Of a stretch of 64,000 bases of DNA, positions 1 to 64,000 are shown in pieces. This DNA is from Defluviitaleaceae bacterium (GTDB lineage Bacteria; Bacillota; Clostridia; Lachnospirales; WRAX01): assembly GCA_009784575.1 (NCBI GenBank), contig WRBK01000008.1, forward strand, positions 1 to 64,000. Direction: 5' to 3'. Position numbers and translations under genes: made by a program. The notes beneath the pieces are model-generated. The model made no database searches and was not told the DNA's origin. It saw only the letters and a program-made list of their open reading frames with translations. Positions within the stretch are counted from its first letter, which is position 1. The number at the start of each line of letters is the position of its first letter.

Positions 1-1450
1 ATAGTAAGGTGGCATCATTAAAAGGTGCTGGCGGGCTTGTCTTGCCCTCTGTTAGCTTAATTCCGTTTATCTGCACCTTATCGCCGCGCTTTAGACTTGG
101 CAATTTCTGCTCGCCGCCTTCGTCCTCATCTTCCTCATCATCATAATTATACACAGCCTGATATCCCTGCGAAATCACGGTTTTTCCACTAGCGTTAAAA
201 GTTTCGCTGCCTATCTTCACCTTTACAGTTACCTTTTCATATTCATAAGGCGGGTAAAACACTGATAAAAAGCGGGTTATCACAAGGTCATATATTTTAC
301 GTTCCTTTTCATCGAGATTGCGCAAATCTAGCTGATGCTCTGTGGGGATGATGGCGTGGTGGTCGCTTACCTTTGCGTTGTCCACAAAGTTCGCATTGGT
401 GCGTATGCCACGGCGCAGCACTTCGCCGCACATCTTGGCATATGGCGGTACTTGGCAAGCCCGCAGTCGCTCTGGTATGGTCGGCACAATATCGGTAGAG
501 ATATAGCGTGAATCCGTACGCGGATATGTAAGCACCTTGTGGGTTTCATAGAGCCTTTGGGTTATCGCTAATGTCTCCTTAGGCGAGAAACCATAGCGTT
601 TCGCGCCGTCGCGCTGTAGCTCCGTTAGGTCATATAGCTTTGGCGGATGCTTTAACTTTTTAGATTTTTGCACATCACTAACAGTGCCGTTTGTCATGCC
701 TTTTAGGTTCGCAAGTGCAGTATCTGCGCGTTTTTTATCAAAGCATCTCGTGCCGCCTTTGTCATCTGCCAGCCAGCCAAGCCTAAAACCGCTAGCATTA
801 GACAATAGTCCATAATATGGTGTTGGCACAAAGCGGCGTATTTCCTCTTCACGTTTTACAATTATTGCTAGGGTAGGTGTCTGCACACGTCCGCAAGAAA
901 GCTGACTGTTGAATTTTGTTGTGAGACAGCGTGTAGCATTAATGCCAACAAGCCAATCCGCCTCCGCTCTCGCTTTAGCAGAATCCCGTAAGCCTAGATA
1001 ATACTTGCCATCTTTTAAATTCACGAAGCCCTCGCGTATTGCCTTATCTGTCACAGAAGATATCCACAGCCGCTTTATGGGTTTGTTGCATTTTGCTTTT
1101 TCAATAATCCAGCGCGCCACAAGTTCACCCTCGCGCCCTGCATCCGTGGCTATTACAATGCTTGTGATGTCTTTACGGTGCAACAAGCCCTTTACCACAC
1201 TATATTGCTTGGATGTCTGAGGGATAACGGTTAGGCGCAGGATATCAGGCATTATGGGCAGATGTTCTATTTGCCAATTTTTGTATGCTTTGTCATACTC
1301 CTCTGGGTCGGCTAATGTCACCAAATGCCCCAAAGCCCATGTTACCACATGCTTTGCACCCTCCATATATCCGCCAGAGCCGCGGCAACCCAGCACCCGC
1401 GCTATGTCTTTGCCTACGGATGGCTTTTCAGCTAGAACCAGTGTTTTCAT
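1..1450 (-). CDS. topB: DNA topoisomerase III, C-terminal part beyond the window
   Basis: Type IA topoisomerase that relaxes negative supercoils and decatenates DNA. The frame is open from an ATG at 1450 to the window edge (about 483 codons), so the C-terminus is missing. The N-terminal Toprim domain opens with TLVLAEKPSVGKDIA and carries the acidic motif ATDAGREGE. The catalytic tyrosine lies in TYPRTDSRY, at about residue 309. A GAAAGGACG ribosome site precedes the ATG. It lies 20 bp after the small gene at 1471-1866 and is probably cotranscribed with it. The family call is firm; topB rather than topA is inferred from the TLVLAEKPSV opening. Confidence 0.95.
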   Translation of the reverse strand, partial: MKTLVLAEKPSVGKDIARVLGCRGSGGYMEGAKHVVTWALGHLVTLADPEEYDKAYKNWQIEHLPIMPDILRLTVIPQTSKQYSVVKGLLHRKDITSIVIATDAGREGELVARWIIEKAKCNKPIKRLWISSVTDKAIREGFVNLKDGKYYLGLRDSAKARAEADWLVGINATRCLTTKFNSQLSCGRVQTPTLAIIVKREEEIRRFVPTPYYGLLSNASGFRLGWLADDKGGTRCFDKKRADTALANLKGMTNGTVSDVQKSKKLKHPPKLYDLTELQRDGAKRYGFSPKETLAITQRLYETHKVLTYPRTDSRYISTDIVPTIPERLRACQVPPYAKMCGEVLRRGIRTNANFVDNAKVSDHHAIIPTEHQLDLRNLDEKERKIYDLVITRFLSVFYPPYEYEKVTVKVKIGSETFNASGKTVISQGYQAVYNYDDEEDEDEGGEQKLPSLKRGDKVQINGIKLTEGKTSPPAPFNDATLL

Positions 1451-1470
1451 AGATATCGTCCTTTCGATGA

Positions 1471-1866
1471 TTAACGGTTTAGTGCCTTTTCTATGATAGA
1501 ATAGGCGATACCATCATCTATTTCTTCTGCATTAAGTTTTCGCTTTTGCTCCCTGCAATACAAATTAATTCCATCTATCAAATCACGCTTACTGAGATAA
1601 GAGGGAGATTCTTCGGTAAAAATATTCTCTACCATGAAAGTGTCGCCTTTCAAGAACCGTTCTACCACATGAAAGCGCATAGGCATGTCTGGGGGCTTGC
1701 TAATATTCAAGATAGAAAGGTTTAAACCTAGTCCATCTTTGAAGTGAGTAATAAGAATTTTTTCGATTAATTCGCCTGTTACCTCTTCATCCGTTTCTTT
1801 GCCGTATATTTTGGATTTTATTTCGTCCGACATTTCCCATCCTGTGCCTTTTTTACGTAGATACAT
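1471..1866 (-). CDS. Hypothetical protein, 131 aa
   Basis: I do not recognise this protein. It is 131 residues, soluble, charged and probably mostly helical, with no signal peptide or membrane segment and no visible catalytic motif. The start at 1866 is supported by an AGGAG site seven bases upstream (GAGAGGAGACC). An internal ATG (MSDEIKSK) is a less likely alternative. It lies directly upstream of topB. The terminator of the HD gene sits only about 20 bp above its start, so its own promoter must overlap that hairpin, or it depends on readthrough. Confidence 0.6.
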   Translation of the reverse strand: MYLRKKGTGWEMSDEIKSKIYGKETDEEVTGELIEKILITHFKDGLGLNLSILNISKPPDMPMRFHVVERFLKGDTFMVENIFTEESPSYLSKRDLIDGINLYCREQKRKLNAEEIDDGIAYSIIEKALNR

Positions 1867-1884
1867 AATCGGTCTCCTCTCGGC

Positions 1885-1915
1885 AATAAAAGGGCGGCTA
1901 AGAGCCGCCCTTACG
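1885..1915 (-). terminator. Intrinsic terminator built on a palindromic repeat
   Basis: On the minus strand, GGGCGGCT-CTT-AGCCGCCC is followed by TTTTATT, just after the stop codon of the HD gene. The same hairpin plus its TACG edge matches the short palindromic repeat family found elsewhere in the window, so a repeat appears to serve as the terminator. Confidence 0.8.
1892..1915. repeat. Short palindromic repeat, copy 1
   Basis: An 8-bp perfect stem (GGGCGGCT/AGCCGCCC) with the asymmetric edge TTACG. It resembles the copies at 3907, 16647, 25919 and 28476, which share a CGTAGGGGCG-type left arm. This copy doubles as a transcription terminator. Confidence 0.65.
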
Positions 1916-1917
1916 AG

Positions 1918-2403
1918 TTATTCCTTACGCTTGAATACTTCCCTTATAGTGCAAAGCTTATCAGCTAAGCACACGATGTAGCTTTCTGAATATTTCGGCG
2001 GCGTTAGGGTTAGCGGCCACATATGCTTTACGATAATGTCCTTTTCGCGCTTGTTTAGCTCTGTTATGCTTTCGGCGTTTGCCAGCGCATCCTTGGGATG
2101 TCCTATGGCATGCTGCCACCCTGTCAGCCCTTCTTTCCGCCAATCTGTGCAATAAAGGTCATGCAAAAGCGCACCCCTTGTGGCTGTACGGTAGTCCCGT
2201 CGCAAGGCTTTAGCTATGCAAAAGCTGTAATATGCCACATTTAGGCTATGTTGCAGACGACTTGTGCCGCGGTGTTGGACGTAATTATCCAAATCCTGCA
2301 CCATATCCTCATCAAGCAAGTCGCGTATGGTCTCAAAAAACAAGACATGTGATTGTTTTGGAGTTTTCAGCACTATTTCCGATAAGGTTATTGCTCTATA
2401 CAT
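1918..2403 (-). CDS. HD-domain phosphohydrolase
   Basis: A 161-residue metal-dependent phosphohydrolase of the HD superfamily; the substrate is unknown. The ligand pattern is visible: H in RLQHSLNV, HD in LLHDLY and a late D in CLADKLC, with a middle histidine in AIGHPKDA. I place the start at the ATG at 2403 (MYRAITLSE), because AGAGGTCACC lies just upstream; the longer frame to 2442 has no such site. It precedes the topB pair and ends in a hairpin terminator. It could be a nucleotidase or a (p)ppGpp-like hydrolase; the sequence alone does not decide. Confidence 0.8.
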   Translation of the reverse strand: MYRAITLSEIVLKTPKQSHVLFFETIRDLLDEDMVQDLDNYVQHRGTSRLQHSLNVAYYSFCIAKALRRDYRTATRGALLHDLYCTDWRKEGLTGWQHAIGHPKDALANAESITELNKREKDIIVKHMWPLTLTPPKYSESYIVCLADKLCTIREVFKRKE

Positions 2404-2454
2404 TCGGTGACCTCTTCTATCAATTCCAGAATCTGTATTCAATAAAGGTTTTTA

Positions 2455-3612
2455 TTAAAATCCTAGATTTACATCCTCTAGTTCTGGCAAGAAAACCATG
2501 TCCGCATCCGCCACCATGGCTTGGAAACCAAGGAAAACGCCCTGCATCATTCTTTGTTGTTGTGTTGGCACAGGGATTCCTATGAAAGCAAGATAATCTG
2601 TCGCAACAGGCTCTGTACGCATAATTATGTGTATGCCAAAGCCGCTAGGCACAAGGTCGCTTATCTCACCTATTTCAAGGGCTCTTGTTGCCATTTCAAA
2701 TTCATGCACCATATCGCCTGTTGTAAAAGTGTAGCCATTTGGGAAGGTTCCCATGCCTGGGTCTTCGCCGTATATGCGAATTAGCTCATCAAAATTTTCG
2801 CCAGCACGCAGGCGGTCAAGCAGTTCTTGCGCAAATTCCTCGGCGGCTTGTGGGCTTTCGTGGCTGCCAAAGCTGATAAGGATGTGTTTTGCGCCCAATA
2901 GGTCTTCTGGTATGTCATGTTCTTCTTCTTCTGGCATATATTGCTCAAACTCCGCAAAAGCGGCGGCATCTTCTACAATAGCCTCAAAAAGATAGCCAAG
3001 TAGCATATCGGACATAAAAATTTCTACAAGATGCTCTCTATCGCGAATGCCGTCTGCATCCAGCATTTCTCTAAAGATTTCCTCGCCATTTTCTTCAATT
3101 AGCATGTCAATATAGGTCTCTATTAGCTCTATTTCTTCATCGTTTAACACAACGCCCATTTGCGCTGCACGGTTGTTTGTTAGCACATAAAATGCCGCCA
3201 AGCGTGCCGCTTCTTCGCGTATTGCGCGCTCCATAGTTACGCCATCTCTAAGCTCGGATTCTAGGTCTTCTGGAAGGTCGCCATGCTCTACAAAATATTC
3301 CCATTGCATGGCCTGGTTTGCTTGTGCCACATTAAAGGTAATGTCCCAAGAACTAATGGGCAAGCCATTTACGGTAGCCGCCAAAAAATCAGCTTGAACT
3401 ATAGCATTTGTCGCTGTTGTTGCTCCCCACGTTGTTTCTTCATCTGCGCCCACGAGGCGTTCTCCGTATGCCTCGTCCTCCTCTTCCACATTCGTGGTGT
3501 CATCAACGATATCCGCATCTGTATCAGAATTACAACCTGCCATAAAAGTAAGACCAAAAGCCATTATAGCACCGAAAGCCCATAGCTTTTTCTTGTTTGT
3601 AAAAAATTTCAT
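2455..3612 (-). CDS. PrsA-like foldase lipoprotein (PPIC-type peptidyl-prolyl isomerase)
   Basis: An extracytoplasmic folding factor anchored by a lipid. The 385-residue protein begins with a lysine-rich signal peptide and a lipobox ending in FMAGC. An acidic linker and a SurA/PrsA-like helical N-terminal domain follow. The C-terminal parvulin domain (about residues 240-355) includes GAKHILISFGSHES and FGIHIIMRTEP. AGGAGG-like GGAGGAAATATA precedes the ATG. A strong promoter lies about 65 bp upstream at 3675-3703. A second PPIC protein is encoded at 39893. Its likely role is folding of secreted enzymes such as those elsewhere in this window. Confidence 0.9.
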   Translation of the reverse strand: MKFFTNKKKLWAFGAIMAFGLTFMAGCNSDTDADIVDDTTNVEEEDEAYGERLVGADEETTWGATTATNAIVQADFLAATVNGLPISSWDITFNVAQANQAMQWEYFVEHGDLPEDLESELRDGVTMERAIREEAARLAAFYVLTNNRAAQMGVVLNDEEIELIETYIDMLIEENGEEIFREMLDADGIRDREHLVEIFMSDMLLGYLFEAIVEDAAAFAEFEQYMPEEEEHDIPEDLLGAKHILISFGSHESPQAAEEFAQELLDRLRAGENFDELIRIYGEDPGMGTFPNGYTFTTGDMVHEFEMATRALEIGEISDLVPSGFGIHIIMRTEPVATDYLAFIGIPVPTQQQRMMQGVFLGFQAMVADADMVFLPELEDVNLGF

Positions 3613-3674
3613 TATATTTCCTCCGATTTTTAGCTACCGTCATGGTTGCTTCATTTGCATTTGTACAAAAACTG

Positions 3675-3703
3675 ATTATACCATATCTTCTACACAATTG
3701 CAA
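3675..3703 (-). promoter_or_regulatory. Sigma-A-type promoter for the PrsA-like gene
   Basis: On the minus strand, TTGCAA, a 17-bp spacer and a perfect TATAAT lie about 65 bp before the foldase start codon. Confidence 0.8.
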
Positions 3704-3826
3704 ACCCAATTATATCTTGTAAAGATTAACAAATTATGGACAGATTGTTATTGTTTTGTGACATAGATATCTTATTTGCCTAATCATTAAACACAATGTG
3801 AAGATGGGTTGCAAGTTATGGGGAAA

Positions 3827-3897
3827 GACCACCCCCATCTTTTGCTTTAAAACAAGCAAAAGATATCCCCTCCGAGGAGGGGAATTTTGGGGTGGCA
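3827..3897. repeat. Nested palindromic element, MITE-like
   Basis: This 71-bp element lies in the 335-bp gap between the foldase and the 144-aa gene. Its outer ends are complementary (CCACCCC and GGGGTGG). Inside are two further hairpins: ATCTTTTGCTT with AAGCAAAAGAT, and TCCCCTCC with GGAGGGGA. It encodes nothing visible. The layout suggests a small non-autonomous mobile or repeat element. Confidence 0.6.
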
Positions 3898-3906
3898 GTC
3901 ATATTC

Positions 3907-3924
3907 CGTAGGGGCGGCTAAGAG
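3907..3924. repeat. Short palindromic repeat, half copy (copy 2)
   Basis: CGTAGGGGCGGCTAAGAG matches the left arm and loop of the repeat seen in full at 1892, but the right arm is lost. It lies 10 bp from the nested palindromic element. Confidence 0.5.
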
Positions 3925-3947
3925 TTGTTTCTGTGAGTTCACTGATA

Positions 3948-4382
3948 TCAGCTCAACAATTCTACCAAAATCAAAATATTAAGCAATGCCCTAGTCTGCA
4001 AGCCTGCAGCAACCCCATGTGTTCTAGCCAAATCATGCGCTCTATCCACAATTTGCGCCAAACTTTCTCTATCTATGCCAAGGTCTTTTCCTGCTGCATG
4101 TATTGGGCTGTTCCTATGTTTGCCATATAATACAGCATCAACGATAGGTAGCAATACTCTAGCATCTGGATGTAGCAAATGTCTAAAAAACTGCTGCCTA
4201 TTATTATTTGCCGACATATCCTGTGAGGATAGCTCGAATAATGGCTCGGGGAAACTAAACCCATTGTTGCTAAGGATGCCTGATGCGCCGTAATATTCGT
4301 ATATCTGCGCAGACAACGAGCCATAATCACTTATATTAGTAATATATTCCAACCCTAAATCACGCATGGAGTTATTATCCAT
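3948..4382 (-). CDS. Hypothetical protein, 144 aa
   Basis: I do not recognise this protein. It is a soluble protein with a helical second half containing HAAGKDLGIDRESLAQIVD and a leucine-rich C-terminus. The ATG at 4382 is preferred over the in-frame GTG at 4391, because GAGGTG lies six bases upstream of the ATG and overlaps the GTG. It is transcribed divergently from dnaG. No domain assignment is offered. Confidence 0.6.
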   Translation of the reverse strand: MDNNSMRDLGLEYITNISDYGSLSAQIYEYYGASGILSNNGFSFPEPLFELSSQDMSANNNRQQFFRHLLHPDARVLLPIVDAVLYGKHRNSPIHAAGKDLGIDRESLAQIVDRAHDLARTHGVAAGLQTRALLNILILVELLS

Positions 4383-4532
4383 AAAAAACACCTCGCAAAT
4401 TCTGTATGCATCATAATATGCTAGACTTTCGTAAAGTTGAAAATATATTTAGAATTTTTGCAGGAATTTTGACGAAAAGGGCGTATATTACTTATTGGGG
4501 CAATATAGTATAGGATGCAAAGGGGTGAGCTA

Positions 4533-6287
4533 ATGGCAGGATATTCGCAAGATGTGCTGGAAGACCTGCGGCAGGGCAATGACATTATCGACGTTATATC
4601 CCAATATGTTCAGCTTAAATCCGCTGGCGCAAACCACATGGGGCTTTGCCCTTTTCATAACGAAAAATCCCCTTCATTTTCTGTTTCGTCACAAAAACAG
4701 CTCTTTCATTGCTTTGGGTGCGGCGTTTCGGGAAATGTGTTTTCTTTTGTAATGAAAATTGAGAACTTTGCTTTCCTTGATGCCATAAAATTTCTGGCAG
4801 ATAGGATAAACTATAATCTGCCGCCGCTTGGCAGCGCAACCCCTGAAAATATAACAGAGAAAAATCAGATGTATGAGGCATATAAGCTAGCGGCACGGTA
4901 CTATTACGATATATTGCAAGAGCCGCAAGGTCGCGCTGCTACGGCATATTTGGACTCGCGCCGCATAACGCCCGCCGCCCGCCGCAAATTTGGGCTTGGG
5001 GTATCCTTGCAAGGCGGCTTGGGCGACATGCTTATGCAAAAGGGCTATAACGCGGAATTGCTAACAAAAGCGGGGCTGATAATGCAAAGCACACGCGGCG
5101 ATAATGGGCATTTCGACCGCTTCCGCAACCGCTTAATGTTCCCCATCTTTGATGTATCGGGCAAGGTGATAGGCTTTGGCGGCAGAATGCTTGGCGGGGG
5201 TCAACCAAAATATATGAACTCGCCAGAAACGCCGATTTTTGATAAATCCAGAACGCTATATGGGCTGAACTACGCAAGACTAGCAAAAACAGATACGATA
5301 ATATTGGTTGAGGGCTATATGGACGTTATAGCTATGTATCAGGCGGGTTTTACAAACACCGTGGCGGCACTTGGGACGGCATTTACCGCCAATGCCGCAC
5401 GTATACTCAAACGATATTGCAAGCAGACGATACTGCTTTTCGATGGCGATGAGGCTGGTACAAAAGCCACACTGCGAGCTACAGGGCATCTATATACCGC
5501 GGGGCTGGCGGCAAAGGTGGCAACTCTGCCAAACGCGAAAGACCCAGATGAATTTATTATCAACTATGGAACACAGGCATTGATAGAGCGGCTAAAGGTT
5601 GCTGAGGATTTTGTGGAATTTGAAGCGGCTATAGCCAGTAAGAAATACAACCTTGATGTGTCGGTACAAAAAATAGCTTTCCAAAATGAGATATCTGAGA
5701 TTTTGAAGCGGTTGAATACGCCTATAGAGCGGGATACATATCTGCGGGATATCTCGGCAAAATATGGTATAGACCAAGCTGCTATGAAAGAGCATATTGC
5801 GCAAGGTGAGGGCGAGCAACCTTATGTGCCACCGCCAAGGCAACGAAAGCGTGAATTTATAGGGATAACAAAAGGGTTTGCGGAGGCGGCATCCCATATA
5901 TTGCATAGCATGGCGCATAATGAGGATATTTGCGGTAGGATAACAGCACATTTGGAAGCCGAAATGCTGATAGAGCCGATATATATAAAGTTATACGAGA
6001 CCATAGTGGCAGCTAGAATGCAAGGGGCGCAGATAACGCCAGCAGATGTGGTGACATTTATGCAAGATGCTGGGGACCAAAACGCCGCGGCAGAGATTTT
6101 TACCCATGTGCCAGAATATGAAAGCACAAAGGCGCAGATAGATGCGCTGGGTCAACAGATATATACAGTTAAAGAATTATACTATGGAAAAATCATAGGA
6201 GAAACCGACCAAACTACAGATTTTGACAAATTTATTGATGCATCTACTGAACGAAATAAGCTAAAGATGCATAAAATCAGCCTGTAG
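4533..6287 (+). CDS. dnaG: DNA primase
   Basis: Synthesises RNA primers for lagging-strand replication at the fork. The protein is 584 residues. The CHC2 zinc site is C39, H42, C60 and C63 (CPFHNEKSPSF ... HCFGCG). The Toprim catalytic core includes ILVEGYMDVIAMYQAGF and LLFDGDEAG. The C-terminal region, which would bind the DnaB-type helicase, is less conserved. The start is the ATG at 4533, because AAGGGGTGAGCT lies in front of it; the ATG at 4515 is the ribosome-site region itself. rpoD follows after about 90 bp, the classic macromolecular-synthesis arrangement of Gram-positive bacteria. Confidence 0.97.
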   Translation: MAGYSQDVLEDLRQGNDIIDVISQYVQLKSAGANHMGLCPFHNEKSPSFSVSSQKQLFHCFGCGVSGNVFSFVMKIENFAFLDAIKFLADRINYNLPPLGSATPENITEKNQMYEAYKLAARYYYDILQEPQGRAATAYLDSRRITPAARRKFGLGVSLQGGLGDMLMQKGYNAELLTKAGLIMQSTRGDNGHFDRFRNRLMFPIFDVSGKVIGFGGRMLGGGQPKYMNSPETPIFDKSRTLYGLNYARLAKTDTIILVEGYMDVIAMYQAGFTNTVAALGTAFTANAARILKRYCKQTILLFDGDEAGTKATLRATGHLYTAGLAAKVATLPNAKDPDEFIINYGTQALIERLKVAEDFVEFEAAIASKKYNLDVSVQKIAFQNEISEILKRLNTPIERDTYLRDISAKYGIDQAAMKEHIAQGEGEQPYVPPPRQRKREFIGITKGFAEAASHILHSMAHNEDICGRITAHLEAEMLIEPIYIKLYETIVAARMQGAQITPADVVTFMQDAGDQNAAAEIFTHVPEYESTKAQIDALGQQIYTVKELYYGKIIGETDQTTDFDKFIDASTERNKLKMHKISL

Positions 6288-6375
6288 AGCGTGTTAAAAG
6301 TATATTTATGCTAGGTATGGTTAAAATAACAAAAGTATTGGGAGAAATGTCATATTTTTCCTATATGTGGAAAGG

Positions 6376-7626
6376 ATGATGAATTTGAAGTCCATAGAAA
6401 CTGATTTCAAAGACAAAATTGAACAATTAGTAACTATTGCCCGCGAAAAGGAAAATTTGCTTGCGCAAAGCGAGCTTTTGCAGTGCATGAGCAATCTTGC
6501 GATAGATGCTGAAAAGGTTGATAATATCTCAAAGCAGTTAAAGGCATATGGTATTGATATCTACCAAGACATGGAAGAGATGGACCACGGTGACGATACG
6601 GATATGGATATTGAGATTGATAGCGTTATAGTAAGTGAGATGGAGAATGTCATTGTAGATGACTTAGATGTCGCGCTGGACCTTGGGTTGACCCTTGACC
6701 TAGAGGTGGAGCTAGACCCTGAAGCAGAGCTATTGGCAAGCGATGTCGAAAAAGAGCTTGATAAGGATATAGAAATATCTGTAGCGGAAGCCAATGTTAA
6801 TATTGACGACCATGTGCGCATGTATCTAAAGGAAATAGGCAAAGTGCCGCTATTGTCTTGGGAAGAAGAAAACGACCTAGCCATGCGCATGGAGGCAGGC
6901 GATGAAAATGCCAGAAAGCGGTTAGCAGAGGCAAATTTGCGCCTTGTTGTGAGCATAGCAAAACGCTATGTGGGGCGTGGTATGCATTTTCTTGACCTGA
7001 TACAAGAAGGCAATCTTGGTCTTATAAAGGCTGTAGAAAAATTTGACTACAAGAAGGGCTTTAAATTTTCGACTTATGCTACATGGTGGATACGCCAAGC
7101 AATTACCCGCGCTATAGCTGACCAAGCGCGGACTATTCGTATACCTGTTCACATGGTAGAGACTATTAATAAGTTACTAAGGGTGTCGAAACAGCTTCTG
7201 CAAGAATACGGCAGAGAGCCAAGTGCTGATGAAATTGCAAAAGAAATGCAGATGTCGGTAGATAAAGTACGCGAAATAATGAAGCTGTCGCAAGACCCTG
7301 TATCTTTGGAAACACCGATAGGCGAGGAAGAGGATAGCCATATAGGCGACTTTATTGCGGATGATGACGTGCCAGCACCTGCGGAAGCGGCGGCTTTTAC
7401 ATTGCTGAAAGAACAGCTCATGAATGTGCTAGAGACCTTGACCGAAAGGGAGAAGAAGGTTCTGATTTTGCGCTTTGGACTAGGCGATGGCAAGGCGCGT
7501 ACGCTAGAAGAGGTGGGGCGCGAGTTTAATGTCACCCGCGAGCGCATAAGGCAGATAGAAGCGAAAGCATTGCGTAAATTGCGCCATCCTGGTCGTAGCA
7601 AGAAGCTTAAAGATTATTTGGAATAG
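6376..7626 (+). CDS. rpoD: Primary RNA polymerase sigma factor (sigma-70/SigA)
   Basis: Housekeeping sigma factor of about 416 residues. Region 1.2 starts at [12 protein letters not shown]. Region 2 contains [20 protein letters not shown] and [14 protein letters not shown]. Region 4.2 is the helix-turn-helix [19 protein letters not shown] very acidic, valine/leucine-alternating tract of about 60 residues separates region 1.1 from 1.2. The start is uncertain: AAAGG touches the tandem ATGs at 6376 and 6379, and a TTG at 6385 would be better spaced. It is probably cotranscribed with dnaG. The consensus promoters in this window fit recognition by this factor. Confidence 0.96.
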
Positions 7627-7706
7627 AAGACCTGCGGCGGCTAATTGGAGGACAATTGAGCTTGTATTTGCTTGGGCAGATTACATAATATTTACAAGGA
7701 GACCAT

Positions 7707-8228
7707 ATGTCGGGCTTAATTTATAGAGAAATCCATCAAAATGAGAGGGTAATTACAGTAAAAATGATACAATCTATAGAGGCTACGGTTATAAACCCTA
7801 ATCTCTTTATTCGTCATTCCTTATGGGAGATAGAAAATCTATTTGATAAGGATAAATACCGTTTGCTTGGATGTTATGACGGTGATATGCTCATTGGAAT
7901 GTCTATTTTATATCTTGACATAACGTATCTGCTAAAGTTTTACGACTTGATAAAAGCAGAAGATGCGCTAATTTGTGAGATTAGCTGGCTTGTGGATGAA
8001 AATTATCGTGGTCGCGGCATAGCGACGGCTTTGGCGCGACATCAGTTCGAGTATGCAAAAAATGTAGGCTACGATTATCTGTTTGCTACTGCCCATGATG
8101 AAAATGCGCCAAGTATTAAAATAATTGAGGCATTGGGGCTTGAGCTTATAAAGAGAGACGAAAAATTTGATGGATATAATGGTCGCGAGGGCTACATAAG
8201 GAATGTTTATGTTAAAAAATTGCGGTAA
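7707..8228 (+). CDS. GNAT-family N-acetyltransferase
   Basis: Transfers an acetyl group from acetyl-CoA to an unknown amine. The protein is 173 residues with the acetyl-CoA loop NYRGRGIATALARHQ and a C-terminal EALGLELI strand. AAGGAG lies six bases before the ATG. The gene overlaps the start of trmK (stop at 8228, trmK start at 8209), so the two are probably translated together. Nothing identifies the substrate. Confidence 0.85.
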   Translation: MSGLIYREIHQNERVITVKMIQSIEATVINPNLFIRHSLWEIENLFDKDKYRLLGCYDGDMLIGMSILYLDITYLLKFYDLIKAEDALICEISWLVDENYRGRGIATALARHQFEYAKNVGYDYLFATAHDENAPSIKIIEALGLELIKRDEKFDGYNGREGYIRNVYVKKLR

Positions 8229-8880
8229 AACAAAGATTTCTAAGAGATTACACAAGATTGCTGGCATGGTAAAATGTCGCACTATGGCAGATATTGGTAC
8301 AGACCATGGGCATCTGCCTATATATCTTATACAGAGCGGCTTGGCGGATGCGGCATTAGCAACAGATATTAACACCAAGCCTCTCGAACGAGCTGAAAGA
8401 AACATAGACACAGCGGGCTTGTCTGACCAAATCAAAACATTGCTATGTGATGGGCTGGATGGTGTGGACAGCGCGAAATACGCTGCTTGCGTAATCTCTG
8501 GTATGGGCGGCGGGCTGATAATTAATATTCTGCAAAGAAATATAGAAACTAGCCGTAGCTTTGAGCAACTATTGCTTTCGCCGCAACGTGATGTGGGTGA
8601 TGTGCGGCGGTTTTTGCATTACAATGGCTTTAAAATCAATGATGAATTAATGTTGAAAGAAAAAGGAAAATATTACAATATTTTGGATATTTCGGTTGGC
8701 ACACAAGATGTATACGATGAAAAAGGCTATGTTTTCGGGGATATTTTGATACGCAAGAAATGCGAAATTTTAAGAGAATATATGAAAATTGAGATTGCGA
8801 AAGTAAATAGAATTGGAAGAGAAGAACAGAAAAAATACTTATGGGTATGTATGGAGGTGTTGGATTGTCTATCAAATTGA
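8209..8880 (+). CDS. trmK: tRNA (adenine(22)-N1)-methyltransferase
   Basis: SAM-dependent enzyme that methylates A22 in the D-loop of some tRNAs. The 223-residue protein has the TrmK signature MADIGTDHGHLPIYL (SAM motif I), ISGMGGG (catalytic region) and LSPQRDVGDVRRFL. The start at 8209 follows AAGGA by six bases; the in-frame ATG at 8203 is too close. It overlaps the next gene by 16 bp. The pair trmK plus a Nif3-family gene behind rpoD is typical of Bacillota. Confidence 0.93.
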   Translation: MLKNCGKTKISKRLHKIAGMVKCRTMADIGTDHGHLPIYLIQSGLADAALATDINTKPLERAERNIDTAGLSDQIKTLLCDGLDGVDSAKYAACVISGMGGGLIINILQRNIETSRSFEQLLLSPQRDVGDVRRFLHYNGFKINDELMLKEKGKYYNILDISVGTQDVYDEKGYVFGDILIRKKCEILREYMKIEIAKVNRIGREEQKKYLWVCMEVLDCLSN

Positions 8881-9671
8881 GTCAAATTATTGAAATCATT
8901 GAGAATTTAGCCCCCGTAGATATTGCCGAAGAATGGGATAATGTCGGGCTTTTGGTAGGGCGGCGCGAGGCTACAGTGTCCAAGGTTCTTTTGGCACTTG
9001 ATGCGCTGGATGCTGTGATTGATGAGGCGATAGAAATCGGCGCGGATGCTATAATAACGCATCACCCCATCATTTTTCGTCCAATCAGCCAAATAACGAA
9101 CGAAACCCCTCTTGGATGCCGCTTGTTAAAGTTGATAGAAGGCGGTATCTGTCTATATAGCGCACATACAAACCTAGATGCTACAGAGGGCGGACTGAAC
9201 GATACGCTTTTTGACATCCTTGGTCTTTCTAACAAGGAGTTTATATGCGAGAGCAAACCTAGTGTATTTGCTGGCCGTGCGGGGACTTTGTCTATGCCCA
9301 TTAGCTTGTCGGATTTTGCTATAATTGTGAAAAATGTATTGAGCTTAGATGTAGCTACATATTGTGGCAATGGTGATGATATTGTACATAAAGTTGGAAT
9401 TATAAGCGGCGGCTCTGCAAATAGAGAATTTTTTAGGGGTGCTTTGGCGGCGGGCTGTGATACATTTATTACATCTGACATTAAGCTTGATGTTGCGCAG
9501 GCGGCACTGGATATGAAGCTTAATTTGATAGATGCAACGCATTATGGCAGCGAGGTAATATTTGCTGAAGAGCTTGCTAAATACCTGCGTGAGCGCGTTA
9601 GTGGCGTGGAATTTGTGGCATCCAAAATAAATGGGCAAGTATTTAAAGTTGCTATAGGGGGTAAAAATTAA
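8865..9671 (+). CDS. Nif3-like dinuclear metal center protein (YqfO family)
   Basis: Conserved hexameric metal-binding protein of unclear function, often encoded beside trmK. The 268-residue protein shows EEWDNVGLLVG, ITHHPIIF (metal histidines), YSAHTNLD and the C-terminal DATHYGSE motif. The start is taken as a TTG at 8865, because GGAGGTG lies five bases upstream and the family begins near IKLSQIIE. The ATG at 8841 would lack a site. It overlaps trmK by 16 bp and overlaps the next gene by 1 bp. Confidence 0.9.
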   Translation: MSIKLSQIIEIIENLAPVDIAEEWDNVGLLVGRREATVSKVLLALDALDAVIDEAIEIGADAIITHHPIIFRPISQITNETPLGCRLLKLIEGGICLYSAHTNLDATEGGLNDTLFDILGLSNKEFICESKPSVFAGRAGTLSMPISLSDFAIIVKNVLSLDVATYCGNGDDIVHKVGIISGGSANREFFRGALAAGCDTFITSDIKLDVAQAALDMKLNLIDATHYGSEVIFAEELAKYLRERVSGVEFVASKINGQVFKVAIGGKN

Positions 9672-11314
9672 TGCTGAATGTAACTGTAAATGGAAAGAAG
9701 CTGCTGGTTAATGATGGTGTTCAGCTTTCAGAAATTGCTAAAATGATAGATGCACCACACCCTTTTTTGGTGGCAAAAATAGGTCATGAGATACGTGAGT
9801 TGCATAGGAATGTTACTAAGGATTGTGAAATAGATTTTTTGGATGTAACCTCGGATAATGGATACCGTGTGTATCAGCGCACGGCAGTTTTTGTGATGAT
9901 AAAGGCGGCACGAGAGGTATTAGGCAAGGAAATACGCGTGGTAGTGGAGCATAGCATAAACAAGAATTATTATTGTGAAATTATGGAAGAGGGATTAATT
10001 CTCACACCAGAAATTTTGGCGCAAATAAAAGCGAAGATGGAAGAGATTGTAGCCGAAGATATAGAAATTGTTAAAGAAAGTTTTTTGCTTGAAGATGGCA
10101 TTAAAGTGGCGAAAAATATGCAACTGCAAGATAAAATGCAACTTTTGGCATATCGTACATCGTCTTCTGTTAATTTTTATCGCCTCGGGTGGTTTTATGA
10201 TTATTTTTATGGGCCAATGGCTACGCGGGCGGGGGTTTTGACGAAATTTGACCTACTTTTGCAAGAAGATGGGTTCATACTAGTGTTTCCAAATCAGCAG
10301 AATCCTGATGAACTATCAGAATTAATCTCGGTTTCTAAGCTTACGCAGGTTTTTCATGAATCTAATAATTGGGCGCGCATATTGAAAATTGATACCGTTG
10401 GTGCGCTTAATGGCAAAATATGCCAAGGTGAGTCTGGCGAGATTATCCGCGTGACCGAAGCTCTGCATGAAAAATCCGTAGCAAAAATGGCGGATGAAAT
10501 ACATCAAAAGGGGCGCAATGTTGTGCTTATTGCTGGCCCTTCATCATCTGGCAAGACCACCTTTGCTCAGCGGCTTTCTGTGCAATTGCGGGTAAATGGC
10601 TTAAAGCCGCATGTAATCTCGCTGGATGACTATTATGTGGACAGGGACAAAACGCCGCTTGATAAATTTGGTGTACCCAATTTTGAATCGCTTTACTCCA
10701 TAGATGTGCCGAAATTTAACGAAGATTTGCAAGAGTTGCTTTCGGGCGGTAAAGTTCATTTGCCAAAATATAATTTTTTGACGGGCAAACGTGAATACAA
10801 AGGGCATTTTTTACAGCTTTCTGATGATGCTGTGCTTGTGATAGAAGGCATACATGGCTTGAACCCTGAGCTTTCGCGCAAAGTGCCTGATGAGGCAAAA
10901 TTTAAAATCTTTATTAGTGCGCTAACACAGTTGAATATGGATGACCACAACCGTATACCAGCCGCCGATACACGCATGATTCGGCGTATAGTGCGTGATA
11001 GCCAGTTTCGTGGGTTTGATGCCCGCCGCACGCTAGAGCTATGGCCTGCTGTTGTGCGCGGCGAATCCGAGAATATTTTTCCTTTCCAAGATGAGGCCGA
11101 TGTCATTTTTAACTCTGCTTTAATTTACGAATTATGCGTATTAAAGCCATATGTTATGCCGCAACTTTTTGCCATACAAAAAGACCAGCCAGAGTTTATG
11201 GAGGCGCGTCGTTTGCTTAAATTCTTGGATAGTTTCATGGTTATAGTCGAAAAAGAAGTGCCGAACAACTCCTTGTTGCGTGAGTTTATTGGGGGAGGTT
11301 GCTTTAGAACTTGA
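9671..11314 (+). CDS. TGS / uridine kinase-like nucleoside kinase
   Basis: A 547-residue protein with three parts: an N-terminal TGS domain (about 1-60), a threonyl-tRNA-synthetase-like second domain (about 65-230) and a phosphoribulokinase/uridine-kinase P-loop domain. The Walker A is GPSSSGKTTFA, and SLDDYYVDRDKTP follows. This fusion is a known Bacillota/Bacteroidota architecture usually annotated as nucleoside kinase; the exact substrate is uncertain. It overlaps the Nif3-family gene by 1 bp and the following phosphoesterase by 4 bp (TTGA), so translation is probably coupled. Confidence 0.88.
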   Translation: MLNVTVNGKKLLVNDGVQLSEIAKMIDAPHPFLVAKIGHEIRELHRNVTKDCEIDFLDVTSDNGYRVYQRTAVFVMIKAAREVLGKEIRVVVEHSINKNYYCEIMEEGLILTPEILAQIKAKMEEIVAEDIEIVKESFLLEDGIKVAKNMQLQDKMQLLAYRTSSSVNFYRLGWFYDYFYGPMATRAGVLTKFDLLLQEDGFILVFPNQQNPDELSELISVSKLTQVFHESNNWARILKIDTVGALNGKICQGESGEIIRVTEALHEKSVAKMADEIHQKGRNVVLIAGPSSSGKTTFAQRLSVQLRVNGLKPHVISLDDYYVDRDKTPLDKFGVPNFESLYSIDVPKFNEDLQELLSGGKVHLPKYNFLTGKREYKGHFLQLSDDAVLVIEGIHGLNPELSRKVPDEAKFKIFISALTQLNMDDHNRIPAADTRMIRRIVRDSQFRGFDARRTLELWPAVVRGESENIFPFQDEADVIFNSALIYELCVLKPYVMPQLFAIQKDQPEFMEARRLLKFLDSFMVIVEKEVPNNSLLREFIGGGCFRT

Positions 11315-12159
11315 AGATAAGTCTAAAAAGGATTTTGATAACATTTTCGCTACTTTTAGGCATTGTATTTGCCATATATTGGGGTTCTGTGCGATGGCTA
11401 AAAGTATATAATCATGCGGTATATTTTGACGACCTTCCAGAGCATCTGGAGGGTCTGCGTATTTTGCAAATTTCTGACTTGCACGCAAATAACCCTGTCG
11501 AGGTTCATTTTGACATTTGGGCGCATGTGGAGCGCGAGGATTTTGACATTGCTGTCATTACAGGCGACATAATTCTAGGATTAACATGGAATCACGACGG
11601 ACCATTGTTAGAGCTAGAGCCACATCGCGAGCATTTGGCGGCTTTGGCGCATCGCGTGCCTACATTTTTTGTGGAGGGCAATCATGAGGCGCATCATTAT
11701 AGGCAGATACGCCAGTTTATGGAAGAGGTTGGTATAGTATTTTTGCATAATGATGTTGAACTTTTAGAGATAAATGGCGGCGTAATAGAAATTATAGGAA
11801 CAGCCGATTATTCTACGCTTACGCGCCGCATTGGCTTTGATGATTTTGACGTGCTTTTTGCCACGCCTAGCGATAATTTTCAGCTTGTTCTTATGCATCA
11901 GCCACAGCTCTTTGACCGCACGAAGGCCAGCGGAATAAATATGGCTCTTGCTGGTCATACCCATGGTGGTCAGCTTCGCTTACCTTTTTTGCCAACGATT
12001 TACGCGCCACAGCAAGGTTTTTTGCCTCGCTATGGCGCGGGATTTTATTATCATAATGATGCTGTGCTTTATGTTTCTCGTGGTATTGGCACAACATATT
12101 TCCCTATTCGTTTTTGGAATAGACCAGAGATAGCTGTTTTTGAACTACGCTCAAGATAA
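11311..12159 (+). CDS. Membrane-anchored metallophosphoesterase
   Basis: Calcineurin-like phosphoesterase of the YkuE/YpbG type, 282 residues. It has an N-terminal membrane segment (about residues 8-26) followed by the metal-binding motifs ISDLHAN, TGDIILG, GNHEAHH and AGHTHGG. It probably acts outside the cell on a phosphorylated lipid or nucleotide; the substrate is not known. The TTG start at 11311 overlaps the preceding stop codon and has GGGGGAGG upstream, though with a longer than usual spacer. It converges on the cyclophilin gene with only 2 bp between the stop codons and no visible terminator. Confidence 0.88.
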   Translation: MKISLKRILITFSLLLGIVFAIYWGSVRWLKVYNHAVYFDDLPEHLEGLRILQISDLHANNPVEVHFDIWAHVEREDFDIAVITGDIILGLTWNHDGPLLELEPHREHLAALAHRVPTFFVEGNHEAHHYRQIRQFMEEVGIVFLHNDVELLEINGGVIEIIGTADYSTLTRRIGFDDFDVLFATPSDNFQLVLMHQPQLFDRTKASGINMALAGHTHGGQLRLPFLPTIYAPQQGFLPRYGAGFYYHNDAVLYVSRGIGTTYFPIRFWNRPEIAVFELRSR

Positions 12160-12161
12160 AA

Positions 12162-13301
12162 TTATCTCGTTTCTATATCAATGCGAATTATCATCACATC
12201 TTCTAATGGTCGATTATTTCCGTCTACCTGCACAGCCGCTATGGCATTCACTACATTCATCCCTTCAAATACATGACCAAACACTGTGCTTTCAAAGTCC
12301 AGATGAGGCCAGCCGCCATATTCTAGGTAATGTTCAATAAATTCAAATTCTGATGGGAAGAGTTCGCCTAGGGTGGGTTCGCCCTCTATTTCCACAAAAT
12401 CGCGCATCTCTAAGTGTTCTTCAAAGGTAGGTATAAAGTCATGGTGCAGGTCGCTACCCTGTACAATAAAAAACTGGCTGTTATTGCTAATTGGTTGCTC
12501 AACTGCATTTGCCATTGAAAGAGCACCAGAGATATGCCGCAGATTTGGCGAAACCTCATTACCAAAAGGCATCCCCCATATACTTTGACCGCCCTGACCC
12601 GTACCTTGCGGGTCGCCGCTTTGTATCATAAATCCTTCAATGATTCTATGGAATGCGATTCCGTTATAATATCCATCCATGGCATGTGTTATGAAGTTTT
12701 CTACAGCTAAAGGTGCTAAATCTGGGAATAAGCGCAGATGAATTTCGCCGAAGGTTGTGTGGATTATTGCAAACTGCTCACCAATAGCTGGCGGGCTAAT
12801 CTGGTTTTCCAAAGAATTAGGGATATATTCCCAAGAGGTATGCCCGCGTAGGTCAAGAATCCTCAATGTTCGCGTGTCGTTATCCCATTCGGTTGGATGC
12901 CCAACGGCTTCTAGCAAGCTGTTGATGGGCATTAGTGTCCTGTCGTCAAAAATCATGGCTGGCATACCAATCGGCATTCTTTGTCCATTCACAATAGCCA
13001 TACTGCTTGCATTGTGGGTGTTTGTTCCGACACTAATAGATACCTCGTCGCTGCCCCGCGTTAATATGACACGCCGCCCTGTGCCGTCCCATCGCACATC
13101 AAAGTCCAATTGCTCAAACACAGCGCGTACAGGTACGAGCGTACGCGCCCCAGACCCCATAAAGACAGGCTGTTGGTCCCCAAATTCTAGCTGCACTCCG
13201 CCTATATAGACATTCACCCCGCTAGCTAATAGTGCCATGGGCGCGAAAATGCTAAAAATAGCCATTAAGGTTATGAGTGATTTAAGTATAATCTTTCTCA
13301 T
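12162..13301 (-). CDS. Secreted cyclophilin with N-terminal copper-amine-oxidase-like domain (copy 1)
   Basis: Peptidyl-prolyl cis-trans isomerase, 379 residues. A signal peptide is followed by a copper amine oxidase N1-type domain (RTLVPVRAVFEQLDFDVRWD, then RTLMPINSLLEAVG). This domain is common in Clostridia surface proteins. The C-terminal cyclophilin domain includes FHRIIEGFMIQSGDPQGTG and NSQFFIVQG. The ATG at 13301 follows AGGAAGG; the longer frame to 13346 has no site. A tandem paralogue lies 73 bp upstream. It probably folds exported proteins. Confidence 0.9.
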   Translation of the reverse strand: MRKIILKSLITLMAIFSIFAPMALLASGVNVYIGGVQLEFGDQQPVFMGSGARTLVPVRAVFEQLDFDVRWDGTGRRVILTRGSDEVSISVGTNTHNASSMAIVNGQRMPIGMPAMIFDDRTLMPINSLLEAVGHPTEWDNDTRTLRILDLRGHTSWEYIPNSLENQISPPAIGEQFAIIHTTFGEIHLRLFPDLAPLAVENFITHAMDGYYNGIAFHRIIEGFMIQSGDPQGTGQGGQSIWGMPFGNEVSPNLRHISGALSMANAVEQPISNNSQFFIVQGSDLHHDFIPTFEEHLEMRDFVEIEGEPTLGELFPSEFEFIEHYLEYGGWPHLDFESTVFGHVFEGMNVVNAIAAVQVDGNNRPLEDVMIIRIDIETR

Positions 13302-13373
13302 TTGTACACTTCCTTCCTGATTAATCACCCTTTTTAGCTCCTGCATCAGGGCTTCTGGGATGCACCCAGAGCG

Positions 13374-14762
13374 TTATTGTGCTGTTACGATTTCTATTGT
13401 TCTTATTACTACATCGCGCGTAGGGCGGTCGAATGAACCCACTGGCACGGCGGCTATTTCGTCCACCACATTCATGCCATGAAACACTTGCCCAAAAACC
13501 GTATGCCCAAAGTCCAAATGTGGCGTGCCGCCATGCTCTAGGTAATGTGCCAAAAATTCATTATGCCCCTCTGTGGCCATGAAGGCTTCGATTTGCGCGG
13601 CAGTCCAATTATCTAGCTGGCTATTTTGCACAATGAAGAACTGGCTACCATTGGTATTTGGTCCCGCATTTGCCATAGAAAGCGCACCGCGGATATTGCC
13701 AAGGTTCTCCGTAAATTCGTCAGCGAAAGGTGTACCCCATATGCTTTCGCCACCCATACCTGTGCCAAGAGGGTCGCCGCCCTGTATCATAAAATCCTCA
13801 ATAACCCTATGGAAAATAAGACCGTCATAAAAGCCATTTTGCGCATGTGTTATGAAGTTTTCCACAGCAAGAGGTGCATATTCGGGGAATAAGCGTATAT
13901 GAATTTCGCCAAAGTTGGTGTGCATTATAGCAAACTGCTCACCAGATGTGGGTGGTGCTAGTTGATTTGCTAATGCGCCAGCGAATGCATCACTAGGTAT
14001 ATTGTCAGAATTGTTGACGGTATCATTGATTATTGGGTGGCTGGCAACTCGTACAAAATTCCATGTAAGACCATCAAGCTCAAGAACTAGCACATTATCG
14101 ATGATTTGTGCGCTCCAAGCATGGTGAGAATGGTCATCAAAGGTGTGTAGCTCACCAGGCTCTTTTGCCCAGTTCATATATTGATTTTGCAGACCTGCCT
14201 CAATAAAGACAACTGTGCCATCGGCAAAAAATTCCATATAAACGGCATTGCTTTCGTCAAATGTTACGAGGTCTATAATGTTGCCATCATCAAGCTCCAC
14301 CCATTCTGCACGCCATAGCCCTACAAAATTCAGCAAAGGCGTGGAGATAATTACTGCTGGGTTGTCCTGCCTCCAGTCTACATTAAAGCCAACACTCTCT
14401 ACTGCGGCGCGTATAGGTAACAATGTGCGACCGCCTATAATCTGTGCTGGTACATCAAGCTCATGAATCTTGCCATTGGTGGTGAAAGTATTATGACCGA
14501 TTGTAATGACGACTATATGGCTGTCACTGGTCAAGGTGGCTGTCATTGCATCTTGCTGCCAGTCTACATCAAAGCCTAGATGCTCGAAGACACCGCGCAC
14601 AGGTACAAGCGTACGCCCATCAATTACTATGGGTGGTTGACCTTCGAAGTTTACTGCTATACCGTCTATGGTAACACTGATTTCATTGGCGTTTAATGCT
14701 ATGGAAGGTGCAAAACCAAGAATCATCATTAGCGTAAGGATAGATGCTAAAAACTTCCTCAT
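13374..14762 (-). CDS. Secreted cyclophilin with N-terminal copper-amine-oxidase-like domain (copy 2)
   Basis: Paralogue of the gene at 12162, 462 residues. It has a signal peptide, a copper amine oxidase N1-type domain (RTLVPVRGVFEHLGFDVDW, RTLLPIRAAVESVGFNVDW) and a lipocalin-like middle segment (about residues 145-240) absent from copy 1. The C-terminal cyclophilin domain includes FHRVIEDFMIQGGDPLGTG and NGSQFFIVQ. AGGAGG precedes the ATG. The tandem pair looks like a duplication followed by divergence. Confidence 0.9.
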   Translation of the reverse strand: MRKFLASILTLMMILGFAPSIALNANEISVTIDGIAVNFEGQPPIVIDGRTLVPVRGVFEHLGFDVDWQQDAMTATLTSDSHIVVITIGHNTFTTNGKIHELDVPAQIIGGRTLLPIRAAVESVGFNVDWRQDNPAVIISTPLLNFVGLWRAEWVELDDGNIIDLVTFDESNAVYMEFFADGTVVFIEAGLQNQYMNWAKEPGELHTFDDHSHHAWSAQIIDNVLVLELDGLTWNFVRVASHPIINDTVNNSDNIPSDAFAGALANQLAPPTSGEQFAIMHTNFGEIHIRLFPEYAPLAVENFITHAQNGFYDGLIFHRVIEDFMIQGGDPLGTGMGGESIWGTPFADEFTENLGNIRGALSMANAGPNTNGSQFFIVQNSQLDNWTAAQIEAFMATEGHNEFLAHYLEHGGTPHLDFGHTVFGQVFHGMNVVDEIAAVPVGSFDRPTRDVVIRTIEIVTAQ

Positions 14763-14790
14763 AATTTTAATTTCCTCCTAAAAATGTATT

Positions 14791-16434
14791 TTATATTATC
14801 CCTGTCGTTGCTATCTGTGTAAGTATTGGTACAATCTGCTTTTTACGCGACACCACACCAGGCAGGAAGATATGGTCTTCATCTGCCTTCATGCCGAAAG
14901 CGGTATCTAGTAGGTCTTTTGCGCGCCCTACAGCCAAAATCTCGCTACCGCCAGATACTATATCCGTTATCATTAGCATAACGAGGTCGCAAGCATTTTT
15001 TTCGTAATATATTTGCATTTTGCGGAAAATCTCATTTAGGCGGGTAGCTAGCCCAGCAAAATCCAAGGTGTTTATCTGTGAGATATATGCAGTATGCTTT
15101 CCGAAAGTAAAGCGTTTGCGGTCTGTGGCTAGCAAAGCATCTATGCTGGTTTTCTCTACATTTGTCCCTGCTTTAAACATGGCTCGACCATATTCTGTGA
15201 TGTCCACCTCGGCTAGCTCGGCAAGAGCCGCCGCCGCGGCTTCGTCTGCGGGCGTACATGTGGGCGAAGAAAACATCAGCGTATCGGACAAAATGGCAGA
15301 GAGCATAGCACCAGCAATCGCTCTTGGTATTGCCACGCGATTTTCGCGATACATTTTGCATATGATAGTAGATGTGCAGCCCACAGGCTCGCTTCGGATG
15401 TATAGCGGCGACTCCGTTTGTATATCTGCCACGCGGTGATGGTCTATAATCTCTACAATTTCGGCTTGTTCCAAGCCCTCTACAGATTGGCTGCGTTCGT
15501 TATGGTCTATTAAAATGACCTTTTTGCCGCCATTTGACATAAGGTGGCGGCGCGACACAATGCCATATAGTGCGCCTTCTTTGTCCACAACAGGGAAGTT
15601 GCGGTGCTTGCTTACGCGCATAACATCGGAAACATCGTCAAGGTAGTTATTTTCGGAAAAGGTAACAACATTACCCACATTCATCAAACTGCCTACAGAA
15701 ATAGCCTGATTAACTAAGCTAACAGCCTTAAACATGGAATAATCCACGCATACAATGGAGCATTTCGCGCCGTCAAGCCCTTTTGGTTTTACGCCATTTG
15801 TTAATATGATGCAACCAAAATCAAATTCATATGCTAGCCGCCAAGCATTGTCAATTTTACCTGTTATTACCACGTCTTTATCTGTTATCACGGTGCTATC
15901 ATCAAAATTCATGCCTACATACAGTGAGCCATCCAGTTTTTCGTATTTGTAGTTGCCGCCAACCTCCACGCCGCCAAGGCAATCGACCAGATTGCGGTAT
16001 AAAATCTCATGACGCTTGACCACATCCTCATCAGAAACCTCCATGAAGATGCTGGTAACATCGCCCATGGCAAGGATGCCCTTTACCTCCTTGCTTTCAC
16101 AAACAATGGGAATGATGCGGCTTCCATCTGAATTAACAAGCATATCCCAAGCTCTTTTGACGGGTTCATGCGGCATTAACGTATCTGGCTGATAAAGCTC
16201 AAGGTCGCGCAATTTCAGGCGTACATCATGCAATATTGGTGGCTTTTTTATGCCAAAATGCTTCAAAACAAAGTCCGTTTCTTTATTTATCTCTCCCAGT
16301 CTATAAGCCTTGGCACCCTTTTCACCCATTTCGCGCTTTAGATGTGCATAGGCTATAGAAGAGCATATCGAGTCTGTATCAGGGTTTTTGTGGCCAAAAA
16401 TATGAAAATGGTCGTGGTCGATGTTTTCGGTCAT
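14791..16434 (-). CDS. Manganese-dependent inorganic pyrophosphatase with CBS and DRTGG domains
   Basis: Family II pyrophosphatase, 547 residues, hydrolysing PPi to drive biosynthesis. The DHH part begins HIFGHKNPDTDSICSSIAYA and resumes after the insert with LIDHNERSQS and IIDHHRV. A regulatory insert (about residues 65-300) holds two CBS motifs and a DRTGG domain. In known members these bind adenine nucleotides that inhibit or activate the enzyme. A DHHA2 domain closes the protein. A GGGGGAAG site precedes the ATG. The length and order match CBS-PPases of Clostridia. Confidence 0.95.
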   Translation of the reverse strand: MTENIDHDHFHIFGHKNPDTDSICSSIAYAHLKREMGEKGAKAYRLGEINKETDFVLKHFGIKKPPILHDVRLKLRDLELYQPDTLMPHEPVKRAWDMLVNSDGSRIIPIVCESKEVKGILAMGDVTSIFMEVSDEDVVKRHEILYRNLVDCLGGVEVGGNYKYEKLDGSLYVGMNFDDSTVITDKDVVITGKIDNAWRLAYEFDFGCIILTNGVKPKGLDGAKCSIVCVDYSMFKAVSLVNQAISVGSLMNVGNVVTFSENNYLDDVSDVMRVSKHRNFPVVDKEGALYGIVSRRHLMSNGGKKVILIDHNERSQSVEGLEQAEIVEIIDHHRVADIQTESPLYIRSEPVGCTSTIICKMYRENRVAIPRAIAGAMLSAILSDTLMFSSPTCTPADEAAAAALAELAEVDITEYGRAMFKAGTNVEKTSIDALLATDRKRFTFGKHTAYISQINTLDFAGLATRLNEIFRKMQIYYEKNACDLVMLMITDIVSGGSEILAVGRAKDLLDTAFGMKADEDHIFLPGVVSRKKQIVPILTQIATTGII

Positions 16435-16460
16435 AATCTTCCCCCTGTAAAAATGCTAGA

Positions 16461-16496
16461 AATTAAAAAGTGATGATATCATTATACCATCACTTT
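16461..16496 (-). terminator. Intrinsic terminator after the amidotransferase
   Basis: The hairpin AAAGTGATG/CATCACTTT (16467-16496) encloses the stop codon of the gene at 16490. On the minus strand it is followed by TTTTTAATT. Confidence 0.75.
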
Positions 16497-17167
16497 GCTA
16501 AAATTGAAACCATGAATTCTTCAAAAATCCTAAAATGCTCCTGCATATGTATAAGCTCCTCTGGATGCCATTGCACCCCAAAGACAAACCTTGCGCTCTC
16601 GCCGCATAAAGCCTCAATGACACCATCATTGGAGACGGCGCATACCCGCAGGGGCGAACACGGTTCGCCCATCAATACTGCCTGATGATGAATAGAATTA
16701 ACCATAATATTTTCTTTGCCTACCACCTGTGCTGGTCTGCCGATAAGATGTACACTATGTGTGGCTATATGGCGCGGTTCATCCTGTTTATGCCCCTCGA
16801 TATGCTGCGCAATTTTACCGCCCAATGCTACATGCAATATTTGCAAACCACGGCAAATCCCAAGAATCGGTATATTGCGCTCATAAGCCAGTTGCGTTAG
16901 AGCTATTTCGGCTTTATCTCTTTGTTTCCATATATCATTTGCTCTCGGATGGGTTGGCTCATCAAAAAAACTACCATCAATGTCGCCGCCGCCAGAAAGC
17001 AACAGACCATCAATAATGTCGATGGCCTGTATTATATTATCGCTTGCAGGTAAAATCAACGGCAAACCGCCAGCACGCTCCACGGCATCAACATATGCAC
17101 GATTGAGATAATGTTGCTTATCGTTGATGCTTGCAGTAATCCCTATAATTGGTTTAGAGCCTAACAT
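16490..17167 (-). CDS. Class I glutamine amidotransferase-like hydrolase (peptidase C26, PuuD-like)
   Basis: Probable gamma-glutamyl hydrolase, 225 residues. The nucleophile cysteine is in ILGICRGLQILHV, and the catalytic His/Glu are in FGVQWHPEE. Family members cleave gamma-glutamyl-GABA or related compounds; the substrate here is not shown. A short palindromic repeat encodes the stretch GEPCSP in the loop between HHQAV and the following strand. Its ATG overlaps the stop codon of the M16 protease (TAATG), so the two are probably cotranslated. Confidence 0.88.
   Translation of the reverse strand: MLGSKPIIGITASINDKQHYLNRAYVDAVERAGGLPLILPASDNIIQAIDIIDGLLLSGGGDIDGSFFDEPTHPRANDIWKQRDKAEIALTQLAYERNIPILGICRGLQILHVALGGKIAQHIEGHKQDEPRHIATHSVHLIGRPAQVVGKENIMVNSIHHQAVLMGEPCSPLRVCAVSNDGVIEALCGESARFVFGVQWHPEELIHMQEHFRIFEEFMVSILAK
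16647..16670. repeat. Short palindromic repeat inside the amidotransferase gene (copy 3)
   Basis: CGCAGGGGCGAACACGGTTC and the following GCCC form an 8-bp perfect stem (GGGCGAAC/GTTCGCCC) with a 3-base loop and the CGCAG edge. Read on the gene strand it encodes GEPCSP without breaking the frame. Confidence 0.75.
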
Positions 17168-20052
17168 TATACCTTCCTTATATTTCCGAATAGCTCCTTG
17201 TTTTGCATTATCGCCGCTTCTGAGCCGACAGTGCAGATATTATTCTGCGCTAAAGCGGTCTCCACGATATGTGCCAGCTCATGAATGGTTGAGAGATTCG
17301 CATTTAGAATCTCGCTACGTTCTATTTGTCGCATTTCATCTGTTATGCCCAACATACGGTTTACGATAGCCACAGAACCCTTTTGCGCATTGGTGGCAGG
17401 TCTGTCAAAGCCGCGTATTGTACCCAGAATAAACTTCTCCATATCTGCATTAGAAAGGTCGAGATTTTTAATATGTTCTGCGGCATTTCTATAGACATTA
17501 TATGTGTTTGCCACATGTGGGTCGCGATAGGAAAATAGATACATGCCGCCATTGCGCCCAAAATTGCTACCCATGCCATACGCGCCGCCTTTTACGCGGA
17601 TTTCATCATAAAGATAATCGTCCAAAATATTGGAAAGCACCCTTAATGCGCCGCTATATACGTGACCATCTGCATAGATGTCCGCCGCCATGGCGCAATA
17701 CTGAACTTTGGATGCAGTGATAAAGCCGTCATTTTTAGGTGAAAGCAGAGGTAGGGCGGTGCGCTCGCCAACTGGAGCATCATGCAAGCTACTATGGAAA
17801 TTTTGCAAATGTTTGTTATATTTATTGTATAGCTCTTGGTCGGCAACTATGCCGTATTTTACATTGCCCTTGCTATAAATTATGCTGCAAAGCTCAGTCA
17901 AATCGGTTTGTAAACTCTCAAAACGCGTGTCAAAGTTATCGCAGAGGTTCTTCGTGTAATCATAGAAAGACAGACCGCCCACAGCATCATTATATGCAGC
18001 GGCAAGGGAGAAATAGCCCGCGGCACGCTCAACAGCAAATAATGCACCATTGGTTAAGAACATTTGCTCCATGGATGCCTTTATCTCCAGAACATAATTT
18101 TTTATCTGGCTTCTATCATCAAAAAGCGTGTTTTTTGTAATTTCTGATACAATTTCAAACATCTTTTCTGTGTTCGCGCTCAGAAATTTAGCATAGACAG
18201 TGGCGCGCGGGTAAAAGTCGCTTGTGGTCTTGGAGATTATGTCGGTTGAAAACGACAAGCCGCCCAAGTTTGCTTTGATTTCTTCCGTTATCTCACTTGT
18301 GGAATATTTTTTTGTGCCAACCTTGGATAAAACATATTGCAAGATTTTCACAAGAGGCAAGTATTTTTCGGGCAATGCGCTGATGTCAAATAGCATAGTT
18401 GCATAGATTATATCATTTGTAGCAAGCGGGGAATGATATACTTCCGCGCCAGCTTCCATTTTTACATCCAGCGGAGTTGTTTCTATTTCAGGTTTTATGT
18501 CGCTTACGGAAAGGCGCGGAATTAGGGCGCGTATTTCATCAGAATCAGTTGATTCTTGGAAAGTACGCAAGTTTTGATATTCTGCTATAGTCTGCGCGAT
18601 TTCTTCTTCACTCATTGCTGCCTTGGTGGTTGCCAGCCTTTCTGCAACGACCATCTCCTTTTGCCCGTCCAAATCTAAAACAGGTTTTAATGTGACATAA
18701 GCGCGGTTTGGGTTGTCTAATAAATATTTTGTGATGAGGCCTTCTAGGTAATTACCATCTTCACATAGCTTGCGTATTTCGGCTAGATGAACAATGCCCA
18801 TCATGCCATCAAAAGGCGAGCCGCCATATGTCCATGTGGTTAGCGCACGTGTACAATATGATATGCCCTTGGGCAAACTGCCATAATCTTCCTCTTTCGC
18901 CTGAAATTCTAAGAAATTAAGGCAAGCCGAAACGAATTTCTTGCTTATACTATTTTTGGCGATGTCCACTAATTTGTCATCTACAAAACTTTTAAATTCT
19001 TTTGCAGAAACCGTAGCGTTTTTTAGAGTTATCTGCATATAAGGATGAAGACAATCGCTGCTTACATAGCCCGAAATATCTTCGCCTATTTCTGCTTCTA
19101 CCAAAGCTTTGTATAAAGGAGAAGCAGGCGTAGTCATCAATATATAATTAAGCAACTTTAGCCCTGTTGAATCAAGTTGTGACATATCATGCGGAAAGCT
19201 AATGCCTACAGCCATATAATTTTCATCCAAATCTGCCTCATTGGCCACTGAATAAACATCTTCAGTAAAAGCAGGCGTAGTAAGGGGTTTTTGTGCAGGG
19301 ATGTCTACCTTTTCGGCATCATCTGTGAATCTTGATAGATATTCCGCATCTAATTTGTCAAAGCAATGCTCTATATTCATATTACCATAGAAAAATATCA
19401 TGGCATTTTGTGGGTGGTAATGTTTTTTGTGAAAATTTATAAAATCTTCATAGTTAAGCTGTGGGATATGGTCTGGATTGCCGCCTGCATCTAATCTGTA
19501 TGATGTGTCTGGATATAATGTGCGGCGCAGGGCGTTTTGTATGGTATCTTGCGGGTCACTGTATGCGCCCTTCATCTCGTTGTAAACTATGCCATTGTAC
19601 TTTAACTCATCTTCCGCACTTTCTAGCTGGTAATGCCAGCCTTCTTGCAGCATAGTTTCTTTTCGGTCATAAATCTTAGGGAAAAATACCGCATCCAAAT
19701 AAACATCCATTAGGTTAAGGAAATCCTTATCATTAACAGAAGCTACGGGGTATATGGTGCGGTCGGGGTAGGTCATGGCATTAAGGAATGTATATAGCGA
19801 ACCCGTCATAAGTTCGTTAAAAGGGTCTTTTAACGGATATTTTTGAGAGCCATTAAGCACGCAATGCTCCATTATGTGAGCTATGCCTGTCTCATCTTCT
19901 GGCGGGGTTTTGAAAGATGCACAAAAAACCTTGTTGTCATCTTCGCTTTTAAGATGCATTATCTGTGCGCCGCTTGGGTGGCTATATAGATAGCCATGAG
20001 CGTTGATGTGAGATAGGTCTCTTTGGTCTATCAGGGTATAGTTTTTATTCAT
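17167..20052 (-). CDS. M16C zinc metalloprotease (presequence-protease-like)
   Basis: Large insulinase-family peptidase, 961 residues. It carries the inverted zinc motif HIMEH (H59, E62, H63) and the downstream helix NELMTGSLYTFLNAMTYPDRT. The second half fits the M16C-associated and inactive M16 domains, as in PreP/Cym1, which degrade unstructured peptides in a closed chamber. The length is close to the roughly 970 residues usual for Clostridia members. No signal peptide is seen, so it should act in the cytoplasm. It is first in a pair with the amidotransferase, whose start overlaps its stop. Confidence 0.93.
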   Translation of the reverse strand: MNKNYTLIDQRDLSHINAHGYLYSHPSGAQIMHLKSEDDNKVFCASFKTPPEDETGIAHIMEHCVLNGSQKYPLKDPFNELMTGSLYTFLNAMTYPDRTIYPVASVNDKDFLNLMDVYLDAVFFPKIYDRKETMLQEGWHYQLESAEDELKYNGIVYNEMKGAYSDPQDTIQNALRRTLYPDTSYRLDAGGNPDHIPQLNYEDFINFHKKHYHPQNAMIFFYGNMNIEHCFDKLDAEYLSRFTDDAEKVDIPAQKPLTTPAFTEDVYSVANEADLDENYMAVGISFPHDMSQLDSTGLKLLNYILMTTPASPLYKALVEAEIGEDISGYVSSDCLHPYMQITLKNATVSAKEFKSFVDDKLVDIAKNSISKKFVSACLNFLEFQAKEEDYGSLPKGISYCTRALTTWTYGGSPFDGMMGIVHLAEIRKLCEDGNYLEGLITKYLLDNPNRAYVTLKPVLDLDGQKEMVVAERLATTKAAMSEEEIAQTIAEYQNLRTFQESTDSDEIRALIPRLSVSDIKPEIETTPLDVKMEAGAEVYHSPLATNDIIYATMLFDISALPEKYLPLVKILQYVLSKVGTKKYSTSEITEEIKANLGGLSFSTDIISKTTSDFYPRATVYAKFLSANTEKMFEIVSEITKNTLFDDRSQIKNYVLEIKASMEQMFLTNGALFAVERAAGYFSLAAAYNDAVGGLSFYDYTKNLCDNFDTRFESLQTDLTELCSIIYSKGNVKYGIVADQELYNKYNKHLQNFHSSLHDAPVGERTALPLLSPKNDGFITASKVQYCAMAADIYADGHVYSGALRVLSNILDDYLYDEIRVKGGAYGMGSNFGRNGGMYLFSYRDPHVANTYNVYRNAAEHIKNLDLSNADMEKFILGTIRGFDRPATNAQKGSVAIVNRMLGITDEMRQIERSEILNANLSTIHELAHIVETALAQNNICTVGSEAAIMQNKELFGNIRKV

Positions 20053-20106
20053 TTCTTAACACGTCCTAGAGTTTTTTATGATTATTATAACATTACAAAA
20101 AAGGAA

Positions 20107-20135
20107 TTGCAATTATATTTAAATTGGGGTATACT
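20107..20135 (+). promoter_or_regulatory. Promoter of the small toxin gene
   Basis: TTGCAA, a 17-bp spacer and TATACT. The predicted start near 20142 gives a 5' leader of about 90 nt. The leader includes a small hairpin ATCTC-CAAGC-GAGAT just before the ribosome site. Confidence 0.7.
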
Positions 20136-20232
20136 GAAAATTGGTACATTTGTATCAATCTATGGTCGAATATGGTCGGTTAGATTTCTTCCTTCTTTCC
20201 TTGTGAATCTCCAAGCGAGATGAGGTGGTCAT

Positions 20233-20346
20233 GTGTTATCTTTATTCGAAGTTCTATACATAATGCATACGCAGGTTATTATTGCGATAGCATTATTTAC
20301 ATATCTAGAGCTAAAGAAAAATAATAATGACGACAAAAAGAAATAA
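20233..20346 (+). CDS. Putative holin-like type I toxin, 37 aa
   Basis: This short gene starts at a GTG with GAGGTG five to six bases upstream and ends at TAA. The peptide has a short N-terminal segment (LSLFEVLYIM), one membrane helix (about residues 12-26) and a charged lysine/asparagine tail. This matches the pattern of the small Hol_Tox/TxpA-like peptides of Bacillota. These insert into the membrane and are silenced by an antisense RNA. Here the gene runs directly into a hairpin shared with a convergent RNA on the other strand. The family is assigned from pattern and context, not from a search. Confidence 0.75.
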   Translation: MLSLFEVLYIMHTQVIIAIALFTYLELKKNNNDDKKK

Positions 20347-20447
20347 CCGCCCCTAGTCCAAGGATGTGCGGTTATTTCTCTGTAATTAACTTTGCAAGGA
20401 AAGACCGATAATCTAGCTGACTAGACCACGGGTTCTTCAAAATCTAT
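20335..20447 (-). ncRNA. Candidate antisense antitoxin RNA (RatA-like arrangement)
   Basis: A minus-strand transcript of about 110 nt is predicted from a strong promoter (20454-20482) to the shared hairpin. Its 3' end overlaps the last codons and terminator of the toxin gene, so it would pair with the 3' end of the toxin mRNA, as RatA does with txpA. No open frame is present in it. The promoter and terminator are seen; the antitoxin role is inferred. Confidence 0.65.
20341..20377. terminator. Shared bidirectional terminator of toxin and antitoxin
   Basis: The hairpin AAATAACCGC/GCGGTTATTT. On the minus strand it is followed by CTTTTTG. On the plus strand the T tract is weak and lies partly within the stem. 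It lies at the 3' ends of both convergent transcripts. Confidence 0.75.
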
Positions 20448-20453
20448 ATTTGC

Positions 20454-20482
20454 ATTGTAACATACATACCACAAAATTTCAA
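20454..20482 (-). promoter_or_regulatory. Promoter of the antisense RNA
   Basis: On the minus strand: TTGAAA, a 17-bp spacer and TACAAT preceded by TGT (an extended -10). This is stronger than the opposing toxin promoter, as expected for an antitoxin. Confidence 0.75.
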
Positions 20483-20506
20483 GCCAAAATTTTAGGGGGA
20501 CTGAAA

Positions 20507-22315
20507 ATGTCAGAACTAAAAACAAGAGACCAAGTGGCAACAGAGTTCAAGTGGAATTTGACCACGATGTTTGCAGATGATGCGGCGTGGCAAGCGCGCT
20601 ATGATGCTTTAGTGGCGAGCTACGAAAAAGACATCAAGCAATACGAAGGCAAAATGGCTGATAACGCCGAAAATTTGCTTGGAGCATTGCGAGCCTACGA
20701 CAAAATAGGCGAAGAAATGGGCAAAATTTATCTTTACACTATGCTAAAAAGTGACGAAGACACTGGGAATTCCACTTATACAGGCATGGCGGATAAAGCT
20801 CGCGGACTATATGTAGGAATAGGCGCGGCATCTAGTTTCTTTAGGCCAGAAATTATTGCTATGGGCGAAGAAAAAGCAAAAGCCTATATGAGCGATAATG
20901 CAGATTTGCAGATTTATGCACATTTCTTCGATGACATGTTCAGGCAACAAGCGCATGTACTTACGCCTGATAAAGAAGAAATTATGGCGCGTGCATCTGA
21001 GATAGGCGGCGCGGCTTCCAATATCTATGGAAAACTAACAAATACCGATATGGTATTTGGCAAAGCAAAAGACAGCAATGGTGTGGAGCATGAAGTAACA
21101 ACAGGTACATTTGTATCTTTGCAAGAAAGCAAGGACAGGGTGTTGCGTAAAAATGTATATGAAACATATTATCAAGGTTACATAGGCCATAAAAACACCC
21201 TAGCAGAAGCATATAACTACTCTGTAAAAAATGATAATTTTGTGGCTACTGTGCGTAATTATGATAACGCTATGGCGGCTGCCTTGCATGAGGATAATAT
21301 CCCTACGGAAATTTATCATAATTTGGTAAACACTGTAAACGACAACCTTCATCTCATGCATAGATATATGGAATTGCGCAAAAAGTGCCTAAAAGTAGAC
21401 GAGTTGCATTTTTATGATGTATACACCCCTATTGTAGAAGATGCAGACACGAAGGTTAGCTGGGAAGATGCAAAGAGAATAGTTATAGAAGGAACGAAGG
21501 CTTTGGGCGCGGATTATCAAGCTCTTGTAAAGCGTTGCTTTGATGAGCGATGGGTAGATGTATACCCGAATAAGAATAAACGTTCGGGAGCTTATTGTGC
21601 AGGGGTTCATGGTATCAAGCATCCGTTTATGCTAATGAATTATGATGATACAATAAACAATATGTTTACGCTAACACATGAAGCGGGGCATGTTATGCAT
21701 AGCTACTTTAGTCATGAAGAGCAACCATATGTTTATGGTAATTATACAATCTTTTTGGCAGAAATAGCATCCACTGTAAACGAAGCATTGCTTATGGATT
21801 ACATGCTAAGCATTACGCCGCCAACAGATAAAGCGAAATACAACTATTTGTTAAATTATTTCATGGAGCAATTCAAGAGTACATTCTTCCGCCAAACCAT
21901 GTTTGCAGAATTCGAAATGCTTGCGCATGAAATGGCAGATAAGAACATCCCCCTAACGGTAGATTCTTTGCGTGACCTATACAAAGAGCTTTTGACAAAG
22001 CATTTTGGACCACATATGAATGTGGATGACACCATTATCTATGAATGGAGTCGCATACCGCATTATTATCGTGCATATTATGTGTATCAATATGCGACAG
22101 GCTTTACGGCTGCCATGGCTCTTTCTAAGAAGATACGTGAAGAAGGTCAGCCAGCGGTAGACAAATACCTAAAGATGCTAAGGTCTGGCTCAAATGATTA
22201 CTCTATCAACCTGTTAAAAGAGGCGGGTGTGGATATGACAACAGCAGAGCCATTTAAGCAGTCATTGTCTATATTTGAAGATTTGATGGATAGATTTGAG
22301 AAGGCGAATTTTTAG
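20507..22315 (+). CDS. pepF: Oligoendopeptidase F
   Basis: Zinc endopeptidase of the M3 family that cleaves oligopeptides in the cytoplasm, 602 residues. The HExxH motif is in MFTLTHEAGHVMHSYF. The downstream glutamate-containing segment is FLAEIASTVNEALL. The C-terminal YYVYQYATGFTAA is typical of PepF. The ATG at 20507 follows AGGGGGACTG; the frame upstream to 20450 lies within the antitoxin promoter region. A good terminator follows. Confidence 0.96.
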   Translation: MSELKTRDQVATEFKWNLTTMFADDAAWQARYDALVASYEKDIKQYEGKMADNAENLLGALRAYDKIGEEMGKIYLYTMLKSDEDTGNSTYTGMADKARGLYVGIGAASSFFRPEIIAMGEEKAKAYMSDNADLQIYAHFFDDMFRQQAHVLTPDKEEIMARASEIGGAASNIYGKLTNTDMVFGKAKDSNGVEHEVTTGTFVSLQESKDRVLRKNVYETYYQGYIGHKNTLAEAYNYSVKNDNFVATVRNYDNAMAAALHEDNIPTEIYHNLVNTVNDNLHLMHRYMELRKKCLKVDELHFYDVYTPIVEDADTKVSWEDAKRIVIEGTKALGADYQALVKRCFDERWVDVYPNKNKRSGAYCAGVHGIKHPFMLMNYDDTINNMFTLTHEAGHVMHSYFSHEEQPYVYGNYTIFLAEIASTVNEALLMDYMLSITPPTDKAKYNYLLNYFMEQFKSTFFRQTMFAEFEMLAHEMADKNIPLTVDSLRDLYKELLTKHFGPHMNVDDTIIYEWSRIPHYYRAYYVYQYATGFTAAMALSKKIREEGQPAVDKYLKMLRSGSNDYSINLLKEAGVDMTTAEPFKQSLSIFEDLMDRFEKANF

Positions 22316-22327
22316 TTGAATAATTAG

Positions 22328-22366
22328 GAGGGTGCGGATATTGTGTCTGCACCCTCTATTTTATTG
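22328..22366 (+). terminator. Intrinsic terminator of pepF
   Basis: The hairpin GAGGGTGC/GCACCCTC is followed by TATTTTATT, 13 bases after the stop codon. Confidence 0.85.
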
Positions 22367-22654
22367 CAAGACCCACAAACCCTCACCTATCAAATGTGCT
22401 ATAACGATAAATATGATTACTAAATTAAGCAAACACGCAAATGGTATCAATATTCTGAACGCCGTCTTACGTGTTTTGTGGCGAAAAGCAATCATGCCTA
22501 AGAGTGCGCCGAAACCGCCCATGACAAAAGCGCAAAATATCAGCGTTGCTTCTTTTGTGCGCCATGTGTTTAGTTTGGCTCTGCCTTTGTCTATACCAAA
22601 AAGAGCAAAAGTGATGATATTCCATATTGATAATATGATGAGAAATACGATCAT
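22361..22654 (-). CDS. DUF1294 family membrane protein
   Basis: Small integral membrane protein, 97 residues, with about three hydrophobic helices. It has the DUF1294 core FGIDKGRAKLNTWRTKE, then a glycine-rich helix FVMGGFGALLGMIAFRHKT. Function is unknown in the family. The start at 22654 follows AGGAGG (TTAGGAGGATTACAG); the longer frame to 22822 runs through a structured RNA region. It lies 27 bp beyond the terminator of the candidate RNA, so that RNA may be its regulated leader. Confidence 0.85.
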   Translation of the reverse strand: MIVFLIILSIWNIITFALFGIDKGRAKLNTWRTKEATLIFCAFVMGGFGALLGMIAFRHKTRKTAFRILIPFACLLNLVIIFIVIAHLIGEGLWVLQ

Positions 22655-22680
22655 CTGTAATCCTCCTAAAAGATTGTTAA

Positions 22681-22711
22681 ATAAAAAGTGCGCCAACAGG
22701 GGAGTTGGCGC
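22681..22711 (-). terminator. Terminator or attenuator upstream of the DUF1294 gene
   Basis: The hairpin GCGCCAAC/GTTGGCGC is followed on the minus strand by ACTTTTTAT. It lies between the candidate RNA and the DUF1294 ribosome site. Confidence 0.8.
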
Positions 22712-22832
22712 GAAAAAGGGGGTCGAAATAGGTTGAGAGATATCACCTGCTAAAACAGGCCGAAAAATGCGACTGTATGTAGATAAACGCACTTTCCGCC
22801 CAGCTTTAGCAAAAAGCAACACTTCTTTCTAT
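22683..22832 (-). ncRNA. Candidate structured small RNA or leader RNA, about 150 nt
   Basis: The transcript is predicted from a perfect consensus promoter to an intrinsic terminator. Near its 5' end it forms a long hairpin. The arms at 22788-22810 and 22749-22771 pair over 21 of 23 positions (G-U pairs included), with a 16-base loop. A small bulged hairpin follows directly (22730-22748), then the terminator. No coding frame with a ribosome site is visible. I do not recognise the family; it does not show the conserved SRP, 6S, tmRNA or RNase P motifs I know. Confidence 0.7.
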
Positions 22833-22838
22833 TTCTAA

Positions 22839-22867
22839 ATTATAACATTTTGTCTAATGATTGTCAA
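22839..22867 (-). promoter_or_regulatory. Perfect consensus promoter of the candidate RNA
   Basis: On the minus strand, TTGACA, a 17-bp spacer and TATAAT match the sigma-A consensus exactly. This is the strongest-looking promoter in the window. Confidence 0.9.
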
Positions 22868-22877
22868 TACTTATTTT

Positions 22878-24035
22878 TTAGGTAGAATAATGCATGGCAA
22901 AGGCGGCATAAAGAGCAGCTCCTATAGGCAGAGCATCCTCATTTACACAAAACTTAGGATGATGACCCTCAAAATAGTCGCCGCTATATGGCCCTGCACC
23001 AATGCTAGCAAAAAATGCGGGCGCAATCTTGCTAAAGGCTGAAAAATCTTCGCCGCCCATCATTGGTTTCATTTTATCTATAGTTACATCTGGTAATACT
23101 TTTATAATCAAATCCTTAAAATAATTGCAAAGCACCTCGTCATTATCCACAGCATCATAGCCATAGGTATAATCAAGCTCATAACTAGCACCATAAGCGG
23201 CGCAAATGCCTTTAAGAATATCATTTATGCGCTGCACCATTATCTCGCGCACCTCTGGTGTATTGGTACGTACAGTACCCAAGATGCGGGCAGTGTCTGG
23301 CACGATATTATGAGCGTGACCTGCATTAAAAGCACCTATGGTTAGCACGGCATTTTCAAATGCACTAACATTTCTGGAGACGATATGATGCAGAGCCTGC
23401 ACAATCTCTGTGCCTATAAGCAATGTATCTATGCCTTTTTCAGGGATTGCGGCATGTGTGCCTTTGCCCTTAATGTCTATAACAAACACATCGGCATTAG
23501 CAGAAACAGGTCCAGCAGATACTTTCACCACGCCAGCGGGTGCATCCATAAATACATGGCAACCATAAAAAGCATCAACATCATCCAAAATGCCGCTTTC
23601 TACAAGGGTTATAGCCCCACCTGGTGGATGTTCCTCTGCATGTTGAAAGATAAATTTAACTGTGCCTTCCAATTGGTCTTTTATTCCATGGAGAGCATCT
23701 AATGCACCTAGCAACATAGCGGCATGGCAATCATGCCCACAAGCGTGCATAACACCATCATTTTTGGACTTAAACTCCACATCGGCCTCTTCTGCAATGG
23801 GCAGGGCATCTATATCTGCACGCAAGCCTATTGTTTTACCTGGTTTGCCACCCTTTAGCACGGCTATAATCCCTGTTTCGGCAGGGCGCAATATTTCTAT
23901 ACCATCATACTTTGATATTTGCTCGACAAGATATTTTGTGGTTTCAAATTCCTTGAAGGAAACCTCGGGATACATATGTAGATGTCTGCGCCAATCAATG
24001 ACTTTTTGTACATTAATTAATTTTAAGATATCCAT
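22878..24035 (-). CDS. M20 family metal-dependent amidohydrolase
   Basis: Zinc-dependent hydrolase of the hippurate/N-acyl-amino-acid hydrolase group, 385 residues. The motifs are LRADIDALPI, HACGHDCHAAMLLGA, QHAEEHPPGGA and the C-terminal MMGGEDFSAF. The dimerisation lid lies around residues 185-290. AGGAGG precedes the ATG. The exact substrate (N-acetyl amino acid, hippurate or diaminopimelate derivative) is not resolved. It follows the small membrane protein gene after 2 bp. Confidence 0.92.
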   Translation of the reverse strand: MDILKLINVQKVIDWRRHLHMYPEVSFKEFETTKYLVEQISKYDGIEILRPAETGIIAVLKGGKPGKTIGLRADIDALPIAEEADVEFKSKNDGVMHACGHDCHAAMLLGALDALHGIKDQLEGTVKFIFQHAEEHPPGGAITLVESGILDDVDAFYGCHVFMDAPAGVVKVSAGPVSANADVFVIDIKGKGTHAAIPEKGIDTLLIGTEIVQALHHIVSRNVSAFENAVLTIGAFNAGHAHNIVPDTARILGTVRTNTPEVREIMVQRINDILKGICAAYGASYELDYTYGYDAVDNDEVLCNYFKDLIIKVLPDVTIDKMKPMMGGEDFSAFSKIAPAFFASIGAGPYSGDYFEGHHPKFCVNEDALPIGAALYAAFAMHYST

Positions 24036-24037
24036 AA

Positions 24038-24331
24038 TTATTTGTTCTCCTCCTTATTTTCCTCTTTGGTCACTTCGCCTAATGCTACACTAGCAATTTC
24101 ATTATCTACAGCTGTTTTTGCTTCCTCTAATTGCTGGTCGGTAACGCTACATAATACACCTGCTATGCCTATTAGCACAACAAACAGAATTGTGTCTATA
24201 GAAAAAATTATGAAAGCGACCAAGATGAATGCCCTAACGTACTTAGAAAGCATCCAACATATAAAATACACCGAAATGCCCAAAAATGCCGCTAGGATAT
24301 CTACCGCTACTGCCGAAGGTACTAGTTCCAT
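24038..24331 (-). CDS. Hypothetical small membrane protein
   Basis: About 97 residues. It has two or three hydrophobic segments (through IGIAGVLCSV) and an acidic tail rich in E and K. I do not recognise a family. The start is uncertain: an ATG at 24331 or a TTG at 24346, neither with a clear ribosome site. It ends 2 bp before the amidohydrolase start, so they probably share a transcript. Confidence 0.55.
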   Translation of the reverse strand: MELVPSAVAVDILAAFLGISVYFICWMLSKYVRAFILVAFIIFSIDTILFVVLIGIAGVLCSVTDQQLEEAKTAVDNEIASVALGEVTKEENKEENK

Positions 24332-24412
24332 AAAAAATGAAAGCAAAATCAGTGGAAATGTTGCGGAAAATAATAGGATGAAGTCGCTACCGATAATTAT
24401 ACCATGCCATGG

Positions 24413-25153
24413 TCAATTTTGCAACAATATTACGGTGATTGTGTTAGCATTGGTGATGAGGTCATTAATTTGCTGCATATTGCTTAAAACCCATGTGTCT
24501 GCTATTGTTATGCTGTATTCTTCTACATTGCCTAGAGCGTACAATTGGGTGAATATGGCTTCCAAATCTTCAAAACTGGGCTGTATAGAAATATTGAATA
24601 CAGATTCGTAAAAAGATATACCAAGTGTTCTTATAGATTCTTGTGCATATGCAATATCATCGACAGCGATTATGATTTGGAATGTAAGTGCATAGCGGTC
24701 GCCTAGGTCAAAATCGATTAAGTCTGTAGGCAAGTGTGCAGGACGGAGGTAAGTGATGGTGGTAATTGCTTGTTGTGAGCTGTCAGAAAAGGGGTCGTTA
24801 GAACGGGTTATCGACCCATTGGTGGGGGTGTGAGCTATAGCAATCTCTGGGTCTGCAATACGCTCTTCGATGCCATGAGGGGCAATCCAAGCAGTTGGTG
24901 CATCAAATTCTGCGATTTCACCTGTGGTATAAGTGTTGCCAAAATTCGTAAACACAAGCAAGATAGCGATGGTAGCTGCCGCAGCGGTAGAAAAAGAGCC
25001 TATATACCAGATGATGCGGCTTTTTTTCTTTCTTGATATATTTGCGGCTTCTGCCCTTATTCTTTGCATGGTCTCATTGTGAAAACCTTCGGGCAAATCT
25101 ATTTCTGGCAATTCCGCTAATGTTTTTTTTATGTCACTATCCTTAATTTTCAC
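24413..25153 (-). CDS. Putative transmembrane anti-sigma factor
   Basis: A 246-residue single-pass protein. A charged cytoplasmic N-terminus (about 1-45) begins with a DSDIKKTLAELPEI-type helix. One membrane helix follows (about 47-68), then an extracytoplasmic domain of about 175 residues. The layout fits an anti-sigma factor for the ECF sigma gene two genes upstream. No zinc-binding HxxxCxxC is seen. The start is a GTG preceded by GGTGGTGAT. The external domain resembles the DUF4349-like sensors only loosely. Confidence 0.65.
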   Translation of the reverse strand: MKIKDSDIKKTLAELPEIDLPEGFHNETMQRIRAEAANISRKKKSRIIWYIGSFSTAAAATIAILLVFTNFGNTYTTGEIAEFDAPTAWIAPHGIEERIADPEIAIAHTPTNGSITRSNDPFSDSSQQAITTITYLRPAHLPTDLIDFDLGDRYALTFQIIIAVDDIAYAQESIRTLGISFYESVFNISIQPSFEDLEAIFTQLYALGNVEEYSITIADTWVLSNMQQINDLITNANTITVILLQN

Positions 25154-25175
25154 AAAATCACCACCATCATCATTT

Positions 25176-25643
25176 CTATAGTGTTTTCTTTAGCAATAGG
25201 AAGTCATCACAAGCAATTGAGTTAAAATTACAATCAACATCGCAGGGGTCTGTGTTGACGATTCCTAGCTTTGTGACGAACCCTAAATGTTCATAAAGTC
25301 TAATGCTTGTAAGATTATTTGGTTCTACACCTATAACCGCGTACTTGAATCCTAATTCCACAAGGTGGTCAAAAACGCGCCTAATGAGTTTTGTCCCATA
25401 TCCTTTGCTTTGCATTTCACTAATTATGCGAAATGCGCATAAATAAGCAACTGTCTCCCTATCAATAAGATTTCTGCTACTCAGGCTTTTAAATATATAA
25501 AGTTCGCCGATTAATCTTTCATCTATTTCTATTGTCCAAAATTCAGCGTTATTGTTTTTGATATTTGATGCAAAAAACTCTGATGTAAACTTTTTGTACC
25601 ATAAAGACATCATTTCTTCAGATGTTCCTTGTCTTATTTCCAT
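25176..25643 (-). CDS. GNAT-family N-acetyltransferase
   Basis: A 155-residue acetyltransferase with the acetyl-CoA loop EMQSKGYGTKLIRRV and the C-terminal NLTSIRLYEHLGF. The start at 25643 follows GAGGTC; the frame upstream to 25673 lacks a site. It sits between the ECF sigma factor and its putative anti-sigma factor, an unusual place. It may be part of the regulated unit or a late insertion. The substrate is unknown. Confidence 0.85.
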   Translation of the reverse strand: MEIRQGTSEEMMSLWYKKFTSEFFASNIKNNNAEFWTIEIDERLIGELYIFKSLSSRNLIDRETVAYLCAFRIISEMQSKGYGTKLIRRVFDHLVELGFKYAVIGVEPNNLTSIRLYEHLGFVTKLGIVNTDPCDVDCNFNSIACDDFLLLKKTL

Positions 25644-25677
25644 ACTGACCTCTTTCATATATTTGACGAACAAATTG

Positions 25678-26250
25678 TCAGAGATGTTCCATCATTTTAA
25701 TTAGAATTTGCTTTAAATTACTGCGCCCGCGTGAGATACGGGATTTTACTGTCCCTAATGGCAGACTGGTTATTTCTGCGATTTCTTCGTATGTCAAGCC
25801 TTGCATATCTCGCAATACAAGCAGGGCGCGGTGTTCATCGGATAGTTTATTTAGCCCTTCGCTAATCATGTTTGCCATTTCTTTGCGCAACAGAGCGGTT
25901 TCGGGGTCGTCATCAGATGGCGACCGCAGGTCGCCGCTACGGGCATCAATGTCGTGTCCATCGTCGAACATGGCATCATAACTCTCGGCTGCCCTGCCTT
26001 TGCGCCTCCTCAGTTCATCCATACATGTATTGTGGGTTATCCTTGCTGACCATGCCTTAAAAAGGTCTATGGATTTGCAGGTGGCAAGATTACGATAAAT
26101 CTTGAGAATGGCTTCCTGCGCCATATCCTTTGTATCCTCGGCATTGCCCATGATGCGCCAAGCTATGTTGTATATTAATTTTTCGTATTGGATGATAAGG
26201 CTCTCGAAGGCTGCCATATCGCCATTTACAGCTTGTCTTAACAAGTCCAT
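25678..26250 (-). CDS. ECF RNA polymerase sigma factor
   Basis: Alternative sigma factor of 190 residues. Region 2 includes YNIAWRIMGNAEDTKDMAQEAI and FKAWSARITHNTCMDELRRRK. Region 4 is HRALLVLRDMQGLTYEEIAEI, then LPLGTVKSRISRGR. The linker between them contains a short palindromic repeat encoding RSGDLRSP. The ATG at 26250 follows AGAGGTG. A membrane anti-sigma candidate lies two genes downstream. The signal and target genes are not visible. Confidence 0.93.
   Translation of the reverse strand: MDLLRQAVNGDMAAFESLIIQYEKLIYNIAWRIMGNAEDTKDMAQEAILKIYRNLATCKSIDLFKAWSARITHNTCMDELRRRKGRAAESYDAMFDDGHDIDARSGDLRSPSDDDPETALLRKEMANMISEGLNKLSDEHRALLVLRDMQGLTYEEIAEITSLPLGTVKSRISRGRSNLKQILIKMMEHL
25919..25943. 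repeat. Short palindromic repeat inside the ECF sigma gene (copy 4)
   Basis: The stem GGCGACC/GGTCGCC with the edge GCTACGGG. On the gene strand it encodes SGDLRSP, in the same frame relative to the palindrome as the copies in the amidotransferase and asnB genes. Confidence 0.7.
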
Positions 26251-26271
26251 AATATACACCTCTAACCATTG

Positions 26272-26592
26272 CTATAAATCACAATCAGCAAAAAATTTCT
26301 CAATATTTGTTTTGAAATCTGCATTTCTATAGCGGAAATTTGTGTCATTGTGAATGCCGCCCTCTATAGTCCAATGAGCCTTGACTTTCGCGCCGCAGTT
26401 ATCAAAGAGAGCTTGCGACATATGGTGCGGAATAAAATTATCATCTGTGCCATTCATTATGTAGGTGGGTATTGTAATATTTTTAACGCGCTTAATTGGT
26501 GCATGTTTCATAAAACTATAGCCCGCAATTACCCTGCACCAAAACTCCATGCCAAGCCCTATAATCTTTGATAAGGGCTTTGGCTTTATCAT
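26272..26592 (-). pseudogene. Alpha/beta hydrolase, C-terminal remnant
   Basis: About 106 codons match the C-terminal third of an alpha/beta hydrolase: PTYIMNGTDDNFIPHHMSQALF (the acid) and EGGIHNDTNF (the histidine). The nucleophile serine and the N-terminal two thirds are missing. No ribosome site precedes the first ATG. Only about 100 bp separate it from the asnB stop codon, too short for the missing part. It is read as a decayed gene. Confidence 0.75.
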
Positions 26593-26696
26593 ATATCATG
26601 CAAGATGACAGCGGTAATTTTTGAACCTTGGCTTGCGTAATACCTTATAAGTTTGAACTTGCTCCTCGCGCTACGTAAAGATATCCTCCTAAATCA

Positions 26697-28523
26697 TTAT
26701 GCCGCAAAAAACTCGCCATACCACATCAAAAACATATACACAGTCCATGCTTTACGGCTATTATCTGCCCTGCCTATTTTATGCGCATTCAGCAAGGCCA
26801 TAAGCTCATTTGTATTAAAAAACTCTTGAGCCGCAGGGCTTTCGAAAGCCGCTTTGACGATATTGTAATAATCATCCTGCTTCAACCACACGCGAATAGG
26901 CACAGGAAAACCGAGCTTGCGCTTTTCTGCCCATTTTGGCGAAAGATGACGTGCGGCAGATTGCCTAAAGGCATATTTTGTGGCTTGTTTGTTCACACGG
27001 TATTTTGTAGGGATGGTTGCTGCTACTTTAAAGACCTCTTTGTCCAAAAATGGCACACGCCCCTCAAGTGAATGCGCCATAGTCATCTTGTCCGCTTTTA
27101 ACAAAATATCGCCTACAAGCCATAGATGCAGGTCTATATACTGCATTTTTGTTATATCATCATAGCCTTTGATTTTGTCATAGTATGGGCACGTGACATC
27201 TTGCATACCAAGCCCTTGAGGCGATTTTAACAGAACATTTCTTTCGCCTTCCGTAAACACCTTAGCATTGCCGATAAACCGCTCCTCAACATCCATAGCG
27301 GCGCGTATCAAGAAGTTCTTGCCTTTAAAATTAGGCATTTTTGAGGCAACGATGCCCAAGAAACGGCGCAAAAAGCGCGGCAAAACACGTATGGGTCGCA
27401 GAGAAAGCGGCTCTTTATAGATATTGTAGCCGCCAAAAAGCTCGTCCGCCCCCTCGCCAGAAAGCACGCCTTTGACATGGTCGCGGGCGGTTTGGCTTAC
27501 GAAATATAAGGCGATGGCGGCGGGGTCTGCCAAAGGTTCGTCCATATGGTATTGAATTTTTGGCAGAGCTTGCCAGTATTCCTCGGTTGTTATTAGCTTA
27601 GAATGATTTATAAGACCCTTTTCCTTTGAAAGTTCGCTGGCATAGTCTATTTCGTTATAGCCTTCATAATCAAAACCTACAGTAAAGGTCTTTTTGCCGT
27701 CAAAGCGCGCGGCAATCAGGCTGGAGTCCACCCCGCTAGAAAGAAATGAACCTATCTCCACATCGCTGACCTGGTGTGCGGCTATAGAATCACCCATAAC
27801 GGCATCGATTTTATCCACAATTTCATTTAGCGGAGCATCTATGGGCTTAAACTCCGCTTGCCAATAACGCTGGATGGCAACTTTGCCATCCATATAGCGC
27901 ATAAAATGCCCTGCTGGGAGCTTGTATACACCCTTAAAGAAAGTCTCGTCTAGTACAGAATATTGGAAAGATAGATATGATGTTAAGGCATCATGGTTTA
28001 TCTGTTTACTAAAAGCGGGGTGGGGCAGAAGTGCCTTTATCTCGGATGCAAAGAGTAATTGGTCGTCAAAAATGCCATAATAAAAAGGCTTTATACCAAA
28101 ATAATCGCGTGCAGCAAAAATAGAGTTGTCGTGGGCATTATGGATAACAAAGGCAAACATGCCGCGCAATTTATTTAGCATATCTTCGCCATACCTAGCG
28201 TAAAGAGCAAGCAGAACTTCGGTATCTGATGTGGTGGAAAAACTATAACCCTCAGCCGCCAACTCCTCGCGCAACTGCATAAAATTGTATATTTCACCGT
28301 TAAAAACTATTGCTAGAGTGCCGTCAGGGCTATGCATTGGCTGTTTGCCGTGCTCCAAATCTAAAAAGGATAGGCGGCGAAAACCGAGAGCGATACTATC
28401 TGTGATGTGGTAGCCTTCCCCATCTGGTCCGCGGTGAGCTATTTTAGATGACATGTTTTGTATTACCTCATTAGCGGGCGAACACAGTTCGCCCCTACGT
28501 GTGTATCCTACAAATCCGCACAT
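26697..28523 (-). CDS. asnB: Asparagine synthetase (glutamine-hydrolysing)
   Basis: Makes asparagine from aspartate, ATP and glutamine, 608 residues. The start must be the ATG at 28523, since processing exposes Cys2 (MCGFVGY), the glutaminase nucleophile; AAGGAG supports it. The glutaminase domain has IAHRGPDGEGYH and FNGEIYNF. The synthetase domain has the PP-loop FLSSGVDSSLIA and VLSGEGADELFGGY. A palindromic repeat encodes the loop TRRGELCSPA just after the N-terminus. It lies 19 bp downstream of trmL and is probably cotranscribed. Confidence 0.95.
   Translation of the reverse strand: MCGFVGYTRRGELCSPANEVIQNMSSKIAHRGPDGEGYHITDSIALGFRRLSFLDLEHGKQPMHSPDGTLAIVFNGEIYNFMQLREELAAEGYSFSTTSDTEVLLALYARYGEDMLNKLRGMFAFVIHNAHDNSIFAARDYFGIKPFYYGIFDDQLLFASEIKALLPHPAFSKQINHDALTSYLSFQYSVLDETFFKGVYKLPAGHFMRYMDGKVAIQRYWQAEFKPIDAPLNEIVDKIDAVMGDSIAAHQVSDVEIGSFLSSGVDSSLIAARFDGKKTFTVGFDYEGYNEIDYASELSKEKGLINHSKLITTEEYWQALPKIQYHMDEPLADPAAIALYFVSQTARDHVKGVLSGEGADELFGGYNIYKEPLSLRPIRVLPRFLRRFLGIVASKMPNFKGKNFLIRAAMDVEERFIGNAKVFTEGERNVLLKSPQGLGMQDVTCPYYDKIKGYDDITKMQYIDLHLWLVGDILLKADKMTMAHSLEGRVPFLDKEVFKVAATIPTKYRVNKQATKYAFRQSAARHLSPKWAEKRKLGFPVPIRVWLKQDDYYNIVKAAFESPAAQEFFNTNELMALLNAHKIGRADNSRKAWTVYMFLMWYGEFFAA
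28476..28500. repeat. Short palindromic repeat inside asnB (copy 5)
   Basis: The stem GGGCGAAC/GTTCGCCC with a 3-base loop and the edge CTACGT. On the gene strand it encodes RGELCSP at residues 10-16 of AsnB, in a loop of variable sequence in this family. Confidence 0.75.
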
Positions 28524-28542
28524 ATTTTTCTCCTTAGTTAAA

Positions 28543-29001
28543 TCATTGAAGTCCTTGAAATCCTGTTTGTCGCAATGCTTCATATAATATTATAGCCACA
28601 GAAACCGATAAATTTAACGACCTTTCCTCGCCTGTCATGGGAATTGTGATGATTCTTTCGGGATAGGCATCTATGATATGTTGTGGCAAGCCCATTGTCT
28701 CGTTGCCGAAGATTATGTAATCATTTGGTTTGTACTGTGCATCTGTATAAAACTTGGCACCTTTGGTTTCTGCTAAGAATATGCGTGCATCTGGATTATT
28801 GGCTAAGAAATTATTGAAATTTGCATATTCATTGGGTGCTAGGCGCGACCAATAATCCAGCCCGCTGCGCTTTAGCGATTTTTCATCCAAGTGAAAACCA
28901 AAGGGATGTATGAGATGTAGCTTTGAGCCTGTAATAAGGCATGTGCGCCCTATTGCGCCTGTGTTGTGGGGTATTTCTGGTTCGTGTAAAACAATATTCA
29001 T
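28543..29001 (-). CDS. trmL: tRNA (cytidine/uridine-34-2'-O)-methyltransferase
   Basis: SPOUT-fold methyltransferase of the TrmL/YibK type, 152 residues, modifying the wobble base of some leucine tRNAs. The motifs are LHEPEIPHNTGAIGRTC at the N-terminus, IIFGNETMGLP and PMTGEERSLNLSVSVAI forming the knot. AAGGTG precedes the ATG. A strong promoter (TTGACA, 17 bp, TATGAT) lies just upstream and probably also serves asnB. Confidence 0.93.
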   Translation of the reverse strand: MNIVLHEPEIPHNTGAIGRTCLITGSKLHLIHPFGFHLDEKSLKRSGLDYWSRLAPNEYANFNNFLANNPDARIFLAETKGAKFYTDAQYKPNDYIIFGNETMGLPQHIIDAYPERIITIPMTGEERSLNLSVSVAIILYEALRQTGFQGLQ

Positions 29002-29019
29002 ATATAATCACCTTTTACT

Positions 29020-29048
29020 ATCATACAAAATTTGGACGGGATTGTCAA
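29020..29048 (-). promoter_or_regulatory. Promoter of trmL-asnB
   Basis: On the minus strand: TTGACA, a 17-bp spacer and TATGAT, 18 bp before the trmL start codon. Confidence 0.75.
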
Positions 29049-29096
29049 AGCCTAAAAAGATAACAATAGACAAAAAGGAACGAAGGAGAGAATGAA

Positions 29097-30263
29097 ATGA
29101 AAATAAAGAGGATTGCGGCGATATGCTGTGCTATGATATTTTTTGTGCCGAATGTGGCTATGGCGCAGGAGGGTAAGGGACTTGCGCTGACTATAGATGC
29201 CAAGTCGGCTGTAATAATGGAGGCATCTAGCGGCGAAATTATTTTCAATCAAAATGGTGATGAACGGCGTGCGCCAGCGTCTGTTACAAAAGTTATGACT
29301 ATGCTGCTTATATATGAAGCGATAGAGCAAAATCGTATAGCTTGGGATGATATTGTGACCGTTAGCGAGTATGCGGCTAGCATGGGCGGCAGTCAAGTAT
29401 ATCTTGAGGTGGGTGAGCAGCAAAGTGTGCGTGATTTATTAAAGTCTGTCGTGATTGCATCAGCTAACGACGGGGCTGTGGCTCTTGCGGAATTTGTGAG
29501 CGGCAGCGAGGAAAGCTTTGTGGATTTGATGAATAAAAAGGCTCGTATGCTGGGCATGGAAAATACCAGTTTTCGCAATGCTTGCGGACTAGATGCGGAT
29601 GGGCATTTTACCACGGCAAAGGATATTGCTATAATGTCTCGTGAGCTTATTACAAAATACCCGCATGTGGAGGAATTTGCAACTACATGGATGGATAGCA
29701 TTATTCACAAAACAAATCGCGGTGAAGAAGAATTTGGATTGACAAATACAAATAAATTGGTGAAATGGTATAACGGCACGACTGGGCTAAAAACAGGCAG
29801 TACAGGTGAGGCCATGTACTGCCTATCGGCAACGGCAAAGCGTGGAGATATGGAGTTGATAGCCGTTGTGCTTGGTGCGCCAAACCCAACTACGCGCTTT
29901 CAAGAGGCTATGAAAATGCTTGACTATGGATATGCAAATTATAAAGTGGTAAAAGGTGAGCTGCCTGGCACTGTGGTTGGCAATATACCTGTTGCCAAAG
30001 GTAAAGAGGCCGAGGTGGCTGTGATGGTTGAAAGCCTTGTTAGTGACGTAACGGAAAAAGGCAGCAATGTGGAGCTTGATGGACAAATAATTATAAATGA
30101 AACTGTGGCAGCACCTGTGGAGGCGGGAATGCCTGTGGGCGAGATTGTTTACACATACGAAGGTGAGGAGATTGGGCGTAGCGCACTTATAACAGAAGAA
30201 GGTGTTGAGCGTGCGGGCTTTACGGACATGGTAGGGCGGATTTTGTATATATGGTTTAAATAG
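29097..30263 (+). CDS. D-alanyl-D-alanine carboxypeptidase (PBP5/DacF-like)
   Basis: Low-molecular-weight penicillin-binding protein that trims the terminal D-Ala of peptidoglycan, 388 residues. It has a signal peptide (cleavage near residue 23). The active-site motifs are SVTK at S62, SAN at 122-124 and KTG at 232-234. A C-terminal beta domain (PBP5_C-like) and a short amphipathic tail follow. AAGGAGAG precedes the ATG. It could be DacF or DacB of sporulation, or the vegetative DacA; the sequence does not decide. Confidence 0.93.
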   Translation: MKIKRIAAICCAMIFFVPNVAMAQEGKGLALTIDAKSAVIMEASSGEIIFNQNGDERRAPASVTKVMTMLLIYEAIEQNRIAWDDIVTVSEYAASMGGSQVYLEVGEQQSVRDLLKSVVIASANDGAVALAEFVSGSEESFVDLMNKKARMLGMENTSFRNACGLDADGHFTTAKDIAIMSRELITKYPHVEEFATTWMDSIIHKTNRGEEEFGLTNTNKLVKWYNGTTGLKTGSTGEAMYCLSATAKRGDMELIAVVLGAPNPTTRFQEAMKMLDYGYANYKVVKGELPGTVVGNIPVAKGKEAEVAVMVESLVSDVTEKGSNVELDGQIIINETVAAPVEAGMPVGEIVYTYEGEEIGRSALITEEGVERAGFTDMVGRILYIWFK

Positions 30264-30270
30264 AACTATG

Positions 30271-30427
30271 GGATTGTCACTCAATAAACTTTCGATTTTC
30301 CTTGTATTTTTTGCACGGACACTGTGTCGGCTTATGCTTGCGTGCCTTTAGGCACGCGGCGCATTTAGCTTTCTTGTTTCCGCACAAAATCCTATAAAAA
30401 ATTCTGAAGTTTATTTTCGGACAATCT
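30271..30427. mobile_element. MITE-like element with imperfect terminal inverted repeats
   Basis: The ends are complementary over about 20 bp: GATTGTC plus AATAAACTT on the left, AAGTTTATT plus GACAATC on the right, with four mismatched bases between the blocks. Inside lies a GCGTGCC/GGCACGC hairpin at 30340-30357. On the minus strand a cysteine/lysine-rich 69-codon frame crosses the element, but it has no start codon. No transposase is present. It lies between the carboxypeptidase and the Na/Pi transporter. Confidence 0.55.
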
Positions 30428-30437
30428 CTATCCTTTG

Positions 30438-30480
30438 GTGGCGGTGCATAATTTTTTGTGCCGCCACTGATAATTTTTGT
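30438..30480 (+). terminator. Intrinsic terminator upstream of the Na/Pi transporter
   Basis: The stem GTGGCGG/CCGCCAC is followed by TGATAATTTTTG. It would stop transcription from the carboxypeptidase gene. Confidence 0.7.
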
Positions 30481-30560
30481 CGATTCTTAGTCTTGATTTG
30501 CTTGGATAATTCTGTTATACTGACTATTTGATAGCAAATATAATTTAAAATGGAGAGAAT

Positions 30561-32183
30561 ATGAGTACATTAGTGGAAAGCATAGTTTTGGTTGCAGGTG
30601 GCTTAGGGTTATTTTTATTTGGTATGAAAATGATGTCGGGTGGTCTGCAAGATATAGCAGGAAATAGGCTACAGAGCATCTTGCAAAAGGCAACGTCTAA
30701 TAGAATTTTGGCTGTTATGGTAGGTATAGCGGCTACCATTGCGCTTAATAGTTCCACGGCATCCACTGTTATGACAGTTAGCTTTGTTAATTCTGGGCTA
30801 ATGAATCTTACACAAGCCATTGGTATTATTATGGGTGCAAACTTGGGTACAACCCTTAGTGCGCAGCTCGTTGCCTTCAGAATAGATGCTTTTGCACCTG
30901 CATTTATTTTTGTAGGCATTGTGCTTCATATGTTTTTTAAGAAAAAAAGCATCAAAAATGTAGGCTATGTAATACTTGGCTTTGGTATTTTGTTCTTTGG
31001 TATTACAACCATGGGTGGCCCGCTTAGGCAACTGGGAAATCTTCCTGCTTTTAACGAAATGCTGGTAGCCTTCCAAAACCCATTTTTGGCACTTTTGGCT
31101 GGCTTTGTATTTACGGCCGCCGTGCAAAGCTCAACAGCGGCAACGGGTATTTTGGTTGCCATGTACATAAGCGGTGTGCCTATTCCGTTTGAAACAGGCG
31201 CGTTTATTATTTTGGGTACAAATATAGGTACAAGCATAACTACGTTAATAGCATCTATACCAGCAAACAGAGCCAGTAAACGCGCTGCGCTATTCCATAT
31301 TACCTTTGACATTATTGGTAGCATTGTGTTTGGTACGCTGATATTCTTTGTGCCGCCTATTTTGGGCTGGTTTGAGATGACATGGGCAGAACCAGCACGT
31401 CAAATAGCTATGTTCCATACATTGTATAACACGGCGACATTGCTGATGCTATTACCTTTTGCTAACTATTTGGCAAAGCTGATGGAGAGGGTTATACCTA
31501 TCATGCCATCTGAAGTAAGGGATGCGACATATGAGAAAAAGCTGATATTCATAGACAAAAAACTAGCGCAAACGCCACCGATAGCTGTACTTAATGCGCA
31601 TCTTGAGATATGCCGCATGGGAAGAATTGCCAATGATAATTTGGAACTAGCACTGGATGCCTTCTTTGGAAAGGATTTAGAAAAAGCAAATAGGGTTTTT
31701 GAAAACGAAGACATTGTAAATTATCTTAACCAAGAAATATCCTCCAAGCTAGTGTGGATAAATAAAATGTCACTATCTAGCGCGGAGGCGGGGAAGATAG
31801 GGAATATGTTTAAGACACTCTCTGATATAGAAAGAATAGGTGACCATGCGGAAAATATAGCGGAATATGCGATAGCCATGAGAGAAAATGGTCTGACATT
31901 TACAGAGGACGCGATAAATGAGATAAAAACATTGGGAAGTACGACTATCAAACTCGCCAACAAAGCCTTAGATGCATTTGAAAATCAAGACAGTTCAAAT
32001 GGAGCAAAAATTAAAGAGCTAGAGGAAGAAGTGGACAGGCTAACAAAGGAGTTTGCTGAAAGCCACCTAGACCGTCTGAAGACAGAAAACTGTGACCCTG
32101 AAAGCGGTGTGATTTTTACAGATATGATAATAGACCTTGAAAGATGCGGCGACCATGCTTATAATATTGCGACGTCGGTATAA
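30561..32183 (+). CDS. Na/phosphate cotransporter family protein with PhoU domain
   Basis: Sodium-dependent phosphate transporter of the NptA/YjbB type, 540 residues. Two Na/Pi repeats in the first 310 residues carry the signature stretches ALNSSTASTVMTVSF and AAVQSSTAATGILVAM, followed by LGTNIGTSITTLIA. The C-terminal 200 residues form PhoU-like helical bundles (RIGDHAENIAEYAI, DLERCGDHAYNIA), which may sense metal or phosphate. The start follows GGAGAG. A terminator follows. Confidence 0.93.
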   Translation: MSTLVESIVLVAGGLGLFLFGMKMMSGGLQDIAGNRLQSILQKATSNRILAVMVGIAATIALNSSTASTVMTVSFVNSGLMNLTQAIGIIMGANLGTTLSAQLVAFRIDAFAPAFIFVGIVLHMFFKKKSIKNVGYVILGFGILFFGITTMGGPLRQLGNLPAFNEMLVAFQNPFLALLAGFVFTAAVQSSTAATGILVAMYISGVPIPFETGAFIILGTNIGTSITTLIASIPANRASKRAALFHITFDIIGSIVFGTLIFFVPPILGWFEMTWAEPARQIAMFHTLYNTATLLMLLPFANYLAKLMERVIPIMPSEVRDATYEKKLIFIDKKLAQTPPIAVLNAHLEICRMGRIANDNLELALDAFFGKDLEKANRVFENEDIVNYLNQEISSKLVWINKMSLSSAEAGKIGNMFKTLSDIERIGDHAENIAEYAIAMRENGLTFTEDAINEIKTLGSTTIKLANKALDAFENQDSSNGAKIKELEEEVDRLTKEFAESHLDRLKTENCDPESGVIFTDMIIDLERCGDHAYNIATSV

Positions 32184-32218
32184 AGTTAAATTAGTTTTCA
32201 AAGGCAAATATTGCGTTC

Positions 32219-32247
32219 AAAGTCGCCGCGCAGGCGGCTTTTGTTTT
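32219..32247 (+). terminator. Intrinsic terminator of the Na/Pi transporter
   Basis: The hairpin GTCGCC-GCGCA-GGCGGC is followed by TTTTGTTTT. Confidence 0.85.
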
Positions 32248-32261
32248 GGTATGAAAATTGC

Positions 32262-32290
32262 TTGATGTATACACTTTATAATGTTATAAT
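32262..32290 (+). promoter_or_regulatory. Promoter of the glycerol-1-phosphate dehydrogenase gene
   Basis: TTGATG, a 17-bp spacer and a perfect TATAAT. The -10 box ends 6 bp before the ATG, so the predicted start of transcription falls on the start codon itself. Confidence 0.75.
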
Positions 32291-32296
32291 ATTTTC

Positions 32297-33586
32297 ATGG
32301 ACATAAAGAATATCGTAAAAAAACTAAATAATTGCAATTGTGGTCGACATCATACTATCGGCGAAATGCATATAGAAATTGGTACGAGCCTGTTACCAAA
32401 AACTGCTCAGATTTTGCGAGTGGCTGGTTTTCCACACAAGCTTTTGGTTGTTGCGGACAAAAACACACTTGCGGCTTCCGATTACATCATGAATGTCTTG
32501 ATGGAGGGCGGATTTGAATGTACACTAAAACTCTATGATGATTTGCGCGTGGCGGATATGCGCGACGTAGATGACTTGACTGCCCTTGCGCATGATATAG
32601 GCGTGCAGGGTGTGCTATCTATTGGTAGCGGCTCTCTCAATGATATCTGTAGGCTTGCATCTTTTAAGGCGAACATACCTTTTGCTATTTTTGCTACAGC
32701 CCCTTCTATGGATGGCTTTGCATCCAATTCTGCGCCAATTACAGAAAATAATTTTAAGAGGTCTATATTGTGTCATGCACCTGTTGCCATTATTGGTGAC
32801 ACTGACATACTAACCAAAGCACCCGCCATACTGAAATCTGCGGGCTTTGGCGATATGATAGCAAAATACATAGCAATTGTGGACTGGAAAATTGCACATA
32901 TAACTATAGGTGAATATTTTTGCCCAAATATTGCGGCAATTACTAAACAGGCTCTGGACAAAGTAGTAGACTTAGCTGATAACATGAATACTGATAGCCC
33001 TGCCGCTGCCGCTGCACTTATGGAGGGTCTCGTGCTTTCTGGATTGGCTATGACATTGTCCAATGCTACACGTCCTGCATCTGGTGCGGAACATATCGTT
33101 TCACATTTTTGGGAGATTATGAAACTACGGGCGCGAAAGCCATCTGATTTTCATGGTCGCAAAATTGCTGTGGCTACACTGCTTATTTCACGGCTTTATC
33201 ATACATTGGCTGATATCTCACCGAAATTTGGTGAGGATGATACGGACTGGGGTCTTGTATATGCCGCATATGGCAAGGCTTTTAGAAGAGAAATTGAAGA
33301 TATGAACAATCCTACGATCACAGAGCAAATTTCGCCGAAAATCTTAGAGGATAATTGGCACAAAATACGCACCATAATAAAAGAAGAGCTGCCAACGCCT
33401 GATGTCTTAAAAGGGCTAATGAAAAAGGCGGGCGGTGCCACAACCATAGATGAGATAGATGTAGACCCTGTGCTTGCCGTTGCCGCATTGAGCTTTCATC
33501 CCTATATGCGTCATCGTATAAATTTGACACGACTGATACCAATGTTGAGGGTGAATGTGGATTATGAAAGTATGATCATGAGGTGA
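32297..33586 (+). CDS. egsA: sn-glycerol-1-phosphate dehydrogenase
   Basis: NAD(P)-dependent enzyme of the AraM/EgsA group reducing dihydroxyacetone phosphate to glycerol-1-phosphate, 429 residues. The motifs are LSIGSGSLNDICRLASF, APSMDGFASNSAPIT and a metal-binding ASGAEHIVSHFWE. In Bacillota this makes precursors of unusual ether or phosphoglycolipids. There is no ribosome site before the ATG, and the promoter suggests a leaderless mRNA. It overlaps or abuts the alkyltransferase-like gene. Confidence 0.9.
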   Translation: MDIKNIVKKLNNCNCGRHHTIGEMHIEIGTSLLPKTAQILRVAGFPHKLLVVADKNTLAASDYIMNVLMEGGFECTLKLYDDLRVADMRDVDDLTALAHDIGVQGVLSIGSGSLNDICRLASFKANIPFAIFATAPSMDGFASNSAPITENNFKRSILCHAPVAIIGDTDILTKAPAILKSAGFGDMIAKYIAIVDWKIAHITIGEYFCPNIAAITKQALDKVVDLADNMNTDSPAAAAALMEGLVLSGLAMTLSNATRPASGAEHIVSHFWEIMKLRARKPSDFHGRKIAVATLLISRLYHTLADISPKFGEDDTDWGLVYAAYGKAFRREIEDMNNPTITEQISPKILEDNWHKIRTIIKEELPTPDVLKGLMKKAGGATTIDEIDVDPVLAVAALSFHPYMRHRINLTRLIPMLRVNVDYESMIMR

Positions 33587-33594
33587 CTTTTGGA

Positions 33595-33882
33595 ATGACT
33601 CCATTTTTTGAGCAAGTATATGAAATAGTAGAAAAAATCCCTCGTGGTAGGGTTATTTCTTATGGGCAAATAGCCCATAAGCTTGGTCGTCCAAATGGCG
33701 CACGTGCGGTGGGGTGGGCCATGCGCTATTGCCCAGAGCATCTGCCGTGGCAACGAGTGGTAAAAGCTGATGGCTCCGTTACAGGTGGTGAATATGCCGA
33801 ATTGCGCAGACAATTGCTGGAGGGTGAGGGCGTGGTATTTCTGCCTGATGGGCGTGTGGATATGAAAATGCATAATATATAA
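33595..33882 (+). CDS. Alkyltransferase-like (ATL) DNA-binding protein
   Basis: A 95-residue relative of O6-alkylguanine-DNA alkyltransferase. The active-site PCHR motif is replaced by PWQRV (residues 51-55), so the reactive cysteine is missing. The rest of the fold is present: IPRGRVISYGQIAHKLG and RAVGWAM. ATL proteins bind O6-alkylguanine and recruit nucleotide excision repair rather than repairing it themselves. The ATG at 33595 is preferred, with GAGGTG nine bases upstream; a GTG at 33583 overlaps the preceding stop. It is probably cotranscribed with egsA. Confidence 0.9.
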   Translation: MTPFFEQVYEIVEKIPRGRVISYGQIAHKLGRPNGARAVGWAMRYCPEHLPWQRVVKADGSVTGGEYAELRRQLLEGEGVVFLPDGRVDMKMHNI

Positions 33883-33911
33883 AAGCGATGGGAATATGTT
33901 GATGCCCCAAG

Positions 33912-34280
33912 TTAAACCGCTGTTTTGCTGGCAAAATTTACATCATAATACCTGTCGACATATTTCGTAGAATGACCTGTAATCCTCCCGTCGGTTGGCT
34001 TTATTCTTAGCAAGTAGGTATTCAGGTCACTTTCGTCAACATGTCCGTTGGTATGCCGTGCGACAAATACTTCACGCAATTTCCTCATTGTTTTGACATT
34101 GCTTTCGCTCAGAATACAACCTAGATTTTCACCAATGACATGTCCAGCAAACCGTTCGCCGCAAATAGCAATCTCAGGATTCGCGGCGATTTGCTTCATT
34201 TTGTTTAATAATGTATATGTACCCACATAAAATGCTCCATCTTCTTAGTAGCTGTCTACAGTGCATACATAAATATTCAC
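33912..34280 (-). pseudogene. Pyridoxamine 5'-phosphate oxidase-like protein, broken
   Basis: The sequence from about 34238 to 33912 matches the C-terminal two thirds of a flavin-binding split-barrel protein (KMKQIAANPEIAICG, NGHVDESDLNTYLLRIKPTDG). A GGAGGAG site and a GTG at 34280 open the same frame, but a TAA at 34245-34247 interrupts it after 11 codons. The usual N-terminal strand region is also mostly missing. It is read as decayed. Confidence 0.65.
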
Positions 34281-34352
34281 AATAATCTCCTCCAGCTTTT
34301 TTTCTTTCCAAACGGAATCTATAACTTCATATATGCGATTCCAAATGAATCC

Positions 34353-35110
34353 TTATAGTGCATCTCTGAAAAAACCATCGGCTATCAATCCGTGCTTTTT
34401 GAGCCAGAAACGGGTATATTTCATTGCTTTGCCCAAAGCTGACTCTGCTAACTGCACATAATTTTCTGCTTCAAAGCGACCCCCTTGCGGGCAGATGCCA
34501 TTTTGTGCAATAGGAACATTGCACATCTTGCGCCATCTCTGCTCCAGCAAATAGGTGGCATATCCCTTCTTGCATATTATGCTAGGAGAGGATATGTTAG
34601 GTCTTTCGCCAAGCATTTTTACCATATGCAAAAGCGTATACTTTGCTAGTCCAATAAAATCAATTAGAAAATCAAGGATTTTGCGGTTAATCTCAAGTAC
34701 CAAACCATTGCTAATTATCTGAACGCCCACATCGACCAACAATATATCCTAAAAGCAAATCGGGCTTATCAAAATTATCCGAAGGGATGGGGTCTTTGTG
34801 CCATTGTGAAGGCGTGAGACCGTACACGCTCTTAAAAAAGCTATGGAAAATGTCTCATGGCTATCGAAGCCGTATTCGATTGCGATATTCTAAAATACAC
34901 ATATCCTTATTTTTTAGATTGTTACACGCCTTAGCTAACCGCCACAACTTGATATATTCACGCACAGGCTTTTTGGCAAGGCGTGCGAACAAACTGTTGG
35001 TAATAAAACAGCGATAATGCAACGATATCAGCTAAATACTCAATATGAATGTGCTTGTCAATATTTTTTGATGGCTTCCCAAGCGTGCATTTTTCTGCAC
35101 CTCCAATACA
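34353..35110 (-). pseudogene. AraC-family transcriptional regulator, broken
   Basis: Pieces of an AraC/XylS regulator appear in order on the minus strand but in different frames: YLADIVALS, ARLAKKPVREYIKLWRLAKAC, EYGFDSHETFSIAF, then SVYGLTPSQWHKDP and DNFDKPDLLLGY, and finally the open frame 34353-34742. At least three frameshifts separate them. Both helix-turn-helix motifs can be recognised, as can part of the C-terminal effector domain. Together with the broken neighbour at 33912 it marks a decaying region. Confidence 0.75.
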
Positions 35111-35160
35111 AGCATGACACACATGTTCAAAACTTGTTTGACTATGCCTGCTCAATTTCT

Positions 35161-35191
35161 GCAAAATGAAAACCGCCTAGGTGAAAGGCGG
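35161..35191 (-). terminator. Intrinsic terminator after the AIM24-like remnant
   Basis: On the minus strand the hairpin CCGCC/GGCGG is followed by TTTTCATTTT. Confidence 0.75.
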
Positions 35192-35192
35192 C

Positions 35193-35653
35193 TTATCTGT
35201 TAATGTCTAGGTCGTGATTGTATGCTATCTGGGACATAATTGATTTTAGATTACGAGCTTGGACAAGCACAGCATCTCGCCCGCTAAATTCATTCACAAA
35301 GCCTTCGCCTGTGGTAAAACCAAATATGTCAGAAGCAACTCTGATGTCGCATGTAAGGGTTTCGTTCCATGCTAGTGCGCGGTCGTTATCTACAACAGCC
35401 TTTTTGAGCCATCAAGCTCTATTGATATAGCCTCGCCACAAGTTCGAAATGCTGCTACACTGGACCTATTCTTTTATAGAGATATTGTGTTGGGTGGCAA
35501 TAGGAAGTGAACGCTGCCAAGGAATACAAAGGGCTACGGCGATTCTCGCGCCATCGATTTCGCCTCTTATTTTAGTGATAAACATGCCTTTGCCGCTGGT
35601 CATAGAGCGACCTTGGCTATTAAACACACCTTCTAATGCTACATTGCCACCTT
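35193..35653 (-). pseudogene. AIM24-family protein, broken
   Basis: Two segments of an AIM24-like protein are readable on the minus strand in different frames. The first is GNVALEGVFNSQGRSMTSGKG and what follows. The second starts at ALAWNETLTCDIRVASDIFG and continues TTGEGFVNEFSGRDAVLVQARNL to a TAA at 35193. The middle is frameshifted. The terminator still follows. The assignment rests on the GEGFVNEFSG...QARNL motif and is moderate. Confidence 0.6.
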
Positions 35654-35654
35654 T

Positions 35655-36545
35655 CTAATCCCTGATTTCTGTGCCTGTTAGGCGTTCGTAGTAGGTTGCA
35701 ATCGCGCTATGGTCGTTTTGACCCATACCATGCGCCCGCACATTTTGCAAAATTTCCATTATGGCAACGGTTAGTGGAAGCGGCGCGCCGACATTATGAC
35801 CTGTGTTCAGTGCATTTAACAAATCTTTTATATGCAGGTCAACTTTAAAACCAGGGTTAAAGTTGCCATCCAAAATCATAGGAACTTTTGCATTCATGAC
35901 AGTCGAGCCAGCTAGTCCACCCTTTATAGCATCAAAAACGAGGGAGGGGTTTACGCCTGCACGAGTAGAGAGCATGAATGCCTCAGAAACAGCCGCGATA
36001 TTTAGCGCGACTATGATTTGGTTTGCTAGCTTTGCGGTGTTGCCTGCACCGATGTCACCGCAATGAACAACACTTGCGCCCATGTCAAGCAGAATGTGTT
36101 TAACAGAATTAAAAACAGTGGCATCGCCGCCTACCATAATAGATAGTGTTCCATCTATAGCCTTTGGCTCGCCGCCAGACACAGGCGCATCCAGCATATA
36201 AACACTCTTGGCGACACAGGTTGCGTATATCTCCTGAGCGACGATAGGTTCTATGGATGACATATCAATGATAGTGCTGCCTGCTGAAAGATGCTCAAGC
36301 AAACCATCCTTGCCACACACCACGTCTTTGACATCTGGACCATTTGGTAACATAGTGACAATCAAAGAGCAGTTGCTAGCAATCTCAGCAACAGAAGAAC
36401 ACGCTACAGCACCTGCGCGTGTCACATCCTCTATGTATTCTTGAACAATATCATAGGCATAGACCTCATGACCTGCTTTTAGCAGATTCTTAACCATGGG
36501 CTTGCCCATTATGCCAAGACCTATAAATCCTATTTTCGTAGCCAT
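35655..36545 (-). CDS. 3-hydroxyisobutyrate dehydrogenase family (tartronate semialdehyde reductase-like)
   Basis: NAD(P)-dependent beta-hydroxyacid dehydrogenase, 296 residues, closest in pattern to GarR-type 2-hydroxy-3-oxopropionate reductases. The cofactor site is GFIGLGIMGKPMVKNLL, the substrate loop DAPVSGGEPKAIDGTLSIMVGG, and the catalytic lysine is in GNTAKLANQI. Its ATG overlaps the stop of the hemerythrin gene (TAATG), so they are translated from one mRNA. It is intact, although broken genes lie on both sides. The substrate is not certain. Confidence 0.88.
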   Translation of the reverse strand: MATKIGFIGLGIMGKPMVKNLLKAGHEVYAYDIVQEYIEDVTRAGAVACSSVAEIASNCSLIVTMLPNGPDVKDVVCGKDGLLEHLSAGSTIIDMSSIEPIVAQEIYATCVAKSVYMLDAPVSGGEPKAIDGTLSIMVGGDATVFNSVKHILLDMGASVVHCGDIGAGNTAKLANQIIVALNIAAVSEAFMLSTRAGVNPSLVFDAIKGGLAGSTVMNAKVPMILDGNFNPGFKVDLHIKDLLNALNTGHNVGAPLPLTVAIMEILQNVRAHGMGQNDHSAIATYYERLTGTEIRD

Positions 36546-36973
36546 TATACTGTGATGGCTTCAGGGTCGCCACCGATTTTCTTTAGATAATATCTGCCGA
36601 AAGCAGCATCGGAGGTAGCGATATGGTTGATAACCCAGCTAACGATAAAGGCATTAAGTTCTGTAGCTAGCTCCGTAGAATAGCCAGACTTTTCATAGCG
36701 TTCTTTAACTTCCAAAAACTTTTCAACGAAACCACTGTGCTGACCTTGATGCAGATAGCAAATAGGGTAAGAACATTTGTTCATATAGTCATCTTCTGTG
36801 GCAAAATGCTTTAGAACATATTCTGCCAAGAATGTAAGGGTTTCTTCGGTTTCTTCTTTAGATTTTGCCGCTTCACCCATTTTGATAACCTTGTTAATTC
36901 TATTAATAAGCTCCCTGTGCTGGTCATCAATTTCTTGTATACCTGTTTCCATGCTCTTTAAAAGCCTTAACAT
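36545..36973 (-). CDS. Bacteriohemerythrin
   Basis: Di-iron oxygen-binding protein of 142 residues. The ligand pattern is complete: DDQHRELI, HFATEDDYM, HQGQHSGF and HIATSDAAF. It can bind oxygen or act as an iron or redox sensor; in anaerobes oxygen handling is likely. A GGAGG site precedes the ATG. A strong promoter (37034-37062) lies upstream and should also drive the dehydrogenase. Confidence 0.92.
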   Translation of the reverse strand: MLRLLKSMETGIQEIDDQHRELINRINKVIKMGEAAKSKEETEETLTFLAEYVLKHFATEDDYMNKCSYPICYLHQGQHSGFVEKFLEVKERYEKSGYSTELATELNAFIVSWVINHIATSDAAFGRYYLKKIGGDPEAITV

Positions 36974-37033
36974 ATTATTGCACCTCCAAAATATTTGTAC
37001 GTTAAAGATACGCTTTATTTAGTGCCTGTACAA

Positions 37034-37062
37034 ATTATAGCACAAGAATTTGCTAGATGCAA
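37034..37062 (-). promoter_or_regulatory. Promoter of the hemerythrin-dehydrogenase pair
   Basis: On the minus strand: TTGCAT, a 17-bp spacer and TATAAT. Confidence 0.75.
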
Positions 37063-37081
37063 TAGTGAATCTGTCGTTTAA

Positions 37082-37110
37082 GTGCAAAACCTGTACCTTG
37101 TGCAAAACCT
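37082..37110 (+). promoter_or_regulatory. Direct-repeat operator, candidate LytTR binding site
   Basis: GTGCAAAACCT occurs twice, 18 bp apart start to start. The second copy ends one base before the -35 box of the ABC transporter promoter. Direct repeats just upstream of -35 are typical for LytTR activators, and a LytTR gene lies downstream in the same transcription direction. Confidence 0.6.
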
Positions 37111-37111
37111 A

Positions 37112-37140
37112 TTGTCATCTGTTATGTCTGTGACTATAAT
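37112..37140 (+). promoter_or_regulatory. Promoter of the ABC/LytTR locus
   Basis: TTGTCA, a 17-bp spacer and a perfect TATAAT, directly downstream of the 11-bp direct repeats. Confidence 0.75.
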
Positions 37141-37208
37141 TGGGATATTAAATCAAAAAAGACTTTTCGCACTGACGAACAATGCGGCACAACAAAGGGG
37201 GATGTAAA

Positions 37209-38958
37209 ATGAGAAAATATATGATGGCTCATCCAATTTTATTTTTTATCACTATGCTCATGGGTATTTTTGCGCAGGGTGCGGGAACGCTAATAAACTT
37301 TTTTATCATGTTCATTATTGATTCCATAACGGCAGGTAATATGCAAGGGTTGATAATGGCGGCATGGATGGGTGTTGGAGTTGTTGTATTCTTCTTCTTG
37401 GCTCTCTATGGCTTCTTTAGAACTACTGTGGCATATTCTTACAAGACGGTGCTTAGGTAAAAAAACGACATTTTTCACACCTTGCTAGGGTCAAAAATAT
37501 CAGATTTTAACCAGTCCAATAGCGCGAAACACATATCTATTATTAACAATGATATAAAGATGATTGATGATAAATATATCTCTAGCGTATTATCTCTAAA
37601 CCAAGGATATATCGACAATGGTGTTTACGCTTGGTGCCATGGCATTTTTAAGCCCAGTAAACGCCATTATAGCCTTTGCGCTATCTATTGCTCCATTGAT
37701 AATGCCCATTATCTTTGGTAAAAAGTTAAGCAAAACAAATATGGCATATATGAGCAAGATGGCAACACTCAATGAAAAAGTAAAGGACTTTTTATCTGGC
37801 TTTGAAGTAATAAAAACTTTTGGCATAGAAAAAAATATCAAGGAAAAGTTTTCTGCATCTGCAAAAGATTCGGAGAAGTCGCGCTATAAGGCAAATAAGG
37901 TTAATGTTGGGGTTGGCGTGCTTTCGGCTACTGTAATGATAGCATCCCAAATACTTACATATCTTGTAGCGGGCTATTTTGTTATTGCAGGTGATATTAC
38001 GGTTGGCGCGGTCATAGCTATTGCGGGGCTTTCTAGCAGCATAATAGGACCCATACAGCAAGTTACCATGAGCATTGCCAATATCAAATCCACAAAAGAA
38101 ATTAGGGATAATTTGCTAAAGTCCATAGAGCCGAAAGGTTCGCAAGAAAGGCCTATGGAAGCAGATTTTGGCAGCGGCATATATGTTGATAATCTAACAT
38201 TAAGTTACGGTATGTCAAAAGCAGAAATGGAACTGATAAAAGCGAACGAGCCTAAAGCAATTCCTGCCAAAACAGAAAACCCAAATGGTGTGGCTCTAAA
38301 AAATGTGTCATATGCATTTAAGCCAAATGGTAAATATGCCGTAGTTGGCGGCAGCGGCAAATCCACCTTGCTAAGGGTGCTAATGGGCTATTATGATGAT
38401 TACATTGGTAATGTACACATAGGTAAAGCAGAGATGCGTGACATAAATCGTGAAAGCCTATATAAATCGCTATTTATGATGCACCAAAATGTGTTTATGC
38501 TTGACGATACCTTGCAAAACAACATAGCTCTATACAATTCTTATTCTGATGAGGACTATGCGAATGCCATGAGCAAATCTAGATTGGATGAATTTGTAGC
38601 CACATTGCCAGAAGGTTCACAAACCGCGATGGGCGAGGGTGGCAACACCATATCTGGTGGCGAACGTCAGCGCGTAGCCATGGCCCGCGCCCTTATAAAG
38701 GGTAGCGAGGTCATCATTCTTGGCGAGGCAATGGCAAATCTGGATAATGAAACGGCATATGACATAGAAAAAAGCCTGCTGGAAACACCAGAGCTAACAT
38801 GTATTTTTGCTACACACCGCTACACAAAAGAGATACTGCGCAAATGTGACGGCGTACTGGTTATGCGGGATGGAGAGCTGGTGGAGATAGGCACATTTGA
38901 TGAGCTGTATGAAAATAAAGAATATTTTTATAGCTTGTATAATGTGAGTGAAAGATGA
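37209..38958 (+). pseudogene. ABC exporter (fused permease-ATPase), broken
   Basis: An ABC transporter with a membrane part followed by a nucleotide-binding part, about 580 codons. The start at 37209 has AAAGGGGGATG upstream. A TAA at 37458-37460 interrupts the frame (after AYSYKTVLR), and a frameshift near 37600 moves the reading to the long frame ending at 38958. The ATPase is also damaged. The Walker A reads VVGGSGKST, two residues short, and the Walker B aspartate is glycine (IILGEAMANLD). The signature ISGGERQRVAMARAL remains. The original export substrate is unknown. Confidence 0.85.
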
Positions 38959-38995
38959 TATAATGTAAAATTGAAAAGGGTGGTGGCTTGGATTT

Positions 38996-39700
38996 ATGCT
39001 TAAAGTTGCACTGTGTAAATGCTCTGATAGCAAGCAATACATAAAGGAAAGGCTAGCTTCCTTTTTGGGTAAAGCATATGATTTTGAACTCTGTGATTTT
39101 GATAATCAGGATGATTTGTTCTCAAACGATTTTACTTTTGACATACTTATGCTGGACAAGAGCTTGTTTAATGATATTACAAAATTTCATGATTACTTAA
39201 AGAGGCGGACATCTGTGCATGAAGAAAACATGAAATTCGTATACTATGCTGATAATCCAGTGACCGAATTGGACATGGACAGAATTATAAATTATCTCCG
39301 TGAACATATGGGTTATAAATCCATGTACTTCACAGTAGAATTTCTTACAGACAAAGGGCTGCGCAGTATAGCCATTTCCAAAATCCTATTTTTTGAATTT
39401 CATAATAGAAAAATAAGAATAAAAACGCAAAGCAATGAATATTTCTGTAATGATACGCTTAAAAATGTTATGGATTTGTTTAGCAAGCATGATTATTATT
39501 AAGTTCATAAAGCTTTTATTGTTAATATGAAAAATATATCAAGCATGAAGAATTATATAATAACAATGAATGATGGCAGTGCCATACCGCTTTCGCAGAA
39601 AAAATCCAGCGAATTTAGAAAAGCTTATAAAGCATATCTTGAGCGGCATACCGCGCAGATAACGAAAAACCCGCGTAAAAAAACTGATACTTCACCTTAA
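38996..39700 (+). pseudogene. LytTR-family response regulator interrupted by an in-frame stop
   Basis: The N-terminal part resembles a degenerate receiver domain. The C-terminal LytTR DNA-binding domain starts near FTVEFLTDKGLRSIAISKI. A TAA at 39500-39502 ends the first frame after KHDYY. The same frame then continues without a break as VHKAFIVNM and IPLSQKKSSEFRKAY to 39700, completing a normal LytTR domain. The truncated 168-residue product would lack half of its DNA-binding domain. It probably regulated the upstream ABC locus through the direct repeats at 37082. Confidence 0.8.
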
Positions 39701-39707
39701 AACTATC

Positions 39708-39736
39708 TTGACATAACTTGCGTATTGTGGTAAAGT
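39708..39736 (+). promoter_or_regulatory. Promoter of the structured leader and PPIC gene
   Basis: TTGACA, a 17-bp spacer and TAAAGT. The predicted start is near 39742. Confidence 0.7.
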
Positions 39737-39738
39737 AA

Positions 39739-39863
39739 TTTGGTTACAAGTGGAAACTTGGGAATTAAATTAACTAAACTGTGCCTTGAGCTAAAGAACT
39801 GCATCCCGCAACCAACCCTACCTAACCATCTTGCGAGATGCGGAATGAATGATTCAAAGCACA
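39739..39863 (+). ncRNA. Candidate structured 5' leader RNA
   Basis: Three nested or adjacent stems can be drawn in the 150-nt leader. The first is TTTGGTTA with TAACTAAA, enclosing CAAGT-GGAA-ACTTG. The second is TGTGC/TTGA with TCAA/GCACA (39780-39789 with 39854-39863). Inside it is a third, GCATCCCGCA with TGCGAGATGC. No terminator hairpin is seen before the gene, so control, if any, would act on translation or stability. I do not recognise the motif. Confidence 0.5.
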
Positions 39864-39892
39864 ATAATACAAAAGATAGGAAGTGTAAAAAA

Positions 39893-40909
39893 ATGGCAAA
39901 GAGACCTAGGGCTAATAGTCACGATAACACCATCAGAAATATTATAATCGGTTTTTCTGTAATGATTCTTATTGTAGGCGGCTTGCTTATTTGGAATAAC
40001 CTAGACCTAAACCATGCTGGCACTCTTGATGGCGAAAGAATGCCGCGTGCGCATCTTAGCTTCTTTTTTGACCAAGAATGGATGAATCTCATAATGGGCT
40101 GGGGTATGCCTGAAAATGAAGAGACGCACCAATGGGCTATGGAATTTGCGTTTGATAGAGTGGCAGAGATGCATTTGATACACAATCAGACCGAGAGGCT
40201 AGGTATTTCTTCAAACGACATTGATGCTGAGGAGCTCGATTTAATAATTCAAGAGGTATTAGAAAGCCTATATAGACCACAGATAAACATGACAGGTCAA
40301 GACGTAATTAGAGCCATGGGCTTTACAAACGCTAGCTTTAGACGTTTTATTGAAATGGAAATGATGAACGCACTGGTATTTGACCACTATTTTGACCTTG
40401 CCACCATATCAGAAGCAGATGCTGAGGCAGCATTTGAGCAATATCTTGTAGATGAAGCTATGGAATTAACGCAGGTAACGATACGCGCTATCGTAACGGA
40501 AGATATCGAGACGGCAAATGCTGTTATGACACTTGTGAATGCGGGCGGTACGGATTTTGTAGACCTTATGCGCGAATATTCTGCCATTCCTTTTGATGAG
40601 GACATGATAGAGGTTGATATTTGGGAGTCTGCCTTATCGCAAGACTTTAATCTTGTCGAGATTGCCTATACCATGCAAATAGGCGAGATAACGCCAGAAC
40701 CTCTTTCTATGATTGGTGGTAGTTGGGCTATATTTGAAGTTGTTAATATTGAAGACCGCTTTGATGCAGACTTTGTACGTGATTTCTTTATGGGAGAATA
40801 CGAGGAGCAAATGCGCGTGTCGTATTTCCGCGAGCAAGTAGCGGAATGGGAAGAGGTAGCAAATATAAGGCGTAATCCTAGGATTTTTGGACCTGTTGTT
40901 ACTGAATAA
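39893..40909 (+). CDS. Membrane-anchored SurA/PrsA-like PPIC-type protein
   Basis: A 338-residue protein with one N-terminal membrane anchor (about residues 17-34) and an extracytoplasmic SurA-like helical region (GISSNDIDAEELDLI, FTNASFRRFIEME). A parvulin-like C-terminal domain follows (ITPEPLSMIGGSWAIFEVVNI). The parvulin core is divergent, so isomerase activity is not certain; a chaperone role is likely. The ATG at 39893 follows AGGAAGTG. It is preceded by a structured leader and followed by a strong bidirectional terminator. Confidence 0.8.
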   Translation: MAKRPRANSHDNTIRNIIIGFSVMILIVGGLLIWNNLDLNHAGTLDGERMPRAHLSFFFDQEWMNLIMGWGMPENEETHQWAMEFAFDRVAEMHLIHNQTERLGISSNDIDAEELDLIIQEVLESLYRPQINMTGQDVIRAMGFTNASFRRFIEMEMMNALVFDHYFDLATISEADAEAAFEQYLVDEAMELTQVTIRAIVTEDIETANAVMTLVNAGGTDFVDLMREYSAIPFDEDMIEVDIWESALSQDFNLVEIAYTMQIGEITPEPLSMIGGSWAIFEVVNIEDRFDADFVRDFFMGEYEEQMRVSYFREQVAEWEEVANIRRNPRIFGPVVTE

Positions 40910-40924
40910 TGTTATATATTAATC

Positions 40925-40955
40925 AAAAAAGCACTCCGCAAGGGGTGCTTTTGTT
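40925..40955. terminator. Bidirectional terminator between the PPIC gene and cwlD
   Basis: The hairpin AAAAAGCACTCC-GCAA-GGGGTGCTTTTG has A and T runs on both sides and serves both convergent genes. Confidence 0.85.
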
Positions 40956-40960
40956 ATATA

Positions 40961-41632
40961 TTATTCCTCGCTGTTTGTTGCAAAATAATCTAAAATACCG
41001 AGATAAATACCCCAAGCTACTTTTTCTTGATAATCTTCTTTGGATAGCTTGTTTGCTTCAACATCATTGGTTAAAAACCCGCATTCTACAATGACGGCGG
41101 GCGTAGCGGTTTTTTTAAGAAGATAGTAGCTCTCCTCTGCCTTCGCTTCCTTGTGGTTTTCTGCATTTAAAAAGCTTGTCAAGCGAGCTTGTATGCTTTC
41201 TGCCAAGCGTTGTGATTCTTGCGAACTGCCATAATAGAATGTCTGTGCGCCACTTACTTTGTTATTGTGATAGGCATTTTGATGTATGGATATAAAAATA
41301 TGCGCCTGCATATCTGATGGCATGGCACTTCTGGCTGCTAGGTCTGCATTTTTTGTATCGCCCAAAGCTGTATCTTCTGAGCGGGTTAAAAAAACAGTAG
41401 CACCAGCCAAATCAAGCAAAATCTGCAAATCTTCTGCAATGGCCAGATTTATATCTGCTTCTAAAATATCGTTTTTGCCTACTTTGCCAGGGTCCCAGCC
41501 ACCGTGTCCAGCATCTATTACGATGATTTTTTTATTTGCAGATGTAGCAAAAGCTTCGCATGGCATAAGGCATGTATAAAAAATCCCTACCAGTGCAAAA
41601 GCTAACACTAATATTGTTTTTGTATATCGCAT
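40961..41632 (-). CDS. cwlD: N-acetylmuramoyl-L-alanine amidase, CwlD-like
   Basis: Zinc amidase (Amidase_3) of 223 residues with an N-terminal signal or anchor segment. The zinc and catalytic residues are in VIDAGHGGWDPG, ILEADINLAIA, ISIHQNAYH and VIVECGFLTN. The size and the GGWDPG variant fit CwlD, which helps make muramic-delta-lactam in spore cortex. This supports a spore-forming host. TTAGGAGAGG precedes the ATG. A vegetative amidase cannot be excluded. Confidence 0.85.
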   Translation of the reverse strand: MRYTKTILVLAFALVGIFYTCLMPCEAFATSANKKIIVIDAGHGGWDPGKVGKNDILEADINLAIAEDLQILLDLAGATVFLTRSEDTALGDTKNADLAARSAMPSDMQAHIFISIHQNAYHNNKVSGAQTFYYGSSQESQRLAESIQARLTSFLNAENHKEAKAEESYYLLKKTATPAVIVECGFLTNDVEANKLSKEDYQEKVAWGIYLGILDYFATNSEE

Positions 41633-41651
41633 TAAATCCTCTCCTAAAAAC

Positions 41652-41680
41652 TTGATTTATCTAGTATGTATTGGTATAAT
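41652..41680 (+). promoter_or_regulatory. Promoter of the 41724 operon
   Basis: TTGATT, a 17-bp spacer and TATAAT, about 45 bp before the start codon. Confidence 0.7.
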
Positions 41681-41723
41681 ATAATAAATGCAGACAATTT
41701 TTGAAAAGTGATGTGACTATACT

Positions 41724-42332
41724 ATGAGAAGAACAATGAGACGACGAAGGAAAAATGTGCTTCTGTTTCTAATAATATTGGTCTTGGGCATTGTGACCAT
41801 TAGCTCTATTTTGGTATATGGTATGCGTGTTAGCGAAAATATGCCGCAGCATTTTGTGCATGAACGCCGCCATAGAGGTGAACGCATGTACCGCGAGACA
41901 GTGGGACTTAACCTAGCTGAGGATTATCCGCAAGGACCATGGCAATTAATGGAATTATATACTACATCTTTCACCCTCCTTCATGGCAATTTTATCCTTG
42001 ATGAGGGCATATTCATGGATGTTATTGAATTTCAGCGCGAACTCTTCTCGCAAGAGTTGCGCAGTAGAAACACAGCGGAGCATCAGCTATTCAATCACCT
42101 TGCTAATATGGAGACTTTTCGTGATGCAGATGCTGTGCTACGCACCTCCTCTGTGGAAAACATTAGGCATGACTTCTATGACCAACGCTCTGCGCTGGCA
42201 TATGTGATACATCCCTTTATGAACCACGAAAGCCTTTACCGCGTATATCACCTAATAATGGATGATAATGATATATGGCGTATTAATTCTTGGGTGGAAG
42301 CAGATGAGGAGTTTGAGCCTGTAGGAGATTAA
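41724..42332 (+). CDS. Hypothetical membrane-anchored protein, 202 aa
   Basis: I do not recognise a family. An arginine-rich start (RRTMRRRRKN) leads into one membrane helix (about residues 12-33). About 165 extracytoplasmic, mostly helical residues follow and end in an acidic tail. No cysteines or catalytic motifs stand out. The ribosome site is weak. It is followed 18 bp later by the SGNH hydrolase, which suggests one operon and perhaps an envelope role. Confidence 0.65.
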   Translation: MRRTMRRRRKNVLLFLIILVLGIVTISSILVYGMRVSENMPQHFVHERRHRGERMYRETVGLNLAEDYPQGPWQLMELYTTSFTLLHGNFILDEGIFMDVIEFQRELFSQELRSRNTAEHQLFNHLANMETFRDADAVLRTSSVENIRHDFYDQRSALAYVIHPFMNHESLYRVYHLIMDDNDIWRINSWVEADEEFEPVGD

Positions 42333-42350
42333 TTTTTTAAGGGGGACGCT

Positions 42351-43001
42351 ATGCTTACAAAAAACGATATATTACTTTTCACAGGCGATAGCATAACAGA
42401 TTGCGGTCGTAACCGCACGGAAGAAGATATACACGCGAATGCAGCGGGCTGGGGCTATGCAAATTTGCTAAAAGCTGATATTTTATACAATAGCCCATAT
42501 TTGGAGCTGACAATTTATAACAGAGGAATTGGTGGAAATAGGGTAGTAGACCTCTACGCGCGAGCAAAAGAGGATTGCTATAATCTGCACCCAAACATTA
42601 TCTCCATTTTAATTGGTATAAATGACCTTTGGGCGGAATATCGCCGTGGCACAGGGGTTGAGGTTGAAAAATTCCGCAAAATATATGATATAATGCTTAA
42701 CAAGGCGCGCGAAAGGTTGCCTGATGTTAAGCTTGTGCTTTGTGAACCCTTTTCGTTAAAAGGTGGGCTGGAAGCCGCGCAAGGAAATTATGATGCATGG
42801 AGAAGTGAGCTGGAGGAGCGGCAAAACGTTGTGAAAGAGCTAGCACAAAAGCATAATGCTATTTTTGTGCCACTGCAATCTGCATTTAATGCGGCATGTG
42901 CTAAAGCACCTGATACATACTGGCTTTATGATGGCGTACACCCCACAGAGGCTGGGCATATGCTTATCGCACAGGTATGGAAAGAGAGCGTGCTAAAGTG
43001 A
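42351..43001 (+). CDS. SGNH/GDSL-family hydrolase
   Basis: Esterase or lipase-like hydrolase of 216 residues. Block I is LLFTGDSITDCGRN (nucleophile serine), block II is the glycine in RGIGGNR, block III is IGINDLWAEY and block V is YDGVHPTEAGH (Asp and His). No signal peptide is present, so it acts in the cytoplasm. Carbohydrate or acetyl esterase activity is common in this subgroup. AAGGGGGACG precedes the ATG. It overlaps rbgA by 4 bp (GTGA). Confidence 0.9.
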   Translation: MLTKNDILLFTGDSITDCGRNRTEEDIHANAAGWGYANLLKADILYNSPYLELTIYNRGIGGNRVVDLYARAKEDCYNLHPNIISILIGINDLWAEYRRGTGVEVEKFRKIYDIMLNKARERLPDVKLVLCEPFSLKGGLEAAQGNYDAWRSELEERQNVVKELAQKHNAIFVPLQSAFNAACAKAPDTYWLYDGVHPTEAGHMLIAQVWKESVLK

Positions 43002-43885
43002 GCGATAATACGAAAAATATACATTGGTATCCTGGTCACATGACCTCTGCGATACGCATGATGAAAGAAAATCTCGCGCTTGTGGACATTGTGATTGAGC
43101 TCTTGGATGCCAGAATACCACTTTCTTCAAAAAATCCTGATATTGATGAATTAGCGAAAAATAAAAAGCGTATAGCTGTGCTTAATAAAGCAGACTTGGC
43201 CGATGAGGCGCAAAATGCGGCATGGAAGCGGCATTACGAATCTCTTGGTTATCAAGTTGCCCTTACAAACTCTGCGGCGGGCAAGGGGCTTGCGGCTGTA
43301 GCGGAAGCAGCGCGGGCGCATATGGCAGAAAAGATAGCGCGACAAAAAGCGCGAGGTCGCTTGATGGTACCCATACGCGCCATGATAGTAGGCATACCAA
43401 ATGTTGGAAAATCTACCATGATAAACCGATATGCAGGCAAAAATGCCGCGAAGGTGGCAGACAAGCCAGGTGTGACACGCGGTAAGCAATGGATAAAAAT
43501 AGCAGCAGATTTTGAATTATTAGACACCCCTGGTATATTATGGCCAAAATTTGAAGGCGAAAATGTGGGGCGAAACCTTGCATACATAGGCTCTATTAAT
43601 GATAATATACTGGATATACAAGAGCTCGCCGCAAGCCTAGCAGATACAATGCGTACCCTTGCACCCGATGGCTTGAGGTCTCGCTACAAGATAGATTTTG
43701 ATGATAGTGACACGCCACATGAAATATTAGAAAAAATAGGCATAGCCCGCCTGTTCAAAACTAAAGGCGGCGAAGTGGATTTGCAACGCACTGCTGAGAT
43801 ATTCATTGATGAGTTTCGTGAAGGGCGCATGGGACGAATTACGCTAGAAAAACCTGTTATAATCAATAATGATAATGAACAATAG
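42998..43885 (+). CDS. rbgA: Ribosome biogenesis GTPase
   Basis: Circularly permuted GTPase (YlqF/RbgA) that matures the 50S subunit, 295 residues. The motifs come in permuted order: G4 LNKADLAD, G1 VGIPNVGKST, G3 LLDTPG. It begins with the family signature HWYPGHMTSAIR. The GTG at 42998 overlaps the SGNH stop codon and is preferred over the ATG at 42977. A C-terminal helical domain binds rRNA. Confidence 0.94.
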   Translation: MSDNTKNIHWYPGHMTSAIRMMKENLALVDIVIELLDARIPLSSKNPDIDELAKNKKRIAVLNKADLADEAQNAAWKRHYESLGYQVALTNSAAGKGLAAVAEAARAHMAEKIARQKARGRLMVPIRAMIVGIPNVGKSTMINRYAGKNAAKVADKPGVTRGKQWIKIAADFELLDTPGILWPKFEGENVGRNLAYIGSINDNILDIQELAASLADTMRTLAPDGLRSRYKIDFDDSDTPHEILEKIGIARLFKTKGGEVDLQRTAEIFIDEFREGRMGRITLEKPVIINNDNEQ

Positions 43886-43900
43886 AGGAGGAAAATTTTC

Positions 43901-45034
43901 ATGAGCAATTTGCATCAAGATTTTATTAAAGAACACGGCATTGCTAAGCTTGGCTTTGGCTGTATGCGCCTACCTACCCTAGGGGCGGATAATCAAATTG
44001 ATATCGAGGCGGTCAAGGAAATGGTGGATGCCTACATACAAGCAGGGCATAACTATTTTGATACGGCATATGGCTATCATGGCGGCACATCTGAGGCGGC
44101 TGTGAGGCAGGCTGTGGTGGAGCGTTATCCGCGTGATAGCTTTAAGGTTGTTACAAAATTTCCTGCGTGGGCGGCGGAAAAACCAGAAGATGTGGAGCGC
44201 ATATTTAATGAGCAGCTAGAACGCTTGGGCGTGGACTATGTTGACGTTTATTTATTGCACGCGCTTAATCATGACCACAACAAAAAATGCGAAGACTTTG
44301 GCGCATACGATTTTTGTATGAAAATGAAGGCAGAAGGCAAAATCAAGCTATTTGGCTTTTCTTTCCATGGCACAACAGAAGATATGCGCAATATAATGGA
44401 GGCGCATCATGAAAAATTTGATATTGTTCAGCTAATGATAAATTATTTTGACTGGCATCGCGGCGACTATAGAGACCAATACGAAATAGTTGCATCTTAC
44501 AAAAAGCCTGTTATTTCTATGGAGCCTGTACGCGGCGGCATTTTGGCGCGCTTGCCTGAAAGTATTGGCGCAATGCTTACAGATGCCGACCCTGCGGCAA
44601 GCCACGCCTCTTGGGCTATTCGCTGGGTAGCCGACCGCCCAGAAATCGTAAATGTGCTTAGCGGTATGAGCAATATGCAGCAGGTGCAGGACAATATTGA
44701 TGTGATAGCAAAACACACACAGTTTACGCCAGAGGAGCTCGCGCTAACAGAAAAAGTGGCCCATGCCATGATAGAAATACCGCGTGTGGACTGTACATAT
44801 TGCAAATATTGCGACAAATGCCCAGAAGGCATACCGATTTTTGATATCTTTGAGATGTATAATAAATTCTTAGAAAATCGTTCCGCCTTCCAACTGGGTC
44901 AAGCATATAGCAAAATTGATAAAGCTCAAAATGCCTCGGCTTGTACTGCTTGCGGCGTGTGCGTGGCGGTATGCCCTCAGAGTATCAATATACCTGAGAG
45001 ATTGAAGGAGATAGCTACATTGATGAATAAGTAA
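43901..45034 (+). CDS. Aldo/keto reductase with C-terminal ferredoxin domain
   Basis: Oxidoreductase of 377 residues. The aldo/keto reductase barrel (about 1-285) shows FDTAYGYHGGTSE and VVTKFP. A C-terminal 2x[4Fe-4S] segment has CTYCKYCDKC and CTACGVCVAVCP. This fusion is frequent in strict anaerobes, where reduced ferredoxin may replace NADPH. AGAGGAGG precedes the ATG. It ends the rbgA operon at a clear terminator. The substrate is unknown. Confidence 0.93.
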   Translation: MSNLHQDFIKEHGIAKLGFGCMRLPTLGADNQIDIEAVKEMVDAYIQAGHNYFDTAYGYHGGTSEAAVRQAVVERYPRDSFKVVTKFPAWAAEKPEDVERIFNEQLERLGVDYVDVYLLHALNHDHNKKCEDFGAYDFCMKMKAEGKIKLFGFSFHGTTEDMRNIMEAHHEKFDIVQLMINYFDWHRGDYRDQYEIVASYKKPVISMEPVRGGILARLPESIGAMLTDADPAASHASWAIRWVADRPEIVNVLSGMSNMQQVQDNIDVIAKHTQFTPEELALTEKVAHAMIEIPRVDCTYCKYCDKCPEGIPIFDIFEMYNKFLENRSAFQLGQAYSKIDKAQNASACTACGVCVAVCPQSINIPERLKEIATLMNK

Positions 45035-45052
45035 TGGCATAAAGTGAACAAA

Positions 45053-45090
45053 CACCCCGAGGGCGATGGCTCATCGGGGCGTTTTGTTTG
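45053..45090 (+). terminator. Intrinsic terminator of the rbgA operon
   Basis: The hairpin CCCCGA/TCGGGG is followed by TTTTGTTTG. Confidence 0.85.
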
Positions 45091-45237
45091 TTGGGCTATT
45101 GATATGGATTGCTTCGGGCTTGTAATCCCGTGTATATACGATTTCCATAGCCCTCGCGAAGATGGTGTTGGATGTCAATTTATAACAAGACCGTCATTAG
45201 ACTTGTACCGAAACCAACTCCATGCTATAATACCCAC

Positions 45238-45687
45238 ATGGATAAATATAACAACATCAAAAACTACAAACCAGAACGCTTTAAGGCGGTAACTGGTGTA
45301 TCTCCTACTACCTTTGAAGTCATGCTGGATGTCATTAAGCAAGAGTATATTAAAGTCCGTAAAAAGGGCGGACGAAATCGCAAGCTAACTTGCGAAAATA
45401 TGCTACTTATGACCCTCGAATACTATAAAGAGTACAGGACTTATGAATGTATAGGTGCAAGCTATGACCTCCATAAAACTAATGTAGGCGACATTATAGA
45501 ATGGGTCGAAAAAGCCCTTATCGAATCAGGTGTGTTTAGCCTACCAAGCAAAAGAGAGCTTGTTGCCGCAGATGCTGAAATAAAGGTAATAGTCGTTGAT
45601 GACACTACCGAAACGCCTATACAAAGACCTAAATGCCCAAAGAAACAAAAGGACTATTATTCAGATAAAAAAAGCGGCACACCGTGA
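45238..45687 (+). CDS. IS5-family transposase, N-terminal frame (orfA)
   Basis: 149 codons. It holds the helix-turn-helix region (ENMLLMTLEYYKEYRTYECIG) and the first catalytic aspartate (VIVVDDTTETPIQRPKCPKKQ). A run of seven A at 45667-45673 (ATAAAAAAAGC) is a good slippery site. A -1 shift there gives DKKKRHTVKFQLI, the normal sequence of this family, continuing into orfB. The start at 45238 matches the family N-terminus. Confidence 0.85.
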   Translation: MDKYNNIKNYKPERFKAVTGVSPTTFEVMLDVIKQEYIKVRKKGGRNRKLTCENMLLMTLEYYKEYRTYECIGASYDLHKTNVGDIIEWVEKALIESGVFSLPSKRELVAADAEIKVIVVDDTTETPIQRPKCPKKQKDYYSDKKSGTP

Positions 45688-46094
45688 AGTTTCAACTTAT
45701 AATTGATAGACAAACTGAAATGATTATAAGCACTGAACTTTTCAACGGCAAAGCCCATGACCATGACCTAACTATTCTTAAGCAAACTACCAGAGTTGAC
45801 CCAGCCATTCTTGTTATTGGCGATAGCGGCTATAGAGGTTTACAAAAACTTCACCCAAACTCTCTATTGCCAATACGCCACAAAGCAGATATTGACAAAC
45901 TAACCGATGAACAAAAAGCAACCCGCAAACAATCGAATAAGTCCATTGCAAGCATCCGAATGAAGATAGAGCATATAGTAGGATGCATAAAACGATTTAA
46001 GATTGTGGCCGAGAAATACCGTAATAGGTTAAAAAGGTTATTGCTTAGGTTTAACTTGATATGCGGTGTTGTTAATTATGAGCGTAATGTTTAG
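45684..46094 (+). CDS. IS5-family transposase, C-terminal frame (orfB)
   Basis: About 136 codons, reached by -1 frameshifting from orfA. It carries the second aspartate (VIGDSGYRG) and the glutamate (RMKIEHIVG), so the DDE triad is complete and the element may be active. The separate GTG start is probably not used. Confidence 0.85.
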   Translation: MKFQLIIDRQTEMIISTELFNGKAHDHDLTILKQTTRVDPAILVIGDSGYRGLQKLHPNSLLPIRHKADIDKLTDEQKATRKQSNKSIASIRMKIEHIVGCIKRFKIVAEKYRNRLKRLLLRFNLICGVVNYERNV

Positions 46095-46142
46095 TGGTTT
46101 GGGTATAAGTTTAATGCGAGGGTTACGCTAATATTGGCGGCA

Positions 46143-46292
46143 TTAGCCATAAAGCTCATGGCAATCCATTTGTAAATAAATAATAAGGCTTTCAAATTGC
46201 GCCTGCACTTTTTCGAGCGTGGCGGTATCTAACGGGGTGAGGTCGTATTTTCTTATGGATTTGCGTTTGCGGATGATTTTTGATGTGGACAT
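46143..46292 (-). pseudogene. Nitroreductase family, N-terminal fragment
   Basis: 49 codons with a good GGAGGA ribosome site. The N-terminus KIIRKRKSIRKYDLTPLDTA is typical of FMN-dependent nitroreductases of about 200-250 residues. The match ends after about 35 residues and a stop follows, close to the right end of the insertion sequence. It appears truncated by the insertion or an associated deletion. Confidence 0.7.
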
Positions 46293-46522
46293 GTGGAGTT
46301 CCTCCTTCGGCCTGTTGGAGGAGGAGGGGCGGTTTTATAAGGTTTTTTTGCGCTCTCAGCCATATTCCTAACCTTCTGATGCGTTAAATAAACATTGTAG
46401 ATTTTTGTGGCTTCTCCAATCTCTGGAAAGCAATTGCCCACGGTTTCGTATAGATGCTTACAAATAATCTCGACCCATTTTCTTAAAAGTATTACTGAAA
46501 CAAAGCTATCAAAACTTCTTGG

Positions 46523-47287
46523 CTATGAAAAAAACTCTTCTGAAATGTGGTGGAATGAAATTACAGCATGTTCTGCTGGAACGTGCAATCCCCAATTTGT
46601 TCCCCCTGCAACCATAGCACCAATAGGCTCTACAACTCCAATTCGCTTCATTGTTCCCTGTGGCGATGTATGAACAATCTTGCTCGCTAGTTCATACTGT
46701 TTTTGCCAAATATCTTTTGCTTCATCTGGGTAATCACGATTTTCAAACAGCAGCTTGAATGTGATGTTGCCTTTATGATTTTTGAAACAATCTGCCAATT
46801 TAGCCCACTTTGCATTCTTTTCACCTGTATTAGCTTGTTTCATGTACGCTGAAGCTACCTCGTCATTGTTTTTGTTGATAAACATGGCGTATATGCTTAG
46901 TTCAAACAACGAACGCCATCTTGCGAGAGCCCCATCGACAAAGCCCCCTTTTAACAAGCACAGTATTTCCATAAAAATTTGACATGCACGACCGTGTATG
47001 TTCATGATAGCAAAGAATTTATTTCCATAATTTATGTTATTTCCCTTTTTAGTCCCAGCAATGTTGATGTGCTTTTTGCCTAATTCAATGGTCATTAAAT
47101 ACATTGCCTCATATGCAACGAAAGCTTGCCCCCAAATGCCTGCCAAGTTTGCTACAAAAATGTTGTTTTCTTTTACTCGAAATTCCATAACATCTTTGTA
47201 TATATCTCTTTCATATTCTTGAATCAATTTGTCGCAATTCTCATGGAGAAGCCTTAACTGCTCATCATATTCAACAGTTGACATCAT
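46523..47287 (-). CDS. DUF5677-like protein, possibly truncated
   Basis: A 254-residue helical protein. The motif GALARWRSLFELSIYAMF, with a downstream KIVHTSPQGTMKRIG, resembles DUF5677 proteins, which often accompany defence genes. Its ATG overlaps the stop of the restriction-modification gene (ATGA), so the two are cotranslated. It ends at TAG (46523-46525), but the same frame stays open for about 90 more codons with protein-like sequence (FDSFVSVILLRKWVEIICKHL). A recent nonsense mutation is possible. Confidence 0.65.
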   Translation of the reverse strand: MMSTVEYDEQLRLLHENCDKLIQEYERDIYKDVMEFRVKENNIFVANLAGIWGQAFVAYEAMYLMTIELGKKHINIAGTKKGNNINYGNKFFAIMNIHGRACQIFMEILCLLKGGFVDGALARWRSLFELSIYAMFINKNNDEVASAYMKQANTGEKNAKWAKLADCFKNHKGNITFKLLFENRDYPDEAKDIWQKQYELASKIVHTSPQGTMKRIGVVEPIGAMVAGGTNWGLHVPAEHAVISFHHISEEFFS

Positions 47288-49974
47288 CTATCTTCCATTA
47301 GTTTCTGATACATCTCCATCAAAGCCGCCACACAATCCGCCTCGATGAAATCTTTAACGGGAAAGCCGTATAGCTTCATTACGGCGCGGTCTAGCTCGCG
47401 GTGGGCGTTTAGTAGGGATGTGTGGAATAGCATGGATGTTTCACCATACATATCGGCTAGGGTGCTGTCGGGGTATTCTGCTCTTGCGTTTAATATGGCT
47501 TGTGCTAGTTTTTCTATTTCGGCTTTTTGAGTGTCGGTTGCGGTTGGCCATGGGAAGTTGTTGTAGACGATGTCTTTGGAGTAGCGGTAATCACTCTTTA
47601 AACGCCCGCATACAGTTCTCATCCATGCCATGTGAACATTGGATGTTAGGATACCGAAGTGGTATAGTGTAGCATTGGGAATAATAAGCACAGCATTGCT
47701 TGCTATTACATCCTTGCCCATAAATCCTAAAGGAATGTATCTGCGCTTTTCTGATGAAACAACAGGCACAACAATAAAACTTTCAGGATTGTTCATTTCT
47801 CTGAACAATGTGGGTGCATCGACAATACGATTAGCGGATGGGTCTTTACTTTTTAATCGCCATTCGTAAGTTCGCTTCACTCGTTCTGCGACTAAGGGCA
47901 TTTTCAGGAGCTCTGCACAGGTGGCATCCTTTAGCCACAAGCAGTAACGTACCTTGTTGTTAATATATTCATCAGCACCTATTAGTCTCCTAATAAATTT
48001 TTTGGCAAGAGGTTCTTTTGTTATGAAATCCTCGTATATTTCGTTTTCAATTACCAAATTTAATCCGTCAGTTAATTGATTGCCCTTTCTTATATGAGGC
48101 ACATCACATAGCGGTTTATTTCTGGCTTCAATGAAAATGTTAGAGGCTTCGAGCAGATAAGGATTTATGTTTGGCTCGGTTTTTACATAGCTAAATCCAA
48201 TAATCACACAATGGACAGCGGCAACACCGCTTGCCTCGCTATTCCATTTGAATGTTGGTATGCCGAAATTTATGTATATACCTTGCCCCATCAAAGGCTT
48301 CCATAACAATGGCACTTGTTCGCCTTGAACTAAACTGTTGGTTGATACAAAAGCTGTTTTTACCTTTGTGCCATTCATGTAATCAGATGCCTTAACATAC
48401 CATCCACAAACATAATCCATTGTCTTGTTTTTGGGAAACAGTGGGGCAATATCAGCTCGCTGGCTGTCATTCAAGTATCTGTTGCCCACAAACGGCGGAT
48501 TCCCCATAATATAATCCAATCTATCCCTAGGCACAACCTCGTCCCAATCAATCTGCAAAGCATTACCATGGGCAATGCCCGCATAGGTTTTTAGCGGCAG
48601 ATAGTCCAATTGCATATGTACGATGCTTTCTGTTTCTTTCATCATCTGGCTTTCGGCTATCCATAATGCGGTTCTGGCAACCGTTACAGCAAAGTCGTTT
48701 ACTTCTATGCCATAAAACTGCCCAATGGAAACCTGTATGGGGTTATCGTCAGCACCACCAAACAGTATTTGCCCCTTTTGCTTGATGCTCAATAACTCAT
48801 TTTCTAAACGGCGCAGGCTAATGTATGTTTCTGTCAAAAAGTTTCCGCTACCACAAGCAGGGTCTAAAAATGACAAAGATGCAAGCTTTGATTGAAATGC
48901 ACCAAGTTTTTGCATCTTGGTTTTTTCTACTGAAATAGCACAAATTACCTCAAACTCTTTTTGTAAGTCATCAAAAAACAAGGGGCCAATAACCTTATGT
49001 ATATTTTCGAGGGAGGTATAATGCATACCGCCGCTACGGCGGGTTTCGGGGTTTAATGTGCTTTCAAACACCGCCCCAAATATCGTAGGGCTGATTTCTG
49101 ACCAGTCAAAATTTTTGCTGGCTTTCGTTAAAAGCAATTTCTTAATTTCATCTGTAAAATGCGGGATTTCAATGTCCTTTTCATCAAATAGCCCGCCATT
49201 GACATAGGGAAATTTGGCAAGGTTTTCATTGAGGTAGGGGTCGCGGCTTTTGGGAAGCGTGTCCAGCGCATTAAAGAAATCAATAATAGCCCTTCTCATA
49301 TCCCTTGCTTCAAACCTTGCAAGGTAATCATGAAACATAGCTTTGCGCCCAAATATGCCAGCATCGTCCGCATACAAACAAAAAACAAGGCGAACGCAAA
49401 GCACATTAAGGCTTTTGAGTGCGCGCTCGCTTGTGGGGTCAACATATTGTTTTGCAAAGGCATCGTAAAGTAAGCCCGCAATTTTGCCAGCGGCCATGGA
49501 TACTTCCATCTTGCGCTTTAGGCGTTCGTTGCCGCTGTCAGTTAAAAAAGCAAGGCGGTAAAATTCTGTGGGCAGATTTTCAAGCAAAATTTCTTCTGGT
49601 TCGATGCTAGGGCGTTCCATGTCGCATACCAAAAAGGTGCTGAAATTGCAAGTAACAACCCAGCGGGGATGCTTTGCCTGCTGAAAAGGCGTAAGCAATG
49701 TGCCGTCCGATTGTTTGATGAGCTTTCTTAAATCTATATCCAAGCTCTTTTGCTCAATCAGTACCCGCGTTGATGGGATGATAATGTCAATAAAGCCTCC
49801 ATGGTCGATGTGTGTCCTGCTTTCAAATTCGGCGAATTGCTCAGGATGCTCCACTCCATAAACATCACGAAGCAAAGACAACCAAAATGGTTGGCTTTGC
49901 TCCTTTTCGTAACCCTTTCCTTTCCAAAAATCAGCAAACTTTTTGGCGGCGGCTCTTTGCTGTGTGCTGGTCAT
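47284..49974 (-). CDS. MmeI-like single-chain restriction-modification enzyme (type IIL)
   Basis: An 896-residue fused nuclease-methyltransferase. The N-terminal nuclease has D63 (GFIDIII) and E74-x-K76 (VLIEQKS). A helical connector follows. The adenine methyltransferase core has SAM motif I FLDPACGSGNF (about 369-379) and motif IV NPPF (492-495). A target-recognition domain and a helical C-terminus (VYNNFPWP) complete the MmeI pattern. Such enzymes methylate one strand and cut about 20 bp away. AAGGAG precedes the ATG. The recognition sequence cannot be read from the protein. Confidence 0.92.
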   Translation of the reverse strand: MTSTQQRAAAKKFADFWKGKGYEKEQSQPFWLSLLRDVYGVEHPEQFAEFESRTHIDHGGFIDIIIPSTRVLIEQKSLDIDLRKLIKQSDGTLLTPFQQAKHPRWVVTCNFSTFLVCDMERPSIEPEEILLENLPTEFYRLAFLTDSGNERLKRKMEVSMAAGKIAGLLYDAFAKQYVDPTSERALKSLNVLCVRLVFCLYADDAGIFGRKAMFHDYLARFEARDMRRAIIDFFNALDTLPKSRDPYLNENLAKFPYVNGGLFDEKDIEIPHFTDEIKKLLLTKASKNFDWSEISPTIFGAVFESTLNPETRRSGGMHYTSLENIHKVIGPLFFDDLQKEFEVICAISVEKTKMQKLGAFQSKLASLSFLDPACGSGNFLTETYISLRRLENELLSIKQKGQILFGGADDNPIQVSIGQFYGIEVNDFAVTVARTALWIAESQMMKETESIVHMQLDYLPLKTYAGIAHGNALQIDWDEVVPRDRLDYIMGNPPFVGNRYLNDSQRADIAPLFPKNKTMDYVCGWYVKASDYMNGTKVKTAFVSTNSLVQGEQVPLLWKPLMGQGIYINFGIPTFKWNSEASGVAAVHCVIIGFSYVKTEPNINPYLLEASNIFIEARNKPLCDVPHIRKGNQLTDGLNLVIENEIYEDFITKEPLAKKFIRRLIGADEYINNKVRYCLWLKDATCAELLKMPLVAERVKRTYEWRLKSKDPSANRIVDAPTLFREMNNPESFIVVPVVSSEKRRYIPLGFMGKDVIASNAVLIIPNATLYHFGILTSNVHMAWMRTVCGRLKSDYRYSKDIVYNNFPWPTATDTQKAEIEKLAQAILNARAEYPDSTLADMYGETSMLFHTSLLNAHRELDRAVMKLYGFPVKDFIEADCVAALMEMYQKLMEDR

Positions 49975-49993
49975 GATTGAAACTCCTTTTAAC

Positions 49994-51511
49994 TTAGAAT
50001 GTAGAAATATGAGGACCCAGCACGATATTTATGGTCAATGTTTCTAGCCCGTCACGAACAATAGTCAAAGAAACAGAATCGCCGACAGAAAGTGTGGCAA
50101 AGATATCTATAATCTGGTAGTCGGCGGTCATTAGCGTTCCGTTTACATGGGTTATGATGTCATGCATAACAAGACCTGCGCGCTCTGCGGGGCTGCTAGG
50201 GAATACGGAGGATATCATCAGCCCTTGGCTTGGTATTATTAGGTCTTCTTCATTTGCGCCGCGGTTTATATAGATTTGCGTTAGAGAATCGGCGATTGCA
50301 CTATCAATTGCTACAAAACGTATGCCTATCATTGGTCTTTCGTCGCTTAATGTGTCGTGTTCGTGCATTATGCGCTCTAGTATGGGCATTGCTATATTGG
50401 AAGGGATGGCGTAACCCATGCCTTCTGCTAGGCGTTCGGAGAATTTTGCGGTATTTATGCCTATGACTTCACCGTAGAGGTTTATTAGAGGCCCGCCGCT
50501 ATTGCCTTGGTTTATGGCGGCGTTGGTTTGCAATACCTCTGGCAAATGGCGGTCAGAAACGAAAATTTGGCGGTCTATGGCACTTATAATGCCATTTGTG
50601 ACTGTATTTCCTTCACCCATAGAGTTGCCTATGGCAAGCACAGCTTCGCCTACTTGCATAAGGGAGGAGTCGCCAAAACTAGCAATCCTAACGCTTGTAA
50701 CGCCTTGTTGTAATGCATCTGAGCGGTTTACGGCTATCACGGCTAGGTCGGCATCGTCATCACGTCCTACGGGTATTGCGGGGATTTTTTCGCTGCCAGC
50801 AATGGATACATGCACATGGTCTGCACCCTGTATAACATGGGCATTTGTGGCTATATAATATCGCGTGGAGGTTTCGTACATAATTATACCGCTACCAGCC
50901 ATCATAGGTCCGCCAAAGTTGAAATTAAAAGAGTTGCGTACGCTTGCAGGCAGTTCCGCGCTTATTAAAACGACACTAGGCTCCACCAACTGCACAAGCT
51001 CAACATAGCTTGGACGACCAGATTGAAATTGTGGATTTATGATAGGGGCAGAAATATTATCGAAAGAGAAATTTTGCCGTTCTTCGGTGTCGTCCATCAA
51101 AATAGGCAGAAAATAGCTGTCAAATAGGCGCACGCCAAGCCCGAAACCAAGCCCAAGAAATGGCGCACCAACCATGGCAAAGATAAGCACTGATGCTATA
51201 AAACGGTAAAAACTGCGGTTTTCTTTGCGCCTTTGTATTGCCTCCTCGCGGGTTTCCTCATATAATGAAGGGTCGGGAACATATGCCGTTGTGCTTGCTG
51301 TTGTATACGGCGGGACGATGACTGGCATTGTTGCTATTGGAGGTACTGGACCTGATTTGCGATAGCTGATGACAGTTGGTTCAGCCTCAGTCTCTGGTTC
51401 TGGTTCAGCCTCTATCTCCACTGATGTTTCAATAATTATTTCTTGCTCATCCCCATTAGATTTCTCTATATTTTCATCCATTTTATCTGGTAAATTTCCA
51501 TATTCATCCAT
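49994..51511 (-). CDS. HtrA-family serine protease with PDZ domain (copy 1)
   Basis: Membrane-anchored quality-control protease, 505 residues. A long acidic cytoplasmic N-terminus (about 1-98) precedes one membrane helix (about 101-127). The trypsin-like domain has the triad His225 (TNAHV), Asp255 (DADLAVI) and Ser338 (GNSGGP). One PDZ domain is at the C-terminus (GLVMHDIITHVNGT). AGGAGG lies nine bases before the ATG. A shorter HtrA gene lies just upstream, separated by 18 bp. Confidence 0.93.
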   Translation of the reverse strand: MDEYGNLPDKMDENIEKSNGDEQEIIIETSVEIEAEPEPETEAEPTVISYRKSGPVPPIATMPVIVPPYTTASTTAYVPDPSLYEETREEAIQRRKENRSFYRFIASVLIFAMVGAPFLGLGFGLGVRLFDSYFLPILMDDTEERQNFSFDNISAPIINPQFQSGRPSYVELVQLVEPSVVLISAELPASVRNSFNFNFGGPMMAGSGIIMYETSTRYYIATNAHVIQGADHVHVSIAGSEKIPAIPVGRDDDADLAVIAVNRSDALQQGVTSVRIASFGDSSLMQVGEAVLAIGNSMGEGNTVTNGIISAIDRQIFVSDRHLPEVLQTNAAINQGNSGGPLINLYGEVIGINTAKFSERLAEGMGYAIPSNIAMPILERIMHEHDTLSDERPMIGIRFVAIDSAIADSLTQIYINRGANEEDLIIPSQGLMISSVFPSSPAERAGLVMHDIITHVNGTLMTADYQIIDIFATLSVGDSVSLTIVRDGLETLTINIVLGPHISTF

Positions 51512-51529
51512 GTTGCACTACCTCCTATA

Positions 51530-52690
51530 CTAAAAATTCGTTGTGCTTGTATGATATGATGTCATAATCCCGCGAAGGCTTATTTCTTGCCCATCACGAA
51601 GAATTATTATGTTTATTTCTGCTCCAATTGGTGTTTGTGATATTAATTCGCGTACTTGGTCGCTTGTTTGCACCCTTTGACCATTATAATGAGTGACTAT
51701 GTCGCCTGCCAAAAGCCCAATGTCCGCTGCTGTAAAGCCACGTACGGTCTGATTGATAAATACGCCTGTTGCTGGTAAATTATGCATCTCACGTAGCTCT
51801 GGCGTAATGGTGGTGAAGGTAACGCCTAGTACAGGACGGATTATATTGCCATATTCCAAGATTTGGCTAATAATTTCAGCCGCCTCATTGGACGGTATGG
51901 CGTAGCCCATGCCCTCAGAATGTACGGAGGCAAATCTGGCGGTGTTTATGCCTATAACTTCGCCGCGGGTGTTTACTAAAGGGCCGCCGCTGTTGCCAGG
52001 GTTAATTGCGGCATCTGTTTGCATTACATTTAATACAATACCTACATCTAGTGTAATGGTTTTATTTAGCGCGGACACAATGCCCAGTGTAGCTGATTGC
52101 CCCTGACCATAAGCATTGCCAACAGCCAGCACAAAATTACCTATTTCCATAGCATCAGAATCGCCAAAGACTGCTACTTTATAATCTGTTATGCCAGCCG
52201 CGCGTAAATCCTCGCGCAATACGGATATTACGGCTAGGTCGCTGCGTTCATCGCCGCCTACAAAGCTGGCGGGTGCTGTGCGTACATCATCCAAAGATAT
52301 TGTCACCATATGCGCCGCTTGTACAACATGGTAATTTGTAGCAATATATATGCTCTCGTTTGTTTCATGAAAAATCACGCCGCTACCTGCGCTGTGGCTA
52401 TCCTGCATAGTGCCGCGTATCTGTTGCTGCATCACATTTATACTAACCACCGAATTATCTATAGCAGAAAAAATTTCGGCGGCATTGTTATAGGATTGAG
52501 TGGTGGTGGCTAATGCAGTGGCTGTTTGTCTATCCATTTCTGCCGCCAGACTGCTCAATATAAACTCCATTTCGCGCCGCGACACAAAATCATTGTCAGG
52601 TGTTCCGATTTGTAAACCAAGTGAAAAACTTGATACAATTATAGCACAGATTACAGCAAATGTACAAAATCTTCTGGTGAAATTCTTCAT
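51530..52690 (-). CDS. HtrA-family serine protease with PDZ domain (copy 2)
   Basis: A 386-residue paralogue without the long cytoplasmic domain. It has an N-terminal membrane or signal segment (about 8-28), the triad His121 (TNYHV), Asp151 (SDLAVI) and Ser234 (GNSGGP), and a C-terminal PDZ (GLLAGDIVTHYNGQ). The ATG at 52690 follows AAGGAG by nine bases; the TTG at 52699 touches that site. The tandem pair probably handles misfolded envelope proteins. Confidence 0.93.
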   Translation of the reverse strand: MKNFTRRFCTFAVICAIIVSSFSLGLQIGTPDNDFVSRREMEFILSSLAAEMDRQTATALATTTQSYNNAAEIFSAIDNSVVSINVMQQQIRGTMQDSHSAGSGVIFHETNESIYIATNYHVVQAAHMVTISLDDVRTAPASFVGGDERSDLAVISVLREDLRAAGITDYKVAVFGDSDAMEIGNFVLAVGNAYGQGQSATLGIVSALNKTITLDVGIVLNVMQTDAAINPGNSGGPLVNTRGEVIGINTARFASVHSEGMGYAIPSNEAAEIISQILEYGNIIRPVLGVTFTTITPELREMHNLPATGVFINQTVRGFTAADIGLLAGDIVTHYNGQRVQTSDQVRELISQTPIGAEINIIILRDGQEISLRGIMTSYHTSTTNF

Positions 52691-52764
52691 AATTTCCAAC
52701 TCCTTTCGTAATTAATTACGATTATAGTCGGGATTTTTTAACAAATTATGGCGGTAATGTTATA

Positions 52765-53426
52765 TTATTGTGAAGATTCAATTATGGCAAGCACAGTTTC
52801 TAACGCATACATACCATCAAAATTATGTATATGCAGCTGGGTGACATATTCCTCTATAGCGTGTCCGAGATGGTTTATGTTGTAGGAGAGGTCATAACTA
52901 AAACTAATGCGGGTGTTGGGCAAGCTATGAGGTCTTCTTCTATGGTGCGTATCTCCACATTGTTTTGCACTCCTCCTGTGAAAAATACTTGTGTGTTTTG
53001 TCCATCAAGATGCCAATGCGCAAAGGTATGACCATCAAGTGCAGGGTTAGCGAAAAAGTTGTCTAGCAATATTTGTAGAAAGACATCCTCGTCAAGCTCC
53101 AAACTTTCGCCTTCTAAGATAGGGCGCAAATCTTCTGCTATTTGAATGAGGTTGACACCCAATCGCCTGTAAACCACACCAAGATAGGGAAAGTAGGTTC
53201 GTAGATGGTCAATAAAATAGTCGAAATCTTCGAGAAATCCCTCGCGCGTTGTGTTAGTAAGCATTTCGAAAATGTCTATCGTAGTTGTCCTGCTATTGTC
53301 TTCTTATATATCATTAATTTGTTGCTCTGTATCTTCATAAATCGGAGGTGTATCTTCATTGCCTCCACAAGATTACAAGCATTGCAGTGATTGAGGTAAA
53401 AACAACCAAAGCATATAATTTTTCAT
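52765..53426 (-). pseudogene. S41-peptidase-like lipoprotein, broken and truncated
   Basis: A GGAGG site and ATG at 53426 open a lipoprotein-like frame (a hydrophobic stretch, then SCGG). TAA codons at 53373-53375 and 53304-53306 interrupt it. The same frame then reads as an S41-peptidase-type N-terminus (REGFLEDFDYFIDHLRTYFPYLG). After a frameshift near 52900 it continues as NINHLGHAIEEYVTQLHIHN and ends at 52765. The catalytic peptidase domain is absent. The family assignment is moderate. Confidence 0.6.
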
Positions 53427-53440
53427 AATGCTTGCCTCCT

Positions 53441-53716
53441 TTACCATTCTTCTATCTCTATCAATTCTGCATCGGCATTTTCTTCCATGTACCGCAGAAT
53501 CTCATCCAATTGCTTTTGCGCGCGCGCCATCCCGCCAGAAAGCACTGCTATACCTATGGTTAGTGTGCGGTGCGCATCTAGCGTATCAACTTCTGCTATA
53601 GCGGCATTAAAACGATACCGTGCTTTGTCTATAAGGCTGCGGCACGCCTGCCTCTTGTCCTTTAACGAAGAGGAGTGGGGGATGTGGAATGTAAGCTTTA
53701 CAGAAAGGGTGTGCAT
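53441..53716 (-). CDS. DUF503 family protein (YlxP-like)
   Basis: A 91-residue protein with the DUF503 pattern: LTFHIPHSSSLKDKRQACRSLIDKAR, AIAEVDTLDAHRTLTIGIAVLSG and the ELIEIEEW end. Its function is poorly known; YlxP is encoded with ribosome-maturation genes in Bacillus. Here it follows recX after 1 bp, with GGAGG inside the recX end, so it belongs to the recA transcript. Confidence 0.88.
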   Translation of the reverse strand: MHTLSVKLTFHIPHSSSLKDKRQACRSLIDKARYRFNAAIAEVDTLDAHRTLTIGIAVLSGGMARAQKQLDEILRYMEENADAELIEIEEW

Positions 53717-53717
53717 A

Positions 53718-54218
53718 TTATTCGTTTTCCTCCAAACTCTGCATGGCTGTTTTTACGATATTATACGAAAACCCGCGGCGCATCAAATAGGCCGCGAGTT
53801 TTTGCTTTTCGTTGTGGTCGCTCAAAATACTGTCTATATCTTTGCGAGCTAGACGTTTTGTTAATGCCCTTTTAGCGGCATCTATCTCTGTTTCATTTTG
53901 TGCATCTTCGCCATTGCGCTCTAGGATAGCGGCATAGGCGGCCTGTATGTCATTTTTGCTTATGCCTTTTTGCATCAGCCCTACCACAATACGTCGCTGA
54001 CCGTAGTTGTTTATACGGGTTTTGCTGTTTATGTAACTCTGTGCATAGGCGATGTCGTTGAGATATCCTTTTTCTGTAAATAGACACACCACAGAATCAA
54101 TGGATTCTGGCGAAAACTCTTTTTCCTTCATTTTTTCGCGTAGCCGCTTTGTTGTGCATGACCTATAGCCTAGATAGCGCACGGCATAGTCTCTGGCGCG
54201 GTCATAGTCGTTAGCCAC
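53718..54218 (-). CDS. recX: Regulatory protein RecX
   Basis: Modulator of RecA filaments, 166 residues, with three tandem helical repeats (YAVRYLGYRSCTTKRLREKM, LNDIAYAQSYINSK, LAAYLMRRGFSYNIV). Its GTG start overlaps the recA stop codon by one base, so it is coupled to recA, as in many bacteria. Confidence 0.92.
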   Translation of the reverse strand: MANDYDRARDYAVRYLGYRSCTTKRLREKMKEKEFSPESIDSVVCLFTEKGYLNDIAYAQSYINSKTRINNYGQRRIVVGLMQKGISKNDIQAAYAAILERNGEDAQNETEIDAAKRALTKRLARKDIDSILSDHNEKQKLAAYLMRRGFSYNIVKTAMQSLEENE

Positions 54219-55399
54219 TATTTTTCATCCTCAGCTACAAGCCCTAGCTCTTCTATTATATTATCAATCTCGGCATCATCAAGGTCGATTGTACCCACAA
54301 TCTCCTCTTCCTTTTCTTTAGACTTTTTTGAGGGCTTTTTTGCAGATTTTTCAGGCTTTTTCTTTACGTCATCGAATGTTCTTTCTGAAAGTGATGATTC
54401 ATCCTTGGCTTTTAGTCCAAAATGCTCGCGTACAGCGGTTTCAATTTCTACCAAAAGCTCTGGTCGGGATGCTAATGTATCCTTTGCCTTTTCGCGGCCT
54501 TGCCCTAGACGCTCCTCGCCATATGAAAACCATGAGCCAGATTTCGCTACAATGTCTATACTGGTAGCCAAATCTAGTACATCTCCCACCTTGGATATAC
54601 CCTCACCGAAAACAATGTCAAATTCGCATGTTCTAAATGGTGGCGCAACCTTATTCTTTACAACCTTAACCTTTGTGCGGTTACCGAGATGTTTGTCGCC
54701 TACCTTTATAGCCTCGCCCTTGCGGATGTCAAGGCGCACAGATGCATAAAACTTTAGTGCGCGACCACCCGTAGTTGTTTCTGGACTGCCAAACATCACG
54801 CCGATTTTTTCGCGCAATTGGTTCGTGAAAATTATTAAGCAATTGTTTTTATTTGCTATGGCTGTAAGCTTACGCAGGGCTTGACTCATTAGTCTTGCGT
54901 GCAAACCCATGTGGCTATCGCCCATGTCGCCCTCTATTTCGGCACGCGGCACAAGAGCTGCTACAGAATCTACTACGATAACGTCGATAGCAGCAGAGCG
55001 CACCATTTCTTCGGCGATATCCAGAGCCTGCTCGCCATCATCTGGTTGTGCTACATATAGCTCGTCGATGTTTACGCCCAAATTACGGGCATAAACAGGG
55101 TCTAGCGCGTGTTCGGCATCAATAAAAGCTACAACGCCACCCATCTTTTGCGCCTCCGCTATTAAATGTAATGTGACTGTGGTTTTGCCAGACGATTCTG
55201 GTCCATAAATCTCAATTATACGACCACGTGGAAAGCCGCCAAGCCCGAGCGCAATGTCCAAAGAAAGGCTGCCAGAAGGTATAGTATCTATTCCCATATT
55301 CTTTACGGCTTCGCCCATTTTCATAACACTACCCTTGCCAAAATCCTTTTCTATTTTAGCCAAGGCGGTTTCTAATGCCTTTTGTCTGTCTTCGTTCAT
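54218..55399 (-). CDS. recA: Recombinase RecA
   Basis: DNA strand-exchange protein and SOS coprotease, 393 residues. The Walker A is [10 protein letters not shown]; other motifs are [18 protein letters not shown]-type and [16 protein letters not shown]. The L2 region includes [20 protein letters not shown]. The C-terminal tail is longer than usual (lysine/serine/glutamate rich, about residues 335-393). GGAGG precedes the ATG. No clear LexA box was found in the short upstream gap. Confidence 0.97.
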
Positions 55400-55438
55400 G
55401 TTTTATCCTCCGTTATGTATGTGAATTTTTTATATACA

Positions 55439-56104
55439 TCATTCATCCAATCCAAAATGCCCTGCGAGAGCAGCAAGAGTTTCCTCCTTTGTGTCCACAT
55501 CGACATCTTCTCGAACAAGCGTAAAGAAACCGCTATTTGCAAATTCAGAATAAACTTCTTCGCCATTTACCTTTGCCATGCAGTCAAGAAAATTTTGCAT
55601 AGTTTTCTCTGGGTTTTCTGACTTTGCAATCTGCTCTTTTAAAAATACTTTATCATAGTCATCACGGTCAAAAAAGTGGTCAACTGACAAGGACTGTGGA
55701 GAAAGCATTATTGCAACTTGGTTGTAATCGGTAATCTCACGAAGCACATCAATAGGGATGTTTGTATCGACTATTGTCTTTTGTGCTTGAGAAACAGCAA
55801 TTAAATGCATTATCTCAAACTCCGTGACCTCGTTCTTTCCGCCGACAATCCAGTCATTGTATTCTTGCGGTGTCCTATTAATGAATTCTTGCCAACCCTT
55901 CATGGTTTGAAAGTAGCAAAGATTAGGGTGAGTTTTTGGATTTATAAGGTCTTTCGGCACACAGTCATAATTTTCGCCGCAATGAATCAAGCCGTATTTA
56001 TCAGCAAGCATTTTTACCATTGTAGATTTGCCAGCGTATGAAGTGCCATTAATAAACATTACATTTTTTAAATAATGTTTCAAAATATTGTTATTTATCT
56101 GCAT
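55439..56104 (-). CDS. P-loop kinase-like protein (AAA/zeta-toxin or chloramphenicol phosphotransferase-like)
   Basis: A 221-residue P-loop protein. The Walker A is NGTSYAGKSTMVK near residue 20, and the helix-rich remainder has the acidic motif IVDTNIPIDV. It resembles small-molecule kinases; no substrate can be named. The start at 56104 follows AAGGAG. It sits between a second P-loop gene and recA, a place that is usually empty in Clostridia. Confidence 0.7.
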   Translation of the reverse strand: MQINNNILKHYLKNVMFINGTSYAGKSTMVKMLADKYGLIHCGENYDCVPKDLINPKTHPNLCYFQTMKGWQEFINRTPQEYNDWIVGGKNEVTEFEIMHLIAVSQAQKTIVDTNIPIDVLREITDYNQVAIMLSPQSLSVDHFFDRDDYDKVFLKEQIAKSENPEKTMQNFLDCMAKVNGEEVYSEFANSGFFTLVREDVDVDTKEETLAALAGHFGLDE

Positions 56105-56219
56105 TTTATTTATCTCCTTTAGGTGTTTTTTGCACAACAACAAAGCCTATACAGGCTATAGATTTTGTTGTTAGCGGATTCTGTTTCCACCTACGAAGAT
56201 AAAACCAAACATCTCTAGG

Positions 56220-56804
56220 TCACCTCTTTAAGAATTTATTTGCAATTTCTATATACTTACAGAAATCCACACCACCAAGGTTTGTTGCATCAATCTTCAC
56301 AATCTCGCCGCCAATGTCAAATTCGCCGAAGTGCTGGCAGAATTTTTTGTAATCTTCAAACGTAAATTCACCCCACATTTTGTTAGCTATGCCGCGCTCT
56401 GGCAACACATCCCGTGTCATAAATCTTTCATACAACACAGCCAAGTCACCTAAAAATAAATATGTAAGGGGCTGATAATTATATCGAGCAATTAGTTCTC
56501 GTAAGGCATCTCCTTCTTTGATACCATTGTGATTTTTTTTCATCACGAAGTTTGCCTCAAGAACTAATGGTTGCCTAGTCTCCATAAATCGCTCGGCATT
56601 AAAAGCCATGGTATCAAAAGCAATCGCGCTTAATTGTTTGCTATCTGCACGGTTATTTACGGGAAAACTACGATTTAGCGCAATTTTTACCATGTCCTTG
56701 CTGAAATACGGTATGCTTAAATCTTGTGACAACCTTTCGGCAAAGGTTGTCTTTCCTGCCGCAGAATAGCCCGCTATCAAGATGATTTTTCTAGTTGACT
56801 TCAT
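56220..56804 (-). CDS. P-loop kinase-like protein
   Basis: A 194-residue protein with Walker A IAGYSAAGKTTFAERL at the N-terminus, a SKDMVKIAL segment and LVLEANFVM as a possible Walker B-like strand. The pattern fits AAA-type small-molecule kinases such as chloramphenicol phosphotransferase or zeta-toxin relatives, but the substrate is unknown. It overlaps the end of cinA by 14 bp and has GGAGG in front of its ATG, so it is cotranscribed with cinA. Confidence 0.75.
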   Translation of the reverse strand: MKSTRKIILIAGYSAAGKTTFAERLSQDLSIPYFSKDMVKIALNRSFPVNNRADSKQLSAIAFDTMAFNAERFMETRQPLVLEANFVMKKNHNGIKEGDALRELIARYNYQPLTYLFLGDLAVLYERFMTRDVLPERGIANKMWGEFTFEDYKKFCQHFGEFDIGGEIVKIDATNLGGVDFCKYIEIANKFLKR

Positions 56805-58035
56805 TTAACCTCCTGCGCAACATATCCATACCATGCGCCACAGCGCGGTCGCGAATGCGCTTTCTATCGCCAAAGAGCCTATGCTCTACAACCTTGCAAT
56901 GCCCATTGTGGTAAAGCCCAATATAGCATAATCCAACAGGCTTTGTGTCTGTGCCGCCATCTGGCCCTGCTATACCAGTGAAGCTTATGGCGATATCGGT
57001 ATTTGCGGACTTTGCCGCACCTTCTGCCATCTCCCTAGCGACTTGCTCGCTGACAGCACCATATTTTGCCAAAGATTGCGAGCTAACGCCTAGTCGCGCA
57101 ATTTTAGAATCATTGGAATAACACACCACGGATTCGCAAATAATGCGGCTAGCACCAGCAACATCAATAATGGCGGCAGCAAATGCACCACCTGTAATGG
57201 ATTCTGCTGCTGCCAATGTCAAACCAAGCTCGGTCATGCGGCTAACTATGATTTGGGCAAGGGTGTCATCATCTTCACCATAAATATATTCACCAAGCCG
57301 CTCATACAGCGTATCAGCGACAGGTATCATCATATCTCTTGCTATCATTTCATCAGCTGACTTGGCAGATATGCGAAGAATGCATTCGCCTGCGCGGCTA
57401 GTAGCATATGGTGCAATAGTGGGGTTTGTTTGGTTTTGTAAGATATCTGCTATTTTGTCCTCCATAGCAGATTCGCCTATGCCCACAAGGTGCAATGTAC
57501 GTGAAACCAAGATACCATCAGAAAAAGTAGTCAAATATGGTCTCACATGAGTGTCAAACATAGCCTTCATCTCACGCGGAGGACCAGGTAATAATATACA
57601 TATTTTGCCATCTTGCTCTATGATGCAACCAGGTGCCGTTCCATTAGGATTGCTTAATATATGCGACCCACGCGGAAAAACGGCCTGCTTGCGGTTGTTT
57701 TGGGTCATATTATGACCAATTCGGCTAAAAAATTCAGAAATTTTAGCAAGAGATTTTTCATCTAAATCCATTTCTAGCCCAAAATAAGCCGCCGCTGCTT
57801 CTTTTGTAATATCATCCGCGGTAGGTCCAAGCCCACCCGTCACAATAACGGCATCACTACGAGAAAAAGCCTCACCATATGCGGCTTGAAGGCGGTTCAT
57901 ATTATCGCCGACCACCTCATGACGATATACATTAATGCCGATATTTGCCAGTTCTTTTGCCAGCCATGCGGCATTTGTATTGACAATATCACCAAGTAAA
58001 AGTTCTGTGCCAACGGCAATTATCTCTAAATTCAT
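56791..58035 (-). CDS. cinA: CinA-family protein (competence/damage-inducible; NMN deamidase)
   Basis: A 414-residue two-domain protein. The N-terminal MoaB/Mog-like domain has VGTELLLGDIVNTNAAWL and TGGLGPTADDITKEAAA. The C-terminal CinA domain has AESITGGAFAAAIIDVAGAS and SFTGIAGPDGGTDTKPVG and is known to deamidate nicotinamide mononucleotide. Its ATG overlaps the pgsA stop. The order pgsA-cinA-recA is widely conserved. Confidence 0.95.
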   Translation of the reverse strand: MNLEIIAVGTELLLGDIVNTNAAWLAKELANIGINVYRHEVVGDNMNRLQAAYGEAFSRSDAVIVTGGLGPTADDITKEAAAAYFGLEMDLDEKSLAKISEFFSRIGHNMTQNNRKQAVFPRGSHILSNPNGTAPGCIIEQDGKICILLPGPPREMKAMFDTHVRPYLTTFSDGILVSRTLHLVGIGESAMEDKIADILQNQTNPTIAPYATSRAGECILRISAKSADEMIARDMMIPVADTLYERLGEYIYGEDDDTLAQIIVSRMTELGLTLAAAESITGGAFAAAIIDVAGASRIICESVVCYSNDSKIARLGVSSQSLAKYGAVSEQVAREMAEGAAKSANTDIAISFTGIAGPDGGTDTKPVGLCYIGLYHNGHCKVVEHRLFGDRKRIRDRAVAHGMDMLRRRLNEVN

Positions 58036-58586
58036 GTTCTTAACACCCCGATATTTTTACGAATATAGTCTATAGCGGAGATTACAGCGAGCGCCACGGC
58101 GGCGTAGATAAGGATAGTACCCGCGATATCCAAAAATTGGTTGGGTAGGTCTGCTAAAACTACAGGTATCATTATCATCTGTACTACGGTTTTTGCTTTA
58201 CCCCATATACTTGCGGCTATCACGGTATTCTTAGTTGCTGCCACCATGCGTACGCCAGAAATCAAAAATTCGCGAGATTCTATTAGTATTAGCACCCATG
58301 CGCCAATATCACCAAGCATAACCATATAAACCATAGCGGACATCACAAGGATTTTATCTGCCAAAGGATCCATAAATCTGCCAAAATCGGTAGAGAGATT
58401 GTATTTTCGGGCGATAAAGCCATCCAACCAATCTGTTATGGAAGCTAGTATGAAAATACCCATAGCAATGAGCCGTGCTGTTTCAGGGGGCAGGGGAATG
58501 TTTTCTAGCATTCCCGCTTGTAGCACAAGGATGAAAAAAGGTATCATGCATACGCGGGCTATCGTTAGTTTATTTGGCAAATTCAT
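58032..58586 (-). CDS. pgsA: CDP-diacylglycerol-glycerol-3-phosphate 3-phosphatidyltransferase
   Basis: Integral membrane enzyme making phosphatidylglycerol phosphate, 184 residues with about five helices. The CDP-alcohol phosphotransferase motif is complete: DWLDGFIARKYNLSTDFGRFMDPLADK. GGAGGGG precedes the ATG, which overlaps the rimO stop (ATGA). Confidence 0.95.
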   Translation of the reverse strand: MNLPNKLTIARVCMIPFFILVLQAGMLENIPLPPETARLIAMGIFILASITDWLDGFIARKYNLSTDFGRFMDPLADKILVMSAMVYMVMLGDIGAWVLILIESREFLISGVRMVAATKNTVIAASIWGKAKTVVQMIMIPVVLADLPNQFLDIAGTILIYAAVALAVISAIDYIRKNIGVLRT

Positions 58587-59935
58587 GTGGCTACCCCTCC
58601 GATTAAGTCATATTCTGTGGCGTTTTCTATGTAAACACTAACGAAACTACCTGTTTCTAGTGATTTTTCACTTTGGACATACACCAAACCGTCAATATCA
58701 GGCGCATCGCTGTAGCTGCGTCCAAAAAACATCCCATCTTGCCTGCCTTCTACCAGCACCTCTATAGTATTGCCGATTTTTGACTCAAGAATATCTGCTG
58801 AAATATCTTGCTGTATTATCATTAGGCGGTCCGCTCTGGCTTGTTTGGTTTTTTCTTCTAAATGACCATCTAGTTTGTCTGCGGGTGTACCCTCTTCGCG
58901 AGAATATGCAAATACGCCAAGCCTATCAAAACGCATCTCTTTCACGAAATTGTATAGGTCAATAAAATCCGCCTTAGTTTCACCTGGGAAACCCACGATT
59001 AGTGTTGTGCGCAGGGTTATATTTGGTATGGCATCGCGCAACTTTGTAATTATTGAACGCAAATCCTCCTGCTTGCTATGTCGTCCCATCAGCTTCAATA
59101 TCTTGTCTGATGCATGTTGCATGGGCATGTCTATATATGGTAAAACCTTTGGGTTGCTTACCATCTCCGCTATCAAATCATCATAAATATGTTCTGGATA
59201 GCAATATAGTAGGCGTAACCAACGTATACCATCAATTTTGGATATATCATTCAGAAGTTCATGCAAGACCTGCCGACCATAAATATCCGTGCCATAAAGC
59301 GTAGTATCCTGCGCTATTAACACAAGTTCCTTTACACCCTGTGCCGCCAGCGTTGCTGCTTCATCTATCAGAGACTGCATAGTGCGGCTACGATATGGTC
59401 CGCGAATGGCAGGAATGGTGCAATATGTACAATGCTTGTCGCAACCCTCGGCTATCCTCAGATACGCATAATGGCTAGGAGTGGACAAAATCCGCTTATG
59501 ATGCAGATTTTCGTCTGGTCTATGTGCATCTGTTGCATCGTAATCTACAAAACGCGTAAAATTATCGCCAAAGGCGGCTAACATCACATCGGCTATTTGA
59601 TGATATTCTTGCACGCCTAAAATAGCATCCACATCAGTGTTTTCGTCAAAAAGCTTCTGCTTGTATCTATGTGCGGCACAGCCAGTAACAATAACGGCGC
59701 GGCAACGCCCGATGTGTTTTTGCTCCAAGGCACGCGCTATTTCTTCTTTAGCCTCCGTCACAGCATCTTGCAAAAAGCCGCAAGTGTTTACGATAATTGC
59801 GGCGGCATCTTCTAAATTTGATGTGAACACACAACTTTCGCCTGCTAATAGCCCAAGCATAACTTCGGCATCCACACGGTTTTTATCACATCCTAGAGAT
59901 ATCAAGGCGACTTTTACGCCGCTTAGTTTTGACAT
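58583..59935 (-). CDS. rimO: Ribosomal protein S12 methylthiotransferase
   Basis: Radical-SAM enzyme that methylthiolates an aspartate of ribosomal protein S12, 450 residues. The N-terminal UPF0004 domain starts VKVALISLGCDKNRVDAEVMLG (the RimO rather than MiaB pattern). The radical-SAM cluster is CDKHCTYC. A C-terminal TRAM domain ends the protein. The ATG at 59935 follows AGGAGTAGG. The genes downstream (pgsA, cinA) overlap it in series. Confidence 0.95.
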   Translation of the reverse strand: MSKLSGVKVALISLGCDKNRVDAEVMLGLLAGESCVFTSNLEDAAAIIVNTCGFLQDAVTEAKEEIARALEQKHIGRCRAVIVTGCAAHRYKQKLFDENTDVDAILGVQEYHQIADVMLAAFGDNFTRFVDYDATDAHRPDENLHHKRILSTPSHYAYLRIAEGCDKHCTYCTIPAIRGPYRSRTMQSLIDEAATLAAQGVKELVLIAQDTTLYGTDIYGRQVLHELLNDISKIDGIRWLRLLYCYPEHIYDDLIAEMVSNPKVLPYIDMPMQHASDKILKLMGRHSKQEDLRSIITKLRDAIPNITLRTTLIVGFPGETKADFIDLYNFVKEMRFDRLGVFAYSREEGTPADKLDGHLEEKTKQARADRLMIIQQDISADILESKIGNTIEVLVEGRQDGMFFGRSYSDAPDIDGLVYVQSEKSLETGSFVSVYIENATEYDLIGGVAT

Positions 59936-60058
59936 AATTCCTACTCCTAACATACTTTTTATCTTGGCTTGTATCTGCCGCGATATTCTAGCTTAGCAAT
60001 ATTTGAATATTTCAAGATAAAATCGGATTTTGCTCTTGTGTAGCCACCTCTTTCATGC

Positions 60059-60445
60059 TTAAATTTTTTCAATAGACTCAACTTTAGCCGCATCTGGGTA
60101 TGCAATCAGGTAGTTCCGAAAATACAATTCATCCCAATCCCCAGCATACCCAACATGGAGATGATACACTTTTTCAGCAAATCCATCTCGTGTATATCCT
60201 TTGCAAAACTTCATCTTCAGTGGGCCATTTTCTTGTTGCATAAGCCCCCGTCCGATTTTCGTTAAGTTGTTGGTCAGTTTGGTCATATCGCAATATCCGT
60301 CAATCTCCAACAGTATATCTATTGTGGGTTTGGAAATTAGCCCTGCAATTGCACTGCTGCCTGTATGGTTTATGCGTACGATATTTTCGGACTCTACAGC
60401 ATCTAGGCTGTGTTGATTTTCGTCTTCATACCAGTCTGCACACTG
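60059..60445 (-). pseudogene. GrpB/UPF0157-family protein, N-terminally truncated
   Basis: An open frame of about 129 codons on the minus strand encodes most of a GrpB-like nucleotidyltransferase-fold protein: CADWYEDENQHSLDAV, NIVRINHTGSSAIAGLISKP, YHLHVGYAGDWDELYFRNYL. A TAA lies just upstream, and the usual first 25 residues and a start codon with a ribosome site are missing. A TTG at 60308 could start an 83-residue product. It is probably decayed. Confidence 0.65.
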
Positions 60446-60485
60446 TTAGTTTTTTCATAGCCTGAAACATCCTTGCAATCAATAA

Positions 60486-63113
60486 TTATGAATCTTTGCG
60501 CCTCTCTAAATACTCTCTGTGCTGATAGCTCGTCATCAGCACCTTGCGTGGTTTTGCGCCATCTTCTGGCCCTACGAACCCACGAGCCACAAGTTCTTCC
60601 ATCATACGAGCCGCACGGTTATATCCTATCCTAAAGCGGCGTTGTAGCATAGATGTGCTGGCTTTCTCGCGCTCTACAATAAAGGCTATAGCCTCTTCTA
60701 TCAGTGGGTCGCTGTCGCCTGTAGCATCAAGCCCCTCGGGCAGTGCAGTAATTTTTTCTATCATTTCCTCGTCATACAGCACGTCATCCTGCTTAATAAA
60801 GTTTACAATATTTTCCACTTCTTTATCGGAAATAAAGCAACCCTGTATGCGTTGCGGTTTGGAAAGTCCCACGGGTGAAAACAGCATGTCACCTTTACCC
60901 AGCAGTTTTTCCGCACCTGTCATATCCAATATGGTACGGCTATCGGTACCAGATGACACAGCAAAAGCAAGACGGCTAGGTACATTAGCTTTTATAAGCC
61001 CTGTGATAACATCCACGGACGGCCGCTGGGTGGCTATAATAAGATGTATGCCTGCCGCGCGCGCCTTTTGTGCAAGGCGACATATGGACTCTTCCACCTC
61101 TTTGCCACAGGTCATCATCAAGTCTGCTAACTCATCAATTATTATCACAACTTGCGGTAAGGTAGGCTCATTCTCAGCGGATAAGTAGGCATTATAGCCC
61201 ATGAGGTCGCGCACCTTAGCCAGCGCGAACTTTTCGTAACGTTCGTCCATTTCGCGCACGCCCCAAGCCAGCGCACCACTTGCTTTTTTAGGGTCTGTTA
61301 CCACAGGTATCAACAAATGTGGTATACCGTTGTAAATAGAGAGTTCTACTACTTTAGGGTCTATCATCAACAGCTTAACTTCGGCAGGGCTTGCCTTGTA
61401 GATTAGGCTGGTTATCAGCGTATTAATACACACGGATTTACCAGAACCTGTGCTACCCGCTATTAGTAAGTGGGGCATTTTAGCAATATCAGAAATCACA
61501 ATATTGCCAGCAATATCTTTGCCCATCGCAAATGAAAGTTTGCTTGGCGCATCCCAAAATGCATTATCGTCCACAACCTCGCGTAAAAACACGGCTTGGG
61601 TCTCTTTGTTTGGGATTTCGATACCAACCACAGATTTACTAGGTACGGGAGCTTCTATGCGTATGCCAGATGCCGCCAAATTCAATGCCAAATCATCCGC
61701 TAACCCAGAAATTTTGCTAACCTTAACACCAGCACCAGGCGAAAGCTCGTATCTTGTTACAGTAGGTCCCTTAGAAACCTCCACAACACGTGCAGATACA
61801 CCAAAGGATTGCAGGGTCTCTTCTAATTTCTTAGAATTTTCTAAAATCTGGGCGCGAGAGCTTAATGATGGTTGGTATGTATTTTCGTTGAGCAGCTCCA
61901 CGGGCGGAAAAACATATTCGGTGGGTTCTCCTAAATCTATTTTGATGTCATTAACATCAGCTTTAGATACGATTTGTGGGCTAATATGACTGATAACGCC
62001 GTCACCATGGTTTGAAATGTCGGATTCGTCATTCAAATTCGCCGTTTCTGGCTGGTATCCCTCTATTATGCCTTTTACATTTATTGTGATTTCTTCTTGT
62101 TCAGGCTCTATTTCTGGAGTGGCAACTGGTGGAGTGGTACGCATAGGCTTGGGTGTCACAGACTCTTCTGGCAAACAGATTTCGATTTCATCCTCGAAAG
62201 CATCTTCTTCTAATGTGGGTGAAATTACTACATTTGTTGGTGCTTTTGGTCTTGCTTCTAGCCTATGCTCTGGTCTCCTGCCCTTTATCGCATCCGTAGG
62301 AACAATAATTGAGCCTAACTCATCCCTTTCTGGTACGAAACGGTCGCTTTCTGATAATTCCACGTTTACAGGGAGCTTGGTTCGTGTGGCATATTCGTAG
62401 TTAGGTTCTTCAAAATTTTTATGTTTTTGGTAAAATAATAGCGAATCTGGGTCTTCTTCAAGCTCTTCTCCCTCATCCTCATAGATATCAATTCGTTTTG
62501 CGGCTCTTTTTTCGCGAACATTATCTGTGGCATCTTTTGCGGAAAAGTACCCTTTTTGCAATGCACCAAATAGCGAACGCCCCGTTATTTGCATAATTAA
62601 TATCGAAGAAGAGGTGATGAATAGAATATATGTACCAGGGACTGTAATAAGCGTTATAAATAATCGGCTAAGAGCCGCACCAAACAGCCCGCCATTTGAA
62701 ACGCCGCCATTAAGATATATATGCCCAATGTATTGCCACGCACTTATTTCGTCTTCCAATTGTGATGGGCCAATCATATGAGCAATACTGATAAGCAATA
62801 AATAAACCACGCCACTCATAATCAATTTTGATTTTGGTAGCCCATGTGCTTTGCCTGCAAACAAAATACCACCAAAAAGCAGAGCGAATATGGGTAGCAA
62901 AAACGCACCAATACCGAAGAGACCGAGCAAAAGGGAGTTTACAAGCCGTCCAATAAGCCCTGCATCTTCCATAAAAAGGCTAACCAATACCAAAATTGCC
63001 GCGGCAATAATAATTATGGCGGTAATTTCATTCCGAATGGTATTTTGAGGAGGCTTTGCGTTATTTTTTTTCGTTCCCACATTTTTCTTTTTGCTACCTT
63101 TTTTTGATGCCAT
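60486..63113 (-). CDS. ftsK: DNA translocase FtsK/SpoIIIE
   Basis: Membrane DNA pump that clears chromosomes from the septum, 875 residues. Four to five N-terminal membrane helices (about 25-190) precede a long acidic linker (about 200-440). The motor has Walker A AGSTGSGKSVCIN and Walker B VVIIDELADLMM. The C-terminal gamma domain (ASTSMLQRRFRIGYNRAARMM) reads orienting DNA sites. The ATG at 63113 follows GGAGATAGG; the longer frame runs into the divergent promoter region. Confidence 0.96.
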   Translation of the reverse strand: MASKKGSKKKNVGTKKNNAKPPQNTIRNEITAIIIIAAAILVLVSLFMEDAGLIGRLVNSLLLGLFGIGAFLLPIFALLFGGILFAGKAHGLPKSKLIMSGVVYLLLISIAHMIGPSQLEDEISAWQYIGHIYLNGGVSNGGLFGAALSRLFITLITVPGTYILFITSSSILIMQITGRSLFGALQKGYFSAKDATDNVREKRAAKRIDIYEDEGEELEEDPDSLLFYQKHKNFEEPNYEYATRTKLPVNVELSESDRFVPERDELGSIIVPTDAIKGRRPEHRLEARPKAPTNVVISPTLEEDAFEDEIEICLPEESVTPKPMRTTPPVATPEIEPEQEEITINVKGIIEGYQPETANLNDESDISNHGDGVISHISPQIVSKADVNDIKIDLGEPTEYVFPPVELLNENTYQPSLSSRAQILENSKKLEETLQSFGVSARVVEVSKGPTVTRYELSPGAGVKVSKISGLADDLALNLAASGIRIEAPVPSKSVVGIEIPNKETQAVFLREVVDDNAFWDAPSKLSFAMGKDIAGNIVISDIAKMPHLLIAGSTGSGKSVCINTLITSLIYKASPAEVKLLMIDPKVVELSIYNGIPHLLIPVVTDPKKASGALAWGVREMDERYEKFALAKVRDLMGYNAYLSAENEPTLPQVVIIIDELADLMMTCGKEVEESICRLAQKARAAGIHLIIATQRPSVDVITGLIKANVPSRLAFAVSSGTDSRTILDMTGAEKLLGKGDMLFSPVGLSKPQRIQGCFISDKEVENIVNFIKQDDVLYDEEMIEKITALPEGLDATGDSDPLIEEAIAFIVEREKASTSMLQRRFRIGYNRAARMMEELVARGFVGPEDGAKPRKVLMTSYQHREYLERRKDS

Positions 63114-63147
63114 AAACCTATCTCCATTTCCAAAAAATTTTCTCGTC

Positions 63148-63176
63148 TTGATAATCATAATATAAAATGATATAAT
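63148..63176 (+). promoter_or_regulatory. Promoter of the ytvI-like gene
   Basis: TTGATA, a 17-bp spacer and TATAAT, divergent from ftsK. Confidence 0.8.
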
Positions 63177-63218
63177 ATTCAAGATGCAAATGTATTTATT
63201 GTGATTTTTGGAGGGAAA

Positions 63219-64000
63219 ATGCAAGAATTCTATAGGAATAACAAGGTGTTTATAGATAAACTATTACTGCTGGCGACGATTGCCGCCGTTGTTGTTGCGG
63301 CTGTTTTCGTTGCAGGCTATATTGTGCCTTTCGTTGCAGGCTACATTATTAGCCTCATTCTATCGCCGCTTGTAGGTTTTTTGCGCAACAAATTTGGTAT
63401 ACACAGGGGTATCTCTACTGCTTTTTTAATATTAGGACTTTTAACTGGCATTTTCTTCTTGGGCTATTTTCTTGTGGGGCTTGTCGTTGCTGAGGCACAA
63501 AATTTCACAGAAGATATCTATATTTATATAGAAACCGCTCAAGTGATTTTGGAAAATGCTATGATAAGTATACAAAATATGCTGGGTGGCGTGGGTTTTG
63601 ATATAGACTTCGATGTATTGCTGACCCAATTATGGGTGCTTGTAACAGACCTATTAAGAGGATTTATACAAGACGGCACCTTTATCACGGCTATTCCTGT
63701 TGCTATTTTGCGTGTCATCATTGCCATTGTTTCCGCATTTTTCTTTATCAAGGACAAGGAGCTGATAAGCGAAAGCATAGCGCGGCTTTTTCCTAAGCGG
63801 CTTGTGGCGCGGTATCGTATAGTGAGACATGGTCTAGTAAGGGCTTTGGTAGGCTATATGAAAGGTCAGCTCATCGTTATGATGCTTGTATCTAGCGTGT
63901 GCATTATTGGTCTGCTTATTATAGGCTCAGAATACGCGCTTCTTATCGGCATAGGCATAGGCATATTTGACCTCATACCCGTTTTTGGCGCAGGCGGAAT
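63219..64000 (+). CDS. AI-2E family / sporulation permease YtvI-like, partial
   Basis: The N-terminal 260 codons of a multi-pass membrane protein run off the window end. The features fit the AI-2E transporter (PerM) superfamily: paired N-terminal helices with AGYIISLILSPLVGFLR, an amphipathic middle (FTEDIYIYIETAQVI), VSAFFFIKDKELI and LLIGIGIGIFDLIPVFGAG. The DLIPVFGAG form is typical of YtvI-like sporulation proteins. GGAGGG precedes the ATG. Confidence 0.85.
   Translation, partial: MQEFYRNNKVFIDKLLLLATIAAVVVAAVFVAGYIVPFVAGYIISLILSPLVGFLRNKFGIHRGISTAFLILGLLTGIFFLGYFLVGLVVAEAQNFTEDIYIYIETAQVILENAMISIQNMLGGVGFDIDFDVLLTQLWVLVTDLLRGFIQDGTFITAIPVAILRVIIAIVSAFFFIKDKELISESIARLFPKRLVARYRIVRHGLVRALVGYMKGQLIVMMLVSSVCIIGLLIIGSEYALLIGIGIGIFDLIPVFGAGG

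Follow-up and report, generated by a model that had tools for sequence, protein, structure and literature searches.

Promoter, transcript and predicted structure

Between an M20 peptidase gene (22878-24035, minus strand) and a DUF1294 gene (22361-22654, minus strand; Pfam PF06961, 79.7 bits), the 64,000-nt stretch of DNA analyzed here (the window) carries on its minus strand a promoter, a long hairpin and a terminator. A preliminary description had offered two readings of this locus, a small RNA or a leader whose terminator controls DUF1294, and we asked which of the two it encodes.

The promoter was as previously described. A motif scan placed the -35 box TTGACA at 22862-22867 and the -10 box TATAAT, preceded by TG, at 22839-22844 (both minus strand, 17-nt spacer), and this pair (22867-22839) was the sole match with 0 mismatches in the 64-kb window; with one mismatch allowed, the sigma-A pattern gave 5 matches vs. 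0.92 expected. TTGACA or TTGACT was likewise found upstream of relatives in genomes G001 and G007. Elsewhere in the window, a promoter strikingly similar to that of the sRNA, spacer included (TTGATAATCATAATATAAAATGATATAAT, 63148-63176), serves an AI-2E permease-like gene. Fur control was considered and dropped, with Fur-box matches at chance (10 vs. 9.4).

With its start placed from the -10 box, the proposed sRNA transcript is ~153 nt long (22683-22835, minus strand). The predicted fold of 22835-22683 had an energy of -60.7 kcal/mol (z -6.98) and that of 22830-22681 an energy of -54.4 kcal/mol (z -5.95), and 0 of 200 shuffles were as good in either case. The long stem-loop (22748-22811, minus strand; arms 22811-22788 / 22771-22748 in the predicted fold) agrees with the 23-position hairpin first noted at 22810-22788 / 22771-22749. 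A second small hairpin had also been noted and is present (CCUGUUUUAGCAGG, CCUG-UUUUAG-CAGG; 22747-22760, minus strand), but it is not an additional element: it shares positions with the long stem's 3' arm and is an alternative to the top of that stem, so that in the window sequence the two are mutually exclusive. The intrinsic terminator was likewise found as reported, with a stem at 22711-22690 (GCGCCAAC-UCCCCU-GUUGGCGC, minus strand) followed by ACTTTTTATT.

Directly 5' of the terminator lies a core, CUAUUUCGACCCCCUUU (22715-22731, minus strand), recognized by sequence conservation among homologs and in a class-wide RNA described below. Its left half, CUAUUUC (22731-22725), was predicted to pair with the transcript's 5' end GAAAUAG (22829-22835, minus strand) with pair probabilities of 0.99, a point against the sRNA reading proposed below; in G001 the 5' end is likewise predicted to pair with the C-rich part, using other bases. 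The following stretch, GACCCCCUUUUUC (22724-22712, minus strand), was predicted to be unpaired and is proposed as the seed. The C-rich terminator loop (22703-22698), also predicted to be unpaired, is a possible second seed. A GTG frame (22822-22361) running through the sRNA and in frame into DUF1294 was taken as chance because relatives differ by indels and conserve the helices. Taken from sequence, a putative RNA gene at this position is well supported.

The window gave 0 matches to any Rfam family at the gathering score, SRP, 6S, RNase P, tmRNA and riboswitches included, in keeping with the initial impression that motifs of these RNAs are absent; the 6S RNA of this genome was found on another contig (68.3 bits).

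Homologs and covariation

A DNA search identified homologs in G007 and G001, and a covariance model was built from the 3' half that homologs share. With this model, the 3' module was found in 10 of the 16 genomes of the family, the window's genome included, and in none of 295 genomes of the order outside it; six family genomes, some of them incomplete assemblies, had no detectable copy. The conserved module consists of the small hairpin, the C-rich strand UAUUUCRACCCCCUUU and the terminator. All ten aligned homologs kept the small hairpin, and each of its six pairs showed changes on both sides. Over both module helices, in an alignment that had been fitted to the tested structure, 10 of 15 pairs had two-sided changes, a level that none of 500 shuffles reached; the covariation score was 0.548, compared with 0.289 for shuffles and no more than 0.141 when slid. 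The long stem was where covariation had originally been expected; it was the small hairpin and the terminator, on either side of the C-rich strand, that proved conserved and covarying. The long stem itself could be aligned in G001, with one two-sided change, was different in G007, and was elsewhere replaced by a tRNA.

A search of named genomes confirmed the exact pattern in only three MAGs of the family; exact-pattern matches in rumen, Treponema and other genomes did not hold, and hits of the R2 model beyond the window's family, those in f31 excepted, were chance-like. A literature search for the core sequence returned no paper. Defluviitaleaceae are placed in Lachnospirales (NCBI), and isolate names within the family ('Defluviitaleaceae', Clostridiales MAGs) can be read as pointing to a termite-gut-type habitat. 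SpoIVA was found in 14 of the 16 family genomes, among them, as a partial match, the window's genome.

Gene neighborhood

As had been noted, the terminator ends 27 bp before DUF1294 (start 22654). The gap is too short to hold a separate DUF1294 promoter, and in this genome transcription therefore probably runs on into the gene to some extent. The same spacing, together with the mutual exclusion of long stem and small hairpin, speaks for a DUF1294 leader with a ligand- or protein-controlled terminator, as in a riboswitch-like attenuator; the alternative fold leaves the terminator out, however, and none of the nine homologous loci continues into DUF1294. The next genes there are others (MATE, hemolysin III, PBP5-like peptidase and more), mostly convergent, and two co-directional ones bear promoter-like sequences of their own. 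In G001, a member of the same genus, M20 again precedes the RNA, and a convergent MATE transporter gene stands in place of DUF1294; in G007 the RNA lies between maf and hemolysin III; in G002, where M20 is again the upstream neighbor, the module starts at the end of that gene and no promoter was seen. The leader reading is rejected because the neighbors differ among relatives: a riboswitch-like element for DUF1294 is not supported, and we hold it to be very improbable. Of the two options first offered, the small RNA stands; DUF1294 lies outside the conserved unit and probably receives only read-through.

Upstream of the M20 gene, the segment 24413-26259 holds an ECF sigma factor gene and, after it, genes for a GNAT protein and for a 246-aa membrane protein, which may be the anti-sigma factor of that ECF sigma factor.

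An exchangeable 5' domain

Three types of 5' domain precede the module: the hairpin of the window, tRNA-Leu(AAG), and a decayed tRNA-like cloverleaf. The hairpin type, under its own sigma-A-type promoter, was found in the window, G001 and G007. In G004 (L042), G011 (L039) and G013 (L043), tRNA-Leu(AAG) is followed directly by hairpin, C-rich core and terminator, and in these genomes the module is possibly a tRNA-trailer sRNA. In G012 (L044), G014 (L040) and G015 (L038), the module follows a cloverleaf-like RNA with a recognizable T arm and a decayed anticodon part; that of G015 is about 60% identical to tRNA-Leu, and G015 has kept a normal tRNA-Leu(AAG) with an ordinary terminator ~800 bp away. 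With a tRNA, a tRNA-like relic and a plain hairpin alternating 5' of a single seed-terminator module, these loci form a series in which one can see how sRNAs arise from tRNA genes or attach to them.

The three loci at which the module directly follows tRNA-Leu(AAG) also fit a simpler account, in which the module is a terminator of conserved sequence that began as the tRNA-Leu(AAG) trailer, has no regulatory role, and survives in the window as a relic with a promoter. We regard this as unlikely: the tRNA-Leu(AAG) genes of G000, G001, G007, G012 and G015 have ordinary terminators and the module elsewhere, and the unpaired core, which is conserved beyond the requirements of a terminator, turns up again in ten other families as part of an unlinked sRNA.

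A class-wide clostridial C-rich RNA

The core ATTTYRACCCCCTTT had 54 exact matches in 391 Clostridia genomes vs. 14 for the reversed control. Forty of these 54 belong to one highly conserved RNA in ten other clostridial families (L091-L107, L113-L137), which consists of GACCUCACAAAAUACAUUUUGACCCCCUUUACAU and a covarying terminator, with the core immediately 5' of the terminator. It is nearly invariant over ~30 nt, reaches three copies in one genome (G545), and had no Rfam match. Its adjoining genes vary; in several families it lies downstream of a gene that we take, by recognition of its sequence, to be shikimate kinase. The upstream consensus, TGTATAA-N-GGTCAATA.TA, resembles forespore sigma-F/G sites, a hint that this may be a conserved clostridial sRNA of sporulation. 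A frame reading MYFVRS opposite the class-wide core is broken by 1-2 nt indels and was set aside as chance.

A model built from the class-wide RNAs, without sequences of the window's family, matched the window at 22742-22683 with 30.8 bits; in 295 genomes of the order, the window RNA was the only match at an E value of 0.01 or better. Like the class-wide RNA, the window RNA carries AUUUYRACCCCCUUU directly 5' of its terminator. The 5' GACCUCAC block and forespore-like promoter of the class-wide RNA are absent at the window RNA, which has UAUCUCUC and a sigma-A-type promoter instead.

Since the class-wide RNA has another type of promoter and is without the 5' domain, the shared core could have arisen by convergence on targets of one type, as an anti-Shine-Dalgarno motif acquired independently by two sRNAs that are not homologous. 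C-rich seeds do arise repeatedly among Gram-positive sRNAs (PMC3861533), and the two RNAs differ in their 5' parts as well as their promoters. The match nevertheless runs beyond the C-run (AUUUYRACCCCCUUU), with almost unchanged spacing to the terminator, and the blind model's match to the window RNA is unique in 295 genomes; we consider convergence a possible but doubtful explanation. Somewhat ahead of it, though still tentatively, we would place both RNAs in one uncatalogued, widespread clostridial sRNA family, under forespore control in most lineages, which may have been rewired in the termite-gut lineage, acquiring there a vegetative promoter and exchangeable 5' domains, among them tRNA-Leu and its decayed copy, as a modular sRNA with the seed carried or released by tRNA processing. 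The riboswitch that had been guessed at is replaced by an sRNA family traceable across Clostridia, not in Rfam, with a precise, testable seed.

Proposed mechanism and candidate targets

The locus probably encodes a stand-alone trans-acting sRNA of ~153 nt, transcribed from a strong vegetative promoter, with a C-rich seed that would mask Shine-Dalgarno sequences. Several Gram-positive sRNAs, namely Rsa RNAs, RNAIII, FsrA and LhrC, are established to bind Shine-Dalgarno sequences through unpaired C-rich motifs (PMC3861533, PMC4132741), which in LhrC occupy the linker joining its stem-loops as well as the loop of the terminator (PMC4132741). By analogy, the unpaired CCCCCUUU and the UCCCC terminator loop would pair with G-rich Shine-Dalgarno sequences (e.g., AAAGGGGGU) of several mRNAs; ribosome binding would then be blocked, as for LhrC and Rsa RNAs, and the 5' domain (hairpin, tRNA or tRNA-like) may protect, hide or release the seed. 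A trans-acting, Shine-Dalgarno-blocking role is the best inference at the level of computed complementarity.

AAAGGGGGU-N-ATG sites were far above the reversed control in the family and often lay upstream of hydrophobic peptides of 25-45 aa, one of which scored above the Pfam Hol_Tox cut-off. Predicted duplexes of the RNA with AAAGGGGGU sites of the window's genome ranged from -18 to -22 kcal/mol, whereas 54 genes of the window averaged -9.1. Genomes with the RNA had a mean of 9.8 AAAGGGGGU-N-ATG sites vs. 3.0 for those without it, a difference that may merely track phylogeny. Genes for small Hol_Tox-like peptides whose ribosome-binding sites read AAAGGGGGU are put forward as candidate targets; it was the pattern itself that selected them, and for this reason they are no more than candidates. 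As a separate observation, loci L176-L185 and L189-L194 hold families of genes for hydrophobic peptides of 25-45 aa, some Hol_Tox-like and often in tandem pairs, whose AAAGGGGGUGAAGC ribosome-binding sites are almost the same throughout.

A special case of the proposed Shine-Dalgarno masking would make the RNA a trans-acting antitoxin of Hol_Tox-like type I toxins with AAAGGGGGUGAAGC ribosome-binding sites. The recurrence of AAAGGGGGU-N-ATG upstream of such peptides, the strong duplexes at the peptide-gene copies of the window's genome and the richer complement of sites in genomes with the RNA all agree with it. The sites were, however, chosen by the pattern, their counts are open to the phylogenetic reading given above, the predicted pairing has a bulge, unlike that of perfect antitoxins, and known TxpA-like systems use cis-antisense RNAs; we think this special case quite unlikely.

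Comparison with known systems

3'ETS-leuZ of E. coli is a regulatory RNA derived from the spacer 3' of tRNA-Leu. A comparable tRNA-Leu-trailer RNA is possible in G004, G011 and G013, a likeness of arrangement; unlike 3'ETS-leuZ, the module described here also occurs without a tRNA. 3'ETS-leuZ is named in PMC6191717.

CsfG is a conserved CU-rich sRNA of spore formers (Bacillus) under sigma F/G (PMC3574147, PMC9147052). The class-wide relatives resemble it in their sigma-F/G-like promoters and differ in their gene neighbors; neither they nor the window RNA matched an Rfam family of the CsfG region (ylbG-ylbH). The window copy has no CsfG-type forespore promoter and lies under a sigma-A consensus instead.

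RsaH belongs to the Rsa sRNAs with a UCCC motif (PMC3861533), and its UUUUGACUCCCUUUA is similar to UUUUGACCCCCUUUA, the core of the class-wide RNA. The RsaH model (RF01821) gave no match to the window RNA at E values up to 10, and it scored 28.9 bits vs. a cut-off of 50 on one class-wide relative (L093:1442-1550), a weak match in which UUUUGACUCCCUUUA of the Staphylococcus RNA falls on the clostridial core.

The closest layout is that of LhrC/Rli22 of Listeria, which shares a stem-loop, an unpaired C-rich stretch and a terminator with a C-rich loop, and whose CU-rich motifs block Shine-Dalgarno sequences (PMC4132741). Its motifs in the unpaired linker and terminator loop have predicted equivalents in the window at 22724-22712 and 22703-22698. 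The window RNA scored 20.8 bits with the LhrC/Rli22 model (RF01457) vs. a cut-off of 80, a weak match, and, unlike LhrC/Rli22, it is present in single copy and its 5' domain is swapped with a tRNA in relatives. By this comparison, the best reading is of an RNA that would work like LhrC and the Rsa RNAs from outside those families.
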